Source of the DNA: an uncultured Bacteroidales bacterium
GTDB taxonomy: Bacteria > Bacteroidota > Bacteroidia > Bacteroidales > UBA932
Length of the DNA: 64,000 nucleotides
Direction of reading: 5' to 3'
NCBI GenBank assembly: GCA_944326265.1
Contig: CALVDE010000017.1
Span: 62,001-126,000, forward strand
Shown here: positions 1 to 64,000 of the stretch, piece by piece
Layout: the number at the start of each line of letters is the position of its first letter
Position numbering within the stretch: the first letter of the stretch is position 1
The notes under the pieces: model-generated
The model's input: only the letters and a program-made list of their open reading frames with translations
Databases searched by the model: none
Told to the model about the DNA's origin: nothing
Translations under genes and position numbers: made by a program

Positions 1-393
1 GGCATGGTCGGCTCCCGTATGGATGCCCGTATGGGCGAGTTCGGAGTGCGCAAGTCCTTCGGAGCCTGGAGGGGGGATATACTCGGACAGATTGCCGGGG
101 AGAACCTGCTGCTGACCCTGCTCGGGGGCGTGCTCGGACTGGCCCTCTCGTATGTGCTGCTGGCCGTGTTCTCGGAGCAGTTCAACGGGATGCTGCCGAC
201 AGAGACTCTGGGAATGACGATCTCGATGGAGGATATAGATGCGGCGGTATTCTCGGTAAGGGATTTCTTCAAGCTGAAACTGTATCTTCTTCTGCTGGCC
301 ATAGTGCTGGTTCTCAATATTATTTCGGCTCTGCTGCCTGTCATGAAGGTGATGCGCAGACCCATCACGGAATCGTTGAACTCTGTAAAGTAA
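1..393 (+). CDS. ABC transporter permease, FtsX/MacB type (C-terminal part)
   Basis: The reading frame is open from the first base, so the gene starts upstream of the window; only about 130 C-terminal residues are visible. They show the cytoplasmic coupling segment GEFGVRKSFGA, followed by two hydrophobic membrane segments separated by a short extracytoplasmic stretch, and the short tail MRRPITESLNSVK. This is the C-terminal layout of FtsX/MacB-family permeases, which move substrates or transmit mechanical force in the periplasm rather than importing solutes. The tail and coupling segment closely resemble those of the permease at 2422-3720, so the two are likely paralogues. The next permease starts 7 bp after the stop, indicating one operon. 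Substrate unknown. Confidence 0.88.
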   Translation, partial: GMVGSRMDARMGEFGVRKSFGAWRGDILGQIAGENLLLTLLGGVLGLALSYVLLAVFSEQFNGMLPTETLGMTISMEDIDAAVFSVRDFFKLKLYLLLLAIVLVLNIISALLPVMKVMRRPITESLNSVK

Positions 394-400
394 ATCCGAT

Positions 401-1696
401 ATGTTCAGACAGATACTTAAACAATTGTGGTACTACCGCCGGGGCAATGCCTGGCTTTTCATAGAGATGACTCTAATCGCCGCAGCCTCATGGTTCCTGG
501 TCAATGCTGTATGGCCCAGTGCCTACAGGAAGTCCCTGCCGGACGGCTATGATGCACGTGGAGTGTATGCGGTGAGTATCAACCGGCTTTACGACGGGCA
601 GACGGGTTTCCGTCCGGAGATGGATTCCCGGGAGCAGCGTTCGGCGGATTTTCACCGCATAGGCCAGACTCTAAGGGATATGCCTGAGATAGAGTATGCT
701 GCAGCAGTGGGAAGTACTATGCCGGGACTGTCTCTTTCCAATTACAATCATGGTATGGAACTGGACACTGTCACCGGTGAATATCTGCCGTATGCCTACC
801 ATCTGCGTGAGGCCGGGGGTGAGGATCTGAAGATGATGGGCTATCGTCAGATATGGCCTGAGGGTGCCCCTATAGAGGATGTGCCCGGGACGGTCATCAT
901 TACCGAGGACGTGGCTGAGACCCTGTTTCCCGGGGAGAATCCCGTTGGCAGACGTCTGGGCCGCTACAGCGACCATAGTCTGTACGGATGGACCATATCC
1001 GGAGTGATAGCTCCAGTCAAGGTCGAGAAGGATAAGGAATACAGGCCGATGATATTCTTCACAACACCGGATATTGTCCGGGAAGAGGACAATATGGATG
1101 CGTTCTGGTGTTTCCGTCTCGCTCCGGGTGTGGATGAGGAGGAGTTCATCCAAAAGGCCAGGATGACATGGCGGGAGGACCTGGTATTCGGTAACTACCG
1201 TACCGGGTCGGTTTTTCCCATGGAGAGGCAGCTGAAGGATACTATGGCCGATACCTTTATCTGGCAGGCCCTTCTGGTCTTCGTGCTGCTGTGCGTCCTC
1301 ATCGGTGTGGCTTCCTTTACATGGCTGCGTACCCGTGAGAGACGCGGCGAGATAGGCGTACGGCGGGCCATGGGCGGATCCCGGGGCATCCTGGTGATGC
1401 AGCAGCTCGCCGAGGTATGGATGCTCTGGTTACTGGCTATGCTGCTGGGCCTGGTGATAGTCCTGAATATCCTGCTCATAGGCAAGGTGAACTTCTGTGC
1501 GTCCGCTCTTTATGACGGATACATCCTGGATCTGACCAGAGAGCGGCTGTCCGTGCTTTTCGACCCCGTACGGCACTTCCTTGCCGTTTCCGGTATTGCT
1601 GCGGCCGTGATGCTTGCGGTGGTGACCCTCTCGACCATTGTTCCTGTGGCCGGGGCCCTGAAGGAGTCGCCAGCCGATGTATTGAAGGACGAATAA
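401..1696 (+). CDS. ABC transporter permease, FtsX/MacB type
   Basis: A 431-residue inner-membrane permease. One N-terminal membrane segment lies near residues 18-38. A large periplasmic domain (about 40-285) follows, then three C-terminal membrane segments with the coupling motif GEIGVRRAMGGS between the first two. The tail ends ESPADVLKDE. This is the MacB/LolC topology. It differs from the preceding gene and pairs best with the permease at 3707-5014 (coupling motif DEYGVRTAMGAT, tail MRPSEALREE), so the operon holds two types of permease, each present twice. Stop and the ATPase start are separated by an AT-rich 47-bp gap. It presumably forms a hetero-oligomer with a neighbouring permease and the shared ATPase; this is inference. 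Confidence 0.88.
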   Translation: MFRQILKQLWYYRRGNAWLFIEMTLIAAASWFLVNAVWPSAYRKSLPDGYDARGVYAVSINRLYDGQTGFRPEMDSREQRSADFHRIGQTLRDMPEIEYAAAVGSTMPGLSLSNYNHGMELDTVTGEYLPYAYHLREAGGEDLKMMGYRQIWPEGAPIEDVPGTVIITEDVAETLFPGENPVGRRLGRYSDHSLYGWTISGVIAPVKVEKDKEYRPMIFFTTPDIVREEDNMDAFWCFRLAPGVDEEEFIQKARMTWREDLVFGNYRTGSVFPMERQLKDTMADTFIWQALLVFVLLCVLIGVASFTWLRTRERRGEIGVRRAMGGSRGILVMQQLAEVWMLWLLAMLLGLVIVLNILLIGKVNFCASALYDGYILDLTRERLSVLFDPVRHFLAVSGIAAAVMLAVVTLSTIVPVAGALKESPADVLKDE

Positions 1697-1743
1697 ATTT
1701 TAACTTTTTGAAAATATTTAAAAACAGATAAAAATTTAAAATT

Positions 1744-2409
1744 ATGATCAAGCTTATCGAAATTTCCAAAATCTACAGAACCTCCGAGATCGAGACCATG
1801 GCTCTCGACAATATCAACCTCGAAGTGCGCGAAGGAGAATTTGTAAGTATCATGGGCCCCTCCGGCTGCGGCAAGTCCACCCTGCTCAACATCGCCGGAC
1901 TGCTTGACGAGCCTACTTCCGGTACCGTGGAGCTGCACGGCAAGCCCGTTTCGGGCCTCAATGCCCGCGAGGCCGCCCGCTTCCGCAACACCGAGCTCGG
2001 ATTTGTCTTCCAGAGCTTCCACCTGATCCCCTCGCTCAATGTCCTGGACAATGTGCAGATGCCCCTGTTGTACCGCAGGATGGGTGCGACCGAGCGCAAG
2101 GAGCGTGCCCTGAAGATGATTGATGCCGTAGGACTGAACCACCGTATCCGGCATTTCCCCTCGCAGCTCTCCGGCGGTCAGTGCCAGAGGGTGGCCATCG
2201 CCCGTGCCTTAGTCGGCGATCCCTCCATCATCTTAGCGGACGAGCCCACCGGTAACCTGGACTCCAAGATGGGTGCCGAGGTTATGGAGCTCCTGCACGA
2301 GGTCAACAAGCAGCGCGGCAAGACCATCCTGATGGTGACCCACAACGAGTCCCAGGCCAAGCAGACCGACCGCATCATCCGTATGCTCGACGGCCGCATC
2401 ATCGGGTAG
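1744..2409 (+). CDS. ABC transporter ATP-binding protein, LolD/MacB type
   Basis: A 221-residue cytoplasmic ATPase. Walker A is GPSGCGKST (about residues 38-46), the Q-loop lies in FVFQSFHLIPSLNV, the signature is LSGGQCQRVAIARAL, Walker B is ILADEPTGNLDS, and the H-loop is MVTHNESQA. The motif pattern DEPTGNLDS is characteristic of the LolD/MacB/FtsE branch that serves FtsX-type permeases. Length is normal for a stand-alone ATPase of this branch. It is the only ATPase among four permeases in this operon and so probably energises all of them. The sequence upstream of its start is AT-rich (1697-1743) and could carry an internal promoter, but no clear -33/-7 pair is visible. Confidence 0.95.
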   Translation: MIKLIEISKIYRTSEIETMALDNINLEVREGEFVSIMGPSGCGKSTLLNIAGLLDEPTSGTVELHGKPVSGLNAREAARFRNTELGFVFQSFHLIPSLNVLDNVQMPLLYRRMGATERKERALKMIDAVGLNHRIRHFPSQLSGGQCQRVAIARALVGDPSIILADEPTGNLDSKMGAEVMELLHEVNKQRGKTILMVTHNESQAKQTDRIIRMLDGRIIG

Positions 2410-2421
2410 AGGAGGGGATAT

Positions 2422-3720
2422 ATGAAACTACCCGTATACTTCCGCCAGAGCTGGCAGATAATGCTCAAGGACCGGCAGTACAGCCTGCTTTACATAGTGG
2501 GCGTCACTCTGTCCATGGCTTTCATCATGGCGTTTCTGATGTTTGTCCTGATGGCTTCCAGAAGTATTTACCCTGAAAGAGACCGTGACAGAATGATGCT
2601 CATAGGCAGCGTACTCCTGTGTGATGAGGACGGGAATCCCAAGCTGAATACTATGGTCAGCTCCCGTTTCGCAGCCCTGTTGGAGGATGCCGGTATTGAT
2701 GGGGTGGAGAATACGGCCGTGATTACCTATTCCGGTCTGACCAAGGGAGTGGATCTGGAAGTTCCGGGCAGAGGGATTGTCACCGTTCCTGAACTGTATG
2801 TGGATGACGGCTTCTGGGAAGTCTGTCAGTTCGAGTTCATTTCCGGCAAGGCCCCTTCCGGAGAATGGAATCCGGCGCTCCCCGAGGCGGTGCTGTCCGC
2901 CACTACGGCACGCAGATGCTTCGGCACCGAGGATGCGGCCGGAAGGGAACTTATGTACGGCGGTACGGCGCTTAGAATATGCGGGGTGGTGCGGGACGTG
3001 TCTGTTATGGCCATGCTTGCCGATGCTGGGATATGGCTGCCAATACAGATGGGCCGGGAGATGGCTTCGCTCATTCACAACGAGCCTTACGTAGGAACTG
3101 ACATGATGTGCCTGCTGGCCGACAGCCGCAGGGATTTCCCTGCAATCAGGGCAGGGGTAGAGGAGGTGATAGCCAGATACAATGCCTCGTTCGGCAAGGC
3201 TGACGGAATGTACATATCCCCGGAGGAGACTGTCCCTCTGACCTATTTGGGCGCGTCCACAGATGCCCATGTAGGAGTATTCATCTCGGCAATCACTGCG
3301 ATGGTGCTCCTGCTGATGCTTATTCCGGCAGTCAATCTGAGCGGCATGGTATCTTCCAGCGTGGAGGAGCGGATTGCCGAGTTCGGAGTGCGCAAGGCCT
3401 ATGGGGCTTCGGCCGGAGTGCTGGTGAAGCAGGTGCTTTCGGAGAATTTCCTCCTGACTCTGATCGGAGGACTGGCAGGAATGTTCTTTGCCGGCGGTCT
3501 GCTGAGGCTGCTCTCTCCGGTGCTGGCCGGCTCTAAATCCGGATATGGAACGGGGGTGCTGCAGGCCGATCTGGTCTTCCCGACGGATATGTTCCTGCGG
3601 GTTGACGTCTATGCGGCTGTGTTTGTGAGCTTGCTGCTGCTCAATCTGCTCTCTTCCCTTATCCCGGTATTAAGGACTATGAGGTCCAGTGTTGTCGATT
3701 CGTTGAATGAAAAACAGTAA
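2422..3720 (+). CDS. ABC transporter permease, FtsX/MacB type
   Basis: A 432-residue permease starting 12 bp after the ATPase stop, behind a strong purine-rich site (GAGGAGGGG). An N-terminal membrane segment (about 20-45) precedes a large periplasmic domain. Three C-terminal membrane segments follow, with the coupling motif AEFGVRKAYGAS after the first. The tail MRSSVVDSLNEKQ matches the style of the truncated permease at the window start. The last 14 bp overlap the start of the next permease, which implies translational coupling and a fixed pairing of the two products. Family assignment is firm; the transported substrate cannot be read from the sequence. Confidence 0.9.
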   Translation: MKLPVYFRQSWQIMLKDRQYSLLYIVGVTLSMAFIMAFLMFVLMASRSIYPERDRDRMMLIGSVLLCDEDGNPKLNTMVSSRFAALLEDAGIDGVENTAVITYSGLTKGVDLEVPGRGIVTVPELYVDDGFWEVCQFEFISGKAPSGEWNPALPEAVLSATTARRCFGTEDAAGRELMYGGTALRICGVVRDVSVMAMLADAGIWLPIQMGREMASLIHNEPYVGTDMMCLLADSRRDFPAIRAGVEEVIARYNASFGKADGMYISPEETVPLTYLGASTDAHVGVFISAITAMVLLLMLIPAVNLSGMVSSSVEERIAEFGVRKAYGASAGVLVKQVLSENFLLTLIGGLAGMFFAGGLLRLLSPVLAGSKSGYGTGVLQADLVFPTDMFLRVDVYAAVFVSLLLLNLLSSLIPVLRTMRSSVVDSLNEKQ

Positions 3721-5014
3721 ATCTGCCATGAGAAAGAGACACAAGAACAGAATGAGCCGGACATGGTTTGTCATAGAGACCGTCATGGTGTTTACGGTAG
3801 GCTGGCTGCTGGCCGATGAGGAGATTATGAAACAGCTGCGCAAGGCTCTGATCCCGATGGGCTGGGAGCCGGAGAAAGTGCTGATGGTACCAGTCAGGGT
3901 ACTGCCGGATTACGATCCTATGTATGATGCCGCGGCGGCTGATCCCGGACGCATTTTGAGCAATTTCAATCAGATGGGAGAACTTTTGGCATCTGTAGAA
4001 GGTGCGGAGGCCGTCACTCCCTACGGGGCGTTTTCCCCAGGGGTGAACAATCAGCATTTTGTCGGGGCATTCCGGGATTCTTCCCATTTTATCAGTTGCG
4101 CCGTGATGCATAGAGTGACCGGCAGTGACTTTATCAGGACCTTGGGCTACCGGTGGGTATTGCCGGAGGGAGGTCTGCCTCCTGAACAGGATATACCCGG
4201 AAGGGTGATTGTCTCGGAGGATCTTGCGGAGTTCCTGTTCCCCGGGGAGAATCCGATAGGCAGGTCTTTCGATACCAACGAGAGCGGCTCCAACACGATA
4301 GTCGGGGTGGTGTCCCGCCAGAAGGTATGGGAGACTACCGGAGTCCCTGTGCCCGTGATGATTGTCAATGTCAGGGCGTCCGGGATGAACTCCGATATAG
4401 CCAACGGTTATGCCGGATGGGCGGTGCGTGCTGAGCCGGGTACGGATACGGATGAGCTTACGGCGGCTGTCAATCTCCGGCTCTCATCATCGCAGGCGGC
4501 ATTCGGCAACGTGCGGGCCAGAAGTGCATGGCCTATGCTCAATCAGGTGCAAAGCAATCAGGATGTGACTTTCTACCGTGTCGGTATTGTGTTCCTGCTC
4601 CTGAACATGGCCTTGGGCGTGCTGTCATTCTGGCTTCTGTATTCTCGCAAGAGCAAGGACGAATATGGAGTCCGTACTGCCATGGGAGCGACGCCTTCCC
4701 GGCTGAGACTGGACGCCATGCTGCAGAGCGTGGGAATAACTGCTGTCGCTGTCGGCATAGGGGTACTGATCGTATTCAACCTTTCCCTTGCAATGGGAAG
4801 AGAACCGGCAGTGCTGGGAGCAGTGCGTTACGGTGCATATCCGTCCGTCGAGTCGATGGCACCGTGGCCTCTGATTACGTCCGGCTTCCTGTCGGGAGTC
4901 GTGGTGACAGTGATTGTGGCCGGAACGATATTCCTGATAAATGCCCTGGCGGCCCTCCTCTCCGTGTGGAAAATCACCGGGATGCGGCCGTCGGAGGCCC
5001 TTCGGGAGGAATGA
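3707..5014 (+). CDS. ABC transporter permease, FtsX/MacB type
   Basis: A 435-residue permease whose start (ATG at 3707) lies inside the end of the previous gene; an in-frame ATG at 3728 just after that gene's stop is an alternative start. The N-terminal region is basic (RKRHKNR) before the first membrane segment. The periplasmic domain spans about 50-290, and three membrane segments follow with the coupling motif DEYGVRTAMGAT. The tail MRPSEALREE resembles that of the permease at 401-1696. It shares with that protein the periplasmic pattern LFPGENPIGR (LFPGENPVGR in the other), supporting a paralogous origin by duplication of a permease pair. Confidence 0.88.
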   Translation: MKNSKSAMRKRHKNRMSRTWFVIETVMVFTVGWLLADEEIMKQLRKALIPMGWEPEKVLMVPVRVLPDYDPMYDAAAADPGRILSNFNQMGELLASVEGAEAVTPYGAFSPGVNNQHFVGAFRDSSHFISCAVMHRVTGSDFIRTLGYRWVLPEGGLPPEQDIPGRVIVSEDLAEFLFPGENPIGRSFDTNESGSNTIVGVVSRQKVWETTGVPVPVMIVNVRASGMNSDIANGYAGWAVRAEPGTDTDELTAAVNLRLSSSQAAFGNVRARSAWPMLNQVQSNQDVTFYRVGIVFLLLNMALGVLSFWLLYSRKSKDEYGVRTAMGATPSRLRLDAMLQSVGITAVAVGIGVLIVFNLSLAMGREPAVLGAVRYGAYPSVESMAPWPLITSGFLSGVVVTVIVAGTIFLINALAALLSVWKITGMRPSEALREE

Positions 5015-5041
5015 CCATGTATTTAAGCAAAATAGGAGAAG

Positions 5042-6577
5042 ATGAAAATGAAACGTATTTTTCGGACAAAGGTGATGATGACGGCGGTGGTGCTGCTGAT
5101 GGCGGCGATGTCAGGGCAGCAGAGGCTGGCGGCGCAGGATGCCGATGGAAAGCAGGGCGGTGTGATGCAGCTGACCCTCGAGGGCGCGATGGACCTGGCC
5201 TGCGGGCAGTCGGTGGATGCGGCGGTGGCGCTGAACCAGCTGAAGAGCGCGTACTGGCAGTTCCGGACCTACAAGGCGGAGCGGCTGCCGGAGCTGATTT
5301 TCAACGGGACGCTGCCGACGTTCAACAACAACTACAATTCTTATCAGAATGCCGACGGTTCCTACGGCTATGTCCGCAGCAACTGGCTGGGACTCTCCGG
5401 CGAGCTGTCCGTGACCCAGAACATTCCGTTTACCGGCGGTACGGTCTCGCTGAGTACCGGCCTGGATATGACGCGGCAGCTGGGTGTGAATGCCTACAAC
5501 GAATTCATGTCCATACCCGTGGCCCTGACCCTGACCCAGCCCCTGTTCTCGGTCAACCCCTTCCGCTGGGACAAGAAGATCGAGCCGGTGCGCTATGCCG
5601 AGTCCCGGGCAAGCTACTCCGAGGACATGGAGACGGTCAAGATGAACACTATCGCGTATTTCTTCGACTATATCCTCGCGACCGAGAACCTGAAGATAGC
5701 CGAGCAGAACCTCGAGAACGCCGACAAGCTCTACGCCATCGCTCAGGAGCGCCGCAAGATCGGCCAGATATCCGAGACCGAGCTGATGCAGCTGAGTCTT
5801 TCCGCCCTGCAGGCCAAGGCCGATGTGACCGAGCGGCGCAGCAGCCTGAACGGAGCGATGTTCAACCTCCGGGCCTTCCTCGGCCTCTCCGAGCAGGACA
5901 CCATCGAGGCCGTGCTGCCCGAGGCCATTCCCCTGCCCGTGCTGGACTACGATGACGTGCTGAGCCGGGCCCTTGCCAACAGCTCATTTGCCCAGAATAT
6001 CCTGCGCCGCAAGCTCGAGGCCGACTACGACGTGGCTACGGCCAAGGGGCAGCGCTATCAGGTGGACCTGAACGTAACCGTCGGCTACTCCGGCGTGAAC
6101 CGTGAGCTGGCCATGGCCTACAACGACATCCGCGACCAGGAGGTCGTCTCGATAGGCCTGTCGATACCGATTCTCGACTGGGGCAAGCGCAAGGGGCAGG
6201 TAAAGGTGGCCGAGAGCAACCGTGACGTGGTCCGCTCCCAACTCCAGCAGGAGGAACTCAATTTCAACCAGAACATCTTTCTGCTCACCGAACAGTTCAA
6301 CAACCAGGCCGGCCAGCTGGACCTCGCCCGTGAGTCCGACCGCGTCGCCTCCGCCCGCTACCAGGCCTCCGTCGAGTCCTTCCTCATCGGCCGCATGAGC
6401 GTGCTCGAACTCAACGACGCCCGCGACGCCAAGGACCTCGCCCGCCAGGACTACGTCCAGCAGCTCTACTACTACTGGTACTACTACTACAACGTCCGCT
6501 CCGTCACCCTCTGGGACTACGCCACCGGCACTCCCATTCAGGCCGACGTCGATGCCCTCCTCGCCGAGGAAAAATGA
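5042..6577 (+). CDS. TolC-family outer membrane efflux protein
   Basis: A 511-residue exported protein with a signal peptide (about residues 1-30, ending near RLAAQ). Two related halves are rich in long alpha-helical stretches, as in TolC: residues about 45-270 and 290-480. Examples are the segments ENLKIAEQNLENADKLYAIA and FNNQAGQLDLARESDRVASA, typical of the periplasmic helical barrel. The stretch NPFRWDKKIEPVRYAES matches Bacteroidetes members of the family. It follows the permease cluster by 27 bp and has an AGGAG site 5 nt before its start, so it likely forms the outer-membrane exit duct for these transporters. The expected HlyD-type adaptor is not in the visible part of the operon and may lie upstream. 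Confidence 0.93.
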   Translation: MKMKRIFRTKVMMTAVVLLMAAMSGQQRLAAQDADGKQGGVMQLTLEGAMDLACGQSVDAAVALNQLKSAYWQFRTYKAERLPELIFNGTLPTFNNNYNSYQNADGSYGYVRSNWLGLSGELSVTQNIPFTGGTVSLSTGLDMTRQLGVNAYNEFMSIPVALTLTQPLFSVNPFRWDKKIEPVRYAESRASYSEDMETVKMNTIAYFFDYILATENLKIAEQNLENADKLYAIAQERRKIGQISETELMQLSLSALQAKADVTERRSSLNGAMFNLRAFLGLSEQDTIEAVLPEAIPLPVLDYDDVLSRALANSSFAQNILRRKLEADYDVATAKGQRYQVDLNVTVGYSGVNRELAMAYNDIRDQEVVSIGLSIPILDWGKRKGQVKVAESNRDVVRSQLQQEELNFNQNIFLLTEQFNNQAGQLDLARESDRVASARYQASVESFLIGRMSVLELNDARDAKDLARQDYVQQLYYYWYYYYNVRSVTLWDYATGTPIQADVDALLAEEK

Positions 6578-6716
6578 CCTGATGTCGTTTTAAAAACATG
6601 CCTGATTGACAGTTTATTAAAAGCTCAACTTGGAAATTGACGCGATTTTACTTGTAAATTTAGCGCGACGGCGGGTGAAAAGCAGGAGGGAAGCGAGATT
6701 GAAAGGAAATTTTCCG

Positions 6717-6724
6717 TAAATTTG
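6717..6724 (+). promoter_or_regulatory. Candidate -7 box for pyrH
   Basis: TAAATTTG fits the Bacteroidetes -7 consensus TAnnTTTG and lies 19 bp before the pyrH start. No convincing TTTG -33 element is seen 19-21 nt upstream, so confidence is modest. The 166-bp gap 6578-6743 otherwise shows nothing recognisable. Confidence 0.4.
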
Positions 6725-6743
6725 CAGGATAAACGGAAGTTAA

Positions 6744-7469
6744 ATGGAAATCACGGAAAATATGAAGTATAAAAGGGTATTGCTCAAGCTCAGCGGGGAG
6801 AGCCTCGGAGGCAATGAGGGACGCGGCATCGATGAAGGGATGCTGGCCCGCTATGCCGCAGAGGTGGCTCAGGCCGTCAGGAGCGGAGTGCAGGTCGCCA
6901 TCGTAGTGGGCGGTGGCAACATTTTCAGAGGACTTTCTGGTACGGGCAAGGGCTTTGACCGTGTGGGCGGCGACCGCATGGGTATGCTCGCGACGGTGAT
7001 CAACAGTCTCGGCCTGGCAATGGCCATCCGCAGTGCCGGAGTGGATGCGGAGGTATTCACCTCGACTCCGATGGAGCCCTATGCCGAATATTATACCAGG
7101 GACAATGCCGTAGCGGCCATGGAGCGCGGTGCGGTGGCCCTTATCGCCGGAGGCACCGGCAACCCTTTCTTCACCACTGATTCCGCGGCGGCCTTGAGAG
7201 CCTGCGAGATAGGTGCCGGGGCATTGCTCAAGGGTACCCGCGTGGACGGGGTCTACACCGCCGATCCGGAGAAGGACCCGACAGCCACAAGGTACGACGA
7301 GCTGACATTTGACAAGGCCCTCTCGGACGGGCTGAAGGTCATGGACAGCACCGCATTTGCCCTGTGCAAGGACAACGACATGCCCATCGTGGTCTTCGAT
7401 ATGAACCGTGAAGGCAATCTGCAGCAGCTGCTCGCCGGCGGAAAAGTCGGCACGCTGGTGCACAAGTAG
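6744..7469 (+). CDS. pyrH: UMP kinase
   Basis: A 241-residue cytoplasmic enzyme that phosphorylates UMP to UDP in pyrimidine nucleotide synthesis. It has the amino-acid-kinase fold motifs: KLSGESLGG near the N-terminus, GGGNIFRG (about residue 56), GTGNPFFTTDSAAALRA, and the nucleotide-binding stretch GTRVDGVYTADPEKDP. The length is normal for bacterial PyrH. An alternative start is the Met at residue 7, just before KYKRVLLKLSGE. The ribosome recycling factor follows after 36 bp; pyrH-frr is a widespread conserved pair. Recognition is unambiguous. Confidence 0.98.
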   Translation: MEITENMKYKRVLLKLSGESLGGNEGRGIDEGMLARYAAEVAQAVRSGVQVAIVVGGGNIFRGLSGTGKGFDRVGGDRMGMLATVINSLGLAMAIRSAGVDAEVFTSTPMEPYAEYYTRDNAVAAMERGAVALIAGGTGNPFFTTDSAAALRACEIGAGALLKGTRVDGVYTADPEKDPTATRYDELTFDKALSDGLKVMDSTAFALCKDNDMPIVVFDMNREGNLQQLLAGGKVGTLVHK

Positions 7470-7505
7470 ACAGAACGGAGGAAATAATTTCAAAATCACA
7501 ATACT

Positions 7506-8069
7506 ATGGTAGACAATGCAAAAGACATCATTGCCTCAGCAGTGAAAAAAATGAGCGAGGCCGTCAACTATCTGGAAGAGGACCTCAAGACCTACAGGGC
7601 CGGCAAGGCCAACCCGGCTGTGTTCAACAGCGTCATGGTGGACTACTACGGCAACCCGACCCCCGTGCCCCAGGTGGCCAGCATCACCGTGCCCGATGCC
7701 CGCACGATGCTGATCCAGCCCTGGGAGAAGAACATGATACCCAAGATCGAGAAGGCCATCATGGATGCCAATCTCGGCTTCACCCCCCAGAACAACGGCG
7801 AGCACATCCGCATCAACGTCCCGCCCCTCACTGAGGACCGCCGCAAGGAACTGGTGAAGAAGTCGAAGGCAGCCGGCGAGTCGGCCAAGATATCTGTCCG
7901 CAACGCCCGCAAGGATGCCAACGACCTGCTGAAGAAGGCCCAGAAGGACGGTATGCCCGAGGATGTGGCAAAGGATGCCGAGAACGACGTGCAGAAGGAA
8001 GTCGACAACTACAACAAGAAGATTGACACCATTCTTGCCAACAAGGAGAAAGAGATAATGACAGTTTAA
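7506..8069 (+). CDS. frr: Ribosome recycling factor
   Basis: A 187-residue protein, the usual RRF length, which splits post-termination ribosomes together with EF-G. The characteristic segment LKTYRAGKANPAVFNSV lies near residues 27-43, followed by DYYGNPTPVPQVAS, and the conserved PPLTEDRRKELVKKSK in the middle. The C-terminal helix is rich in Lys/Asp/Glu, as expected for the long three-helix-bundle domain I. It lies directly downstream of pyrH, the canonical arrangement. No unusual residues were noted. Confidence 0.98.
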   Translation: MVDNAKDIIASAVKKMSEAVNYLEEDLKTYRAGKANPAVFNSVMVDYYGNPTPVPQVASITVPDARTMLIQPWEKNMIPKIEKAIMDANLGFTPQNNGEHIRINVPPLTEDRRKELVKKSKAAGESAKISVRNARKDANDLLKKAQKDGMPEDVAKDAENDVQKEVDNYNKKIDTILANKEKEIMTV

Positions 8070-8080
8070 GATAATAAGTT

Positions 8081-9034
8081 ATGAACAGACTTTTTGTTTT
8101 GGCCGGCTGCACGGTGCTTTCCGTGCTGGCTTTTACGGGCTGTGATAAAGGTCCGGCAGTTCCTGTCCCTCCGGAGCTGAGCGATGTGGAGGTGAGCCAG
8201 GACAAGATCGGTGTCGGTCATCAGATCGTATTCTCGGTGGAGGACAAGACCATGATGTCTGGCAGCATCTACAGTATCGATCCTGTGTGGACGATAAACG
8301 GCAATGAGATACTGGATATCTACACTACCTACGACATGGTGGGAGGCAAGGGAAAATATACCTGCTACTATGTTCCCATGAACGTAGGGACAATGGAGGT
8401 GACGCTCAATGTGGCTCTGCGCTTCAACGACGCTCCTGCCGGCGAGGATGAGAAGTCGGTTTCCAAGTCAGGAGTTTTTGAAGTGGTCAGGTGTGATGCC
8501 CGCAATTCATTCTGGGGCGATTCGGTGGAGATAACGATGTACCGCGAGCCCGGTCTGATAAGGAAAGGAACCAGCGGTGATTACATAGGGGAGGGCACCA
8601 GCTCGATACTCGGTATTTCCAACATGGTTCCCAGCGTGGATCTCACTTATACATTTGAGAACGGCGGACTGGTAAGGATCGTCGAGGAGTTCGAGGTGTC
8701 GGCTGACCGCACGGACGGATACAAGTACGTGGCTGATGTCTTTGATTTTGCGCTTAGAACTCTCGAAACTGACTTTGCTGCCGGAAGCATTGCCGGAAGG
8801 TCTGTGGAGCAGCTTGATACAGACCGTACGGAGTGCATCAGCGTTGCCAACAAGTACCGCCGGGGCGATGTCCTGACAAGTGACGAGATGGCCTTGCTGG
8901 GAGAGGGAATGGTCAAAGGCTGGGTGAGGATCGTGGCTTCGATGTCCCTTGAGAATACGAACGTGCAGTTTACCTCCGAGGCTCTGCCTACCAGCAATTC
9001 CGCCAATATGGTGCTGACCTATTCCAGAAGATAG
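8081..9034 (+). CDS. Lipoprotein of unknown function
   Basis: A 317-residue protein starting 11 bp after frr, so probably cotranscribed with it. A hydrophobic signal sequence ends in the lipobox LAFTGC (Cys about residue 22), so the mature protein should be lipid-anchored in the envelope. The mature N-terminal half (about 30-140) has the short beta-strand pattern and Gly/Tyr-rich turns of an Ig-like or PKD-like domain (for example DPVWTINGNEILD). The C-terminal half (about 150-310) is not recognised. It ends 6 bp from the convergent DAHP synthase gene. No catalytic motif was seen. Confidence 0.8.
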   Translation: MNRLFVLAGCTVLSVLAFTGCDKGPAVPVPPELSDVEVSQDKIGVGHQIVFSVEDKTMMSGSIYSIDPVWTINGNEILDIYTTYDMVGGKGKYTCYYVPMNVGTMEVTLNVALRFNDAPAGEDEKSVSKSGVFEVVRCDARNSFWGDSVEITMYREPGLIRKGTSGDYIGEGTSSILGISNMVPSVDLTYTFENGGLVRIVEEFEVSADRTDGYKYVADVFDFALRTLETDFAAGSIAGRSVEQLDTDRTECISVANKYRRGDVLTSDEMALLGEGMVKGWVRIVASMSLENTNVQFTSEALPTSNSANMVLTYSRR

Positions 9035-9040
9035 GGTGCG

Positions 9041-10099
9041 TTACCGCTTCAGCTGCCGCTCCATTGAGGCGCGGTGGATGGTTGTATAGATCTCGGTGAT
9101 AAAATCTTCATCGAGATCTTTTTCTTTTGCAAGGGCCCTTACTCTTTCAAGGACGGAGTTCCATCTGCCTGTCTGCAGTACGGTGAGGCCGCTGCTGTCC
9201 TTGATGCGGCCTATGGCTTCCGAGATGTCCATGCGCCTGGCCAGAAGGTCTATGAGATCCGCGTCTATCCGGTCGATGCCGCTGCGCAGATCGTCGATGG
9301 CGGCGGAGGCCCTGGTGTCGGTAATGGAACTGCTGCGGGTCTTCAGACGGCCCAGCATGTCTCCGAGCATTTCAGGGGTTATCTGTTGGGCGGCATCGCT
9401 CAGGGCCTTGTCCGGATCGGGATGCACTTCTATCATAAGTCCGTCGAATCCCAGGATCAATGCCTGGCGTGCGGTGTCCTCCACCAGGTCGCGGCGGCCT
9501 GTGATGTGGCTGGGGTCGCACAGCAGCGGCAGACCGGGGAAGCGTCTGCGCAGTTCGACCGGAATCTGCCAGAACGGAGGATTGCGGTAGTGGCTTTCTC
9601 CGTAGGAGTGGAAGCCCCTGTGGACCGCATATACGTGCTTCATGCCGCAGCGGACGAACCGTTCTATGGCTCCGCTCCATAGCTCCGGGTCCGGAACGAG
9701 AGGGTTCTTTACGAATACCGGGATGTCCGTTCCTCTGAGTGCTTCGGCTATTTCCTGGACCAGAAAGGGGTTTCCGGTAGTGCGTGCGCCTATCCAGACT
9801 CCGTTGATCCCGTTCTCCAGAACTACCTCCACATGGCGTACATTCGCGACTTCGGTGACTGTTTTCATGCCGGCGGCTTTTCCTGCATCCCGGAGCCACC
9901 TGGCACCGGTCTCTCCGACACCCTCGAAACTGCCCGGATGGGTCCTCGGTTTCCACAGTCCTCCTCTCAGCACTTTGACTCCTGTCCTGCTGATCTCCTC
10001 GGCCGCAGCCATGATCTGTTCCGGACTTTCCACGCTGCAGGGGCCGGCGATTATGAAGGGCCTGCCTGTTCCGGCGTGTAATGCCGCCTCTGATGTCAT
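9041..10099 (-). CDS. Bifunctional DAHP synthase / chorismate mutase (type II)
   Basis: A 352-residue protein when started at the Met preceding TSEAALHAG (10099), which has an AGG about 8 nt upstream; in-frame upstream Mets at 10114 and 10159 would overlap the preceding gene. Residues about 12-255 form a KDO8P/DAHP-synthase TIM barrel with FIIAGPCSVESPEQIM, GGLWKPRTHPGSFEG, VFVKNPL, and CDPSHITGRR. This domain condenses PEP with erythrose-4-phosphate at the entry to the shikimate pathway. Residues about 265-352 are an AroQ-type chorismate mutase (IDDLRSGIDRIDADLIDLLARR). This order is common in Bacteroidetes, where the mutase domain gives feedback control and feeds Phe/Tyr synthesis. The usual pheA/tyrA neighbours are absent; the gene sits 7 bp behind a Crp-family regulator. 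Confidence 0.93.
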   Translation of the reverse strand: MTSEAALHAGTGRPFIIAGPCSVESPEQIMAAAEEISRTGVKVLRGGLWKPRTHPGSFEGVGETGARWLRDAGKAAGMKTVTEVANVRHVEVVLENGINGVWIGARTTGNPFLVQEIAEALRGTDIPVFVKNPLVPDPELWSGAIERFVRCGMKHVYAVHRGFHSYGESHYRNPPFWQIPVELRRRFPGLPLLCDPSHITGRRDLVEDTARQALILGFDGLMIEVHPDPDKALSDAAQQITPEMLGDMLGRLKTRSSSITDTRASAAIDDLRSGIDRIDADLIDLLARRMDISEAIGRIKDSSGLTVLQTGRWNSVLERVRALAKEKDLDEDFITEIYTTIHRASMERQLKR

Positions 10100-10106
10100 G
10101 CCGGAC

Positions 10107-10694
10107 CTATTCATACAGCAGTTTCTTGCGGATCTTGCAGAGCCATGACGGCGTGACACCCAGATAGGAAGCCATCCTGTTGGATGAGATTGCGCTCGCG
10201 ATATCCGGCCTGAAGCGTAACAGATTCCTGTATCTTTCTTCTGCGGAGCCGTTGATCTGGATCATCTTGAGCTCTGATGTGTAGAACTGGCCCATGGCTA
10301 TGTCAAACATCCATAGGGCGAACTCGTTGGACTCTCTCATCATGGAGAAGAAATCCTCCTTGGATATCCTCAGTACCGTGGAAGCGGTCTTGCAGGACTC
10401 GATCTGTATGACTGCCGGCTGGTTCATGTATACGGACTGGGGTGAGCACATGAACGTGCCGGGGAAGGCGAAGCCGAAAGTCACCTCCTTGTCTCCCTTG
10501 AAATACAGAAGCTGGATAATGCCCTCCTTGACAATGTAGATGCCGGTGTCTGTGGCTCCGTATCCTACAACGATGCCACCGGGCTTTATCCGGATCTCTT
10601 TGGCGCAGCTCAACAGTTTGTTGATCAGATCTGTAGAGGGAGCGAATGTCCCTTCCTTCCTGAGCGTGTCCACGAAACTGGAATCATTTCCCAT
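10107..10694 (-). CDS. Crp/Fnr-family transcriptional regulator
   Basis: A 195-residue regulator. Residues about 15-125 form a cyclic-nucleotide-binding-like beta roll (GIVVGYGATDTGIYIVKEGI, then GDKEVTFGFAFPGTF). A dimerisation helix follows, and a C-terminal helix-turn-helix (ASAISSNRMASYLGVTPSWL, CKIRKKL). The pattern YLGVTP..L.KIRKKL is typical of Bacteroidetes Crp/Fnr proteins. There is no cysteine set for an Fnr Fe-S cluster. It ends 7 bp before the DAHP synthase-mutase start, so the two are probably cotranscribed, and it diverges from the lipoprotein at 10772. The regulated genes and ligand cannot be deduced here. Confidence 0.9.
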   Translation of the reverse strand: MGNDSSFVDTLRKEGTFAPSTDLINKLLSCAKEIRIKPGGIVVGYGATDTGIYIVKEGIIQLLYFKGDKEVTFGFAFPGTFMCSPQSVYMNQPAVIQIESCKTASTVLRISKEDFFSMMRESNEFALWMFDIAMGQFYTSELKMIQINGSAEERYRNLLRFRPDIASAISSNRMASYLGVTPSWLCKIRKKLLYE

Positions 10695-10771
10695 GATAAA
10701 AATAGTACTAGTACAACGTCGGTTGAATACAAACAGTGTATTTTCGTGTCAAATTTACTAATAAATATCTT

Positions 10772-12613
10772 ATGAAAAAATCTTTATTGACCATTATTCC
10801 TGTCCTGTTCCTGGCATTTTGCCTGACGGGATGCAAGCCCGACGACCCTCAGACCGCTCCTCCCGCTCTCTCTCCTGAGACGGAGGAACCGCTCAGTATT
10901 CCTGCAGAGGGCGGAGAGTGCTCAATCGCTTATAAGTTGGAGAATCCTGTGGAAGGCGGATCCGTGACCGCTGACTGCGGAGATACGGAATGGATATCAG
11001 ATATAGACTGCGCGACTGCCGGTACGGTCAGCTTCAATGTGCTTCCCAATGAGGCCGCCGAGTCCAGAAATGCGGAGATGACGGTAACATACACATATCC
11101 GGACGGAGAACTTTCGTTTGCAGTCGGGATTGTGCAGGCCGGAACCGAAGAAGGTGACGGGCCGGAAGTTCCTCAGGAGACAATCTCCATCGACGTGACA
11201 GAGATAGGCCAGAGATGGTTCTCCGCAGCCATCACTCCCTCTGATAAGGAGATGAACTATCTCGTATTCTTCAAGACTGCCGAAGCGTTCGACATGTACC
11301 CTGACATAGACTCCCTGCTCAGCTCTGACATGGAGTATTATGCCTGGATGGCCTATATGTATGAGATGACAGAGGCGCAGGCCGTTGCTGATGATGCCCT
11401 TCAGGGAGACTGTCCGGAATATCTCTGCAATGCCGAGCCTGATACCGAGTATGTTCTCTATGCATACGGAATTGACACCACTTCTCTTGAAGTGCTTACT
11501 GAAGTGACTGTGGAGAGAATCCGCACCAATACTTTGGGAGAGGCGGATTTTGAGATAGAGACTGACATCAACGGCCATATCGTTACGGCTGACATCACGC
11601 CTGTGGATTATGACGGCTATTATTGGGCCGGTGCCTGGGCTGTGGAAGATATAGACGGGGGAATGGATTTCGCCGTATGGTGCTCCAATGCATGGAATGC
11701 CTTGAGGATGAATTATGAGGTGTATTACGGTATGACAGTCGAGGAGATTTTCGCGGAATATTGCGGACAGGGACAGTCCGAGTGGGTGTTCGAGCTTCTG
11801 CCCGAGACCGACTGCAGGCTGGCAGTATTCGCGCTGGATGACATGGCCTGGCTCTGCACCGAACCGGTGTTCACAGACTTCACCACAGGCTCTACGACCG
11901 CCAGCGGGAATGTGATTACGATCAATGTGACGGCTGTTACATCCCGCTCTGCCAGCGTAGAGTTTGTGCCGGCCAATGACGATCCCTTTGCCTATATCGT
12001 GACCGAGGCGGCTCAGTTCGAGGGCATGTCCGACGAGGAGATCATAGACTACTGCATGAACCGTCTCTATGCTCCCGTAAGGACCGGCAGGTATATAGAC
12101 ACATACGGAAAACTTACTCCCGGTACCGAATACTACGCTATAGCTTACGGCAACTATAACGGCAATGTCACCACCGGGCTTTTCAAGGAGTCCTTCACGA
12201 CCAATGAGGCACAGACGGGAACTCTTGAGTTCAGCCTTGAGTACGGACCGTGGTATGATCTGATGCAGCTGGACGCAGCCAATCCTGAGGGCGGCTGGGA
12301 CTATTCTGCTATGTACTATGACTGCCTGCTGCCTGTAGATGTTCCTGAAGAGCTGGCGGACAAGGAGTTCTACTATATGCTCTATACAACGGATGCTATA
12401 TACGGATGGGATGACGAGAGGCTTTACAATGAGCTTTACGACAACGGCAATGACTATGCGCCCAGTTATTTCCTTTCCGATTACGGTCTTGAGTTCGTGC
12501 TTGTAGGATTCGCAGTGGATGACAACGGAGACTGGGGTCCCCTGTGGAAGAGCGAGCCGTTCACCATGTCTCTGGAAGGAGCGTCTGACCCGTATGACTA
12601 TGTGAACAGATAG
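10772..12613 (+). CDS. BACON/FN3-like surface lipoprotein
   Basis: A 613-residue lipoprotein starting at MKKSLLTIIPV; an in-frame ATG 36 bp upstream lacks a signal-like start and is less likely. The lipobox is FCLTGC (Cys about 21). Residues about 45-130 resemble a BACON domain (SIPAEGGECSIAY, then TEWISDI, then MTVTYTYPDG). The rest has repeated FN3-like beta-sandwich units of about 110-120 residues, marked by the recurring phrase P-x-T-x-Y-x-LY/IA (for example AEPDTEYVLYAYG, LTPGTEYYAIAYG). Such proteins are usually surface-exposed and bind glycans or host proteins in Bacteroidetes. No catalytic residues were recognised. A strong terminator follows at 12640-12682. Confidence 0.82.
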   Translation: MKKSLLTIIPVLFLAFCLTGCKPDDPQTAPPALSPETEEPLSIPAEGGECSIAYKLENPVEGGSVTADCGDTEWISDIDCATAGTVSFNVLPNEAAESRNAEMTVTYTYPDGELSFAVGIVQAGTEEGDGPEVPQETISIDVTEIGQRWFSAAITPSDKEMNYLVFFKTAEAFDMYPDIDSLLSSDMEYYAWMAYMYEMTEAQAVADDALQGDCPEYLCNAEPDTEYVLYAYGIDTTSLEVLTEVTVERIRTNTLGEADFEIETDINGHIVTADITPVDYDGYYWAGAWAVEDIDGGMDFAVWCSNAWNALRMNYEVYYGMTVEEIFAEYCGQGQSEWVFELLPETDCRLAVFALDDMAWLCTEPVFTDFTTGSTTASGNVITINVTAVTSRSASVEFVPANDDPFAYIVTEAAQFEGMSDEEIIDYCMNRLYAPVRTGRYIDTYGKLTPGTEYYAIAYGNYNGNVTTGLFKESFTTNEAQTGTLEFSLEYGPWYDLMQLDAANPEGGWDYSAMYYDCLLPVDVPEELADKEFYYMLYTTDAIYGWDDERLYNELYDNGNDYAPSYFLSDYGLEFVLVGFAVDDNGDWGPLWKSEPFTMSLEGASDPYDYVNR

Positions 12614-12639
12614 TATAAAAAAGTGTGATTGTATGGGAG

Positions 12640-12682
12640 GCGGCTGTGACGGAATAAAATCTCCGGCCACAGCCGCTTTTTG
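12640..12682 (+). terminator. Rho-independent terminator after the BACON lipoprotein
   Basis: GCGGCTGTG (12640-12648) pairs with CACAGCCGC (12668-12676) and is followed by a run of T. The inner loop adds GG/CC pairs. It separates the lipoprotein gene from the sdhC promoter. Confidence 0.85.
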
Positions 12683-12712
12683 TTGAAAATTCAAAACAGT
12701 TTCTTATCTTTG
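12679..12712 (+). promoter_or_regulatory. Promoter of sdhC (Bacteroidetes type)
   Basis: The -7 box TATCTTTG is at 12705-12712. A TTTG at 12679-12682 lies 22 nt upstream, one more than the usual 19-21; GTTG at 12682-12685 gives 19. Transcription should begin about 5-7 nt after the -7 box, giving a leader of roughly 20 nt before the ATG at 12741. Confidence 0.65.
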
Positions 12713-12740
12713 CCGCGAAAAACAAAAACAACACGACGCA

Positions 12741-13412
12741 ATGGCAAATATTTTTACTTCTTCTATCGGGAAGAAACTTATAATGAGTGTAACGGGATTG
12801 TTCCTGATAATCTTCCTTCTCCTGCATGCGACCATCAACGGTCTCTCTTTGATCAGTGCCGACGCTTTCAGGGCAGGATGCGACTTTATGGCTCTGCCGA
12901 TCATCACCGTGATGGTGCCCATTCTTGCAGCCGGATTCATTATCCACATCATTTATGCCATCTACCTCTCATGGACCAACTACAAGGCCCGCGGCAACAA
13001 CCGCTACGCCGTAGCCAACAAGAGCCAGGCCGACAACTGGGCAGCCAAGAACATGCTCGTCCTCGGTATCGTGGTTCTCGGTCTGTTGGCTTTCCACCTG
13101 ACTCACTTCTGGGCTGACATGCAGCTGCTGCAGTTCCAGGGTGTGCCTCACGACCAGCTTGCCGATCCCTACGGACTGCTGCTCGAGACCTTCGGCACAT
13201 GGTGGGTGACCGTCCTGTACATCATTTGGTTCGTGGCTTTGTGGATGCACCTGACCCACGGTTTCTGGAGCGCATTCCACACTCTCGGTTGGAACAACAA
13301 TATATGGATCGGCCGCCTGAAGGTGATTTCCTACATCGTGGCCACCATCATCTGCCTGGTGTTCGTGGCAGTGGCAGTAGTATCCTGCCTGAAGGCCAAC
13401 GCAATAATGTAA
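12741..13412 (+). CDS. sdhC: Succinate dehydrogenase/fumarate reductase cytochrome b subunit
   Basis: A 223-residue inner-membrane protein of the cytochrome b558 type. It anchors the flavoprotein and Fe-S subunits and passes electrons between quinone and succinate/fumarate. Five hydrophobic segments are visible, with heme-ligand candidate histidines: the HATINGLSL His (about 29), the HIIYAIY region, AFHLTHFWAD, and WMHLTHGFWSAFHTLGW. The last motif is strongly characteristic of the b558 family. In Bacteroidetes the gene is normally followed at once by the SdhA and SdhB genes. Here it is followed by a structured element, a terminator and a beta-galactosidase gene, so it stands alone. Recognition of the family is firm; the placement is odd. 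Confidence 0.94.
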   Translation: MANIFTSSIGKKLIMSVTGLFLIIFLLLHATINGLSLISADAFRAGCDFMALPIITVMVPILAAGFIIHIIYAIYLSWTNYKARGNNRYAVANKSQADNWAAKNMLVLGIVVLGLLAFHLTHFWADMQLLQFQGVPHDQLADPYGLLLETFGTWWVTVLYIIWFVALWMHLTHGFWSAFHTLGWNNNIWIGRLKVISYIVATIICLVFVAVAVVSCLKANAIM

Positions 13413-13426
13413 CGGTGCGCCATAAC

Positions 13427-13519
13427 GGGCAAACTGCTGCGTTGTCTTCAGCCCACGGCTCAGTCATTTACGCTCAGTAAACTCCTTCGCCGTGAACTTT
13501 GATGCCTTGCATTTTACCC
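13427..13519. repeat. Nested-palindrome intergenic element
   Basis: About 93 bp containing three nested inverted repeats. The outer pair GGGCAAACTGC (13427-13437) and GCATTTTACCC (13509-13519) complements at 9 of 11 positions. The middle pair is ACGGC (13455-13459) and GCCGT (13489-13493). The inner pair is TTTAC (13467-13471) and GTAAA (13477-13481). The symmetry suggests a folded RNA or a mobile palindromic element. From memory it resembles a sequence repeated in other Bacteroidales intergenic regions, but this cannot be verified here. Confidence 0.6.
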
Positions 13520-13556
13520 ATTCTGACACACCTTCAAATAGATTTTAGCAATAATG

Positions 13557-13591
13557 GGCTGTGGTTGAAGCATTTCGACACAGCCTTTTTT
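13557..13591 (+). terminator. Rho-independent terminator after sdhC
   Basis: GGCTGTG (13557-13563) pairs with CACAGCC (13579-13585), followed by six T. It lies 15 bp before the beta-galactosidase start, so it closes the sdhC transcript; the promoter of the downstream gene must overlap it or lie upstream. Confidence 0.8.
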
Positions 13592-13593
13592 AA

Positions 13594-17043
<3,450 letters not shown>

Positions 17044-17059
17044 CAGCATTTCCCTTAGT

Positions 17060-17074
17060 TCGGAGCCGTTGCGG
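17060..17074 (+). repeat. Half-site related to the REP palindrome
   Basis: TCGGAGCCGTTGCGG, with GCCGTTGCGG at 17065-17074, matches the right arm and adjoining bases of the palindrome at 17941-17980 (TCGGTGCCGTTGTGG). The left arm is missing. It sits 17 bp after the beta-galactosidase stop. Confidence 0.45.
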
Positions 17075-17094
17075 TGAGACAGGCACTTTTTTGT

Positions 17095-17102
17095 TATCTT
17101 TG
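17095..17102 (+). promoter_or_regulatory. Candidate -7 box for xthA
   Basis: TATCTTTG fits TAnnTTTG and lies 35 bp before the exonuclease start. A GTTG at 17068-17071 is 23 nt upstream, slightly too far for a standard -33 element, and overlaps the REP half-site. Confidence 0.5.
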
Positions 17103-17137
17103 CTCGCGGAAATATTGAACGAATAACCGATATCGAT

Positions 17138-17893
17138 ATGAAATTCATCTCATGGAACGTGAATGGCCTGAGGGCCTGCTGCGGCAAGGGTTTCGAGGAC
17201 TCTTTCCGAGCATTGGACGCGGACTTTTTCTGCCTGCAGGAGACCAAGATGCAGGAGGGACAGCTGGACCTGGCCTTCGAGGGCTACCGCTCGTACTGGA
17301 ACTACGCTCAGAAGAAGGGCTACTCGGGAACTGCGATATTCTCGCGCCATGAACCGTTGTCGGTTACTTACGGACTCGGGCTGGAGGAGCACGATACCGA
17401 GGGCCGCGTAATCACTCTCGAGATGCCGGATTTCTATCTGGTGACGGTCTATACGCCCAACTCGCAGGATGAACTGCGGCGGCTGGACTACCGCATGACC
17501 TGGGAGGACGAGTTCCGCGCCTATCTGCTGCGCCTGGATGCCGTCAAGCCCGTCATTGTCTGCGGTGACCTGAATGTGGCCCACAAGGAGATCGACCTGA
17601 AGAACCCGAAGACCAACCGTATGAACGCCGGATTCACCGACCAGGAGCGCGGCAAGTTCTCCGACCTGCTCGCCGCCGGATTCACCGATACCTTCCGCCA
17701 TTTCTACCCCGACACCGAGGGTGCCTACTCCTGGTGGTCCTACCGTTTCAAGGCCCGCGAGAAGAACGCCGGGTGGCGCATCGACTATTTCCTCGTTTCC
17801 AACCGCCTGCAGCCCAAGCTCCTCGGTGCCGCCATCCACAACGAAATCTTCGGCTCCGACCACTGTCCCGTAGAACTTACCCTCGACATCTGA
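17138..17893 (+). CDS. xth: Exodeoxyribonuclease III (AP endonuclease)
   Basis: A 251-residue member of the endonuclease/exonuclease/phosphatase fold that cuts DNA at abasic sites in base excision repair. Diagnostic motifs are [10 protein letters not shown] at the N-terminus (metal-site Asn), [10 protein letters not shown] (catalytic Glu), [19 protein letters not shown] (Asp and Asn), and the C-terminal RIDYFLVS and GSDHCPVEL (catalytic Asp-His). The length is normal and all catalytic residues are present. It probably has its own promoter. It ends 47 bp before the first palindrome of the transposase-associated array. Confidence 0.96.
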
Positions 17894-17940
17894 CGAAACT
17901 CTCTCATCGGATATCTCGCTCTACTGGTATCTTTCTTTTT

Positions 17941-18085
17941 CCACAACGGCAGAGTTTTCCGCGATTCGGTGCCGTTGTGGCACCACCATTCATGCTGCAC
18001 CCTCTCTACAGGCTCTCTGGGCGGCATTGCTCTTCTACCTCCTTTCCACAACGGCAGCAAAACCTGCGATTCACTGCCGTTGTGG
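17941..18085 (+). repeat. Left REP-like array (two palindromes, 105-bp period)
   Basis: Two 40-bp palindromes at 17941-17980 and 18046-18085, each with perfect 10-bp arms CCACAACGGC and GCCGTTGTGG. They are separated by a 65-bp spacer, giving a period of exactly 105 bp. The spacer carries CTCTCTACAGGCTCTCTGGG, whose reverse complement recurs in the right-hand array. The 335-bp gap 17894-18228 holds this array, a short leftover resembling the end of a further spacer before 17941, and the region upstream of the transposase. Confidence 0.93.
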
Positions 18086-18228
18086 AAGGGACTTTGCCTG
18101 CCCAATTGCACTTTCGGTAAAATATTTTACCTGCCCGATAACATTTTCCGGGATAATCCGGAATAATACAGTATCTTTACGTCACGTCCCTGCAGTACTT
18201 AGTGTACAAATCCTTAAAACATAATAAA

Positions 18229-19185
18229 ATGAGAGCACCGTATCACTATTGCTACACCTCTCATGGAGAGGTGCTTTGCCGGGACGATGAAGATTTTTGC
18301 CGGCTTCTGTGCAGGATCGCGCAGATATCGGAGACCATGAACGCGGGTATTTTCGCGTACGCGTTGATGTCCACTCATGCGCATCAGATTATCGAAACTG
18401 ATAATCTGCCTGAGTTCTCGAGGCGGCTCAGGCATTCGTACACAAGTACTTTCAACAAGAAATATCATCGGAAAGGATCCTTGGGAGAGAAGAATTTCTT
18501 CAGTCTCGAACTTCGCGGCATAGAACATAAGGCCGCAGCAATCAGCTATGTTCTGAAAAATCCCGTGCATCATCAGGTATGCGTGAATCCTTTCAGTTAT
18601 CCGTACAGTACCGCGGGCCTGTACTTCGGCAGTGCGGTCGGAAAGGCCGGATGTGGATCCGGAACGGTTCTGACACAAAAAGAGCGGGTACATGAGACCC
18701 TGGCCAGGAAACTGCTCAGGCGCAGCAAGCCATTGACGGACCTGCTTCGGCTGGATGACCGGGGAAGTATCGACCCGGCGTCATTTGTGGAGTACAAGGC
18801 AGTTGAAACGATATTCGGCACATACAATGCCTTTCAATACAATCTTCATAGGCGCGACTATGAGGAATGGAAACAGCAGCAGAAGCAGGATGGTACAGAT
18901 GATGAGCCTGTTACGCTGGGGTCTATAGAGCCGTGGATGTCCCGGGAGGAGGTTGAGGCTTTCGAGCGGAAGAGCAAGCACTGGTATAGGGAGGAGGCTG
19001 TCTCGGATATGGAGCTGTGCCGGATAATTGACACGGATATCATAAATCGGTATGGGCGGAAAAGTTACTGGCATCTGACTGAGGATGAGAAGAAAGAGAC
19101 GGCGAAATGGCTTATGGAGAATTTCAATGCCACAGAGGCGCAGGTGTGCAGGTGTCTTGCCCTGCCGTATAAGAAAAAGGGATAA
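18229..19185 (+). CDS. REP-associated tyrosine transposase (RAYT, Y1/HUH family)
   Basis: A 318-residue protein from the ATG at 18229; a GTG at 18202 in frame would add nine residues. It has the Y1 transposase hallmarks: an HUH-like motif THAHQII (His50, His52) at the end of the third strand of the core fold, and the catalytic-tyrosine helix ISYVLKNPVHH (Tyr107), matching the Y-x-x-x-NPV pattern of TnpA_REP proteins. The C-terminal part (about 120-318) is charged and helical and ends in a probable DNA-binding region (LMENFNATEAQVCRCLALPY). RAYT enzymes nick and join single-stranded DNA at REP palindromes and are usually domesticated, single-copy genes. The flanking palindromes support this. 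Its first right-hand palindrome begins 9 bp after the stop. Confidence 0.88.
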   Translation: MRAPYHYCYTSHGEVLCRDDEDFCRLLCRIAQISETMNAGIFAYALMSTHAHQIIETDNLPEFSRRLRHSYTSTFNKKYHRKGSLGEKNFFSLELRGIEHKAAAISYVLKNPVHHQVCVNPFSYPYSTAGLYFGSAVGKAGCGSGTVLTQKERVHETLARKLLRRSKPLTDLLRLDDRGSIDPASFVEYKAVETIFGTYNAFQYNLHRRDYEEWKQQQKQDGTDDEPVTLGSIEPWMSREEVEAFERKSKHWYREEAVSDMELCRIIDTDIINRYGRKSYWHLTEDEKKETAKWLMENFNATEAQVCRCLALPYKKKG

Positions 19186-19194
19186 GGGGGCTTG

Positions 19195-19476
19195 CCGCAA
19201 CGGCAGGGAATTGCGGGTTTTGCTGCCGTTGTGGTAGGGGCACGGAAGAGGGATGCCGCTCAGAAGGGCTGTAGCAGGGGGGACGGGGAAAATGCTGTTC
19301 CGCAACGGCACCGAATCGCGGGTTTTGCTGCCGTTGTGGTGAGGGGATGGAAGGGCAGTGCCGCCCAGAGAGCCTGTAGAGAGGGTGAGGCAGAAAAGGT
19401 GGTGCCGCAACGGCAGAGAATTGTGGAATTTGCTGCCGTTGTGGTAGGAGCGGTGGAAAATATGCCCGCAGAAGGG
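19195..19476 (-). repeat. Right REP-like array (three palindromes, 105-bp period)
   Basis: Palindromes at 19195-19234, 19300-19339 and 19405-19444, each 40 bp with arms CCGCAACGGC and GCCGTTGTGG, spaced exactly 105 bp. They are inverted relative to the left array. The 65-bp spacers are homologous to one another and to the reverse complement of the left spacer (shared core GCCGCCCAGAGAGCCTGTAG in two of them). A diverged partial spacer (19445-19476) runs up to the lutC stop codon. The hairpins could also act as a transcription barrier between the convergent genes. Confidence 0.93.
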
Positions 19477-20073
19477 TTACAGGAGGATGACGGAGACGTC
19501 GCGGGGACCGTGGGCACCGATGACGAGGGCCTGCTCGATGTCGGCGGTCTTGGAGGGGCCGGCGATGAAGCTGCCGAAGTCGTAGGTGTCGAAGTCTTCC
19601 CGGGAGTAGGCCTCGTGCATGGTGCATACGATCTGGGTGCGGTCCAGGAGGATGACCAGGGCCTCTGGGATGAACAGCAGGGCCTTGTGGCGGAATGTCC
19701 GGGGGATCCAGACGGCGCCGTTCTCGGCGACTCCGAAGGCTCCGCGGACGATGGCGATGTCGGTGCCGGCCAGGCTGCGGGGGTCTTTCAGTTCGTCGGG
19801 GTTGAAGGTGGCGCAGGCAGCGGCTTCGGGCAGGCTGGAGGCTATCCGCTTGGCGTCGGGGTATGTCCGGCGGACAATCGCGGCGACCGCGTCGGAGGCA
19901 GCTCGGCCTTCCTCCAGCAGGAAGCAGCGGGCAGCGGCGGCCTTCACGACCCTTTCCCGGAACTCTGCCAGAGGGTCCTCGAATGTCATGGGGGTGAATC
20001 CCAGCGGCCCTCTTTCCAGGGGTGCGGGGCTATTGGCCCTGAGGGCCTCAAGTATTGTATCCTTGCTTGTCAT
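19477..20073 (-). CDS. lutC: Lactate utilization protein C (LUD domain)
   Basis: A 198-residue LutC/YkgG protein from MTSKDTILEAL; upstream in-frame Mets lie inside lutB in another frame and are rejected. It has the LUD-domain pattern IAIVRGAFGVAENGAVWI and the C-terminal GPSKTADIEQALVIGAHGPR, both highly characteristic. LutC works with LutA and LutB as the Fe-S lactate-oxidising complex that converts L-lactate to pyruvate. It starts 13 bp after lutB and is the last gene of the operon. Its stop codon abuts the diverged end of the REP-array spacer, so the extreme C-terminus may have been shaped by that repeat. Confidence 0.95.
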   Translation of the reverse strand: MTSKDTILEALRANSPAPLERGPLGFTPMTFEDPLAEFRERVVKAAAARCFLLEEGRAASDAVAAIVRRTYPDAKRIASSLPEAAACATFNPDELKDPRSLAGTDIAIVRGAFGVAENGAVWIPRTFRHKALLFIPEALVILLDRTQIVCTMHEAYSREDFDTYDFGSFIAGPSKTADIEQALVIGAHGPRDVSVILL

Positions 20074-20086
20074 GAGAGTATCCCTG

Positions 20087-21505
20087 TTAAATGTTTGTCG
20101 ATGAATCTTCCGGCACTGTTTCTGGACTGCCGGCAGCGGTGGAGGAGAGTTCCTCCTTCCATATTTGTTCAAATGTGCGGGACGTGAACTTCGGCAGCTC
20201 GCGGTCGCGTCCCCAGGCATTGGCCCCGCAGTACAGCAGGCCGCGCGGAGCGATTTTCTCTCCGAGGCGCCCGGCCCTGACGCAGAAATGGAACATGCCG
20301 GGATTGCGGAGGGCGGTGTTGAGCACCTTGACAATGCCTTTCTTGACGGGGTTGGCCAGCCCGAGGGAGTCGAGCTGCTGCCGCCAGAGGTAGATCTGCT
20401 CGCCGAGGTCGATCTTGACGGGGCAGACATTGGAACAGGACATACAGAGGCTGCAGGCGGAGACATTGCCGCTGTAGAGCTTGGGGGAGGCGAGCATACC
20501 GAGGTTGATGCCGAGCGGGCCGGGGATGAAGTACGAGTAGGAGTAGCCTCCGGAGCGGCGGTAGACCGGGCAGGTGTTCATGCAGGAACCGCAGCGCAGG
20601 CAGCGGAGCATGTTGAGGTGGGCCGGGTTGGCGAGGATGCGGCTGCGGCCGTTGTCCACGATGATGACGTGGATCTCCTGGCCCTCGACCGGACGCTTGT
20701 AGTGGGTGGTGTAGGTGGTGGAATGCTGTCCGGTGGCGGAGCGGGCGAGCAGGCGGGTGTACAGGGCGAGGGCGTCGTAGTCGGGGATGACCTTCTCGAG
20801 GCCCATGATGGCGATGTGGAGCTTGGGGAAGGAGGTGCCCATGTCGGCGTTGCCCTCGTTGGTGCAGACTGTGAATGCGCCCGAGGAGGCCACGGCGAAG
20901 TTGACTCCGGTCATGGCGGCGTCGGCGTGCAGGAATTTCTCCCGCAGATGCTTTCTGGCGGCGTGGGTGAGGTAGGTCGGGTCGCTGTTGCCGTGCTCTG
21001 TGCCCAGTTCGCGCTCGAACAGCTCGCCGACTTCCTCCCGCTTGACGTGTATGGCCGGCAGTACAATGTGGCTGGGTGGGCGGTGCATCAGCTGCATGAT
21101 GCGCTCGCCGAGGTCGCTCTCTACGGCCTCGATGCCGCGCTCTTCGAGATAGGGGGTCAGGCCGCATTCCTCGGAGAGCATGGACTTGCTCTTGATCAGG
21201 TGCCTGGCTCCGTGCTCGCTGAGTATTCTGTAGACTGTCTCGTTGTGTTCCTGAGCGTCCTTGGCCCAGTGTACGTGGATGCCGTTGGCCACGGCATTGC
21301 GCTCGAACATCTCGAGGTAGTAGGCGAGATGGGTGATGGTGTGCATCTTGGTGTGGGCGGCCGCATCACGCAGGGCCTCCCACTCGGGGATTGACCGGGC
21401 CATGCGGTCGCGCTTCTCCCGGACGAACCACAGGGCCCGGTTGTGCCATGCGGTGCGCTCTGAGTCGGCTATGAATGCTTCGGCGGCTTTGGAATGTGTG
21501 CTCAT
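20087..21505 (-). CDS. lutB: Lactate utilization iron-sulfur protein B
   Basis: A 472-residue protein. The N-terminal two thirds form a LUD domain (with ASSGAFTVCTNEGNADMG). Two 4Fe-4S ferredoxin motifs follow: CLRCGSCMNTCP (about residues 300-315) and CSLCMSCSNVCP (about 350-362). A C-terminal YkgF-like tail contains GREKIAPRG-type features (RLGEKIAPRGLLYCG). This is the central electron-carrying subunit of the LutABC L-lactate dehydrogenase complex. The length matches LutB from other bacteria. It starts 15 bp after lutA. No residues appear to be missing. Confidence 0.96.
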   Translation of the reverse strand: MSTHSKAAEAFIADSERTAWHNRALWFVREKRDRMARSIPEWEALRDAAAHTKMHTITHLAYYLEMFERNAVANGIHVHWAKDAQEHNETVYRILSEHGARHLIKSKSMLSEECGLTPYLEERGIEAVESDLGERIMQLMHRPPSHIVLPAIHVKREEVGELFERELGTEHGNSDPTYLTHAARKHLREKFLHADAAMTGVNFAVASSGAFTVCTNEGNADMGTSFPKLHIAIMGLEKVIPDYDALALYTRLLARSATGQHSTTYTTHYKRPVEGQEIHVIIVDNGRSRILANPAHLNMLRCLRCGSCMNTCPVYRRSGGYSYSYFIPGPLGINLGMLASPKLYSGNVSACSLCMSCSNVCPVKIDLGEQIYLWRQQLDSLGLANPVKKGIVKVLNTALRNPGMFHFCVRAGRLGEKIAPRGLLYCGANAWGRDRELPKFTSRTFEQIWKEELSSTAAGSPETVPEDSSTNI

Positions 21506-21520
21506 GTCTTGTTCGGAATG

Positions 21521-22261
21521 TTACAGGCCCGAGGCCAGTATCTCTACTATGTGAATGGTCTTTATGGGAAGTTTCTGCCGCTTGATGATGCCCTCCATGT
21601 GCATCAGGCAGGAGGAGTCGGCTCCGGTGATGTATTCGGCGCCGGTGGAAATATGGTCGCGGACCTTGTCGGCACCCATGCAGGCGGAGACGGCCGGCTC
21701 CTCTATGGAGAACATGCCGCCGAAGCCGCAGCATTCGTCCACCCGGGAGGGCTCGAAAACCTCCGCACCGCGCACGAGGGACAGCAGGTCCCTGAGCTTG
21801 GAATAATGCGGGACGTTCAGCTCCGAGGGCGACGCCAGTCCGAGCAGCCGCTGTCCGTGGCAGCTGTTGTGTATGCTGACCTTGTGGGGAAAATACGCCC
21901 GGGGCAGCTCCGAGGGCCGCACCACATCGTGGATGAACTCGCAGATCTCGTAGATGCGGCTGCCGAGGCACTCGTGGGCCTCCCTGTGCAGGATGTCAGG
22001 ATAATGCTCCTTGACGAAGGCCACGCAGCTGCCGGAAGGTCCTACCACATAGTCATAGCCGCTGAAAAGCTCCTCCATGCGGCGGGCCAGGGGAGCGGCG
22101 TCCTTCTCGAATCCGCCGTTGGCCATTGGCTGTCCGCAGCAGGTCTGCCCGAGTGGATAGTCCACGTCGAGCCCCAGTGCTTTCAGCAGCTTGTACGATG
22201 CTACGCCCACCGACGGGTATACGGCGTTGACGAAGCAGGGGATAAAAAGTCCTATTTTCAT
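21521..22261 (-). CDS. lutA: Lactate utilization protein A (CCG-domain Fe-S oxidoreductase)
   Basis: A 246-residue protein with the two cysteine-rich CCG domains of the LutA/GlpC/HdrB group: QTCCGQPMAN (about residue 40) and VDECCGFGGMFS (about residue 175), plus SCHGQRLLG and SCLMHMEG. These bind an unusual Fe-S cluster and pass electrons in L-lactate oxidation. The start codon overlaps the stop of the preceding acyltransferase by 4 bp (ATGA), giving translational coupling. With lutB and lutC it makes a complete LutABC set. Recognition is firm; whether the physiological substrate is L-lactate is inferred from the family. Confidence 0.96.
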   Translation of the reverse strand: MKIGLFIPCFVNAVYPSVGVASYKLLKALGLDVDYPLGQTCCGQPMANGGFEKDAAPLARRMEELFSGYDYVVGPSGSCVAFVKEHYPDILHREAHECLGSRIYEICEFIHDVVRPSELPRAYFPHKVSIHNSCHGQRLLGLASPSELNVPHYSKLRDLLSLVRGAEVFEPSRVDECCGFGGMFSIEEPAVSACMGADKVRDHISTGAEYITGADSSCLMHMEGIIKRQKLPIKTIHIVEILASGL

Positions 22262-23616
22262 TTATTGAGTTTGGAAATACAATCGGAATAATAATGCTTT
22301 AAGTCCTTGATGGCGCGGCGCAGTCCCGGGGCGCAGAGCAGCCGCAGGTCGGAGATGACTAAGCGGAGCAGGCGCCAGGCTTCCTGGGTGAGGACGGTGG
22401 CGGGCACTAAGGCAATGGAGGCGGCTAAGGCCCATTCCCACGGCAGGGTGCAGTAGAGGACTACGGCGTAGATGATCAGCAGCAGGGGCCAGAGCACGAG
22501 GGTGACCACGAAGCGGATGGAGTTGTAGAAGGCGCGGTCCTTCATCTTCGAGAAGAGGAAGGCGGCTATGCCGGTGACCGGGAGGGTCAGTATTCCTGCG
22601 GGAATGGTGTAGGGCAGGGTGACAATGAGCACTATCAGCTGGAAGAGCCGGGACCAGAAGGGATGCTTCTTGACGACGGAGCCGAGGGAGATGCCGCGTG
22701 CCTCCCGCTCGTGGTGGATGTCGGCGGCGAGGCCGAGCAACTCTGCTGCGCGTTCCGGCTCGGAGGCCCTTAGCGCGGCTATCTGCCCGAGGGTCATCTT
22801 GTTGGCGGCGAAACGGGTGGTGAGGGCGTGGCGGCGCTCCTGCGGATGCTCCTTTCTCCAGGCATCCACCTGTTGGTTGATGACGGCGGCGCAGGTGTCG
22901 AGGGTGGCGTCGTAGTATTCGTCGTCGGGGATGTAGAGGATTACCTCCTTCATTCGCTCGGTCAGGTCGTCCTTCATCAGGTTCATCACCTCGGGCTGGG
23001 TAAGGTCGGCGTGCTCCCGTAGGTATTCGCTGACGTTGATGGGGTCGCCTATCTGGACCAGGACGGTGGAGCGGAAGCGGAAGAAGTTGCCGTACTCTAA
23101 GCCGACCGGCACGATGTACAGGGGCAGGCGGCCGTCCATGAGCTCCTCGGCCTCTAAGGCAATGCGGAAGATGCCCTTGGACAGGGGCAGCAGGGAGTGT
23201 TTGGCCTGGTGCCGTCCCTCGGGCAGGATGCAGAAGGGTACCTTGTCCAGGAGGACATCCACGCTCTTGTGGATGATCTCGGTGTTCTTGCGCACCTCGT
23301 CCATGCCGTCGCGGATGCGCATGATGGGCATGATCTTCAGGAAGCGGAGGATCTTGGCAACCTTGGGATTCCTGAAGATGTCGGCCCTGGCCACGAAGAC
23401 CTTCTGCTTGCGGTCCATGGCCAGGATGACCAGCGCGTCCATCAGGGCGTTGGTGTGGTTGGGGGCGTAGATGACGGCCCCGTCGGCGGGGACCTTTTCC
23501 AGCCCCACGTATTTTATCCTGCGGTATGCCATCCGCAGCATGAAGTCCACGTAGTGCCGCAGAAAGGCGTATAGCCCGTCGAAGTCCTGTATTTTCCTGT
23601 TTTCCTTCTTACTCAT
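22258..23616 (-). CDS. PlsC-like lysophospholipid acyltransferase with C-terminal membrane region
   Basis: A 452-residue protein. The N-terminal half is an acyltransferase domain with NHTNALMD (His54, Asp60, an H-x5-D spacing seen in some members) and the second motif ILPEGRHQ (about residue 134). The middle (about 240-310) is soluble, and two or more hydrophobic segments lie at about 325-420. It probably acylates a lysophospholipid or related lipid at the inner membrane. Why it sits in a pgk-to-lutABC run is not clear: it starts 12 bp after the BASS transporter and overlaps lutA by 4 bp. Exact substrate is unknown. Confidence 0.85.
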   Translation of the reverse strand: MSKKENRKIQDFDGLYAFLRHYVDFMLRMAYRRIKYVGLEKVPADGAVIYAPNHTNALMDALVILAMDRKQKVFVARADIFRNPKVAKILRFLKIMPIMRIRDGMDEVRKNTEIIHKSVDVLLDKVPFCILPEGRHQAKHSLLPLSKGIFRIALEAEELMDGRLPLYIVPVGLEYGNFFRFRSTVLVQIGDPINVSEYLREHADLTQPEVMNLMKDDLTERMKEVILYIPDDEYYDATLDTCAAVINQQVDAWRKEHPQERRHALTTRFAANKMTLGQIAALRASEPERAAELLGLAADIHHEREARGISLGSVVKKHPFWSRLFQLIVLIVTLPYTIPAGILTLPVTGIAAFLFSKMKDRAFYNSIRFVVTLVLWPLLLIIYAVVLYCTLPWEWALAASIALVPATVLTQEAWRLLRLVISDLRLLCAPGLRRAIKDLKHYYSDCISKLNK

Positions 23617-23628
23617 TGTCCTTGAAAA

Positions 23629-24603
23629 TTATGCTGCCGCCTTGACATTGTCCTCCGGAAGGGGATGCCTGCGGAAGATGGCTGCCAGCGTGAGTCCCGC
23701 GATGATATGCCAGATGCCCCACCATGCCGTGACAAAGAGCATTCCGCCGTAGTGCCCGTGCCATATCTCCGGAGGGAAGATGGCCGGGTTGAACAGCAGC
23801 ACCAGCCCCAGGCCGGAGTTCTGGATGCCCACCTCGATGGTCACTGAGCGGCGGTCTCTCAGCGGCAGACGGGCCGCCATCCCTCCGAAATATCCCGTGG
23901 CGAATGCGGCGGCGTTATGTACCAGTACAATCAGGAAGATGAATATGATATTGTCGATGAACAACTGGAAATTCTGGGAGAATGATGCCACTACCATTAC
24001 TAAGAAGAGGAAGATGGAGAGGGTCTGAGCCGGTTTGGTGATCTTCTTCGTGGCGTTGGGGAAATACCGGGCGAAGAGCATTCCCAGGACGATGGGGATG
24101 CCTAAGAGCAGCAGTATCTGCCACAGCATCGGCAGGAAAGGAATGACCAGCCGGGGAATGTCGCCGGAGATGCTGATGGCACTGTAGTACAATGTGCCCC
24201 AGACGTAGAAGTTGAGGGGGGTTACCAGCGGGGCGAATGCGGTCGTCACTGCTGTCATGCTCACGGAAAGCTCGACATTGCCCTTCGACAGGGAGGAGAT
24301 GAAGTTGGAGATGTTGCCGCCGGGGCAGGAGGCCACCAGTATCATGCCGAGTGCCACCATCGGAGTTATCCAGGGGGTCAGGGCCAGGCAGATCAGGAAG
24401 GTAACTGCGGGCAGGCCGACCCACTGCAGGAGGATGCCGGTAATGATGGACTTGGGATGGCGGAATACGTTCCTGAAGGTCTCCAGCTTGATGCCCAGGG
24501 CTACCCCGAACATAATAAAGGCCAGCAGGATGTTGACTATCAGCATCCCGTTCTGGCCAAAGTTTATCGATATCGCGTTGAGACTTTCTAACTGTTCTTT
24601 CAT
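23629..24603 (-). CDS. BASS-family (bile acid:sodium symporter-like) transporter
   Basis: A 324-residue integral membrane protein with about nine or ten hydrophobic segments. The family signature GMILVASCPGGNISNFISSLSKGNVELS (shown here in part: SCPGGNISNFISSLSKGN) lies near residues 90-115, followed by the second conserved helix ALGVEIGIQNSGL-like stretch TIEVGIQNSGLGLVLL. BASS proteins are sodium-coupled carriers for organic anions such as bile acids, pyruvate or pantoate. Being 10 bp from pgk and upstream of lutABC, a role in pyruvate or lactate movement is an attractive inference, but nothing in the sequence proves the substrate. Confidence 0.92.
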   Translation of the reverse strand: MKEQLESLNAISINFGQNGMLIVNILLAFIMFGVALGIKLETFRNVFRHPKSIITGILLQWVGLPAVTFLICLALTPWITPMVALGMILVASCPGGNISNFISSLSKGNVELSVSMTAVTTAFAPLVTPLNFYVWGTLYYSAISISGDIPRLVIPFLPMLWQILLLLGIPIVLGMLFARYFPNATKKITKPAQTLSIFLFLVMVVASFSQNFQLFIDNIIFIFLIVLVHNAAAFATGYFGGMAARLPLRDRRSVTIEVGIQNSGLGLVLLFNPAIFPPEIWHGHYGGMLFVTAWWGIWHIIAGLTLAAIFRRHPLPEDNVKAAA

Positions 24604-24613
24604 CGTCTACCCG

Positions 24614-25864
24614 TTATTCGCGGATGGCTTTGATACCCGGAAGTTCTTTTCCCTCCAGGAACTCCAGCATCGCACCTCCGCCGGTGGACACATAGCTCAC
24701 CTTGTCGGCATAGCCCATCTGGGTCACAGCAGCTACGGAGTCTCCGCCGCCCACGAGGGTGAAGGCACCTTTTGCGGTGGCCTCGGCAAGTATCCCGGCG
24801 ATGGCGTTGGTGCCGTGTGCGAAATTGGGCATCTCGAATACTCCGGCGGGACCGTTCCAGAGGATGGTCCTGGACTCAAGCAGCACTTTTTTCCATTCTT
24901 CAATGGATTCAGGAGCGGCATCCATGCCCATCCATCCGTCAGGAATGGCGTTTGCCGGGCATATCTGTGTGCGGGCATTGTTGTCGAAAGCGTCTGCTGC
25001 GACTACGGTATCGGAGAAATACAGCCTGACTCCTTTCTCCCTGGCCTTGGCAATGGTATCGAGAGCCAGCTGGAGCTGGTCGTCTTCCACGAGTGATTTT
25101 CCGATAGAGCCTCCCTGCGCCTTCATAAATGTAAACACCATTCCTCCGCATACGATCATATTGTCAGCGAGACCGAGCAGATGCTCTATTACTCCTATCT
25201 TCGATGATACTTTCGCACCTCCGAGGATAACGGTCAGAGGTCTCTGAGGATTGTCCAGTACCTTGTCGATGGCCTTGATCTCGCCCTCCATTACGTAGCC
25301 GAACATCTTGTCGTTCGGGAAATACTTGGCGATGAGGGCTGTGGATGCGTGGGCACGGTGAGCTGTGCCGAATGCGTCGTTGATGTAGCAGTCAGCATAC
25401 GAGGCCAGATGCTCGGTGAATTTCTTCTGGCTTTCTTTTACAGCGGCCTTGGCGGCCTTCTTCTCCTCCTCGGAAGCGTCCTCGGCCAGTCCGCGGGGCT
25501 TGCCCTCCTCCTCGGCGTAGAAACGTAGGTTCTCGAGCAGGAGCACCTCGCCGGGTTTCAGGGCCGCGGCCTGCTCGTCGGCCTTCATGCAGTCGGGAGC
25601 GAACTGCACCTTAGTGCCGAGCAGTTCCTCGATGCGGCCGATGATGTGCCTGAGGGAGAATTTGTCAGCGGGTCCCTTCGGCTTCCCTAGATGGGACATT
25701 ATGATGAGAGCACCTCCGCCTGCCAGTACCTTTTTAAGGGTAGGGATCGCGGCACGGATACGTGTGTCGTCAGTGATGTTGAAATCCGAGTCGAGGGGGA
25801 CGTTGAAATCCACTCTCACAATGGCTTTCTTGCCATTAAAGTCATAAGAGTCTATGTTCTGCAT
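24614..25864 (-). CDS. pgk: Phosphoglycerate kinase
   Basis: A 416-residue glycolytic enzyme that makes ATP from 1,3-bisphosphoglycerate. Motifs are [14 protein letters not shown] at the N-terminus, [51 protein letters not shown], and the C-terminal ATP-binding GGGDSVAAV and [18 protein letters not shown]. The length is typical, and all hallmark residues are present. It is the first gene of a tight six-gene minus-strand run ending with lutC. The sequence just upstream contains a -7-like box on the minus strand (25887-25894). Confidence 0.98.
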
Positions 25865-25886
25865 AACCGTGTAGTTTATTTGGCTG

Positions 25887-25894
25887 CAAAATTA
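25887..25894 (-). promoter_or_regulatory. Candidate -7 box for the pgk-lutABC operon
   Basis: On the minus strand TAATTTTG fits TAnnTTTG and lies 22 bp before the pgk start. No TTTG -33 box is evident 19-21 nt further upstream. Confidence 0.4.
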
Positions 25895-25959
25895 TAAAAA
25901 TATCCGGAATAATCCTGCATGCAGTTGCCGCGTCAGCCGCATCCGGCTGTGCGTATGGC

Positions 25960-27060
25960 CTACAGCTGTATCCTGAACAGGGTGGTGGAACCGTCGTCGT
26001 TGAATCTTGACCAGTAGAGCACGTTGTCCTTCTCGAACTGCGGGATTATCCTGTATTCGTGTCCTCCGAAACGGAATATGAAACCGGCATCCACACCGTT
26101 GTCGAATTCTTCCTCAGTGTATGTGGTGTGCAGCATTCTTTTCCCCGTCTCAGTGTCGTAGACATCGTGATACCACAAGTTGTTGTCAACGTACAGGAAC
26201 TGTACAAGATAGTATCTGCCGCATATTGCCTCGTACTGTATCTGGAAATATTTTTTGATAGGTTTGTTGCCTGTAACTGCTACATGCATTTCCGCCGGCA
26301 TCTCATGTTTTCCGCAGTCGACTCTCAGGTACGGCGTGAATGAGGAGTCAGTGATCTCGTAATAGGTATACTCTCCGAACGGCTTGTACAGGACCTTCGA
26401 GTTGAACACGTCAATGCCCTCGAACGCGATGATGCCTCTTTTCGAGCACTGGGCGTCGTTCATGAGCGGCATCATCCTGTGTGCGGGGTTGAAGTCCCGG
26501 TCCAGGACGGTTATGCAGTGCTCTCTCTCCGAGTTGGATATCCCGGTGGCGGCGTATAAGTTTTTGCCGAGAGGCGCGATGTCTCCGACAAGGGCTGTCT
26601 CCCCGTTCTTCACCTCGTCCTTGAAGTTTCCATCAGCGTCCAGCCTTATGATCTTGTTCCACGTGTCATAAATTAGTATTTCATCGTTGTACTGGTCGTA
26701 TATGATGCTTGTCAGATTGGTGAACTCGCCCGGTCCCCTTCCGTGAATGTCGTGCGAGTCCAGGACCCGTCCGTCGTGGCTGAGGACCACTATGATGTCG
26801 TCTGCCGTCAAACCGAAGAACCTGTCGTCCGACACTCCGAAGATTCTGATGTCGAACAGCGAGTCCGTCCTGAACGTGACTGTGTCGATTCTCGTGGCGA
26901 TGCTTTCCAATCCCGTCGAGTCCGTCCTGTTCAGGTTCTTCCAGATGCTGACTGTGTTGACATCTTCCTGTCCGCACGATACAAGCATTCCCGCCGTGGA
27001 AATGACAACGGCGGGAATGATATACGATTTCAATTTCAATAGGCTGTTGCGCAGTATCAT
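25960..27060 (-). CDS. 6-bladed beta-propeller lipoprotein
   Basis: A 366-residue lipoprotein with a long hydrophobic leader ending in GMLVSC (Cys about 29). The mature part has repeated propeller blades, each ending in strands of the type D-x-x-x-V/I-L-D/Y-x-x-x-x. It contains the phrase HGRGPGEFTNLTSI, which is a hallmark of the Bacteroidales 6-bladed beta-propeller lipoproteins. These are common near Sus-like and signalling loci, and their function is not known. It has its own well-formed promoter (27093-27125, minus). It is not adjacent to a partner gene on its strand. Confidence 0.85.
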   Translation of the reverse strand: MILRNSLLKLKSYIIPAVVISTAGMLVSCGQEDVNTVSIWKNLNRTDSTGLESIATRIDTVTFRTDSLFDIRIFGVSDDRFFGLTADDIIVVLSHDGRVLDSHDIHGRGPGEFTNLTSIIYDQYNDEILIYDTWNKIIRLDADGNFKDEVKNGETALVGDIAPLGKNLYAATGISNSEREHCITVLDRDFNPAHRMMPLMNDAQCSKRGIIAFEGIDVFNSKVLYKPFGEYTYYEITDSSFTPYLRVDCGKHEMPAEMHVAVTGNKPIKKYFQIQYEAICGRYYLVQFLYVDNNLWYHDVYDTETGKRMLHTTYTEEEFDNGVDAGFIFRFGGHEYRIIPQFEKDNVLYWSRFNDDGSTTLFRIQL

Positions 27061-27092
27061 AGTAGTTTAAATTTATTATAAGTAATTCAATA

Positions 27093-27125
27093 CAAATCTA
27101 TAAAATAGAAACCAAGAATCCCAAA
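27093..27125 (-). promoter_or_regulatory. Promoter of the 6-bladed propeller lipoprotein gene
   Basis: On the minus strand, TTTG (27125-27122) is followed after exactly 21 nt by TAGATTTG (27100-27093), a near-ideal Bacteroidetes promoter. The start codon lies about 33 bp downstream. The rest of the gap to 27246 shows no gene. Confidence 0.75.
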
Positions 27126-27246
27126 AAAAACATGTAAGTGCCTGCTTTTCTGCTTTTTCGGTTCACTTTCCCCTGCTGTCTGTCGGGACATCGATCCCAC
27201 AGTCATATATAGTTGTCCTATCCGCTTGCCATCTCACATGACGTTC

Positions 27247-27279
27247 TTTGTCGCCGCAAGCAAATAATCGCTATCTTTG
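27247..27279 (+). promoter_or_regulatory. Promoter of the RlmI-like methyltransferase gene
   Basis: TTTG (27247-27250) and TATCTTTG (27272-27279) are 21 nt apart. The ATG of the methyltransferase (27284) is only 4 nt beyond the -7 box, so transcription should begin at or next to the start codon. Confidence 0.75.
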
Positions 27280-27283
27280 GCGC

Positions 27284-28234
27284 ATGAATATAGAAAGACC
27301 ATCTGACAGTTGGAAAGATTACGAGCTGATAGACTCCGGCGGATTCGAGAAGCTGGAGCGTTTCGGACGTTATACGATGATCAGGCCTGAACCGAAGGCA
27401 CTGTGGGACAAGGCACTGTCCGAAGGGGAATGGAAGAGGAGGGCGCAGACGGCGTTTACTCCGGGGGCCGGCTTCTCCAAGGCGGGGAAGGAGGACAGCG
27501 GAGTGTGGACCATGCTCGGGCGGATGCAGGAGCAGTGGAACATCGCCTACAGGCTGCCGTCAGCTGCGGAAATCCTTCCGGAGTGCGGCGGAGCGGATCT
27601 GCATCTGCGCCTGGGTCTCACGGCTTTCAAGCACGTGGGTGTATTCCCGGAGCAGGCCCCGAACTGGGACTTCATCTACAGACAGGTGGCCCGTCTGCGT
27701 GCCAACAATATGAAAAGGGGGGGCGCCCAGCCTCCGCGTGTGCTGAACCTCTTCGCCTACACCGGTGCCGCCTCCCTGGCTGCAAAGGCCGCCGGAGCCG
27801 ACGTCACCCATCTCGACTCAGTCCGCCAGGTGGTTACCTGGGCCCGGCACAATATGGAGATATCCTCTCTCGACGGTATCCGCTGGACCATTGACGACGC
27901 TCTCAAGTACGTTACCCGTCAGGTCAGGCGCGGTGCCTCTTTCGACGGCATCATCCTCGACCCTCCGGCGTATGGCCGTGGTCCCGACGGAGAACGCTGG
28001 AAGCTGGACGAGTGCCTGAACGACATCCTGAAGGGCTGCGCTCAGATCCTGGCTCCGATGAACAGTTTCCTGGTGCTGAACCTCTATTCCAACGGCTATT
28101 CGGCCATGCTTGCGGATACACTCGTGGCCTGCGCCTTCGGTCCGGCCGGCCGCCGCACCTCCGGAGAACTGGTCCTGCAGGACGACTTCGGCCGCATCCT
28201 GCCCCTGAGCGTATATACCCGGCTGGAACGTTAA
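27284..28234 (+). CDS. RlmI-like class I SAM-dependent rRNA methyltransferase
   Basis: A 316-residue enzyme from the ATG at 27284, which fits the promoter position; an upstream in-frame start at 27248 lies inside the promoter and is rejected. The Rossmann-fold motif I is NLFAYTGAASLAAKAAGA, the acidic loop follows as THLDSV, and the motif IV is LDPPAYGRGP. These match the 23S rRNA (cytosine-C5) methyltransferase RlmI/RlmK group. It lacks the N-terminal PUA domain of E. coli RlmI, as do many Bacteroidetes homologues. The sialidase gene follows after 14 bp, suggesting cotranscription. The precise modified base is not known. Confidence 0.87.
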   Translation: MNIERPSDSWKDYELIDSGGFEKLERFGRYTMIRPEPKALWDKALSEGEWKRRAQTAFTPGAGFSKAGKEDSGVWTMLGRMQEQWNIAYRLPSAAEILPECGGADLHLRLGLTAFKHVGVFPEQAPNWDFIYRQVARLRANNMKRGGAQPPRVLNLFAYTGAASLAAKAAGADVTHLDSVRQVVTWARHNMEISSLDGIRWTIDDALKYVTRQVRRGASFDGIILDPPAYGRGPDGERWKLDECLNDILKGCAQILAPMNSFLVLNLYSNGYSAMLADTLVACAFGPAGRRTSGELVLQDDFGRILPLSVYTRLER

Positions 28235-28248
28235 AAGCATTGAGCGTT

Positions 28249-29373
28249 ATGAGCAAAATACTTGTCGCCATAATCCTGCTGCTGTCCTGTATGCGGGTGG
28301 CGCAGGCCGAGAAAGTGAGCCGGGAACAGTCGGAGGAAACATCCGCCGCGTTCTTCCGTCAGAAGCTGTTCTCTGTGGATGCTCAGGATACTTCCAGAGC
28401 GGTTTCCTGCTATCGCATACCGGCAGTCACCACAGCCCCGGACGGCAGCCTGATAGCCGCTATAGACGAGCGGGTGCCCTCATGCGGGGACCTGAAATGG
28501 AGCCGGAACATCAACATCGTCATCCGCCGCAGCACCGACGGGGGCCGGACATGGGACCGGGTGGAGAGGGTGGCGGACTTCCCGGACGGGCAGTCGGCCT
28601 CGGATCCCTCGCTGATTTCCGACACTGTCAGCGGCACAGTGTTCCTTTTCTACAATTTCATGGACCATGACAGGGCAAAGGACGAATATTTCTTCCATGT
28701 CATGCGCAGTGAGGACAACGGTCTGACATGGTCCGGGCCGGAGGACATTACTGCTCAGGTGGCCCCGGAAGAATGGAGGGGTGACTTCAAGTTCCTGACC
28801 TCGGGGCAGGGTACGGCCACCCGCGACGGCCGGCTCCTGCATACGATGGTCAATCTCCAGAAGGGCCTGCATCTGATAGAAAGTACCGACGGCGGCCTTA
28901 CATGGCAACTGCTGCCGACAGCCATTGTCCCGGCAGATGAGTCCAAGGTCATAGAACTGCCGGACGGCCGCTGGATGATCAACAGCCGGGTTAACGAAGG
29001 CGGTATGCGCTGGATCCATATTTCGGAGGACAAGGGCCGCCTCTGGACTTCCAGTCCTCATCCGGGCCTGCCGGATCCAGGCTGTAACGGAGCCATTGTC
29101 CATTATCCGTACTTCGGAGGGGAGGCCGGCTGCCTGCTTTTCGTCAATGCCGCAGATCCGGAATACCGCCGGAATCTCACCCTGCGCTACAGTACTGACG
29201 GCGGTATGACCTGGAGCTCCGGCCTGGTGCTGGTGGAGGGCGATACAGGTTATTCCGATCTTGCCGTCCTGCCTTCCGGGGAGATCGCAGTGGTCTGTGA
29301 GCGTGACGGATATACAGTGTGCGAGGTGATTGTCGTTGCGCCTGAGCAGATCTTCGGTCAGTGCACAAGATAA
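28249..29373 (+). CDS. Exo-alpha-sialidase (GH33), exported
   Basis: A 374-residue protein starting at MSKILVAIILLL, with a signal peptide ending near AQAEK; the longer open frame back to 28012 overlaps the methyltransferase and is rejected. The motif CYRIPAVTTAPDGSL provides the catalytic-site Arg of sialidases (F/YRIP). Five Asp-box (BNR) repeats are visible: STDGGRTW, SEDNGLTW, STDGGLTW, SEDKGRLW and STDGGMTW. It removes terminal sialic acid from glycoconjugates, probably in the periplasm or at the surface. Length is shorter than sialidases with a carbohydrate-binding domain, so this is a catalytic-propeller-only form. No nan catabolic genes are adjacent. Confidence 0.92.
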   Translation: MSKILVAIILLLSCMRVAQAEKVSREQSEETSAAFFRQKLFSVDAQDTSRAVSCYRIPAVTTAPDGSLIAAIDERVPSCGDLKWSRNINIVIRRSTDGGRTWDRVERVADFPDGQSASDPSLISDTVSGTVFLFYNFMDHDRAKDEYFFHVMRSEDNGLTWSGPEDITAQVAPEEWRGDFKFLTSGQGTATRDGRLLHTMVNLQKGLHLIESTDGGLTWQLLPTAIVPADESKVIELPDGRWMINSRVNEGGMRWIHISEDKGRLWTSSPHPGLPDPGCNGAIVHYPYFGGEAGCLLFVNAADPEYRRNLTLRYSTDGGMTWSSGLVLVEGDTGYSDLAVLPSGEIAVVCERDGYTVCEVIVVAPEQIFGQCTR

Positions 29374-29414
29374 AAAGGACCCGCCGGACAGAGCGGAATT
29401 TGAATATTTATCCG

Positions 29415-29422
29415 TATATTTG
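29415..29422 (+). promoter_or_regulatory. Candidate -7 box for the lgt operon
   Basis: TATATTTG fits TAnnTTTG and lies 39 bp before the lgt start. No clear -33 box at the right distance. Confidence 0.45.
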
Positions 29423-29461
29423 CTTGAATATTCAGAAACTCAAAAGGAATAAATAGACAAT

Positions 29462-30391
29462 ATGCTTGATCTTCTGGCTATTACCTGGAATGCCAATCCG
29501 GACATTCTGTCTCTCGGAGGCTTTCATCTGAGATGGTACAGCGTACTTTTCGTTGCCGGACTTTTTCCTGTCGGTTATTATATCATGCGCTCTTTCTACA
29601 AAAGGGAGGGACTGCCTGTGGAACTGCTGGATCCTCTGCTGTTCGCGCTTTTTATCGGAACGCTTGTCGGTGCCCGTCTGGGACACTGCATCGCTTACGA
29701 TCCGGGCTATTATTTCTCTCATCCCTGGAAGATCCTCATGACCTGGGAGGGCGGTCTGGCCTCGCACGGCGGAGCGGTCGGCGTACTGCTGGCCATGTGG
29801 TGGTATGTACACAAGTACGGCAGGAAATACGGCTTCGGATACGTCCAGATCATCGACCGCCTGGTGATACCTATCTGTTTCGCCGGCATGATGATACGTC
29901 TGGGCAATCTGATGAATTCCGAGATATACGGTGTGCAGACGGATCTGCCGTGGGGGTTCATCTTTGTCCGCGATCCGCGCTGCGACGGTATGCCCCATCA
30001 TCCCACTCAGCTTTACGAGGCCCTGAGTTACTGCATCCTTGGACTGGTGCTGCTGTGGCTGTACAGGAAAAGGCTGGACAAGCTCCGCACCGGTACCATT
30101 TTCGGAATATTCCTGATTGTGCTTTTCGGTATGAGATTCCTGATCGAGTTCATCAAGGAGGATCAGTCTGACTTCGAGGCCGGCATGGTCCTGAATATGG
30201 GACAGTGGCTGAGCGTGCCTTTCATCATTGCCGGCATACTGATCCTGGTGTGGAGCTTCAGGAAAGCGGGTCCGGCGGCCATACATGTGCCTCAGGCTGC
30301 CTTGAAAAGTGCAGGACAGCCGTCTGAGAGACAGCCGAAGAAGCCTAAGGACAAGACTCCGCTTACTCACGTACATCCGAATAACCAATAA
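29462..30391 (+). CDS. lgt: Prolipoprotein diacylglyceryl transferase
   Basis: A 309-residue inner-membrane enzyme that transfers diacylglycerol to the lipobox cysteine of prolipoproteins, the first step in lipoprotein maturation. It has several membrane segments, the conserved LASHGGAVGVLLAMW segment, the signature variant IRLGNLMNSEIYG (usually GRIGNFINGE) with its conserved Arg, and HHPTQLYEALSY. It ends in a basic C-terminal tail (KKPKDKTP) beyond the last membrane segment. Many lipoproteins encoded in this window are its likely substrates. trxB starts 12 bp after its stop. Confidence 0.96.
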   Translation: MLDLLAITWNANPDILSLGGFHLRWYSVLFVAGLFPVGYYIMRSFYKREGLPVELLDPLLFALFIGTLVGARLGHCIAYDPGYYFSHPWKILMTWEGGLASHGGAVGVLLAMWWYVHKYGRKYGFGYVQIIDRLVIPICFAGMMIRLGNLMNSEIYGVQTDLPWGFIFVRDPRCDGMPHHPTQLYEALSYCILGLVLLWLYRKRLDKLRTGTIFGIFLIVLFGMRFLIEFIKEDQSDFEAGMVLNMGQWLSVPFIIAGILILVWSFRKAGPAAIHVPQAALKSAGQPSERQPKKPKDKTPLTHVHPNNQ

Positions 30392-30403
30392 AACATTACA
30401 GAT

Positions 30404-31336
30404 ATGGCAAACGAAAGAATACAATTGCTTATAATCGGCAGCGGCCCTGCCGGTTACACAGCGGCTATCTATGCCTGCCGCGCAAATCTTAAAGCTGTGG
30501 TATACGAGGGCATACAGCCCGGCGGCCAGCTTACGACCACGACGGAGATAGAGAACTTCCCCGGTTATCCCAACGGAGTCCAGGGACAGCAGATGATGGA
30601 CGATTTCAAGGCCCAGGCCGAAAGATTCGGGGCGGAGGTCCGTTTCGGTATCGTGACCAAGGCGGATTTCTCCCAGCGTCCTTTCAAGGCTCAGATAGAC
30701 GATGACAAGTGGGTGGAGGCCGATGCGGTCATTATCGCTACCGGAGCCACAGCCCGTTATCTCGGTCTTGAGTCCGAGGAGAAGTTCAGGGGACAGGGCG
30801 TGTCTGCCTGCGCCACATGCGACGGTTTCTTCTATCGTGGCAAGGACGTGGCCGTGGTAGGAGGCGGTGACACCGCATGCGAGGAGGCCACCTATCTGGC
30901 TTCACTCTGCCGCAAGGTCTACATGATTGTGCGCCGCAACGTGTTCCGCGCCTCCAAGGCCATGCAGGAGAGAGTCTTCAACACCCCCAACATCGAGGTG
31001 CTCTGGGAGCATCAGACCAAGGAGATTATCGGCAACGACATGGGTGTGACCGGAGCCGTGCTGCGCCGCAACGACGGCACCGAGACCACCATCTCCATCG
31101 ACGGTTTCTTCCTGGCCATCGGCCATCACCCCAACTCCGATGTGTTCAAGGAGTGGGTGGAGACCAATGAGGAAGGCTACATCATCACCGACGGCAAGAG
31201 CACACGCACTTCCCGTCCCGGTATCTTCGCCGCCGGAGACGTGCAGGATCCGACCTACCGTCAGGCCATCAACGCCGCCGCCTCAGGATGCCGCGCTGCA
31301 ATGGATGCCGAGAAATATTTAGCAGAGAACAAATAA
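30404..31336 (+). CDS. trxB: Thioredoxin-disulfide reductase
   Basis: A 310-residue flavoenzyme that reduces thioredoxin with NADPH. Visible motifs are the FAD-binding GSGPAGYTAAIYA at the N-terminus, the redox-active CATC in SACATCDGFFYRG (about residue 133), the NADPH-binding GGGDTACEEATYL, and the C-terminal FAD motif GIFAAGDVQDPTYRQAI. Length and order are standard for the low-molecular-weight TrxB class. It lies between lgt and cyuA, 12 bp and 2 bp apart respectively, so the three are probably one transcript. Confidence 0.98.
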   Translation: MANERIQLLIIGSGPAGYTAAIYACRANLKAVVYEGIQPGGQLTTTTEIENFPGYPNGVQGQQMMDDFKAQAERFGAEVRFGIVTKADFSQRPFKAQIDDDKWVEADAVIIATGATARYLGLESEEKFRGQGVSACATCDGFFYRGKDVAVVGGGDTACEEATYLASLCRKVYMIVRRNVFRASKAMQERVFNTPNIEVLWEHQTKEIIGNDMGVTGAVLRRNDGTETTISIDGFFLAIGHHPNSDVFKEWVETNEEGYIITDGKSTRTSRPGIFAAGDVQDPTYRQAINAAASGCRAAMDAEKYLAENK

Positions 31337-31338
31337 TC

Positions 31339-32670
31339 ATGGACGCTCAGACTTATTCAGATATACTTGAGCTGCTGCACCGCGAGGTAAAGCCGGCTCT
31401 CGGCTGTACCGAGCCCATAGCAGTGGCTCTGGCCGTAGCGAAAGCCTGCTCGCTTTTCAGGCCTCAGCAACCTTCCCGGATCAATGTGCAGGTAAGTGCC
31501 AATATCCTCAAGAATGCCATGGGTGTCGGCATTCCCGGCACCGGGATGGTCGGCCTCAACATAGCGGTGGCCCTGGCCATGGAGTGCGGCAACCCGGACT
31601 ACGGTCTGGAAGTACTCAAGGACCTGACCCCCGCCGATGTGGAGAAGGCCAAGGCATACGCTTCGGAGGGCAGGGTCAGGATATCCCTGGCCAATACTCC
31701 CAAGAAACTGTATATCGATGCCGAGTGCCTTTACGGACCGGCGGAGACACCGGAGCACCGATCAAGGGCCGTCATTCAGGATGACCATGATGCAGTCGTC
31801 TTCGTATCCAGGGATTCCCAGGTGCTGCTGGACAATATGTCTTCCTCAGCGGAGGGAGAGCCGTCAGCGGCTCCGGAGGCAGCATCGCATAAGACAACCC
31901 TGGACTATCACCTGGACATGCGGAAGATTTTTGATTTCGCGACCAGGGAGGCCCGTCTGGAAGACATAGCCTTCCTGATGGACGCGGCCAGAATGAACAA
32001 GGCACTGGCAGAGGAGGGACTCGCCCGTCCCTACGGTCTTCAGGTGGGACGCACGATTCAGGACAATATTCACCGTCAGGTCTTCGGCAAAGGCCTTCTT
32101 ACTCACTGCATGGCCATGACGGCAGCGGCTTCCGATGCCCGTATGGCCGGATGCACCCTGCCTGCGATGAGCAATTCCGGCTCGGGCAATCAGGGTATCA
32201 CCGTCACAATGCCCGTAGTGGCTGCGGCAGAGCAGTTCGGCTCTTCGGAGGAACAGCTCATCCGTGCCCTGGCCCTCAGCCATCTGACGGCTATTCACAT
32301 CAAGGGATATCTCGGCAAGCTCTCTGCCCTCTGTGGCTGCGTGGTGGCCTCCACCGGCTCGGCCTGCGGCATCGTATGGCTAAGCGGCGGCAGCTTCGAA
32401 CAGGTGTGCAGCGCGGTCAAGAACATGATCGGCAACATCACCGGTATGGTCTGCGACGGTGCGAAAGTAGGCTGCGCTCTCAAGGTGGCCTCCGGTGTCT
32501 CCTCTGCCGTGCAGTCGGCGGTACTGGCCCTGGACAACCACTGCGTGACCGCCAACGACGGTATTATCGAGGATGATGTGGAAAAATCCATACGCAATCT
32601 CGGTGCTATCGGTTCCAAAGGTATGCAGGTGACTGATGAGATGATTCTCAATATTATGGTATGTAAATAG
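31339..32670 (+). CDS. L-cysteine desulfidase family protein (UPF0597/CyuA)
   Basis: A 443-residue protein starting at MDAQTYSDILEL, 2 bp after the trxB stop; an earlier in-frame ATG inside trxB is rejected. Motifs are PALGCTEPIAVALA (Cys near residue 23), NSGSGNQGITVTMP, LGKLSALCGC, and CDGAKVGCALK. These cysteines are the family's Fe-S-cluster ligands. The family includes YhaM/CyuA, which breaks L-cysteine into pyruvate, ammonia and sulfide, and is related to the serine dehydratase alpha chain. Proximity to trxB suggests a link to thiol metabolism; that is inference. The exact substrate is not proven. Confidence 0.9.
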   Translation: MDAQTYSDILELLHREVKPALGCTEPIAVALAVAKACSLFRPQQPSRINVQVSANILKNAMGVGIPGTGMVGLNIAVALAMECGNPDYGLEVLKDLTPADVEKAKAYASEGRVRISLANTPKKLYIDAECLYGPAETPEHRSRAVIQDDHDAVVFVSRDSQVLLDNMSSSAEGEPSAAPEAASHKTTLDYHLDMRKIFDFATREARLEDIAFLMDAARMNKALAEEGLARPYGLQVGRTIQDNIHRQVFGKGLLTHCMAMTAAASDARMAGCTLPAMSNSGSGNQGITVTMPVVAAAEQFGSSEEQLIRALALSHLTAIHIKGYLGKLSALCGCVVASTGSACGIVWLSGGSFEQVCSAVKNMIGNITGMVCDGAKVGCALKVASGVSSAVQSAVLALDNHCVTANDGIIEDDVEKSIRNLGAIGSKGMQVTDEMILNIMVCK

Positions 32671-32687
32671 CTTTAATTTTTAAATAA

Positions 32688-35600
32688 ATGAAACGGATTT
32701 TCAGAATTTTTATGGGTGCGGCCATGCTGGCGGCAGTGTCAGCGGCGGCGGGAGCGCAGGAGTCCCCGGAAGGACCTCTGTGGATGCGCTACAGCGCGAT
32801 TTCCCCGGACGGCAGTACCATTGCTTTTGCCTATAAAGGCGATATTTTTACAGTACCGGCAACCGGCGGCCAGGCCCGTCAGATTACCACCAACTCTGCA
32901 TTCGACTCCAGACCGGTATGGAGCCCTGACGGCAGCAGGATTGCATTTGCGTCCTACCGTATGGGCGGAGCCGATGTGTTCATCGTGGACCGTGACGGCG
33001 GCGTGCCTGTAAGGCTTACTACCCATTCGGCCAATGAGTTCCCCATTGCATTCATGAATGACTCGACCATCCTTTACTCCGCTTCCATACAGCCCTCGGC
33101 TGAAAGCGTGCAGTTCCCTGCCGGTTACAGTCAGATATATGCCGTAAGTACGGACGGAGGCGGCAGGCCGGTGATGTTCTCGTCCATGACCCTCGAGAAC
33201 ATCTCTTTCAGCCCCGACGGAAAGACGATTCTGTACAACGACATGAAGGGCTATGAGGATGCATGGCGCAAGCACCAGACCTCGTCCATCGCCCGTGATA
33301 TCTGGTCCTGCACTTTTGACGGCAGCAATGTCAAGGACGGAGAGTTTACAAAGCTCACTTCGTTCGAGGGCGAGGACCGCAACCCTGTCTTCACCGCCGA
33401 CGGCAAGTCGTTCTACTACCTGAGTGAGGAAGACGGCACTTTCAATGTGTGGAAGCGTCAGCTTGAGAGCGGAGAGAGCGTACAGCTGACTCATTTCGAG
33501 GGCAATCCCGTGCGTTTCCTCACGTCGTCCGCCGACGGTCTGCTCTGCTTCGGCTATGACGGCAGGATCTATACCCTCCGTGAGGGAGGCGAGCCCGCTT
33601 TGGTGGATGTACGTATCGTTACGGACAGGCAGGACCGCGACCTTGTAAAGCAGCCCGTGTACTATGCGCAGGATATTGCTGTCAGCAAGGATGGCAAGCA
33701 GGTGGCATTCATATACCGTGGCGACGTGTATGTGACAATGACGGACTACAGGACCACCAAGCGGATTACCAGTACTCCCGAGCAGGAGCGCGACCTGGAT
33801 TTCGCTCCGGACGGACGCAGCCTCATCTATTCTTCCGAGCGTGACGGTCTGTGGCAGGTGTACAGGACAACCATCGTCAATGATGACGAGAAGCTCTTCC
33901 CCTATGCTTCCGAGCTCAAGGAGGAGTGCCTGACCAATTCCGACAGACCCTCGTTCCAGGCGCTTTACAGTCCTGACGGCAAGGAAGTGGCATTCCTGGA
34001 GGACCGCACGGCCATCAGGGTACTCAATCTTGACACCAGGGAGGTGCGTACAGTCATGGACGGCAAGTTCCAGTACTCGTATCAGGACGGTGACCAGTGG
34101 TATCAGTGGTCGCCCGACGGAAAGTGGATATTGTCCAACAGTATTTTCCACGGAGGCTGGAACAATCAGGACGTGGCTCTGCTGGATGCTTCCGGCAACG
34201 GAGTCATGCATAATCTTACCAACAGCGGTTACTCCGACGGAGGTGCCAAATGGGTGCTTGACGGCAAGGCCATGATCTGGAACAGCGACAGGGCCGGTTA
34301 CCGCAGCCATGGCAGCTGGGGCGCGGAGTCGGACGTGTACATCATGTTCTTCGACCTGGAGGCGTATGAGAAGTTCAACATGAGCGAGGAGGAACTTGAG
34401 CGTTACGAGGCGGCAAAGGAGGAACAGAATGAGGATGAGGGTGAGAACTCCGGAGCTGACAAGAAGGACAAGAAATCCAGGAAAGACAAGAAATCCAGGG
34501 ACGCTGAGGAGGAACCGGAAGAGGAGCCTGTGGTCCTGGACCTTGAGAATGCCGAGTACAGGGTGGAGCGTCTTACCATCAATTCGTCCAATCTCGGAGA
34601 CTATGTGCTGAGCAAGGACGGTCAGAAGCTCTATTACCTGGCTTCATTCGAGGGTGGCATGGATCTCTGGGTGCATGACCTGATGAAGGACGAGACACGT
34701 ATCCTGTCGAAGGGTGTCGGCTACGGTTCGCTGATCCTCTCTGATGACGGTACCAGCATATTCATGAATACCGGATCCATCAAGAAGATCGATGTGACCA
34801 GCGGTCAGGTGACTCCCGTGGAGTTCGAGGGTGTATTCGAGTACAGGCCTTACGAGGAGCGGGAGTACATCTTCGACCATGCGTGGAGACAGGTGGTGGA
34901 GAAATTCTATGATCCTGAGCTTCACGGCGTGGACTGGGATTACTATAAGGAAGTGTATGCCAAGTATCTGCCCCATATCTCCAATAATTTTGACTTTGCG
35001 GAGATGCTCAGCGAGCTTCTCGGCGAGCTCAATGCCTCACATACCGGAGCACGTTACGGTGCGCCCGGCGCGGCTTATCCTACGGCTTATCTCGGAGTGT
35101 TCTACGATGATACTTACACTGGGGACGGTCTGAAAATCAAGGAGATTATCAAGAGAAGCCCTCTGGCTGAGATTAAATCCGACGTGAGGCCCGGCTGCAT
35201 CATCGAGGAGATTGACGGCGAGCCGGTGCTGGCCGGCAAGGATTACTTCCCCCTGCTTGAGGGCAAGGCCGGCAAGGATATCCGCCTGACAGTGTATGAT
35301 CCGGAGACTTCCGGGCGTTTCGATGTCCGTGTCAAGGGTCTGCGCAGTGAGAGCGGCCTTCTGTATCAGCGGTGGGTGGACCGCAACAAGGCGGCAGTCG
35401 ATTCGATATCCGGCGGAAAAGTTGGCTATGTGCATATAAAGGGCATGGACAGCGACAGCTACCGCGAGATGTACAAGGAACTTCTCGGACGTAACCGCGA
35501 CAAGGAGGCTGTGGTGGTCGATACCCGCTGGAACGGCGGCGGCTGGCTCCATGATGATGTACTGACCATACTCTCCGGCAAGGAATACGCGCGTTTCATG

Positions 35601-35963
35601 CCACGCGGCCAGTATATCGGCAGCGACCCGTTCAATAAGTGGACAAAGCCTTCGTGCATGATTGTCAGTGAGTCCAATTACAGCGATGCATCAGGTACAC
35701 CGTGGGTATACCAGACAATGGGTATCGGCAAGCTGGTCGGTGCGCCTGTTCCAGGCACGATGACTGCCGTATGGTGGGAGAGCCAGATTGACCCCAGTCT
35801 CGTGTTCGGTATTCCTCAGGTAGGCTGCTGGGACGTGAAGAAGGGTCACTATCTCGAGAATGTGGAGATAGAGCCTGATATCCTCATCTACAACGAGCCC
35901 GGTGACGTGATGCGCGGCTTTGACGCACAGCTCAAGGGTGCCGTTGAGTCCCTGATGGAGTAG
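32688..35963 (+). CDS. Tricorn-like S41 family peptidase with beta-propellers, exported
   Basis: A 1091-residue protein with a signal peptide (to about AGAQE). Residues about 30-330 and 330-640 contain WD40-like PD40 repeats (for example ISPDGSTIAFAYKGDIF, WSPDGSRIAFASY) forming two propellers. A highly charged Glu/Lys insertion follows at about 560-625. A core domain (about 725-800), a PDZ domain (about 805-885) and a C-terminal S41 catalytic domain follow, with VVVDTRWNGGGW and the nucleophile region SESNYSDASG (Ser near residue 998). Tricorn peptidases degrade peptides that enter through their propellers. In Bacteroidetes they are exported and process periplasmic peptides. It begins 17 bp after cyuA and ends with a strong terminator. 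Confidence 0.93.
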   Translation: MKRIFRIFMGAAMLAAVSAAAGAQESPEGPLWMRYSAISPDGSTIAFAYKGDIFTVPATGGQARQITTNSAFDSRPVWSPDGSRIAFASYRMGGADVFIVDRDGGVPVRLTTHSANEFPIAFMNDSTILYSASIQPSAESVQFPAGYSQIYAVSTDGGGRPVMFSSMTLENISFSPDGKTILYNDMKGYEDAWRKHQTSSIARDIWSCTFDGSNVKDGEFTKLTSFEGEDRNPVFTADGKSFYYLSEEDGTFNVWKRQLESGESVQLTHFEGNPVRFLTSSADGLLCFGYDGRIYTLREGGEPALVDVRIVTDRQDRDLVKQPVYYAQDIAVSKDGKQVAFIYRGDVYVTMTDYRTTKRITSTPEQERDLDFAPDGRSLIYSSERDGLWQVYRTTIVNDDEKLFPYASELKEECLTNSDRPSFQALYSPDGKEVAFLEDRTAIRVLNLDTREVRTVMDGKFQYSYQDGDQWYQWSPDGKWILSNSIFHGGWNNQDVALLDASGNGVMHNLTNSGYSDGGAKWVLDGKAMIWNSDRAGYRSHGSWGAESDVYIMFFDLEAYEKFNMSEEELERYEAAKEEQNEDEGENSGADKKDKKSRKDKKSRDAEEEPEEEPVVLDLENAEYRVERLTINSSNLGDYVLSKDGQKLYYLASFEGGMDLWVHDLMKDETRILSKGVGYGSLILSDDGTSIFMNTGSIKKIDVTSGQVTPVEFEGVFEYRPYEEREYIFDHAWRQVVEKFYDPELHGVDWDYYKEVYAKYLPHISNNFDFAEMLSELLGELNASHTGARYGAPGAAYPTAYLGVFYDDTYTGDGLKIKEIIKRSPLAEIKSDVRPGCIIEEIDGEPVLAGKDYFPLLEGKAGKDIRLTVYDPETSGRFDVRVKGLRSESGLLYQRWVDRNKAAVDSISGGKVGYVHIKGMDSDSYREMYKELLGRNRDKEAVVVDTRWNGGGWLHDDVLTILSGKEYARFMPRGQYIGSDPFNKWTKPSCMIVSESNYSDASGTPWVYQTMGIGKLVGAPVPGTMTAVWWESQIDPSLVFGIPQVGCWDVKKGHYLENVEIEPDILIYNEPGDVMRGFDAQLKGAVESLME

Positions 35964-35984
35964 GGCCGTGTACTGAAATTGTTG

Positions 35985-36023
35985 AAGAGGGCGGATTTGA
36001 CTTAGAATCCACCCTCTTTTTTT
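35985..36023 (+). terminator. Rho-independent terminator after the Tricorn-like peptidase gene
   Basis: AAGAGGGCGGATT (35985-35997) pairs with AATCCACCCTCTT (36006-36018), with one mismatch, followed by a T run (36014-36023). Confidence 0.88.
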
Positions 36024-36028
36024 GTGCG

Positions 36029-36057
36029 CTGTAACCGGAACGTAACGGCAACTTAAC
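36029..36057 (+). promoter_or_regulatory. PHO-box-like triple direct repeat
   Basis: Three heptamers, CTGTAAC (36029-36035), ACGTAAC (36040-36046) and ACTTAAC (36051-36057), are spaced exactly 11 bp apart with 4-bp spacers. This 7+4 architecture is that of PhoB/PhoP binding sites in other phyla. It lies ahead of a receptor-phosphatase operon. A -7-like TACCTTTG is at 36101-36108. Confidence 0.6.
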
Positions 36058-36100
36058 AACAATACATACCGGATGTAATGAGGCTGAAACAGCCCCGGAA

Positions 36101-36108
36101 TACCTTTG
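36101..36108 (+). promoter_or_regulatory. Candidate -7 box for the TonB receptor operon
   Basis: TACCTTTG fits TAnnTTTG and lies 19 bp before the receptor start. The -33 position holds TAATG rather than TTTG, as would be expected of an activator-dependent promoter. Confidence 0.55.
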
Positions 36109-36127
36109 CCGCCGGAAAACAAACGGT

Positions 36128-38812
36128 ATGAGTATTAAACAAGTAATTCTGCTTGCAGCAGCAGTTCTGTTCCAGACCTCGGCCCTGATGGCTGAGACAA
36201 TACGGGGAAAGGTCGTGGATGCTTCCACCGGCGAAGAGATAACGGGTGCTACTGTTATTATAAAAGGTACGTCCGACAACTGGGCGGTCACCGGCCTTGA
36301 CGGCAGTTTCGTCATCGACACACGTCTGTCTTCGGGTGTGCTGATGTGCAATCTTATCGGATACAAGGATCTGGAGATTCCGTTCAGTTCTCCGTCAGCG
36401 AGTCTTACGATACGGCTTGAGCAGAACATCGAGATGCTGGACGCAGCTGTCATAACGGCTGTAGGAGGCGGACGTACAGAAGTCGCAGCCAGGAATATAG
36501 AGCGTAATTCGGTCAACGTTGTGAATGTCATGAGCGCGAAAGCGATGGAGCTGTCTCCGGACATTACGGTGGCCAACGTCATAAAAAGGATGTCGGGAGT
36601 GACAGTAGAGCGCAACAGCAGCGGTGAGGGGCAGTACGCCATCCTCCGAGGTATGGACAAGCGTTACAACTACACACTGATCAACGGAATCAAGATCCCC
36701 AGCCCCGACAACAAGAACCGTTTCGTGCCTCTGGATATCTTCCCGTCCGAGATTCTCGACCGTATCGAAGTCACCAAGTCCCTGACGGCAGATATGGAGG
36801 GTGACGGTATCGGCGGAGCGGTCAATCTGGTGATGAAAGATGCTCCTGAGCAAATGGAGGTCACGGCCAATCTGTCTACAGGATACAGTGCTCTTTTCCT
36901 GGACAGGGATTTTCAGACTTTCAACCGCAGGGCGATACAGAAACTTTCACCCAACGAGAGGATGGGCCGTCCCGAACTGCACGGTGAGAACTACTCGGTG
37001 TCCGCCGACGATTTTACTATGGAAAACCTCCGTATGTCGCAGAGCCGCCCGCGTCCTGACATCGTGGGCGGATTCTCTTACGGAGACCGTTTTTTCGGAG
37101 GAAAGCTGGGCGTGATAGCCGCATTCAGCTATCAGAACCTTTTCCGGGGCAAGGATGCTTCGCTCTACTATATCCCGGGCTCATCGGGCAAGGGAACGGA
37201 GAACCGCATGTATTCCGAGGAACAGAACAGGATGGGTGCCCATGCCAAGCTGGACTACCGTTTCTCGGACAGACATAAGCTGATGCTGTATGCCGGCTAC
37301 ATGGATCTGCAGGAGACAGAGGTGCGTGACGGCTCGAATGATCAGGAACGCACGGTCAGGATGAAATGGAACCACCAGTACATATTCAACACTACGCTTA
37401 AGGGTGAGCATTCATTCCTGGATGCCGACCGGCTCAAGATCGACTGGACCGGGGTATTCTCCAGGGCTTACAGCACCACTCCTGACAATGCCTATATCTA
37501 CATCAACGGAGACCATCTGTACAACACTGATTCGGCGGACCGCCGCTGGGAGCATAACAGCGACAGGGATGCAGCCGGATATGTGGACCTGTCCTACCGT
37601 TTCGATTTTGCCGACGGCTCAGCATTGACCCTCAAGGGCGGAGGAATGTACAGGGACAAGGTGCGCAACAGCTTTTTCAACGAGTATACATTTGATTCCC
37701 CCACAGGCATACATGACCTTCAGATATACGGTGAGGACTGGACCAACTTCGATGAGCTTATTCTGGAGCCGCGCCGCTACGGCAATGTGGGCGATCCTCT
37801 CAACTACGATGCTTTCGAGAGGATAGGGGCCGCCTACCTGATGGGGACCTACGTCAGGGACCGTCTTGAGATTATCGCCGGTCTCCGCGTGGAGCACACT
37901 GACCAGGGCTATAAGCTGGTCTTCCCCAGGCAGACCGATGGAGAAGGTCATCAGGTCTACACGGATCTGCTGCCCAGCCTGCATCTGAAGTACAATGTCC
38001 ACAGAAACGCCAGCCTGCGTCTGTCCTACGGCCGCTCCATCAACCGTCCCGGATTCTTCGAAATAGTGCCATACACCATCCTGAACGAGGACTACGATGA
38101 GCAGGGTAATCCCGGCCTGAAGCATACGACTGCCGATAATGTGGATCTTCGCTACGAGTTCTTTCCCAAGTCCTCCGAGCAGTTCATGGTGGGGCTGTTC
38201 TGGAAAAAGCTCTACAATCCCATAGAGTACGGCCTTATCTCTGAGGGTCAGGCCACCTATCTGACTCCCATGAACTTCGGCAATGCGGTCAATGCCGGAG
38301 TTGAGGTGGATATCATGAAATATTTCAACTGGTTCGGAATCAAGGCCAATTATACCTATACCCACTCTGCCATCACCACTACGAAGCGGACCATGCAGGG
38401 CACCGAGGTCGTGACAGTGGACCAGACCCGTCCTCTCTACGGCCAGGCGGCACATGTGGCCAACCTCTCGCTCCTGCTGAAGTTCGCCAGGGCCGGGGTG
38501 GAGGCTCAGGTTTCGGGCAGCTATACGGGCCGCAGGCTCAGCGAGATATCCAACTGGCTGGACAATGATATCTGGGAGGCCGGTTACGTCCAGCTCGATG
38601 CTTCTGTAGAGAAGAGCTTCAAGTGCGGCATCACTGTCTATGCCAAGGCCAACAATCTGCTTGATACGCCCGTGCTCCGCTATATCGTCAATAATCCGCG
38701 CACGGAGAATCTTCAGGACTACGAACGTTACAAGGGCGGGGTCATCGAGCGCAGGGAGTGGCACGGACAGTCGCTTATGATAGGTCTGCGGTATTCATTC
38801 AAGGAAAAATAG
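36128..38812 (+). CDS. TonB-dependent outer membrane receptor
   Basis: An 894-residue protein with a signal peptide (to about LMAET). Domains in order: a carboxypeptidase-regulatory-like domain (about 22-100; IRGKVVDASTGEEITGATV), a plug (about 130-245; ANVIKRMSGVTVERNSSGEG, LINGIKIPSPDNKNR, LDRIEVTKSLTADMEGDGIGG), then a long beta-barrel ending GLRYSFKEK. It belongs to the outer-membrane TonB-dependent receptors without a SusD partner. The following two genes encode a beta-helix-like lipoprotein and a TRAP-like phosphatase, so a phosphorylated compound or phosphate is a plausible substrate. This is inference supported by the PHO-box-like repeat upstream. Confidence 0.93.
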   Translation: MSIKQVILLAAAVLFQTSALMAETIRGKVVDASTGEEITGATVIIKGTSDNWAVTGLDGSFVIDTRLSSGVLMCNLIGYKDLEIPFSSPSASLTIRLEQNIEMLDAAVITAVGGGRTEVAARNIERNSVNVVNVMSAKAMELSPDITVANVIKRMSGVTVERNSSGEGQYAILRGMDKRYNYTLINGIKIPSPDNKNRFVPLDIFPSEILDRIEVTKSLTADMEGDGIGGAVNLVMKDAPEQMEVTANLSTGYSALFLDRDFQTFNRRAIQKLSPNERMGRPELHGENYSVSADDFTMENLRMSQSRPRPDIVGGFSYGDRFFGGKLGVIAAFSYQNLFRGKDASLYYIPGSSGKGTENRMYSEEQNRMGAHAKLDYRFSDRHKLMLYAGYMDLQETEVRDGSNDQERTVRMKWNHQYIFNTTLKGEHSFLDADRLKIDWTGVFSRAYSTTPDNAYIYINGDHLYNTDSADRRWEHNSDRDAAGYVDLSYRFDFADGSALTLKGGGMYRDKVRNSFFNEYTFDSPTGIHDLQIYGEDWTNFDELILEPRRYGNVGDPLNYDAFERIGAAYLMGTYVRDRLEIIAGLRVEHTDQGYKLVFPRQTDGEGHQVYTDLLPSLHLKYNVHRNASLRLSYGRSINRPGFFEIVPYTILNEDYDEQGNPGLKHTTADNVDLRYEFFPKSSEQFMVGLFWKKLYNPIEYGLISEGQATYLTPMNFGNAVNAGVEVDIMKYFNWFGIKANYTYTHSAITTTKRTMQGTEVVTVDQTRPLYGQAAHVANLSLLLKFARAGVEAQVSGSYTGRRLSEISNWLDNDIWEAGYVQLDASVEKSFKCGITVYAKANNLLDTPVLRYIVNNPRTENLQDYERYKGGVIERREWHGQSLMIGLRYSFKEK

Positions 38813-38839
38813 AAAACAATCAACTAATTATTTATCAAC

Positions 38840-40267
38840 ATGAAAACAAAAAGCATTTTTGTCATTGCCGCAGCTGCAATGGTATTCTTATCCGTTTCCT
38901 GCGAAGAGAACAAGCCTCTGGAACCTGATGATAATCCGGTTGAGGAGCCTGCGGACTCAACACAGTCGGAAGGAGTCTCAGGTAACGTTTCAGGAGTATG
39001 GGAGGCCGGAAGTACGGTCAATGTTACCGGTCACATTACAGTTCCGGAAGGAGAGAGCCTGACCATAGAAGAGGGTGTGACGGTTATTTTCAGTGATGCC
39101 GGCGTGGGTGTTAACCATACGGCCATCGAGTTCTCAGTAGACGGCAGCCTTTACTGTCTCGGAACAGCCGAAAATCCTGTACTCCTGACCGTGGATGAGA
39201 GTCTAAGGACCGCAGACAATACTTTTGCCGGTCTCTGGGGCGGAATCGTAGCCGGTGCCGCCTGTGAGGAGATGCTTATCGACCACACCATCATAGAGTA
39301 CTGCGGAGGCCAGGTAATCGAGGGCTCGCCCGCTGCCGAGAACGGCTATTACACCGCCGGTGACGACGCCTATCCCCACATTACCACCAACAATGTGGAC
39401 GGCCGCTACGTCATCACCAACTCCATCCTGCGCAACGGCTGGTCCGATGCCATCTACATGATGGGCGGCAATGCCATCATCGCCGGCAACATCTTCAGTG
39501 CCATCGGATACGACGGTGCCGAGGCTGTCAACGTGAAGTCCGGCTGCACTGTGGACGTGACCCGCAACATCATGTTCAGCGCCAATACCAATGGTCTGAA
39601 ACTCTCCAGCTCCGACCAGAGCGAGGTACGTCACCAGGCTAAGATTCAGGCCTACAACAACACCATTATCGGTTCTGGCTGGAGACGCGACGGAGAAAAG
39701 GGCGGCGGAATCTATGTAGAGGAGAATGCCGACGCGGGCGTGTTCAACAACCTGCTCGTGAACTGTAAGTTCCGCGCCACCACACCTGCATGGGATGAGC
39801 CGGGTTCCGAGGACTGCTATGACGGTGAGCATTCCATGATAGATTACAATTACTACGCCTCCGGCACAACCGCCAGCTCGATAGTATTCAGCGGCGAATA
39901 TGAGGATGACGGTGAGACACTGCTCTACTCCGGCGTGAGATATCCCTACGAGGGCTACGCCTTCGACCACGAGTGGTATGACAACGACAAGGTGGACGTA
40001 CACAGCGTGATAGCTAAGACGGCGGAGGAAGCTGCCTCTCTTGACCCTATGTTCGTCAATTTCAGTCTGGACATGGATCCTGCCAGCTACACCTTCAACG
40101 ACAGCTGGGACTTCCATCTTGCAGCCGGCTCTCCTGCCCTCGACGCTTCGAAGACTTACACCGCCGGTGACCGCCAGCCTTACTTCGGAACATCCGGTCT
40201 CGAGGTGAACGGTCAGACCTACACCTCCCCCGCCGTCGGCGCATGGTTCGGAGCATACGGTGAATAA
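38840..40267 (+). CDS. Parallel beta-helix-like lipoprotein
   Basis: A 475-residue lipoprotein; the leader ends in LSVSC (Cys about 20). An acidic, Pro/Glu/Asp-rich linker (about 22-48) follows. The mature part then has repeated short strands and turns of right-handed parallel beta-helix type (for example VNVTGHITVPEGESLTIEEG, then IIEYCGGQVI, NSILRNGWSDAIYMMGGN, NIFSAIGYDGAEAVNVKSG). This is the fold of polysaccharide lyases and of non-enzymatic surface binders; no catalytic set was recognised. It starts 27 bp after the receptor gene and precedes the phosphatase gene by 36 bp. A role in presenting a substrate to the receptor is likely but unproven. Confidence 0.8.
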   Translation: MKTKSIFVIAAAAMVFLSVSCEENKPLEPDDNPVEEPADSTQSEGVSGNVSGVWEAGSTVNVTGHITVPEGESLTIEEGVTVIFSDAGVGVNHTAIEFSVDGSLYCLGTAENPVLLTVDESLRTADNTFAGLWGGIVAGAACEEMLIDHTIIEYCGGQVIEGSPAAENGYYTAGDDAYPHITTNNVDGRYVITNSILRNGWSDAIYMMGGNAIIAGNIFSAIGYDGAEAVNVKSGCTVDVTRNIMFSANTNGLKLSSSDQSEVRHQAKIQAYNNTIIGSGWRRDGEKGGGIYVEENADAGVFNNLLVNCKFRATTPAWDEPGSEDCYDGEHSMIDYNYYASGTTASSIVFSGEYEDDGETLLYSGVRYPYEGYAFDHEWYDNDKVDVHSVIAKTAEEAASLDPMFVNFSLDMDPASYTFNDSWDFHLAAGSPALDASKTYTAGDRQPYFGTSGLEVNGQTYTSPAVGAWFGAYGE

Positions 40268-40303
40268 TCAGCACAGGTAAAATCAATAAACAAAGACAGC
40301 TTT

Positions 40304-41284
40304 ATGAAAAGAATCAATCTTCTGACCCTTACCGCCGCTGCGGTACTCTCCCTGTCAGCGGTGTCCTGCAACACTTCCGCGAGTGTGTCCTCCAGTGTGC
40401 CGGAGGACCGCTCCCAGGAGTGGAAGGCCCTGGAGCAGCCGCTCAACTTCTACATTGCCAACGACCTGGGCCGCAACGGCTACTACGACCAGAAGCCCAT
40501 TGCCAGGACGATGGGCGAGATGGCCGAGACCATAGACATAGAGTTTGTGGTGGCGGCCGGTGACGTGCATCATTTCGAGGGCGTGCAGAGCGTGAGCGAC
40601 CCTCTGTGGATGACCAACTACGAGCTTATCTACTCCCACCCCGACCTGATGATGCCCTGGTACGCCGTCTGCGGCAACCACGAGTACCGCAGCAACACCC
40701 AGGCCTGCATCGACTACAGCCAGGTCAGCGCCCGCTGGCACATGCCCTCGCGCTACTACACCTTCGTTCAGGAGGAGGACGGGGTAGAGGTCCGTATAGT
40801 GATGATAGACACCACTCCCATCATCGACAAGTACCGTGAGGAGACCGACAAGTACGCCGATGCCTCCAAGTCGGACTACCGCAAGCAGCTCGCATGGCTG
40901 GACAGAACTCTGTCGGAGGCCGACGAGGACTGGGTAATCGTAGTGGGACACCATCCCATATACGCTTTCACTGACAAGGACGAGATCGAGCGCACCAACA
41001 TGCAGGACCGCGTGAATACCGTCCTCCTCAAGCATGACAACGTGGATATGTACGTCTGCGGTCATCTGCACACCTTCCAGCACATCCGCAAGGACGGCAG
41101 TGACATCGACTACATAGTCAATACTTCCGGTTCCCTGAGCCGCGAAGTCGAGCCCATCGAGGGTACTGTCTTCTGCAGCCCCGAGTCCGGCTGGTCCCTC
41201 GTGACCGTCTCCGCTGACTCCCTCAGCCTGCACATGCTCGACAAGGACGGCAAGGTGCTCCACACCGTCACCCGAACGAAATAG
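40304..41284 (+). CDS. TRAP/purple-acid-phosphatase-like metallophosphoesterase, lipoprotein
   Basis: A 326-residue lipoprotein (lipobox LSAVSC, Cys22). Metal-binding motifs match the type 5 acid phosphatase order: NDLG (Asp54, D-x-G), GDVHH (Asp87), GNHEYRS, VVGHHPIY, and CGHLHT. The GDxxY motif of purple acid phosphatases has His90 instead of Tyr, so the iron-tyrosinate charge-transfer ligand would be missing. It should release phosphate from organic phosphate outside the inner membrane. Operon position with a TonB receptor and a PHO-box-like site supports a phosphate-scavenging role. It ends 28 bp before a large inverted-repeat element. Confidence 0.87.
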   Translation: MKRINLLTLTAAAVLSLSAVSCNTSASVSSSVPEDRSQEWKALEQPLNFYIANDLGRNGYYDQKPIARTMGEMAETIDIEFVVAAGDVHHFEGVQSVSDPLWMTNYELIYSHPDLMMPWYAVCGNHEYRSNTQACIDYSQVSARWHMPSRYYTFVQEEDGVEVRIVMIDTTPIIDKYREETDKYADASKSDYRKQLAWLDRTLSEADEDWVIVVGHHPIYAFTDKDEIERTNMQDRVNTVLLKHDNVDMYVCGHLHTFQHIRKDGSDIDYIVNTSGSLSREVEPIEGTVFCSPESGWSLVTVSADSLSLHMLDKDGKVLHTVTRTK

Positions 41285-41311
41285 AGGCAAGTAGGCATCT
41301 GCGGCTCATAG

Positions 41312-41414
41312 CCGTCCGTACATAAGTATACCTCCGAAAACTTTGGCTCCCGAAAAGGGAGGGGACCCACCGCAGGTGGGGAGGATTTTCGGAGGTATAC
41401 TTATGTACGGATGG
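41312..41414. repeat. Large cruciform-forming inverted repeat, MITE-like or bidirectional terminator
   Basis: The arms are 29 bp each, 41312-41340 and 41386-41414, complementary except for one base. The 45-bp loop holds two further hairpins, CTCCC-GAAAA-GGGAG (about 41347-41361) and CCCACC-GCA-GGTGGG (about 41366-41380). It lies between the convergent phosphatase gene and smpB. A terminator needs no such length, so a small palindromic mobile element is possible. Confidence 0.75.
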
Positions 41415-41427
41415 TGTGCCTGTTGGC

Positions 41428-41874
41428 TTAGTCGACTGAGTAGCGGCGCAGATCCTTTTCCTTGATGGACTCGCGCTTGTCGTATTCCTTTTTGCCCCGG
41501 GCGAGGGCGATGTCGAGCTTGGCGTAGCCGCTTTCGGAGATGAAGAGGCGGCGGGCGACTATTGTCAGACCCTTTTCCTTGACGGCACGGGCGAGTTTGC
41601 GGAGTTCCTTGCGGGTGAGCAGCAGCTTGCGGTCGCGCTTGGGATCGTGGCGGTTGAAGGTACCCCACCAGTATTCGGCTATGTGCATGTTCTTCACGTA
41701 CAGCTCACCGCCGGCGAAATAGCACCAGCTGTCCACTAGCGAGGCTTTGCCGGCTCTGATTGACTTGATCTCAGTGCCGGTCAGCACAATGCCCGCAGTG
41801 TAGCTGTCCAGGAACTCGTACTCAAACGAGGCTTTCTTGTTGCGGATTTCTATTTTGCTCTTAGCCTTTGCCAT
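41428..41874 (-). CDS. smpB: SsrA-binding protein
   Basis: A 148-residue SmpB, required with tmRNA to free stalled ribosomes by trans-translation. It has [35 protein letters not shown], and the beta-barrel motif [14 protein letters not shown]. The C-terminal basic tail ([19 protein letters not shown]) inserts into the mRNA channel. The length is normal and all hallmark positions are present. No ssrA gene is visible in the window. A -7 box lies just upstream on the minus strand (41883-41890). Confidence 0.98.
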
Positions 41875-41882
41875 AAGGTCGG

Positions 41883-41890
41883 CAAAGTTA
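41883..41890 (-). promoter_or_regulatory. Candidate -7 box for smpB
   Basis: On the minus strand TAACTTTG fits TAnnTTTG and is 8 bp before the ATG, so the leader would be very short or absent. No clear -33 box. Confidence 0.5.
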
Positions 41891-42111
41891 CGGAAAATCT
41901 ATGGAATATCCGCCGGATTTCGTAGATTAACGTAATAGACGTGGAAATTAGGTAGTTAGAATTCAAGCACTATCAGCTCATATCTAACCGTGAAAACTAG
42001 CTGCTCAGGAAATGTGTCGACAATGGTGTGAATTGGTGACCTACTAGTCATGGGTAGTTGGTAAGGCATTATGTAGAAGCATTAATTATAGTTCATACTA
42101 TTCGAGCGGAA

Positions 42112-42154
42112 TAAAAGATGCTCAGGAAATGTTCAATGCGTATTCCCTGAGCAT
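42112..42154 (-). terminator. Terminator overlapping the end of the DUF4276 gene
   Basis: On the minus strand, ATGCTCAGGGAAT (42154-42142) pairs with ATTTCCTGAGCAT (42130-42118), with one mismatch, and is followed by CTTTTAT. The stem includes the last codons of the gene. A 14-bp copy of the distal arm (TGCTCAGGAAATGT) recurs at 42002-42015. The remaining sequence 41891-42111 is AT-rich and shows nothing else recognisable. Confidence 0.75.
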
Positions 42155-42807
42155 TGCATATTTATTACAGTTACAAAGCGTTGCAGTTCTGAGTCCAAAT
42201 GCAATAGGGAGTCAATATCCAACGAATCCAATAATTGTGGTGAAGTTTTCAACTTTCCATATTTCGCCACTTTAGTGCCTTTATAAAAGAAACGTTTCAT
42301 AATTAAAGCCAATTTTTCAGATGGTTTGAAAATGGACTCTATGTCTCTTCCTTTGATTAGAGAATGGTTCGAAATATCAAATCCTGCATCTTTGCGACTG
42401 TATCCTTCCGAAATTGCCCAACGATCTAGGCATTCAGGTTGTTTCAAGAACCACGCCTCCATTTCCTGAACCATAAAGAATATGTATTGTTTTTTTTCTT
42501 CGGGTATAATTATGGTCATTTCAGCATGCTCCTTATTGATTAACTTATCAAACCATAAATGCTTTATTTCAGGTGGTAAATCAGAATCTACAAAAAGCCC
42601 AGACGGTTGACTGCATCCAACAAACTGTTTCGCAGCATTGCGATATCCAGCACCCATAAAGATAGTTATTTCAATATCGGTTCTTTTTAATATTCCAGTA
42701 AAGAACCTATATAATGACTGGCGCAATGATTCAACATTACTTGCAGTTTCAGCAGAAGCATTTTGGGTATGGACTCCACCTTCAACTATCAAATTCAATT
42801 TTACCAT
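42133..42807 (-). CDS. DUF4276 family protein, TOPRIM-like putative nuclease
   Basis: A 224-residue protein starting at MVKLNLIVEGG (42807); the ATG overlaps the stop of the ATPase gene (ATGGTAA) and follows a GGAGG site, so the two are coupled. A TOPRIM-like set of acidic residues is visible: Glu9 in LIVEGG, the D-x-D pair Asp74/Asp76 in GLFVDSDLPP, and MVQEMEAWFL (about 110), a phrase typical of DUF4276. DUF4276 proteins are often next to AAA ATPases. The arrangement recalls OLD-family and PARIS-type systems, in which an ATPase controls a TOPRIM nuclease. Function in phage defence is inference. The gene is AT-rich compared with the rest of the window. Confidence 0.8.
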   Translation of the reverse strand: MVKLNLIVEGGVHTQNASAETASNVESLRQSLYRFFTGILKRTDIEITIFMGAGYRNAAKQFVGCSQPSGLFVDSDLPPEIKHLWFDKLINKEHAEMTIIIPEEKKQYIFFMVQEMEAWFLKQPECLDRWAISEGYSRKDAGFDISNHSLIKGRDIESIFKPSEKLALIMKRFFYKGTKVAKYGKLKTSPQLLDSLDIDSLLHLDSELQRFVTVINMQCSGNTH

Positions 42808-44009
42808 CTTTTGCCTCCAATCTGACCTAATAACCACATTTGTCCAGGTAAAAACTCGCCTTCCCATTCTGGGAAATCATTTTCAGATACTTTATGAACA
42901 ACCGTAGAATTATCTTCGTCTTTTTCAAAGACCAAAATATTCTCAAGTTCAAACTGGTTTAATAAGTGAGGAGAATGTGTCGCAACTATAATTTGGCTTT
43001 GTCTTGCAGCATATTTCATCATATCAGCGACAGAACGAATCATGTCTGGATGCAATCCTCTCTCAGGCTCATCAATTGCAACCAATTCTCCACGCAAAGG
43101 ATTGTAAAAGATACACTCTGATAGTAAAAATCGTAAAGTTCCGTCAGAAATATGTAAAGCTCCTATTGTCCGACTTATATTTTTTTCGCGTAAAGACAAG
43201 TAGGATTGTCCATAGAGATTGGCAATTTCAATACTTATAAAATAAGGGTTAACATTGCGAAAGGTTTCTTCTAAACGCTCAAAATCAAATGTGTGATTGA
43301 GTTTCAATTCGTTTAGAATTTGAGTTAGATTGGAGCCTGATTTACGTAGTCGAATATCGGTAGAGAATTCAGTCGGCATACGTAATTTGCTTTCTTCTCC
43401 TATGTCAAAACTATTGTATACAGCTATAGATTCTATCGCTTTACGCAATGTATGCGTAGGTAAATAATGTATTGGATCATTAATTTGACGTAAAACTAAC
43501 TCTTTTCCAGACACATCTGTGCCGGTATAATCCTGAAGGACTATTCCTTCCTGAGTTCGGGTACTGATTTTACCATTGCCATTAGCAAAATCCAAATATG
43601 TAAAAGATGTGTCCTTTTTAGTTCTATGTTGAGTGAATACTTGTTCGTTTAAAACATAGCTCGTTCCTGAGCGTTTAATGGTAATACGATAATGTACATC
43701 CGCATTAAAACCAGCTGCGGGATTCAGTTCGTTTAGTTCGCTATAGCTGAAAATATAAGTAATTTGTGCGCACGGAGCTGTTCTTTCGCCATTGAAGTTT
43801 ACAATGTGGTCATACCCTCCCCATTGTTCTTGAATCAATTTAACAAGTCCGTCTCCAGCAATACCCTCAGACAATAAGCGCAATGCGTTAATAAAAGATG
43901 TCTTTCCACTACCATTAATTCCTAGCAGTATGTTAACTCCATTGTTTAGTTTTATTTCCTTTTTCCCTTTAAAAGAAAAGAAGTCTTGTATTATAATCGA
44001 TTTCAGCAT
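42801..44009 (-). CDS. AAA ATPase, OLD/AAA_21-like
   Basis: A 402-residue ATPase of the SMC/RecF-like group. The N-terminus IIIQDFFSFKGKKEIKL leads into Walker A GINGSGKT (30-37). A long middle region (about 60-280) is not recognised and probably forms the coiled or lid part. A signature-like motif HISDGTLRFLL, Walker B LVAIDEPERGLHP (about 308-318), and the switch His in VATHSPHLL follow. It is fused in translation to the downstream TOPRIM-like gene. The AT-rich composition and the absence of housekeeping context point to acquisition by transfer. Likely role: regulatory or sensor ATPase of a two-gene defence module; this is not proven. Confidence 0.87.
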   Translation of the reverse strand: MLKSIIIQDFFSFKGKKEIKLNNGVNILLGINGSGKTSFINALRLLSEGIAGDGLVKLIQEQWGGYDHIVNFNGERTAPCAQITYIFSYSELNELNPAAGFNADVHYRITIKRSGTSYVLNEQVFTQHRTKKDTSFTYLDFANGNGKISTRTQEGIVLQDYTGTDVSGKELVLRQINDPIHYLPTHTLRKAIESIAVYNSFDIGEESKLRMPTEFSTDIRLRKSGSNLTQILNELKLNHTFDFERLEETFRNVNPYFISIEIANLYGQSYLSLREKNISRTIGALHISDGTLRFLLSECIFYNPLRGELVAIDEPERGLHPDMIRSVADMMKYAARQSQIIVATHSPHLLNQFELENILVFEKDEDNSTVVHKVSENDFPEWEGEFLPGQMWLLGQIGGKRW

Positions 44010-44034
44010 ATTCTTTTTTTTTTAAACGTTATCG

Positions 44035-44042
44035 CAAAAGTA
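44035..44042 (-). promoter_or_regulatory. Candidate -7 box for the AAA-DUF4276 operon
   Basis: On the minus strand TACTTTTG fits TAnnTTTG and lies 25 bp before the ATPase start. It is 40 bp from the divergent M23 promoter, so the two units share one control region. Confidence 0.45.
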
Positions 44043-44081
44043 ATATTTTGGGATGATATATGAGTAGAAAGAGCTCAAGAA

Positions 44082-44114
44082 TTTGTATGAATAATAATGA
44101 ATATGTTATATTTG
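44082..44114 (+). promoter_or_regulatory. Promoter of the M23 peptidase lipoprotein gene
   Basis: TTTG (44082-44085) and TATATTTG (44107-44114) are exactly 21 nt apart. Transcription should begin near 44120, which supports the start codon at 44133 and rules out the in-frame ATG at 44097. Confidence 0.78.
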
Positions 44115-44132
44115 TATCGGAAACATTATTCT

Positions 44133-45851
44133 ATGAAACAGCTAATTTTAATTTTTATTTCATCTTTGTTCTGTCTGATGCCTTACTCATGTTCTATGGT
44201 TGAGACAAATTCTTTTGGAAAGAAAGAAGATAAGTCGGTTAAAGGCATAAAAAGTATGTTGCCTGACCGCATCTGTGTGTTCGCTCCATCAGAATTGTAC
44301 GCATTGTCTTCGGTTACAAAGTCAGGGACACTGCCTCCTGATATTTATATATCTTCGGATAATCTTGATTTTGAAAGTATTAAGACAATGTCAAATGACA
44401 AATATGACTATATTCAGATACCGATAAAGACGGAGGGAATGCCGGATAGCAGCGTTCTGAGGTTTCCTGTGATAGAGAACAGCAGTAGCCCATATTCGTC
44501 TCCTGGCGAGATCAAGACTTTTCTTGTGATACAGGACAGCAGGGACTCGGCAAAAAATAGAATTATTAATGTTGTGATGATGCTGTCTCAGCCAAAATAT
44601 ATGACGCAGGCGCAGCTTGATAGCGTGGATTTCTTTTATGGAGGACATTTCAACGGTGCATTGATTTATTCTGATGTGAATGGAAAAGTTCAGAAGGTGG
44701 AAATGGTCATTAATGGTGAGATCAATCGAACTGGTATTGTTGCTAAGGAATACGGACCGTCAGATACTGTGCTGGTGAAAGTGAAAATAATTGATGATGT
44801 AAATTCTGGCTCTCCTGCGTTTTCATCTGAATCGGTTGTCCAGTGTGATGAGGATGAAATAGAAATACTGAGAGAAATAGTAGTAACACCGAGAAAAGAA
44901 CCATGGGATAACAGAAAAGATTGGAAGAGTGATGAGCCGGATCATCCGAGTAGTAAAAGAGAGCCGCATGAAGTGGTTTTGTATGTTGATCAACCTTCTT
45001 TCCCAGGAGGTGAAGGACAGGCATTCGAAGTCTCAGTAAGAACAGTGGGAAGAGGAACCGCTACTGGAGCGGGATTCTATAAAGTCGGTCAAATGGTGCA
45101 TTGTTCGGCTTCTCCAATGGTGTATAGTGAAACTCTAGTTTCAGAATTCGTGTCATGGAGTGGATTCATGTCTTCAACAGAAGAAACAGTGACATTTACA
45201 ATAAATACAGTTATAGCGGAGTACAGCCTGACAGCCACTTTTCATGATTATGTCCCATGCGAGACAGGTGATAAGCGGGATCCTTTGCTTGATATGCGGA
45301 TTTTAGGAACACCTGGCAGTGGCATCGAGGGAGGATGTTTCGGCAAGACCAGATCAAATGGTACACGTATGCATAGAGGAATGGATTTCGGATGTCCTAT
45401 AGGTACGCCTGTTTATGCTACAATCTCCGGCCGTGTGTGGGGGACAACCCGTGGACTGCCTAATGGTTTGGACTGGCCAACATATGAAAAGGCCTGGAGG
45501 AATTATGGTGATACAAAATTGGCAAGGATTACATTTAACTGTGGAAACAGGATATTTATCACCGGGAAAATTGACGGGGAGGAGGTGACGGTTGCTTTTT
45601 TCCACCTTCAGAATCTTTTTGTAAAGGACGGGGACAAAGTTACTGTCGGGCAGATGATAGCGCAGTCCGGCAATACAGGCAATGCCTCCAATCAGGGCAG
45701 TTCTGGCCCTCATCTTCACTATCAGGTGCAGTGTGCCGGTAAAACATCGGCTGGTAAGGATACGACCATATATCTTAATCCTGAGTTTTATATTCATAGT
45801 CAGTTTGATGATGATGGTGTGCAGACGAATCCATGCAATCAAGATAATTAA
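44133..45851 (+). CDS. M23 family metallopeptidase lipoprotein
   Basis: A 572-residue lipoprotein starting at MKQLILIFISSLF, with a lipobox-like MPYSC (Cys about 20). Residues about 30-290 are unrecognised beta-rich sequence. A short domain at about 290-385 (PGGEGQAFEVSVRTVGRG, then VSWSGFMSSTEETVTFTINT) resembles Bacteroidetes Big-type repeats. The C-terminal domain (about 400-560) is a LytM/M23 peptidase with all metal ligands: H-x3-D in RMHRGMDFG, His in VAFFHLQN, and H-x-H in GPHLHYQV. It should cut peptidoglycan cross-bridges. The gene is AT-rich like the divergent AAA-DUF4276 pair, so both may have arrived together. Confidence 0.88.
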   Translation: MKQLILIFISSLFCLMPYSCSMVETNSFGKKEDKSVKGIKSMLPDRICVFAPSELYALSSVTKSGTLPPDIYISSDNLDFESIKTMSNDKYDYIQIPIKTEGMPDSSVLRFPVIENSSSPYSSPGEIKTFLVIQDSRDSAKNRIINVVMMLSQPKYMTQAQLDSVDFFYGGHFNGALIYSDVNGKVQKVEMVINGEINRTGIVAKEYGPSDTVLVKVKIIDDVNSGSPAFSSESVVQCDEDEIEILREIVVTPRKEPWDNRKDWKSDEPDHPSSKREPHEVVLYVDQPSFPGGEGQAFEVSVRTVGRGTATGAGFYKVGQMVHCSASPMVYSETLVSEFVSWSGFMSSTEETVTFTINTVIAEYSLTATFHDYVPCETGDKRDPLLDMRILGTPGSGIEGGCFGKTRSNGTRMHRGMDFGCPIGTPVYATISGRVWGTTRGLPNGLDWPTYEKAWRNYGDTKLARITFNCGNRIFITGKIDGEEVTVAFFHLQNLFVKDGDKVTVGQMIAQSGNTGNASNQGSSGPHLHYQVQCAGKTSAGKDTTIYLNPEFYIHSQFDDDGVQTNPCNQDN

Positions 45852-45867
45852 TAAATATCACAATGTT

Positions 45868-46431
45868 ATGAGTAGAACGATGTTGATTGGCCGTTCGGCG
45901 GTATTGTTGCTGTCGTTGCTGGCGGGCGCGGTGGTGTCTGCGCAGCCCAGGAATGAGTTTGAAACAGTCGGTGGTCTGACGATAACCCGCAATTACAGCG
46001 GAAAAGAGATAGTCTCCATGCTAGGCGAGCCGGATACAGTGACAATGGAGGCATATATTTATTATCACTATAGTATGGTGCCCCGTCATACTTCAGAGCG
46101 CGGCCCGTTGCCGGAGGAAGAGGTCCTGACGGACTCGTTCGGATTCACGTCATATCCCGGCGGAGTGTTCAACTCATATTTCATCTATACCGACAGATAC
46201 GCCTTCACCCATCCGTCTGTTCCGGGCGTTAGTGTCCGGGTCGGGGATCCGATATCCAAGGTGCGTGCGTTTCCCGGCACATTCCATGATAACCGATATG
46301 GCGACGGAAAAGGGGAGCTGTACTGGTGTCCGGAAGGATTTCCGGAGAAACAGGTCGACTGGATGATGTATCCGTACTTCTGCTATGACTCGAAGGGTAT
46401 TATTACAAGTATTGAGCACTATTATGATTAG
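45868..46431 (+). CDS. Small exported protein of unknown function
   Basis: A 187-residue protein starting 16 bp after the M23 gene, with a signal peptide (to about VVSAQ); a second Met at residue 5 is also possible. The open frame extends further upstream but only inside the M23 gene. The mature N-terminal region (NYSGKEIVSMLGEPDTV) has the pattern of a BamE/SmpA-like two-strand unit, G-x-P-D, but the match is weak. A second such stretch is SVRVGDPISKVRAFPGTF. Base composition returns to that of the rest of the chromosome. A bidirectional terminator follows. No functional assignment. Confidence 0.78.
   Translation: MSRTMLIGRSAVLLLSLLAGAVVSAQPRNEFETVGGLTITRNYSGKEIVSMLGEPDTVTMEAYIYYHYSMVPRHTSERGPLPEEEVLTDSFGFTSYPGGVFNSYFIYTDRYAFTHPSVPGVSVRVGDPISKVRAFPGTFHDNRYGDGKGELYWCPEGFPEKQVDWMMYPYFCYDSKGIITSIEHYYD
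45885..45903 (+). repeat. 19-bp direct repeat, copy 1
   Basis: GATTGGCCGTTCGGCGGTA, in the signal-peptide region of the small exported gene. The identical copy is at 46435-46453, 550 bp away. Confidence 0.85.
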
Positions 46432-46434
46432 GCA

Positions 46435-46453
46435 GATTGGCCGTTCGGCGGTA
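46435..46453 (+). repeat. 19-bp direct repeat, copy 2
   Basis: Identical to 45885-45903 and starting 3 bp after the small exported gene's stop codon. Confidence 0.85.
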
Positions 46454-46473
46454 CGGACCTGGTAATATGACAG

Positions 46474-46520
46474 AAGCCTCTCAGGACCTTGGCAGTCAGT
46501 GTGCCGGCCTGAGAGGCTTT
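46474..46520. terminator. Bidirectional terminator between convergent genes
   Basis: AAGCCTCTCAGG (46474-46485) pairs with CCTGAGAGGCTT (46508-46519). T-rich sequence follows on the plus strand; the minus-strand tail is weaker. It separates the small exported gene from the caspase-like gene. Confidence 0.8.
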
Positions 46521-46540
46521 GTCTTACGTCTGTTTCCGGG

Positions 46541-49282
46541 TTATTTGAGGACCTTGGTGCTCCAGTCGGTCCATTCCGGTGATACAAGTACCTGAGGGGA
46601 CTGCAGCTTGCCTGATACGGCAGTCGCAGCCTCCACTTTCTCGCGTGTCGTGTTGTAGAGGTCGCCCAGGGAGATATTGCCGCCGGCATCCTGGATGGTC
46701 TTGATCAGATAGTATGTAAAGTATCCCTGACGCTTGTCGTAGTATACGCTGGATGTCTGCTCGCCAGAACTGGAAGAGAAGCATATCAGCTTGCCGCCCA
46801 GCATGGAGTACTTGGGCACTACGCGCACTCCTTTCTGTGCGACCAGCGGCTCCTTGCTCTTGTAACCACCGCTGAAGCAGGCGTCAAGGAAAACGTAAGA
46901 AGCCTGGCACGGCACTTCGGACAGCTTGGCATACAGCTCGTTGAGTGAGATTCCCAGCTTTATGTACTTGCCTGTCACGTCCACGGGCAGCAGATAGGGC
47001 TCGCGTGATGACTCGTCGTTGCTGCCGTGTCCGGAATAGTAGAAGAAAAGTTCGGCATCCGGCGTGGCCTTGCCTATATTGATGAGCCAGTCGATAGACT
47101 CTCGCATTATGCCGGCCGTAGCATTGTCTATGAACCGGATATGGTCGTCAGGAATGCCGAATGTGCGGACACAGTATTCCTTGAAGACTATGGCGTCGTT
47201 GCAGGCGAAGGGTACGTTGATCTCAGCGCTTCCTCCCACTATTGAGTAGTCCTCGTTGCCTATGATCAGCGCGTACCGGTTGGGATGCGTTATGCCGGCC
47301 GGAACGTTCTCAAGCAATTCTGATTCCATGGCCAGAGTGTAGCCGGTGTTGACTGCAGGACGTTCGTCCAGCTTGCCCTCTATGACTATCTTGTTGGCGG
47401 TGGAAAGGTATTCGCCCAGTTTGACCTTGAATACGTCCTGGACAAGAGCGAACGTGGAGCCCTCGGAGATCTTCACGGCTATGGGAATGGAGTCAAGGTC
47501 AAACCTCTTGTTGACAAGAAAGTCGAAAGTCAGGGGCACCACTTCTCCCGGCTGTATCGAGTCCAGCACTGTCTCGATGTTGTCTGTGGGGATGATGTTG
47601 TCGGGGCACTCGAATGAGACCCGGGTCTCCTTTGCGGACATGCGGCCTGTGTTCTGTACGGCTACGATAAGCTTTCCTCTGTCACCCAGCGTGATGGATG
47701 TTCCTCTTGCTGACATGTACTGATAGTCGGCAATCAGCAGATTGGGACGGGCCATGTCCTGGATGTTGACCACCAGGCTGGAGGGGTCGGCGTCCATGCC
47801 GCTTTCCTCAAGAGTGTACACCGTTATGTTGGCTTCGGCAGTCGGTGCGGCTTCGCTCATCACATATCTGAAAGTGAAGTCCTTGGTCTCTCCGGCCTTG
47901 ATTATGCCTGCATCGATCTCCCTGGAACCTTCAAAATAGCGGTCCAGGCCGCTGTTCTCGGAGAGCAGTATCTTGACGTTGTGGGCATCGCCCATTCCGC
48001 TGTTGTTCACGGACAGGGATATGGAGAAGCTTTCGCCTGCGTCGATCACCTTGTTGGCGTTGGTTTCCGTGAAGCCTGTGATAAGGGTGGTCAGTACAGG
48101 CGGCTCTCCCTGGAACACTGCACTGACGGTGTCTGCGGCATTGAGGTTCATGGCCAGCTGCCGGTAGTTGTTCAGTCTCTGCTCGAACGAGCTGTATGTG
48201 TCACCGTCTGCGATGATGGACAGCAGTACTGTGGCTTCTGCAGTCATGTCCATGAACTTGTAACATTCTTCGAGACCTTTCATGTAGACAGCGGACGTGG
48301 GTTCCTGCGCGAGTATTTTCTCGAAGTATATCCTCGCATCGTACAGATAGGGATAGGCCTGCTGCTTTAGCTTCATGGCTTCGGCCTCGTCAATCACCGC
48401 GTAGGCGTGATTGTTGATCTCTGAGCCTATCTTGAAACTGCACTTTGCGACACCTTTCATGATCGCCAGATCCTCCGGGAAGAAGGACAGCAGTCTCTTG
48501 TAGATGCCCAGGGCTTCTTCCGCGTTGCCGGCGGCCTCTTCCATCCTGGCCTTTATGGGAAGCACGTTGATGTCGTTGGGGTCAACGGCGAGGACTTTGT
48601 CTATGGTGCTCAGCAGCTCCTGCTGGTTCTGAGTCGCGATGTACAGGTTGATGAGGTTGTAGTAGAAGTCCAGTGTGTTGGGGAACTGCGCAATGGCCTT
48701 GAGCAGGACTCTCTCCTGTTCGGTGTAGTTGTGCTCGGACAGATAGATCATGTTGAGGAAGACGATGCAGTCTTTGGCCCGTTCCGGCTCGCCGGTGGAG
48801 AGGTACTCGTTGAAGCACAGGGCCGCATCGGCTGTCTTCTGGAGCTTGTAGGCCGAGATGCCGGTGTTGTACACGATCTGCGGATAGAGCTCGTCGCGGC
48901 CGCTCAGTTCAGTGGCCAGTGACGGATTCTTGGGCAGTGTGATGTATGCCATTCCGAACTGGTAGGCCATCTGGGTGTCGTTCATGTTGGAGAAGAACAT
49001 GGCCGCGTTCTTCAGCACGGGGTAGATCTGCGTAAGCCTGTTCTTCGCGGCATTCATGGCGTTAGGGTCGGAGTAGGCTTCCAGCAGCTGTGTGTAGAGG
49101 GTGTAGCTCTGGTAGAGATGACCGTACATTTCCGTGCTGTTGTCGCCCCTGGCGTTCTCGTACAGCACGTACTGCTGGTTGGCGCGGGACAGGACGGACT
49201 GGGCATCCTGACCGTAGAGTCCGTCGCTTGCGGCTGCCAGCAGCAGCAAGGACAGCAGTATGATTGATGATTTGCCTTTCAT
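46541..49282 (-). CDS. Exported TPR protein with C-terminal caspase (C14) domain
   Basis: A 913-residue protein with a signal peptide (to about GLYGQD). Residues about 30-390 are TPR-like helical repeats (for example KAIAQFPNTLDFYYNLINLY, KVLAVDPNDINVLPIKARM). Residues about 405-640 hold two CARDB-like Ig domains (for example ISLSVNNSGMGDAHNVKILL and LIVAVQNTGRMSAKETRVSF). The C-terminal region from about 665 is a caspase-like peptidase: RYALIIGNEDY at its start, catalytic His752 in YYSGHGSND and Cys802 in FLDACFSGGY. The catalytic dyad is intact. The gene is followed on the same strand, 11 bp upstream, by a WD40-like exported protein, so the two are one operon. Substrate and trigger are unknown. 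Confidence 0.88.
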   Translation of the reverse strand: MKGKSSIILLSLLLLAAASDGLYGQDAQSVLSRANQQYVLYENARGDNSTEMYGHLYQSYTLYTQLLEAYSDPNAMNAAKNRLTQIYPVLKNAAMFFSNMNDTQMAYQFGMAYITLPKNPSLATELSGRDELYPQIVYNTGISAYKLQKTADAALCFNEYLSTGEPERAKDCIVFLNMIYLSEHNYTEQERVLLKAIAQFPNTLDFYYNLINLYIATQNQQELLSTIDKVLAVDPNDINVLPIKARMEEAAGNAEEALGIYKRLLSFFPEDLAIMKGVAKCSFKIGSEINNHAYAVIDEAEAMKLKQQAYPYLYDARIYFEKILAQEPTSAVYMKGLEECYKFMDMTAEATVLLSIIADGDTYSSFEQRLNNYRQLAMNLNAADTVSAVFQGEPPVLTTLITGFTETNANKVIDAGESFSISLSVNNSGMGDAHNVKILLSENSGLDRYFEGSREIDAGIIKAGETKDFTFRYVMSEAAPTAEANITVYTLEESGMDADPSSLVVNIQDMARPNLLIADYQYMSARGTSITLGDRGKLIVAVQNTGRMSAKETRVSFECPDNIIPTDNIETVLDSIQPGEVVPLTFDFLVNKRFDLDSIPIAVKISEGSTFALVQDVFKVKLGEYLSTANKIVIEGKLDERPAVNTGYTLAMESELLENVPAGITHPNRYALIIGNEDYSIVGGSAEINVPFACNDAIVFKEYCVRTFGIPDDHIRFIDNATAGIMRESIDWLINIGKATPDAELFFYYSGHGSNDESSREPYLLPVDVTGKYIKLGISLNELYAKLSEVPCQASYVFLDACFSGGYKSKEPLVAQKGVRVVPKYSMLGGKLICFSSSSGEQTSSVYYDKRQGYFTYYLIKTIQDAGGNISLGDLYNTTREKVEAATAVSGKLQSPQVLVSPEWTDWSTKVLK

Positions 49283-49293
49283 AAGCTTAATGA

Positions 49294-51414
49294 TTAGTTG
49301 AATATATTTCTGAATTTGATGTTCACTATGATTCTGCGGAACTCACCGCCACGGACGTCGCTTACCTCTGTGCGGAAGTTGTATACGCATTTGTCCTTGT
49401 TGGCGCTCAGTTCCTCCACGTTGTTCTCAAGCCATACCTTGACGCTTGCGGCGCGGATGAATGCCAGCTGCTCGTTGTTGCGGATGTCTGTCTCGTCCGT
49501 GACGGTCATGCTCGAGAGCTCGTCCTTGGCGTAATAGGGAGTCTCGTTGAACTCGCCGCAGCTTCCGTCATAGAGTATGCGGCCTACCGGGATGGCATCG
49601 GCCGATCCCGTGATGGTGATTTCTATGCTGCCCGCCTCTTCTACGTATTTCTTCATGTCTCCGGACAGGGCGGTCCTGATGGCCTCAAGCATCGTGAGAG
49701 CGGCATTGGACTCCTCTACCATGAACTTGCCCGGGCCGAAGTCCTCCTGGTAGGAGAATCCCTCGGACACGTCGTACTGATAGCCGAGGTTGTAGTTGTA
49801 GATCTTGTTGCCGTCGGCATCGAAGTCGCTCTCGATCTCGGTGTTGATGGTTATTTCGGTCTTGTCCGTGATGACGTTCTCCTGTTTTTTCTCCTCCATG
49901 ATCTCCTGTGTCTGCTGCTGCAGGGCCTCCATCTCCATGTTTACCGTCTGAAGCATGGCCACGGGAATGAATTCCAGGCTCTCCTCCTCGAAGCTGATGT
50001 CTTCGATGATGTAGCTCCTCTGGTCGAAAATATAGGTCTTGTCCGTAGTCTGGTTGACCACCTCGAGATAGACGAGCTGGAACTCGTCATTCTCATCCAG
50101 GGTGTAAATAGGATTCTCGTATGAGAGGTTTCCGGTGCGCACGTCCTGGAAGTCTTCCTGGGGTATTTCCAGCTTGATGGTGTTCAGTTCCTTGAACTTG
50201 ATGTCTATCGCGTGGTTCTCGGTGTCATATTCTTCAGCGATGAACGGGTCTTCCAGCCTGATGCTCTGGGTCGCGATAGCCGTGGCTGCCTGGTCCAGCA
50301 GCATACTCTTCTGTCTGGCGGCGTTCTCGTCGGTTACTCTGACCCGGTATTCGTCCATCGACTCGCCGTCCATCTGCCTGATCCAGTCGGCCATCATCTT
50401 GTCCACCTCCTCGCTCAGCCTGGACTTGTAGAGCGGCGGCAGGGACGACATATCCCAGAACACGACTTTTTCTCCTGTGTTGTGGCTCAGGGTGGTGACT
50501 TCGTTGTTGGTGTGGAAGTTGAGGGCCAGGACTCCGTCTATGGGAGTGCCGTCTGCCGTGCCTGTGCGGAACACGGTCCTGCCGTTGATCAGGTTGTACA
50601 CGATAATCGAGTCCCGGAGGGCGTAGGCGATATATTTGCCTTCGGGATGCCACGAGGACTGCACTACATCCCTGATGCCTTCTGTAATTACCTTCCTGTC
50701 GTAGTCTATGGAGTTGACTATGTGCAGGCCGGCGGTGTCGCAGCTCACGGCTATCTCCCTTGAGTCGGGGGAGAATGCTATGTGGTTGACCGGACCTGCG
50801 AAGCGGACGATCCTCCTGAGCTCCGATGTTCCGGTGTTCCAGATGTCCATCTCACTGCCCCGGGCGGCGGCGATATAGTATTTGTTGGGACTCATGGCTA
50901 TATGGTCATAGACTTCCCCGCTTTCGATTATCGCCGTGGGCCTGTAGTTCTCGGTGGAATACCTTATAATCTGTCCGTAGGAGTCGGCTGTGACCAGCTC
51001 ACGGGCATCAGTGGAGTAGGCTGCGGCCGTTACAGACGGGACTCCCTTCTTTTCCTTGTCCAGGACGAACGGGTCGGTGCGCTTGACCCCCTTGATCTCG
51101 GCGAGGATGCGGTTGCGGTCCCGGTTGGAGATGATGAACACGTTCCTGCCGTTGCGGTAGGTGACGGCTATGGACGCGCCCGTGGGGTTGATATGGAAGT
51201 TCTCCACGCTGTAGTCGTAGACAGGACGGTTCATGAGGTTGTACAATGTGCCCTCGTCGCTTTTGTAGATGATGCTGAATCCTCTGAAGCGGACATCTTC
51301 ATATTGCCTGTCGATGGTGAATGTGGACCGCTCCGTAATCTGGGCGCCGAGTGGTGCGGAGACGGAGAGCGCGGTCATTGAGAGAAGTAGTGTTCTGAAA
51401 GTCTTGAAGTTCAT
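49294..51414 (-). CDS. Exported WD40-like propeller protein
   Basis: A 706-residue protein starting at MNFKTFRTLLLSM, with a signal peptide (to about PLGAQ); an upstream in-frame Met at 51468 adds a non-signal segment and is rejected. Residues about 30-350 have WD40/PQQ-like blade strands (for example NHIAFSPDSREIAVSCD, YIAYALRDSIIVYNL). A charged linker with repeated Glu/Gln (about 480-540) follows. The C-terminal part (about 570-706) has the pattern NNEQLAFIRAASVKVWLENN, reminiscent of OmpA/MotB-like peptidoglycan-binding domains, though I could not confirm this. It is the first gene of the operon with the caspase-like protein and diverges from the ATP synthase operon. Confidence 0.8.
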   Translation of the reverse strand: MNFKTFRTLLLSMTALSVSAPLGAQITERSTFTIDRQYEDVRFRGFSIIYKSDEGTLYNLMNRPVYDYSVENFHINPTGASIAVTYRNGRNVFIISNRDRNRILAEIKGVKRTDPFVLDKEKKGVPSVTAAAYSTDARELVTADSYGQIIRYSTENYRPTAIIESGEVYDHIAMSPNKYYIAAARGSEMDIWNTGTSELRRIVRFAGPVNHIAFSPDSREIAVSCDTAGLHIVNSIDYDRKVITEGIRDVVQSSWHPEGKYIAYALRDSIIVYNLINGRTVFRTGTADGTPIDGVLALNFHTNNEVTTLSHNTGEKVVFWDMSSLPPLYKSRLSEEVDKMMADWIRQMDGESMDEYRVRVTDENAARQKSMLLDQAATAIATQSIRLEDPFIAEEYDTENHAIDIKFKELNTIKLEIPQEDFQDVRTGNLSYENPIYTLDENDEFQLVYLEVVNQTTDKTYIFDQRSYIIEDISFEEESLEFIPVAMLQTVNMEMEALQQQTQEIMEEKKQENVITDKTEITINTEIESDFDADGNKIYNYNLGYQYDVSEGFSYQEDFGPGKFMVEESNAALTMLEAIRTALSGDMKKYVEEAGSIEITITGSADAIPVGRILYDGSCGEFNETPYYAKDELSSMTVTDETDIRNNEQLAFIRAASVKVWLENNVEELSANKDKCVYNFRTEVSDVRGGEFRRIIVNIKFRNIFN

Positions 51415-51437
51415 AATCAGTAGGGTAAATGATTTGA

Positions 51438-51445
51438 CAAAATTA
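51438..51445 (-). promoter_or_regulatory. Candidate -7 box for the WD40-caspase operon
   Basis: On the minus strand TAATTTTG fits TAnnTTTG and is 23 bp before the start at 51414. No clear -33 box. Confidence 0.4.
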
Positions 51446-51455
51446 ATGAAAATAA

Positions 51456-53029
<1,574 letters not shown>

Positions 53030-53030
<1 letters not shown>

Positions 53031-53278
53031 TGGAACTTTTGATTGTATCACCTGTCAGGACCGTATGCGATACGGATGTGGTCAAGGTCTTCTTCCCCGG
53101 TGCCGCCGGCGGACTGGAGATTTTCCCCGGCCATGCTCCTCTGCTTACGTCCCTTGCACCCGGGGAGATTGTCTATACGGCCCCGGACGGGAAGGAGACG
53201 GCCGTTGCGGTCCGGGCCGGCTGCGTCCGGCTGCTGAAGGACAGGATCGAGGCATGTGTTGAGACAGTGGAGCCATGA
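53030..53278 (+). CDS. atpC: F1Fo ATP synthase subunit epsilon
   Basis: An 82-residue protein corresponding to the N-terminal beta-sandwich of epsilon (LLIVSPVRTVCDTDVVKVFF, then GGLEIFPGHAPLLTSLAPGE). The C-terminal two-helix regulatory arm of proteobacterial epsilon is absent; short epsilon subunits are normal in Bacteroidetes. It overlaps atpD by 1 bp and atpB by 4 bp (ATGA), so the three are translationally coupled. Confidence 0.95.
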
Positions 53279-54372
53279 GAGCGTGGAAATACATATTGCC
53301 GTTGATTATGCTGGCGTTGTTCTCAACGCTTCCGGTCCGTGCCGCAGATGAGCCGGAGAACGGGCAGGAGGAGGGTTTCAGTGCCAAGGATGTGGTCCTG
53401 GGTCATTTCGAGGACAGCTATTGGTGGCATATCGGCACATTCGGAGGCCGGGAGCTCAATCTGTATCTGCCGGTGATAGTCCGCAGCAGGACGGACGGAT
53501 GGTGTGCGTTCTCTTCCAGGCATCTGAGCGGCGGAGCTTCTTACAGGGGGCTGAGTATCGCCGGGGACGGAAAATACAAGGGCAAGGTGGTGGAGACTCT
53601 CTCCGACGGCAGTGTGGTCCGTCCGTTTGATCTCTCCATAACCAGGACAGTGGCCGCGCTGCTGCTCAACAGCGCGTTGGTGCTGGCTCTGGTGCTCGGC
53701 GCGGCAAGGTGGTACCGGCACAGGAAGGTGACCGAGACTCCTCATGGGCTGGCGGCCCTGATGGAGTGGGCGGTCGAAACGGTTGAGGAAGATATTATCA
53801 AGCCCGGTGTAGGAGAGAACTGGCGCAGATTCGCGCCTTTCCTTCTTACGGTCTTCTTCTTCATCCTGATCAACAATTTCATGAGCCTTATACCGTTCTT
53901 CCCTGGAGGAGTCAACGTGACAGGCAATATAGCGGTGACCTTCACTCTCGCGCTTGCGTCGTTCATCGCGATCAACCTCTTCGGAGGCCGGGAGTACTGG
54001 AAGGATATTTTCTGGCCGGATGTTCCTGCATGGCTGAAAGTTCCGGTGCCTCTGATACCGCTGATAGAGTTCGTGGGTATTTTTACCAAGCCGTTCGCCC
54101 TTATGATCCGACTCTTCGCCAATATGCTGGCAGGTCATGCTGCGATTATGTGCCTGGTATGTGTGATATTCGTTACGGCAAGTATGGGCGCGGCCCTGAA
54201 TGCATCCATGACAGTGGTCTCGCTGATATTCGCGGTATTCATGAACTGTCTGGAGGTGCTGGTGGCATTCCTGCAGGCATACGTGTTCACCATGCTGTCG
54301 GGCGTGTTCATCGGACTGGCGCAGGGTGAGGAAGGAAAAAGTAAAAACAAGAAACTGATAGAAAACAGATAA
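53275..54372 (+). CDS. atpB: F1Fo ATP synthase subunit a
   Basis: A 365-residue membrane subunit that provides the proton half-channels. It has an N-terminal signal-peptide-like segment (about 1-23) and a roughly 100-residue extracytoplasmic region before the first membrane helix of subunit a, making it longer than the approximately 270-residue E. coli protein; this extension is known in Bacteroidetes. The conserved helix LIEFVGIFTKPFALMIRLFANMLAGH carries the essential Arg (in IRLFANML). Further helices follow to the C-terminus (VFTMLSGVFIGLAQGEE). It lies 17 bp before atpE. Confidence 0.97.
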   Translation: MRAWKYILPLIMLALFSTLPVRAADEPENGQEEGFSAKDVVLGHFEDSYWWHIGTFGGRELNLYLPVIVRSRTDGWCAFSSRHLSGGASYRGLSIAGDGKYKGKVVETLSDGSVVRPFDLSITRTVAALLLNSALVLALVLGAARWYRHRKVTETPHGLAALMEWAVETVEEDIIKPGVGENWRRFAPFLLTVFFFILINNFMSLIPFFPGGVNVTGNIAVTFTLALASFIAINLFGGREYWKDIFWPDVPAWLKVPVPLIPLIEFVGIFTKPFALMIRLFANMLAGHAAIMCLVCVIFVTASMGAALNASMTVVSLIFAVFMNCLEVLVAFLQAYVFTMLSGVFIGLAQGEEGKSKNKKLIENR

Positions 54373-54377
54373 AATAA

Positions 54378-54605
<228 letters not shown>

Positions 54606-54620
54606 TAAGGAGGACTGGCT

Positions 54621-55139
54621 ATGGGACTGCTGCAACCGGAACCGGGATTGCTTATATGGATGACCATAGCGTTCCTCATTGTCTTCGGACTGCTGGCCAA
54701 GTTCGGCTTTCCGGTGATTCAGAAGACTCTTGACGAGCGCAGGAAGTACATCGACTCGTCCCTGGAGGCTGCCGGAGAGGCCAGGCGCAGGCTTGACGGG
54801 CTGGAGGCAGAGATGGACGGGATGCGTCAGGAGGCACGGAAGGAGAGGAACGAGATCCTCAAGTCCGCAGCTGATGCCCGTGAGAAAATACTCTCGGAGG
54901 CAAGGCAGCGTGCGGGCGAGGAGGGTGAGCGGATTATTGCCGCCGCCAGAATCAGTGCGCGCAATGAGGGCGAGGCTATCGTCCGGGACGCACGGCGTCA
55001 GGTGGCCATGCTCTCCATAGCCGTCAGCGAGAAGGTGCTGCGCGGCAGGCTGGAGGATGAGCGGGCTCAGACCGAGCTGGTCGAGAAACTCATCTCGGAG
55101 ATAGAGCAGAAAGGTAAAGTCAGTGACAAGGAGGCTTGA
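54621..55139 (+). CDS. atpF: F1Fo ATP synthase subunit b
   Basis: A 172-residue stator subunit. One N-terminal membrane helix (about 10-30, LIWMTIAFLIVFGLLAKFGF) is followed by a long charged coiled-coil region (about 35-150) with heptad-like EARRRLDGLEAEMDGMRQEA. The length and layout are typical. The gene ends just before the atpH start, with an AGGAGG site in its final codons. Confidence 0.96.
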   Translation: MGLLQPEPGLLIWMTIAFLIVFGLLAKFGFPVIQKTLDERRKYIDSSLEAAGEARRRLDGLEAEMDGMRQEARKERNEILKSAADAREKILSEARQRAGEEGERIIAAARISARNEGEAIVRDARRQVAMLSIAVSEKVLRGRLEDERAQTELVEKLISEIEQKGKVSDKEA

Positions 55140-55141
55140 CA

Positions 55142-55699
55142 ATGACCGGTATAGGACTGATATCAAGGCGTTATGCCAGTGCCCTCGCCGAATATTCGGC
55201 AGGGCTCGGCGAGGAGGACAGGGTCTACGCCCAGTTGCTGCCGCTGTCTGAACGTTACGACTATGTTCCCGAGGTGAGGGAGACAGTCCTTTCTCCGGTA
55301 GTGTCCGTGGAGGAGAAGACGGCGGTGATTTCGGCTCTTTTCGAGGGCGGTCCCTGCCGTTCGCTGCGCGATTTTATCCTGCTTGTGCTCCGTCACCGCA
55401 GGGAGGCGTATTTTTATTTCATCCTGCATTCGTTCATTGCCCTCTACCGCGACAGGCATCATATAAAGGAAGCGGTGCTGACTACGGCCGCCGCTCTCGG
55501 TGAGAATGTCAGGGATGCGGTGCGCAATGTGATGCAGGAACGCTGCGGATGCACTGTCAATGTGACTGTCAGGGTGGATCCGGAGATAATAGGAGGTTTC
55601 GTGTTCAGGATGGAGGACACGTTCATCGATGCGAGCGTGGTGTCCCAGCTCAGGACTCTGCGCAGAAGGCTGGGGGACAATCCGGTCAAGAAAATTTAG
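55142..55699 (+). CDS. atpH: F1Fo ATP synthase subunit delta
   Basis: A 185-residue subunit linking the stator to the top of F1. The ATG at 55142 is preferred, as the AGGAGG site lies about 8 nt upstream; a TTG at 55136 is also in frame. The N-terminal domain begins GLISRRYASALAEYS and the C-terminal part has the family motif VRVDPEIIGGFVFRMEDTFIDASV. Length is normal. It lies 20 bp before atpA. Confidence 0.95.
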   Translation: MTGIGLISRRYASALAEYSAGLGEEDRVYAQLLPLSERYDYVPEVRETVLSPVVSVEEKTAVISALFEGGPCRSLRDFILLVLRHRREAYFYFILHSFIALYRDRHHIKEAVLTTAAALGENVRDAVRNVMQERCGCTVNVTVRVDPEIIGGFVFRMEDTFIDASVVSQLRTLRRRLGDNPVKKI

Positions 55700-55719
55700 A
55701 GACAGACAAATTATAGAAT

Positions 55720-57306
55720 ATGAGTGAGAAATTAGATAAAGTAAGACCTTCGGAGGTGTCCGGGGCGCTGCTGGCGGAACTTCAGGGCATAGACCTCGAG
55801 GCCAGATATGCCGAGGTCGGCACGGTGCTTCAGGTCAGTGACGGCGTGGTGCGCATATTCGGACTCCGCAATGCAGAGGCCAGCGAGCTGCTTGAATTCG
55901 ACAACGGCATGAAGGCTGTGGTCATGAATCTGGAGGAGGACAATGTGGGAGCCGTACTCCTGGGTCCTACAGATCAGGTCAAGGAAGGCGACATGGTGCG
56001 CAGGACGGGCCATACGGCATCCATTGGCGTGGGCGAGGGCCTTCTGGGACGTGTAATCAATCCGCTGGGCGAGCCGATAGACGGCGGCGGCGACATCAGA
56101 GGAGAGATGGTGGAGATGCCCCTGGACAGAAAGGCGCCCGGGGTGATTTTCCGCCAGCCTGTCAACCAGCCGCTCCAGACCGGACTTAAGGCAGTGGATG
56201 CCATGATCCCTATCGGGCGCGGCCAGAGGGAACTGATAATCGGTGACCGTCAGACAGGCAAGACAGCGATAGCGGTGGACACCATCATCAATCAGAGGGC
56301 CGGTTATGAGTCGGGGGATCCGGTCTACTGTATCTATGTGGCGGTAGGTCAGAAAGCGTCGACAGTGGCCAATCTGGTGGATACACTCAACAGATACGGA
56401 GCGATGGACTACACCGTGGTAGTGGCGGCCACCGCTTCTGATCCCGCAGCCGTGCAGTATTTCGCTCCTTTTGCCGGTGCCGCCATCGGAGAGTATTTCC
56501 GTGATACGGGACGGCACGCGCTGGTGGTCTATGATGATCTTTCCAAGCAGGCGGTGGCCTACCGCGAGGTGTCCCTGATTCTCCGCAGGCCTTCCGGACG
56601 TGAGGCATATCCCGGCGACATATTCTATCTGCATTCACGTCTGCTGGAGAGGGCGGCCAAGATTATAGCCCAGGAGGAGGTGGCCAGAGAGATGAACGAT
56701 CTTCCGCCGTCCCTGAAGGACAAGGTCCGAGGCGGCGGCTCGCTTACGGCCCTGCCGATTATTGAGACACAGGCCGGGGACGTGTCGGCGTATATCCCGA
56801 CCAATGTCATATCCATTACCGACGGACAGATATTCCTCGATACGGATCTGTTCAACGAAGGCAATCTGCCGGCGATAGATGTCGGTATATCTGTTTCCAG
56901 AGTCGGGGGCAACGCTCAGGTGAAGGCCATGAAGAAAGTCGCCGGAACACTGAAAATCGATCAGGCGCAGTTCCGCGAGCTGGAGTCATTCTCCAAGTTC
57001 AGCAGCGATATGGATCCGGTTACGGCCGCTGTGCTTGACCGGGGCCGCAAGAATACGCGCCTGCTCATCCAGCCTCAGTACACTCCGATGCCTGTGGGTC
57101 AGCAGATAGCCGTGCTCTATTGCGGTACGCACGGACTCCTTCGCGACGTGCCCCTGGACCGGGTCTCTGATTTCGAGAGGCTGCTGATAGAGTCTCTCAA
57201 GCCGACGGGAGTGTTTGACACACTGGCCGCCGGAAATCTTGATGATGATACATGTCACAGGATAGAGACTGCCGCCGCTGAGGTGGCCGCCACGTTAAAG
57301 GCATAG
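55720..57306 (+). CDS. atpA: F1Fo ATP synthase subunit alpha
   Basis: A 528-residue subunit. The P-loop is [13 protein letters not shown] (about 173), then the alpha signature [14 protein letters not shown], and the arginine-finger region is in this stretch (SRVGG). The N-terminal [18 protein letters not shown] and the segment [16 protein letters not shown] are typical. Length is normal. It lies 5 bp before atpG. Confidence 0.98.
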
Positions 57307-57310
57307 GACG

Positions 57311-58207
57311 ATGGCTGCGCTTAAAGAGCTTAAAGGACGAATCAACTCCGTGCAGAGTACGCTGAAGATCACTTCCGCCATGAAGATGGTCTCCTCGGCC
57401 AAGCTCCACCGTGTACAGGCTTCCATGGAGGCTCTGGCCAGGTATGAGAACCGTTTCACGGAGGCGGTTGCGGCTCTGTGCAGCGATCCGGATGTGGTGA
57501 CGGCTTCTCCGCTGTATCTGCCGCACAAGACTCTCAGGCGGGCCGTGGTGATAGCCATTGCCTCGGACAGCTCTCTGTGCGGTGCTTTCAATGCCAATGC
57601 GGTAAAGGAACTGACGGCACTTATGTCATCTCTGAAGTCAGAAGGATTCACTGAGATAACTCTTTATCCGATAGGTGAGAAAATGGTGCAGGCCGTCTCG
57701 GGACCGGGATTTTCGGAACGGTTCGCACCAGGAGTCAGCATCTGTACTGACTACCGGAGGATGGCCGGGAAATATTCTTTTGACGGTATTGCGCCTTTGG
57801 CGACTCTGCTGATGAAGGAGTATATCGCCGGACGCAACGACAGGGTCTGCATGGTGTACAATCATTTTCATTCCATGGGCCGTCAGTCTCCGGTGACGGA
57901 CCAGCTGCTGCCTTTCAGGGAAGAGAGCGTGGACAACGCAGGACGTGAGGCTGCGCACGATTATATCCTGGAACCCGGCCCGGATGAACTGCTGGCGGAC
58001 CTGTTGCCGTCAGCGACCCGTATAAGGCTGTACAGAGTTCTGCTCGACAGTGTTACGGCTGAGAATGCCGCACGTATGATAGCCATGCAGACAGCCACGG
58101 ACAATGCTCAGGAACTCATAGACGATCTGTCCCTGGAGTATAACAAGCGCCGCCAGCAGGCAATCACCGCCGAACTGGCCGACATCGTATCCTCCTCGGA
58201 GGAATGA
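57311..58207 (+). CDS. atpG: F1Fo ATP synthase subunit gamma
   Basis: A 298-residue central rotor shaft. N-terminal coiled-coil ALKELKGRINSVQSTLKITS, with MKMVSSAKLHR, and the C-terminal helix AARMIAMQTATDNAQELIDD and YNKRRQQAITAELADIV. These are the hallmark ends of gamma. The last gene of the operon; a convergent lipoprotein gene begins 30 bp beyond, with no strong terminator seen. Confidence 0.97.
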   Translation: MAALKELKGRINSVQSTLKITSAMKMVSSAKLHRVQASMEALARYENRFTEAVAALCSDPDVVTASPLYLPHKTLRRAVVIAIASDSSLCGAFNANAVKELTALMSSLKSEGFTEITLYPIGEKMVQAVSGPGFSERFAPGVSICTDYRRMAGKYSFDGIAPLATLLMKEYIAGRNDRVCMVYNHFHSMGRQSPVTDQLLPFREESVDNAGREAAHDYILEPGPDELLADLLPSATRIRLYRVLLDSVTAENAARMIAMQTATDNAQELIDDLSLEYNKRRQQAITAELADIVSSSEE

Positions 58208-58237
58208 TACGTGCCGGCCGTCCGGAGATGCTTTCGG

Positions 58238-59374
58238 TTATCTGTATTGGAACGGCACAGATTCGTTGATGCCGCAGGGGATGGCGTTGTTGACGGTGAA
58301 GAAGTCCTCTCCTTCCTCAGGTGTCGTAATGAAGATTACCAGATGGCAGTTGTCTGTATTCCAGTCCTCTTCAAGATTCATGACGAATGCGTATTCTGTC
58401 GTCTGTCCGCTCTCAAGTGTACCGAGTGAGTGTCCTGTGAAGTCGAAATTGGACACACGGCTGTCGGCGATGCGTATGCAGTTGTCATGGGTGTCGAAAT
58501 CTCCCGGCCAGGAAGAATAGTTGGCCTGTCTGCCTTCTATTCCGTCCTCAAGCAGCCAGGCTCCTATGCGGAACTCGGATGTTCCGGCAGCCTTGACGGA
58601 GGTGAGAACCACCAGGGTGTTTCCGTTGAGCTCAGCGCGTGCCGATATGCCGGCTTTCGCATCTGTCCTGTCATAGGCTGCGTCGATGACGTTCTTGAGT
58701 CCGGCCTCACTGTTGTAATTGTTGTATGCGTAGTACATGTCCGCGACTACCATAGGGTAGCCTGTCACTCCCATTGCCTGGTCCAGCCTGTCGTCAAGAT
58801 ATGCGGGGTCGTCGCTGTTGTACGTATGGCATGCGGCCAGTACCGTCCTGGAGGAGTAGTCCTCGTCTTCCATGAGACTGCGCAGGAGGGTAATCATGCC
58901 GGGGCAGTATCCGCAGCCCGTGCCGGTGAACTGTGTCAGAAGCACTTTACGGCTGAATGAAGTGTTTTCCGGGTCCGGGTCCTCAGGCAGTTCGGGAACT
59001 GGGAAGCCGATGGCGGTCACGCTGACGATGTCGGTGTGCGAGGTGCCGTAGGCGGCCCAGAAAGAGTACTCACCGGTCTCGGTGGTGGTGAATGTCATGT
59101 CAGGCAGCTCAAGCAGCTTGTTGGTCTTGCCGTCGTAGAGACGGACACCTTCAGTTACAGGCTCTCCGTCACTCAGTACGGTGAGCTGGACTGCATCTTC
59201 GCCATTGGCCTGGATAATCATGTCGGAAGCGAGCAGCACCAGTTCGGAAGAGCCCACACCGGGATTATTCTCCTCGTTTCCGTTATTTCCGTTATTTTCT
59301 TCAGGCAGTTCCGTGCAGGACAGGAACATTATGGCTCCTGCCGCAAGCAGTGCGGATATTCTCGAGATTCTCAT
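58238..59374 (-). CDS. Omp28-related thioredoxin-like lipoprotein
   Basis: A 378-residue lipoprotein (leader to FLSC, Cys about 20) followed by a low-complexity Glu/Asn/Gly linker. Residues about 50-125 form an Ig-like domain. From about 140 the Omp28-type region has LTQFTGTGCGYCPGM, with a CxxC redox-like pair, then VLAACHTYNSDDPAY and GVTGYPMVVAD with a cis-Pro-like position. This is the pattern of Omp28-related outer membrane lipoproteins with a thioredoxin fold. Redox activity is possible but not shown. It is convergent with atpG and may share a unit with the larger lipoprotein upstream, though a terminator lies between. Confidence 0.85.
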   Translation of the reverse strand: MRISRISALLAAGAIMFLSCTELPEENNGNNGNEENNPGVGSSELVLLASDMIIQANGEDAVQLTVLSDGEPVTEGVRLYDGKTNKLLELPDMTFTTTETGEYSFWAAYGTSHTDIVSVTAIGFPVPELPEDPDPENTSFSRKVLLTQFTGTGCGYCPGMITLLRSLMEDEDYSSRTVLAACHTYNSDDPAYLDDRLDQAMGVTGYPMVVADMYYAYNNYNSEAGLKNVIDAAYDRTDAKAGISARAELNGNTLVVLTSVKAAGTSEFRIGAWLLEDGIEGRQANYSSWPGDFDTHDNCIRIADSRVSNFDFTGHSLGTLESGQTTEYAFVMNLEEDWNTDNCHLVIFITTPEEGEDFFTVNNAIPCGINESVPFQYR

Positions 59375-59413
59375 ATTGCTTTTCCTTTATTTGTTTTTCA
59401 GCAGAATTTACTG

Positions 59414-59456
59414 AAATAAAAACGGGCGGCCTGACAGATTATGGCACGCCGCCCGT
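59414..59456 (-). terminator. Terminator after the 870-residue lipoprotein gene
   Basis: On the minus strand ACGGGCGGC (59456-59448) pairs with GCCGCCCGT (59430-59422), followed by TTTTATTT. An outer pair GAATTTACTG (59404-59413)/CAGTAAATTC (59461-59470) extends the symmetry. Confidence 0.85.
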
Positions 59457-59485
59457 CTTGCAGTAAATTCAAAAATTTATTTGTA

Positions 59486-62098
59486 TTATCTGGATGAGTT
59501 CTGTGTGAAATTCCTGAGGTTCTCCTGGAATTCCTCAGCTGAGACAATCTTGAAGTCTGTTACCTTCTTGTACGCTTTGGCTGTGCGGAAAGAAGTCCTG
59601 GACATAGTCCTTGCCTCAGGTCTCAGGGAGACTCCGTTGGCGGACTGAATCCTGGCAGTGCTGTGACTGCCGTTGGAGGCAGGTGCATAGGCGGCGCTTT
59701 CTGTCCAGCCTCTTGTGAGGGTCAGTTCGGAATTGATCCGTTTGCCTCCCAGGTAAGCCCATGTGTAGTTGAGATATATTGCGTTGGGGTACATCTCCGC
59801 ACCGTCCAGGATATAGGGATTGACTGTTATGGTATTCCTGTCGGAGGCAATGTCAACGGTAAACTCCTCGTTGCTGTCGTTCTCACCCACAGATACGTAT
59901 CCATTGTCGCTTAATGCGGCCAGGTAGTAGATGTTGTCCGTCCATGCCTGGAGAGGATACATCCTGTTGGAGTTGAAAGGAGCGGTCACGGAACCGTCTT
60001 CGGCTATCTGGAGATACCACTTCGGACCGAAGTCATAGAACAGGGAAGCGACATCGTATGAGCTGTATTCCGGGTTGCAGAAGAGCTCATAGGGAGTGAT
60101 GCTCGGGAACTGCGGTGTATCTGCATCGTCAGTGTCATATCCGAATCCCAGGCAGAGCAGGCGGTTCTGTCCGCGGACTCTGGCGTTGAAAGCCTCGGCC
60201 TCCATCTTGAACTCGTCATAGAGGGCGTCCACTTCCTCCTTTGTCATGCCGGTATAGTAGTCGTACACTTCGGAAGGCAGGGTCTCGGGGTAGTCATTGA
60301 TGCCGTCATATACGGTTACTTTGATGGACTTGGGACCTTCGCTGACATATCCTCCCTCATAGTAGTCGTAGTGTGCGACATCGGCAGTCATGGTCCATTC
60401 ACCCTCAAGGGCAGAGAACAGCTCGGACTCTACTCTCTCAGCATCTGGCATGAAGTCAGCGGTGTTGTCAGCTATGGCGGGACCGCCCTCTTCCAGTACA
60501 TTGGGCGTCTGCTCAATATTGTATGCCAGAACAGCCAGTCTGGTAGTCATACCGTCTATAGTGGAGAAGCTGAGATTGAGACCTTCGGCAGTGTTGATCT
60601 GTGCCACTTGTTCGTCAGTCAGTGCATTGCCTGATGCGGTTACGTCGGCGTATGTCATATATTGAAGAGCCGCAGCCCAGTCTCTTTCATAGTTGGCGGC
60701 ATAGATAGCCGATGCTACATCTACGTTTCCGGTGTTCTTTACGTTGAACCATACCTCGAACGGATCATTGGGTCCGTTAGGATTGTCGATGGCGGTAACC
60801 GTCACTTCCGGTGCCTCCATGGTCTTTTCAGTAGTGGAGAACTCAATATGCTGGAATGACTGGCTGGTTCCCTCCTTGTTGCCCATCGCTGTAACCAGTA
60901 TATGATAATTGGTCTGTTCCTGGAGGTAGAGATACTCCGTGAGGTCAATTTCCACATTGCCCTCGAATGTCCTCATACCGAGCATGAACGATGCGTAGTA
61001 TGATGTGGTGAACCACTGGAGATAATCCTCGTTATTGCCAAGGAGTTCCAGTATCTGTGCATAACTGTACTCGTCTACAATCACCACGCAGTACTGGAAT
61101 ACGTCCGGATCGGGCGTGAATTTGATGGATCCTGTGACAGCCTGTACGTTTGAGCAGTCTACGTCAACAGTGGCGTTGAGGACCTGCGGCTCGCGGGCTC
61201 TGATCTGAGTCTTGTAAAAGTATCCGGTCCAGTACTCCTCTTCATTTACGTCTCCGGTACCGTTCAAGAGAGCATCCTGATAGGCTGTTTCGTCAAAGAG
61301 GGCCTGATACCATCCCTCGCCCCAGCCGTACATCGATTCACCCCATGTGAACTCACCTACGAGGAAAATTATAGGCTCGCCGGGAACTATAGGGTCGTGG
61401 AGGACAATCTCGTCACCGTATTCATCGATATATACTTCGTTTTCGGGGCCGTAGTAGATAGTGCTGTCGTTAGTTATAAAGAACCCTCCGTTGGCTTCCA
61501 GCGTCTGTGCATCGGATGAGGCCATCCAGCCGGACTTGTTGGAGTTGTACATTACCAGGTTGCCGTAGGAGAAACGCAGTACGTTTCCGGTTTCCTTTAC
61601 GGATTCAGGTACCTTCACGTGGACAGTAAAGCTATTGTAGCCTATGTCTACCATAGTGACGTCCTCCTCGTAGTCGCCGGTGGAGAAATCCTGGGTCACG
61701 ACTTCACCGTAATATTCATCATCGACGGTCGTGGCAGCTACATAGAGGGTGTAGTTGGTGTTGGGCTCGAGGCCGGAAACGGTTATGGAGTTGTCTCCGT
61801 CAGTACACTCGGCCGTGGTTCCGTTCATGAAAAGAACGTCTTCAGTCTGCTCGGCCTCAGGCGTGCCGGCAAAAGCCGCGTAGGCGATCTCAGTGATGTC
61901 GTTGGTCTTTACAGTAAAGACCGCACTGTTGGCATCAGAGGATACGAAATTGATTTCTACTGAAGGCTCTGTTACCTCGTTATCGATGACAGGCTCTTCC
62001 TCTTGGTCCTGTTCAGGTGTTTTGCATCCGTTAAGTCCTGCGAAGGCCAACAGGAAAAGACCTGCAAGAAGGATAAGAAAATAGTTTGAGAGTTTCAT
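59486..62098 (-). CDS. Large FN3-like repeat lipoprotein
   Basis: An 870-residue lipoprotein (lipobox AGLNGC, Cys about 25). Residues about 45-560 contain several FN3-like units with the recurrent phrase LEPNTNYTLYVAATTV or EQTNYHILVTAMG. The C-terminal third (about 570-820) is a different, unrecognised domain (for example EGEWTMTADVAHYDYYEGGY). The 80 C-terminal residues are basic and Ser-rich. Its architecture resembles that of the lipoprotein at 10772-12613. It is divergent from a membrane AraC-type regulator, a common pairing of a regulator with a surface target. Function not assigned. Confidence 0.82.
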   Translation of the reverse strand: MKLSNYFLILLAGLFLLAFAGLNGCKTPEQDQEEEPVIDNEVTEPSVEINFVSSDANSAVFTVKTNDITEIAYAAFAGTPEAEQTEDVLFMNGTTAECTDGDNSITVSGLEPNTNYTLYVAATTVDDEYYGEVVTQDFSTGDYEEDVTMVDIGYNSFTVHVKVPESVKETGNVLRFSYGNLVMYNSNKSGWMASSDAQTLEANGGFFITNDSTIYYGPENEVYIDEYGDEIVLHDPIVPGEPIIFLVGEFTWGESMYGWGEGWYQALFDETAYQDALLNGTGDVNEEEYWTGYFYKTQIRAREPQVLNATVDVDCSNVQAVTGSIKFTPDPDVFQYCVVIVDEYSYAQILELLGNNEDYLQWFTTSYYASFMLGMRTFEGNVEIDLTEYLYLQEQTNYHILVTAMGNKEGTSQSFQHIEFSTTEKTMEAPEVTVTAIDNPNGPNDPFEVWFNVKNTGNVDVASAIYAANYERDWAAALQYMTYADVTASGNALTDEQVAQINTAEGLNLSFSTIDGMTTRLAVLAYNIEQTPNVLEEGGPAIADNTADFMPDAERVESELFSALEGEWTMTADVAHYDYYEGGYVSEGPKSIKVTVYDGINDYPETLPSEVYDYYTGMTKEEVDALYDEFKMEAEAFNARVRGQNRLLCLGFGYDTDDADTPQFPSITPYELFCNPEYSSYDVASLFYDFGPKWYLQIAEDGSVTAPFNSNRMYPLQAWTDNIYYLAALSDNGYVSVGENDSNEEFTVDIASDRNTITVNPYILDGAEMYPNAIYLNYTWAYLGGKRINSELTLTRGWTESAAYAPASNGSHSTARIQSANGVSLRPEARTMSRTSFRTAKAYKKVTDFKIVSAEEFQENLRNFTQNSSR

Positions 62099-62129
62099 GA
62101 TAAGTAATGTTTTCTGGTGTTTGCGTTTT

Positions 62130-62137
62130 CAAAGTTA
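62130..62137 (-). promoter_or_regulatory. Candidate -7 box for the 870-residue lipoprotein gene
   Basis: On the minus strand TAACTTTG fits TAnnTTTG and lies 31 bp before the start. A T run rather than TTTG lies at the -33 position. Confidence 0.5.
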
Positions 62138-62230
62138 CGGTACAGGATAAAAAAAACTGTTCCTGCGCTCCGTTAAATGGTGACATTACATATATTTTAC
62201 ATTTTGTAACCCTGTTAAATAAAAAATAAT

Positions 62231-62238
62231 TATCTTTG
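62231..62238 (+). promoter_or_regulatory. Candidate -7 box for the TPR-AraC regulator gene
   Basis: TATCTTTG lies 5 bp before the ATG at 62244, so the transcript should be leaderless or nearly so. A TTTG at 62203-62206 is 24 nt upstream, slightly long for a -33 box. Confidence 0.55.
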
Positions 62239-62243
62239 AATTT

Positions 62244-63911
62244 ATGAATAAACCGCAATTAATCATAATCATAGCATTGCTTCCGGTGTTGGTGTCGATG
62301 CTTTGCTCCTGCTCTGACAGAGCAAGGCAGTCCGAGCTGCAGAAATATTCAGAACTGTATGTTCATTACTGCCGCTCGGGGCAGTTCGACAGTCTGGCTG
62401 TTGATGCCGGCCGCGTGTTCGCGGCAAGGAACCCGGGTATGGACCGCAGGCTGATCCTGCTTTCCGGACTGCATTCTGCACAGGCGGCGATTTTTCTGGA
62501 CAACTATCCGCAGGCGGCGGCGTACATCGATACTCTGTCCGGTTTCGGGGACTGGGCGGAATATCCCGATCTGTCCGCTATGTTCAGCGGCATACAGGCC
62601 TCATACGAGATCAAGGCCGGCTTTGACTATCCGTCGGCTCTGGCACATCTGACGGATGCGCTCAACTGGTTCAAGGAGGACGGCAACGCGCTCAATACGT
62701 GCAATGCGCTGTACAATATCAGTATGATATATTTCTTCAGGAGGGATACGGCGGGGCTCAGGTATGCCAGGGAGGCGATAGAGATAAGTTCGGAGAATAT
62801 GGATGATCCGTACATGATGTGTACTGCCGATGTCGTGATGGCGATGATGCTGTTGGTCAAAGGCGATTACGACGGTGCAAGGAGATATGCTGACGAGGCG
62901 AAGCGGATAGCGGACAAGGAAAGTTATACACTGGTGTATCCGCGCATATATATGGTGCTGGGTGAGGCGGCTCTTGATGACGGTGATGCGGCGGCCGCTG
63001 ACGGACTGTTCCGGAAAGGATTCGAGGCGGCCCGGAATACCGACCCGGACTTTTATTTCGAGCTGGCCATCCCTTATAGCCGGATGCTTATCCAGACAGG
63101 AAGATATCAGGAGGCGGAGGAGTTCCTTGCCGGGACACTCAGCATTGTGGACAGGAACGACAACATCCGTTACAGGCACGTGCTCCTGGAGCAGCTGTCC
63201 GCTCTTAAAGAGGCGCAGGGTGACATACATTCTGCGTACAGGTATTTTAAAAGTGCGGTGTCCTCCAGGGACAGCATAATGAATGTCGACAAGGAGACAT
63301 CGTTCAACAATCTGCTGGATCTGTATGAGAAAGCCTCGCTGCAGAATATTATCCGCAAGCGTCAGTACGATATGTATGTGACGCTGTTTATATGCGTGCT
63401 GAGTCTTCTGATCTGCGCATTCTTTATCTATAGGTATTTACGTCAGAGCAGGCTCAATAAGGAACTGGTGCAGCGTAACCAGGAGTATCTGAAAAGAAGT
63501 GAGATGCTGCAGAAATATCTCAGGCCCGAGCCGGCTCCTTCCGGCAATGATCCTGCAGATGAACAGCTGTTCGGCAAGCTGGAGAGGATTATGCGCGAGG
63601 AACATGCGTACCGCTCCAACGACATATCTCTGGACAAGCTGGCCGCAATGCTCGGTTCCAACAGGACGTATATTTCCCGTGTAATCAACCGGTATGCGGA
63701 CAAATCGTTCTGGGGTTACGTCAATATGTACAGAATAGCCGAGGCGACAGAGATATTGTCAGACCTGAACAATGAGGTGCAGATCAAGAATATCTATGAA
63801 GTCCTCGGCTACAATTCCGCAGCTTCGTTCTTCCGCGTGTTCAGGGAGGAGACGGGAATTTCTCCTTCAAAATACAGGGAAGAGGTGCGGAAAATGAGAC
63901 CTAAAGCATAA
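62244..63911 (+). CDS. Membrane TPR-AraC family transcriptional regulator
   Basis: A 555-residue protein. A signal-anchor or lipobox-like segment opens it (LVSMLCSCSDRA). TPR-like repeats span about 35-350 (for example YPSALAHLTDALNWFKEDGN, GDYDGARRYADEAKRIADK). One membrane segment lies at about 375-397 (VTLFICVLSLLICAFFIYRY). A coiled linker and a C-terminal AraC HTH domain follow (about 445-550; NDISLDKLAAMLGSNRTYIS and YNSAASFFRVFREETGISPS). This is the Bacteroidetes type with an extracytoplasmic sensor and a cytoplasmic DNA-binding domain. It diverges from the large FN3-like lipoprotein gene, its likely target. The stop overlaps the convergent DJ-1-like gene. Confidence 0.88.
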   Translation: MNKPQLIIIIALLPVLVSMLCSCSDRARQSELQKYSELYVHYCRSGQFDSLAVDAGRVFAARNPGMDRRLILLSGLHSAQAAIFLDNYPQAAAYIDTLSGFGDWAEYPDLSAMFSGIQASYEIKAGFDYPSALAHLTDALNWFKEDGNALNTCNALYNISMIYFFRRDTAGLRYAREAIEISSENMDDPYMMCTADVVMAMMLLVKGDYDGARRYADEAKRIADKESYTLVYPRIYMVLGEAALDDGDAAAADGLFRKGFEAARNTDPDFYFELAIPYSRMLIQTGRYQEAEEFLAGTLSIVDRNDNIRYRHVLLEQLSALKEAQGDIHSAYRYFKSAVSSRDSIMNVDKETSFNNLLDLYEKASLQNIIRKRQYDMYVTLFICVLSLLICAFFIYRYLRQSRLNKELVQRNQEYLKRSEMLQKYLRPEPAPSGNDPADEQLFGKLERIMREEHAYRSNDISLDKLAAMLGSNRTYISRVINRYADKSFWGYVNMYRIAEATEILSDLNNEVQIKNIYEVLGYNSAASFFRVFREETGISPSKYREEVRKMRPKA

Positions 63912-64000
63912 GGGCTTTGGCGATGGTGGCCGCTGCCTCCGCGCCGGCGATATGCTCCAGAATCCTGAGCCCGAATGCCACGGCATGTCCGGGGCCGCTG
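63901..64000 (-). CDS. DJ-1/PfpI family protein (C-terminal fragment)
   Basis: Only the last 33 residues are in the window: the C-terminal stretch SGPGHAVAFGLRILEHIAGA, then a helix ending IAKALML. This is the C-terminal pattern of DJ-1/ThiJ/PfpI proteins, where S-x-GPG-x-A begins the last helices. The gene continues beyond the window edge. Its stop codon overlaps the end of the convergent regulator gene by 11 bp. The catalytic cysteine region is not visible, so function within the family cannot be judged. Confidence 0.72.
   Translation of the reverse strand, partial: SGPGHAVAFGLRILEHIAGAEAAATIAKALML

Follow-up and report, generated by a model that had tools for sequence, protein, structure and literature searches.

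A REPtron-like RAYT gene and its phased palindromes in an uncultured Bacteroidales bacterium and its genus

Introduction

How REP-type repeats spread and how a RAYT chooses its repeat are open questions that have been studied almost only in Proteobacteria, where a genome can have several pairs, phased modules adjoin RAYT genes, and coevolution has been described (PMC2817692, PMC8266576). Both questions are raised by a locus in a 64,000-nt stretch of DNA (the window) from an uncultured, gut-type Bacteroidales bacterium, in which a Y1-type transposase gene is enclosed by two arrays of regularly spaced palindromes: do gene and palindromes form a pair, and how did the arrays acquire their fixed period? 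An earlier note on this DNA had judged a Bacteroidales RAYT with long, regularly phased units to be unusual. This was overstated, given that Bacteroidetes RAYTs with atypical flanking repeats are known as subclass 2.6 (PMC6006769), and that phased tandem modules adjoin RAYTs in the BIME-2 of E. coli and, as ordered clusters of REPINs, in P. fluorescens SBW25 (PMC2817692, PMC3116915).

Results and discussion

The five 40-bp palindromes reported earlier, here called A palindromes, are present at 17941..17980 and 18046..18085 in the left array and at 19195..19234, 19300..19339 and 19405..19444 in the right array. In the window sequence they have the form CCRCAACGGC-N20-GCCGTTGTGG, and the pattern CAACGGC-N-GCCGTTG is matched 5 times in the window against 0.02 times expected by chance, with five or more matches in none of 100 shuffles. 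They had been described as parts of an exact 105-bp unit; the spacing is indeed exact in both arrays, but the units are only 67-80% identical. The unit has a direction because its 20-nt loop, consensus AGCATTTCCCGCGATTCggT, is asymmetric. Loops of the left array, which has one 65-bp spacer (17981..18045), read on the plus strand, and those of the right array, with two spacers of the same length (19235..19299 and 19340..19404), on the minus strand; the mutual inversion of the arrays, also claimed earlier, extends over 158 nt with 81% complementarity. A leader, CTCATCGGATATCTCGCTCTACTGG..TTTTT (17902..17940, plus strand), lies left of the left array and recurs beside A units on contig C3. Between the arrays lies the gene that we call RAYT-A (18229..19185, plus strand), which encodes 318 aa from an ATG at 18229 to a stop codon ending at 19185.

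Taken as single-stranded DNA, each palindrome yields a stable predicted hairpin (z -3.1 to -7.2; -14.1 kcal/mol and z -6.0 for the first left unit), and a strong predicted hairpin starts 9 nt past the RAYT-A stop codon. The arms carry a mark at palindrome position 3 and its partner, position 38, where 41 independent sites show A-C 18 times, G-T 14, A-T 7 and G-C 2, a bias spotted post hoc (Fisher p=3e-4). A units thus tend to combine a CCA arm with a CCG arm, and perfect pairing at this position is avoided.

The left flank is an exonuclease III-type host gene (17138..17893, plus strand), an ORF named from its sequence. Upstream of it, at 17043..17074, is a degenerate half A-palindrome, an inverted match to the right-array units, at a place where relatives have 4-5 full A units; it is the remnant of an array once present beyond this gene, on the side away from the RAYT. 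In genome G004 the stretch 17895..19477 is entirely missing, with 17894 joined to 19478, and the exonuclease III stop codon abuts the next gene. This empty RAYT locus could also have arisen by deletion. The same junction has other occupants in the genus: in G013 (L121) and G016 (L123) a gene of 1.4 kb that looks like a serine beta-lactamase-type hydrolase, and in G001 (L122:960-1620) an array in which D, E and A units are mixed (D and E are defined below), with rearranged flanking genes.

The histidines H50 and H52 and the tyrosine Y107, claimed as catalytic residues of RAYT-A, are present and invariant in 19 homologues. A structure predicted from these homologues (pTM 0.80) best matches 4er8, the TnpA-REP (RAYT) protein bound to its REP hairpin (E 1.8e-5, TM 0.67 over the target), followed by the IS200/IS605 transposases IS608 and ISDra2. 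By its predicted fold the gene product is a RAYT, and together with the catalytic residues and the position between inverted arrays this bears out the earlier identification. An HUH/Y1 core of about residues 1-130, with an HUH-to-Tyr distance of 57 and the Tyr motif YVLKNP, is followed by a C-terminal region of about 180 aa that matched no known fold in the structure comparison. Profile searches stayed below their thresholds, both for Pfam Y1_Tnp (E 0.011) and for NCBIfam NF047646 REP_Tyr_transpos (39.3 bits, curated cut-off 80). A phage origin was rejected, the match being only 31% over 34% of the protein, and an IS200/IS605 insertion sequence does not fit a single RAYT-A with no near-identical copies and a next paralogue that is 42% identical. 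Three distant Y1-type genes with NHVH-type motifs, 22-27% identical, lie in G000 at C12:13604, C17:51808 and C17:144140, two of them with direct repeats in their flanks; in G006 (L055), short repeats of 9-bp period, TTGGACGTG, lie near a Y1-type gene.

The genome-wide pattern search that the earlier note had proposed found the palindrome dispersed and not local to the window, so that a local tandem duplication alone is rejected. The own genome has 13 A palindromes with perfect arms and 17 with up to three mismatches, on contigs C1, C3, C4, C13, C17 and C20, and the reversed control gave 0. Across 19 genomes of the genus, perfect A palindromes number 0 to 106, and up to 129 A copies are found in a species of the same genus (G011); loci L035, L036 and L037 appear to be genomes G015, G007 and G008 and were counted once. 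In the loci read (124 units), 58 of the 60 distances between neighbours are 105 bp, and the units of one array almost always have the same orientation. Solitary A palindromes have no spacer, an array consists of n palindromes and n-1 spacers, and dispersed copies at unrelated sites carry homologous spacers. An Rfam search gave no match. A further dispersed element, an inverted repeat about 105 bp long whose core is CCCTCTAGAGCCGAGGGCGGCTAG, lies right of the A array on contig C3 (L002:1701-1830) and has numerous matches in most of the genus's genomes.

Orthologous sites show that copy number at a given site changes in steps of exactly one 105-bp unit. At the mutS site, eight comparable genomes have 1-3 A copies and from half a copy to 3 copies of B, a second palindrome described below, and the site varies by whole units of 105 bp (A) and 118 bp (B). 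A copies number 1, 1, 2, 3 and 2 among orthologues of another site with the same flanks, and 1, 1, 2, 2 and 1 among those of the C20 site, and the C4 array has 6 units in the window's own genome and 3 in G015. Identical neighbouring units, such as three consecutive 105-bp units at the RAYT locus of G007, show recent tandem duplication. Spacers are of a subtype specific to each site and common to the orthologues there. At the C3 site the spacer between two palindromes is inverted in G008 relative to G000. The site also has the roughly 40-bp leader of the RAYT locus, so the C3 copy probably came from that locus. A clean before-and-after empty site was found for no single dispersed unit; only the RAYT locus (in G004) has one.

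These observations make it probable, in our assessment, that the enzyme and its repeats form a REPtron-like pair, in which a single-strand-acting HUH/tyrosine RAYT recognises the palindromes and seeds units that are then gained and lost in tandem as wholes. The RAYT would bind the folded hairpin on single-stranded DNA and would cut and rejoin there, cleavage and transposition being steps that we infer, and would seed new intergenic sites with palindrome and spacer units. Slippage, or unequal recombination between units, would account for most of the whole-unit steps, perhaps with help from nicking by the RAYT. The fixed unit length had been taken to point to an amplification mechanism; no special mechanism is needed, because tandem duplication and deletion of units preserve it. 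A larger role for the enzyme, to which we give roughly one chance in four, is that the arrays are its direct product: by cutting two neighbouring palindromes at an identical position, the RAYT would release a 105-nt single-stranded circle that inserts beside another palindrome, and the fixed unit would be the transposition product. Nunvar et al. proposed such a circular-module model for BIMEs, and both the near-invariant spacing (58/60) and the characteristic period of each clade agree with it; however, site-specific spacers common to orthologues are what local duplication predicts, and slippage fits identical neighbours equally well.

The pairing of RAYT and palindrome recurs within the genus, which comprises seven or more related RAYT clades; the majority have a phased palindrome of their own. 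Clade A has the arm CAACGGC and a period of 105 bp, clade B CACCTTCSGAAGGTG and 117-118 bp, and clade D ACTCCTTCSGAAGGAGT and 127 bp; the period is 106 bp in clade E and 94 or 106 bp in clade F. A helical explanation of the 105-bp period (10 turns) cannot be general, since the other clades have periods of 117-118, 127, 106, 94 and 71-72 bp. On either side of RAYT-B, the paralogue on contig C1 that is 42% identical to RAYT-A, lie arrays of CACCTTCSGAAGGTG doublets, inverted to each other and with a 117-118 bp period. Orthologues of RAYT-A and RAYT-B retain their flanking arrangement in four genomes each, with only A units at the four RAYT-A loci and only B units at the four RAYT-B loci. On the RAYT tree, nine unit types map with 8 changes, the fewest possible. 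Related RAYT clades in the genus go with different palindrome arms, and since sister RAYTs in relatives each have a different palindrome, they look like matched enzyme-repeat pairs. A spacer common to every unit type was rejected: only for A with E is the spacer alignment clearly better than in shuffles (0 of 500), and for A with B it is not. In the family, 62 of 250 genomes have a long RAYT, and 8 of 26 genera are represented among them; in several of these 8 genera the RAYTs are flanked by other palindromes, some at offsets of 71-72 or 114 bp. A fragment of G001 at C36 was rejected as RAYT-A, its contig having B units and no A units. Two identical 34-bp near-palindromes, GAACGGC..GCCGTTG, lie 117 bp apart in G000 (C5:83846-83879 and 83963-83996) and are possibly coding.

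Palindrome counts also vary with RAYT presence among the draft genomes of the genus, in comparisons that ignore phylogeny: A palindromes are more numerous where RAYT-A is found (p=0.031), and B palindromes where RAYT-B is (p=0.002). The first value becomes p=0.005 if G011 is counted as having RAYT-A, as it may be because its contig ends inside a RAYT-A-locus array. A counts also track RAYT-B (p=0.018), B counts also track RAYT-A (p=0.012), and the two counts are themselves correlated (rho 0.79), so that part of the association may reflect common ancestry or the size of the genomes. The expectation that genomes without the RAYT lack the palindromes holds for all four genomes without a long RAYT, which have zero A or B palindromes. 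It fails as a strict dependence on a RAYT-A orthologue, which is contradicted by G003, G001, G017 and G002, with 19-45 perfect A copies and RAYT-A undetected in draft assemblies whose gaps cloud this result. Contigs break off at arrays in G011, G007 and G017.

Such persistence of palindromes in genomes without a detected RAYT-A, like the strong hairpin 9 nt after the RAYT stop codon, would suit a host role in transcription termination, mRNA ends or nucleoid binding that keeps the palindromes, with the RAYT as passenger or domesticated gene. We think this improbable, as RAYT and palindrome match clade by clade and four genomes of the genus have no A palindromes at all. Ordinary slippage repeats spread by homologous recombination, with a Y1 gene between them by chance, would explain recombination signatures such as whole-unit changes and the inverted C3 spacer, but are very improbable in view of the homologous spacers that dispersed copies have even where their sites are unrelated, the arrangement kept by RAYT-A and RAYT-B orthologues in four genomes each, and the repeated RAYT-palindrome pairing, which already disfavours them.

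Within the REPtron-like reading, one locus bears on how an enzyme is matched to its arm. RAYT-D of G007 occupies the same locus as the RAYT-B of four genomes. Over 1.3 kb from array to RAYT and the first ~105 codons, the D and B loci are 0.84-0.96 identical in most comparison windows, the lowest (0.74) falling where B loci drop too, and over the array-to-RAYT gene and these codons D-to-B likeness equals B-to-B likeness. For the remainder of the RAYT and for both arrays, identity drops to about 0.4-0.7, against values mostly near or above 0.8-0.9 for the same stretches among B loci. At this one locus, then, species that differ in the C-terminal two thirds of the RAYT differ in both arrays as well, and because of this joint variation the C-terminal part would seem to help set arm specificity in the proposed mechanism. 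It may be that the D protein and its arrays are no more than old alleles with a recombination in the middle. A more tentative idea, to which we give less than even odds, is that the RAYTs are modular, with a shared catalytic N-terminal part and an exchangeable arm-reading C-terminal part; a swap by recombination would accompany conversion of the arrays to a new palindrome, and the genus would thus diversify independent pairs. One genus offers many matched clades, whole-unit differences at orthologous sites and one joint difference of protein and arrays, which makes specificity and copy-number change directly testable.

Comparison with known systems

The closest likeness is to the RAYT/REP systems of Gammaproteobacteria (REPtrons, TnpA-REP; Nunvar 2010, PMC2817692; Corneloup 2021, PMC8266576), with which RAYT-A shares an HUH/Y1 enzyme of the same predicted fold, flanking inverted palindromes with dispersed cognates, several pairs per genome and apparent coevolution. 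In contrast to REPtrons, the palindromes here lack a GT[AG]G foot (it stands at 11 of 247 ends, where about 6 would be expected), the arms enclose a directional loop of 16-20 nt, and RAYT-A has some 180 extra C-terminal residues and a REP_Tyr_transpos score (39) below the cut-off of 80. REPtron palindromes usually number more than 100 per genome, and A palindromes 17 here and 129 in G011. The foot is not universal among RAYTs, since by description it is absent in subclass 2.6 and class 3.

The REPIN clusters of SBW25 (PMC3116915) and E. coli BIME-2 likewise consist of paired palindromes in phased modules set in tandem, and these too occur next to RAYT genes. The units here differ in mostly pointing one way within an array and in having many periods in one genus (94, 105, 106, 118 and 127 bp), each tied to a RAYT clade; measured against a BIME, they show its regular spacing but not its alternating orientation, units being almost always oriented the same way. 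Subclass 2.6, or RAYT group 5 (Quentin 2018, PMC6006769), likewise comprises Bacteroidetes RAYTs with atypical flanks that lack GT[AG]G and have genomic copies elsewhere, but RAYT-A departs from it in HUH-Tyr distance (57 against about 82), Tyr motif (YVLKNP against YIH[QN]NP) and length (318 against 179 aa). PINSR, a 188-bp repeat of Prevotella intermedia (PMC4755523), is by description similarly a high-copy intergenic repeat of Bacteroidota, but differs in that its authors report no terminal inverted repeats. We conclude that the system probably works like a REPtron and place it in no published subclass; what is new is its form, namely the lack of a GT[AG]G foot, the directional loop, the long C-terminal region, the strict clade-specific periods and the many pairs in one Bacteroidales genus.
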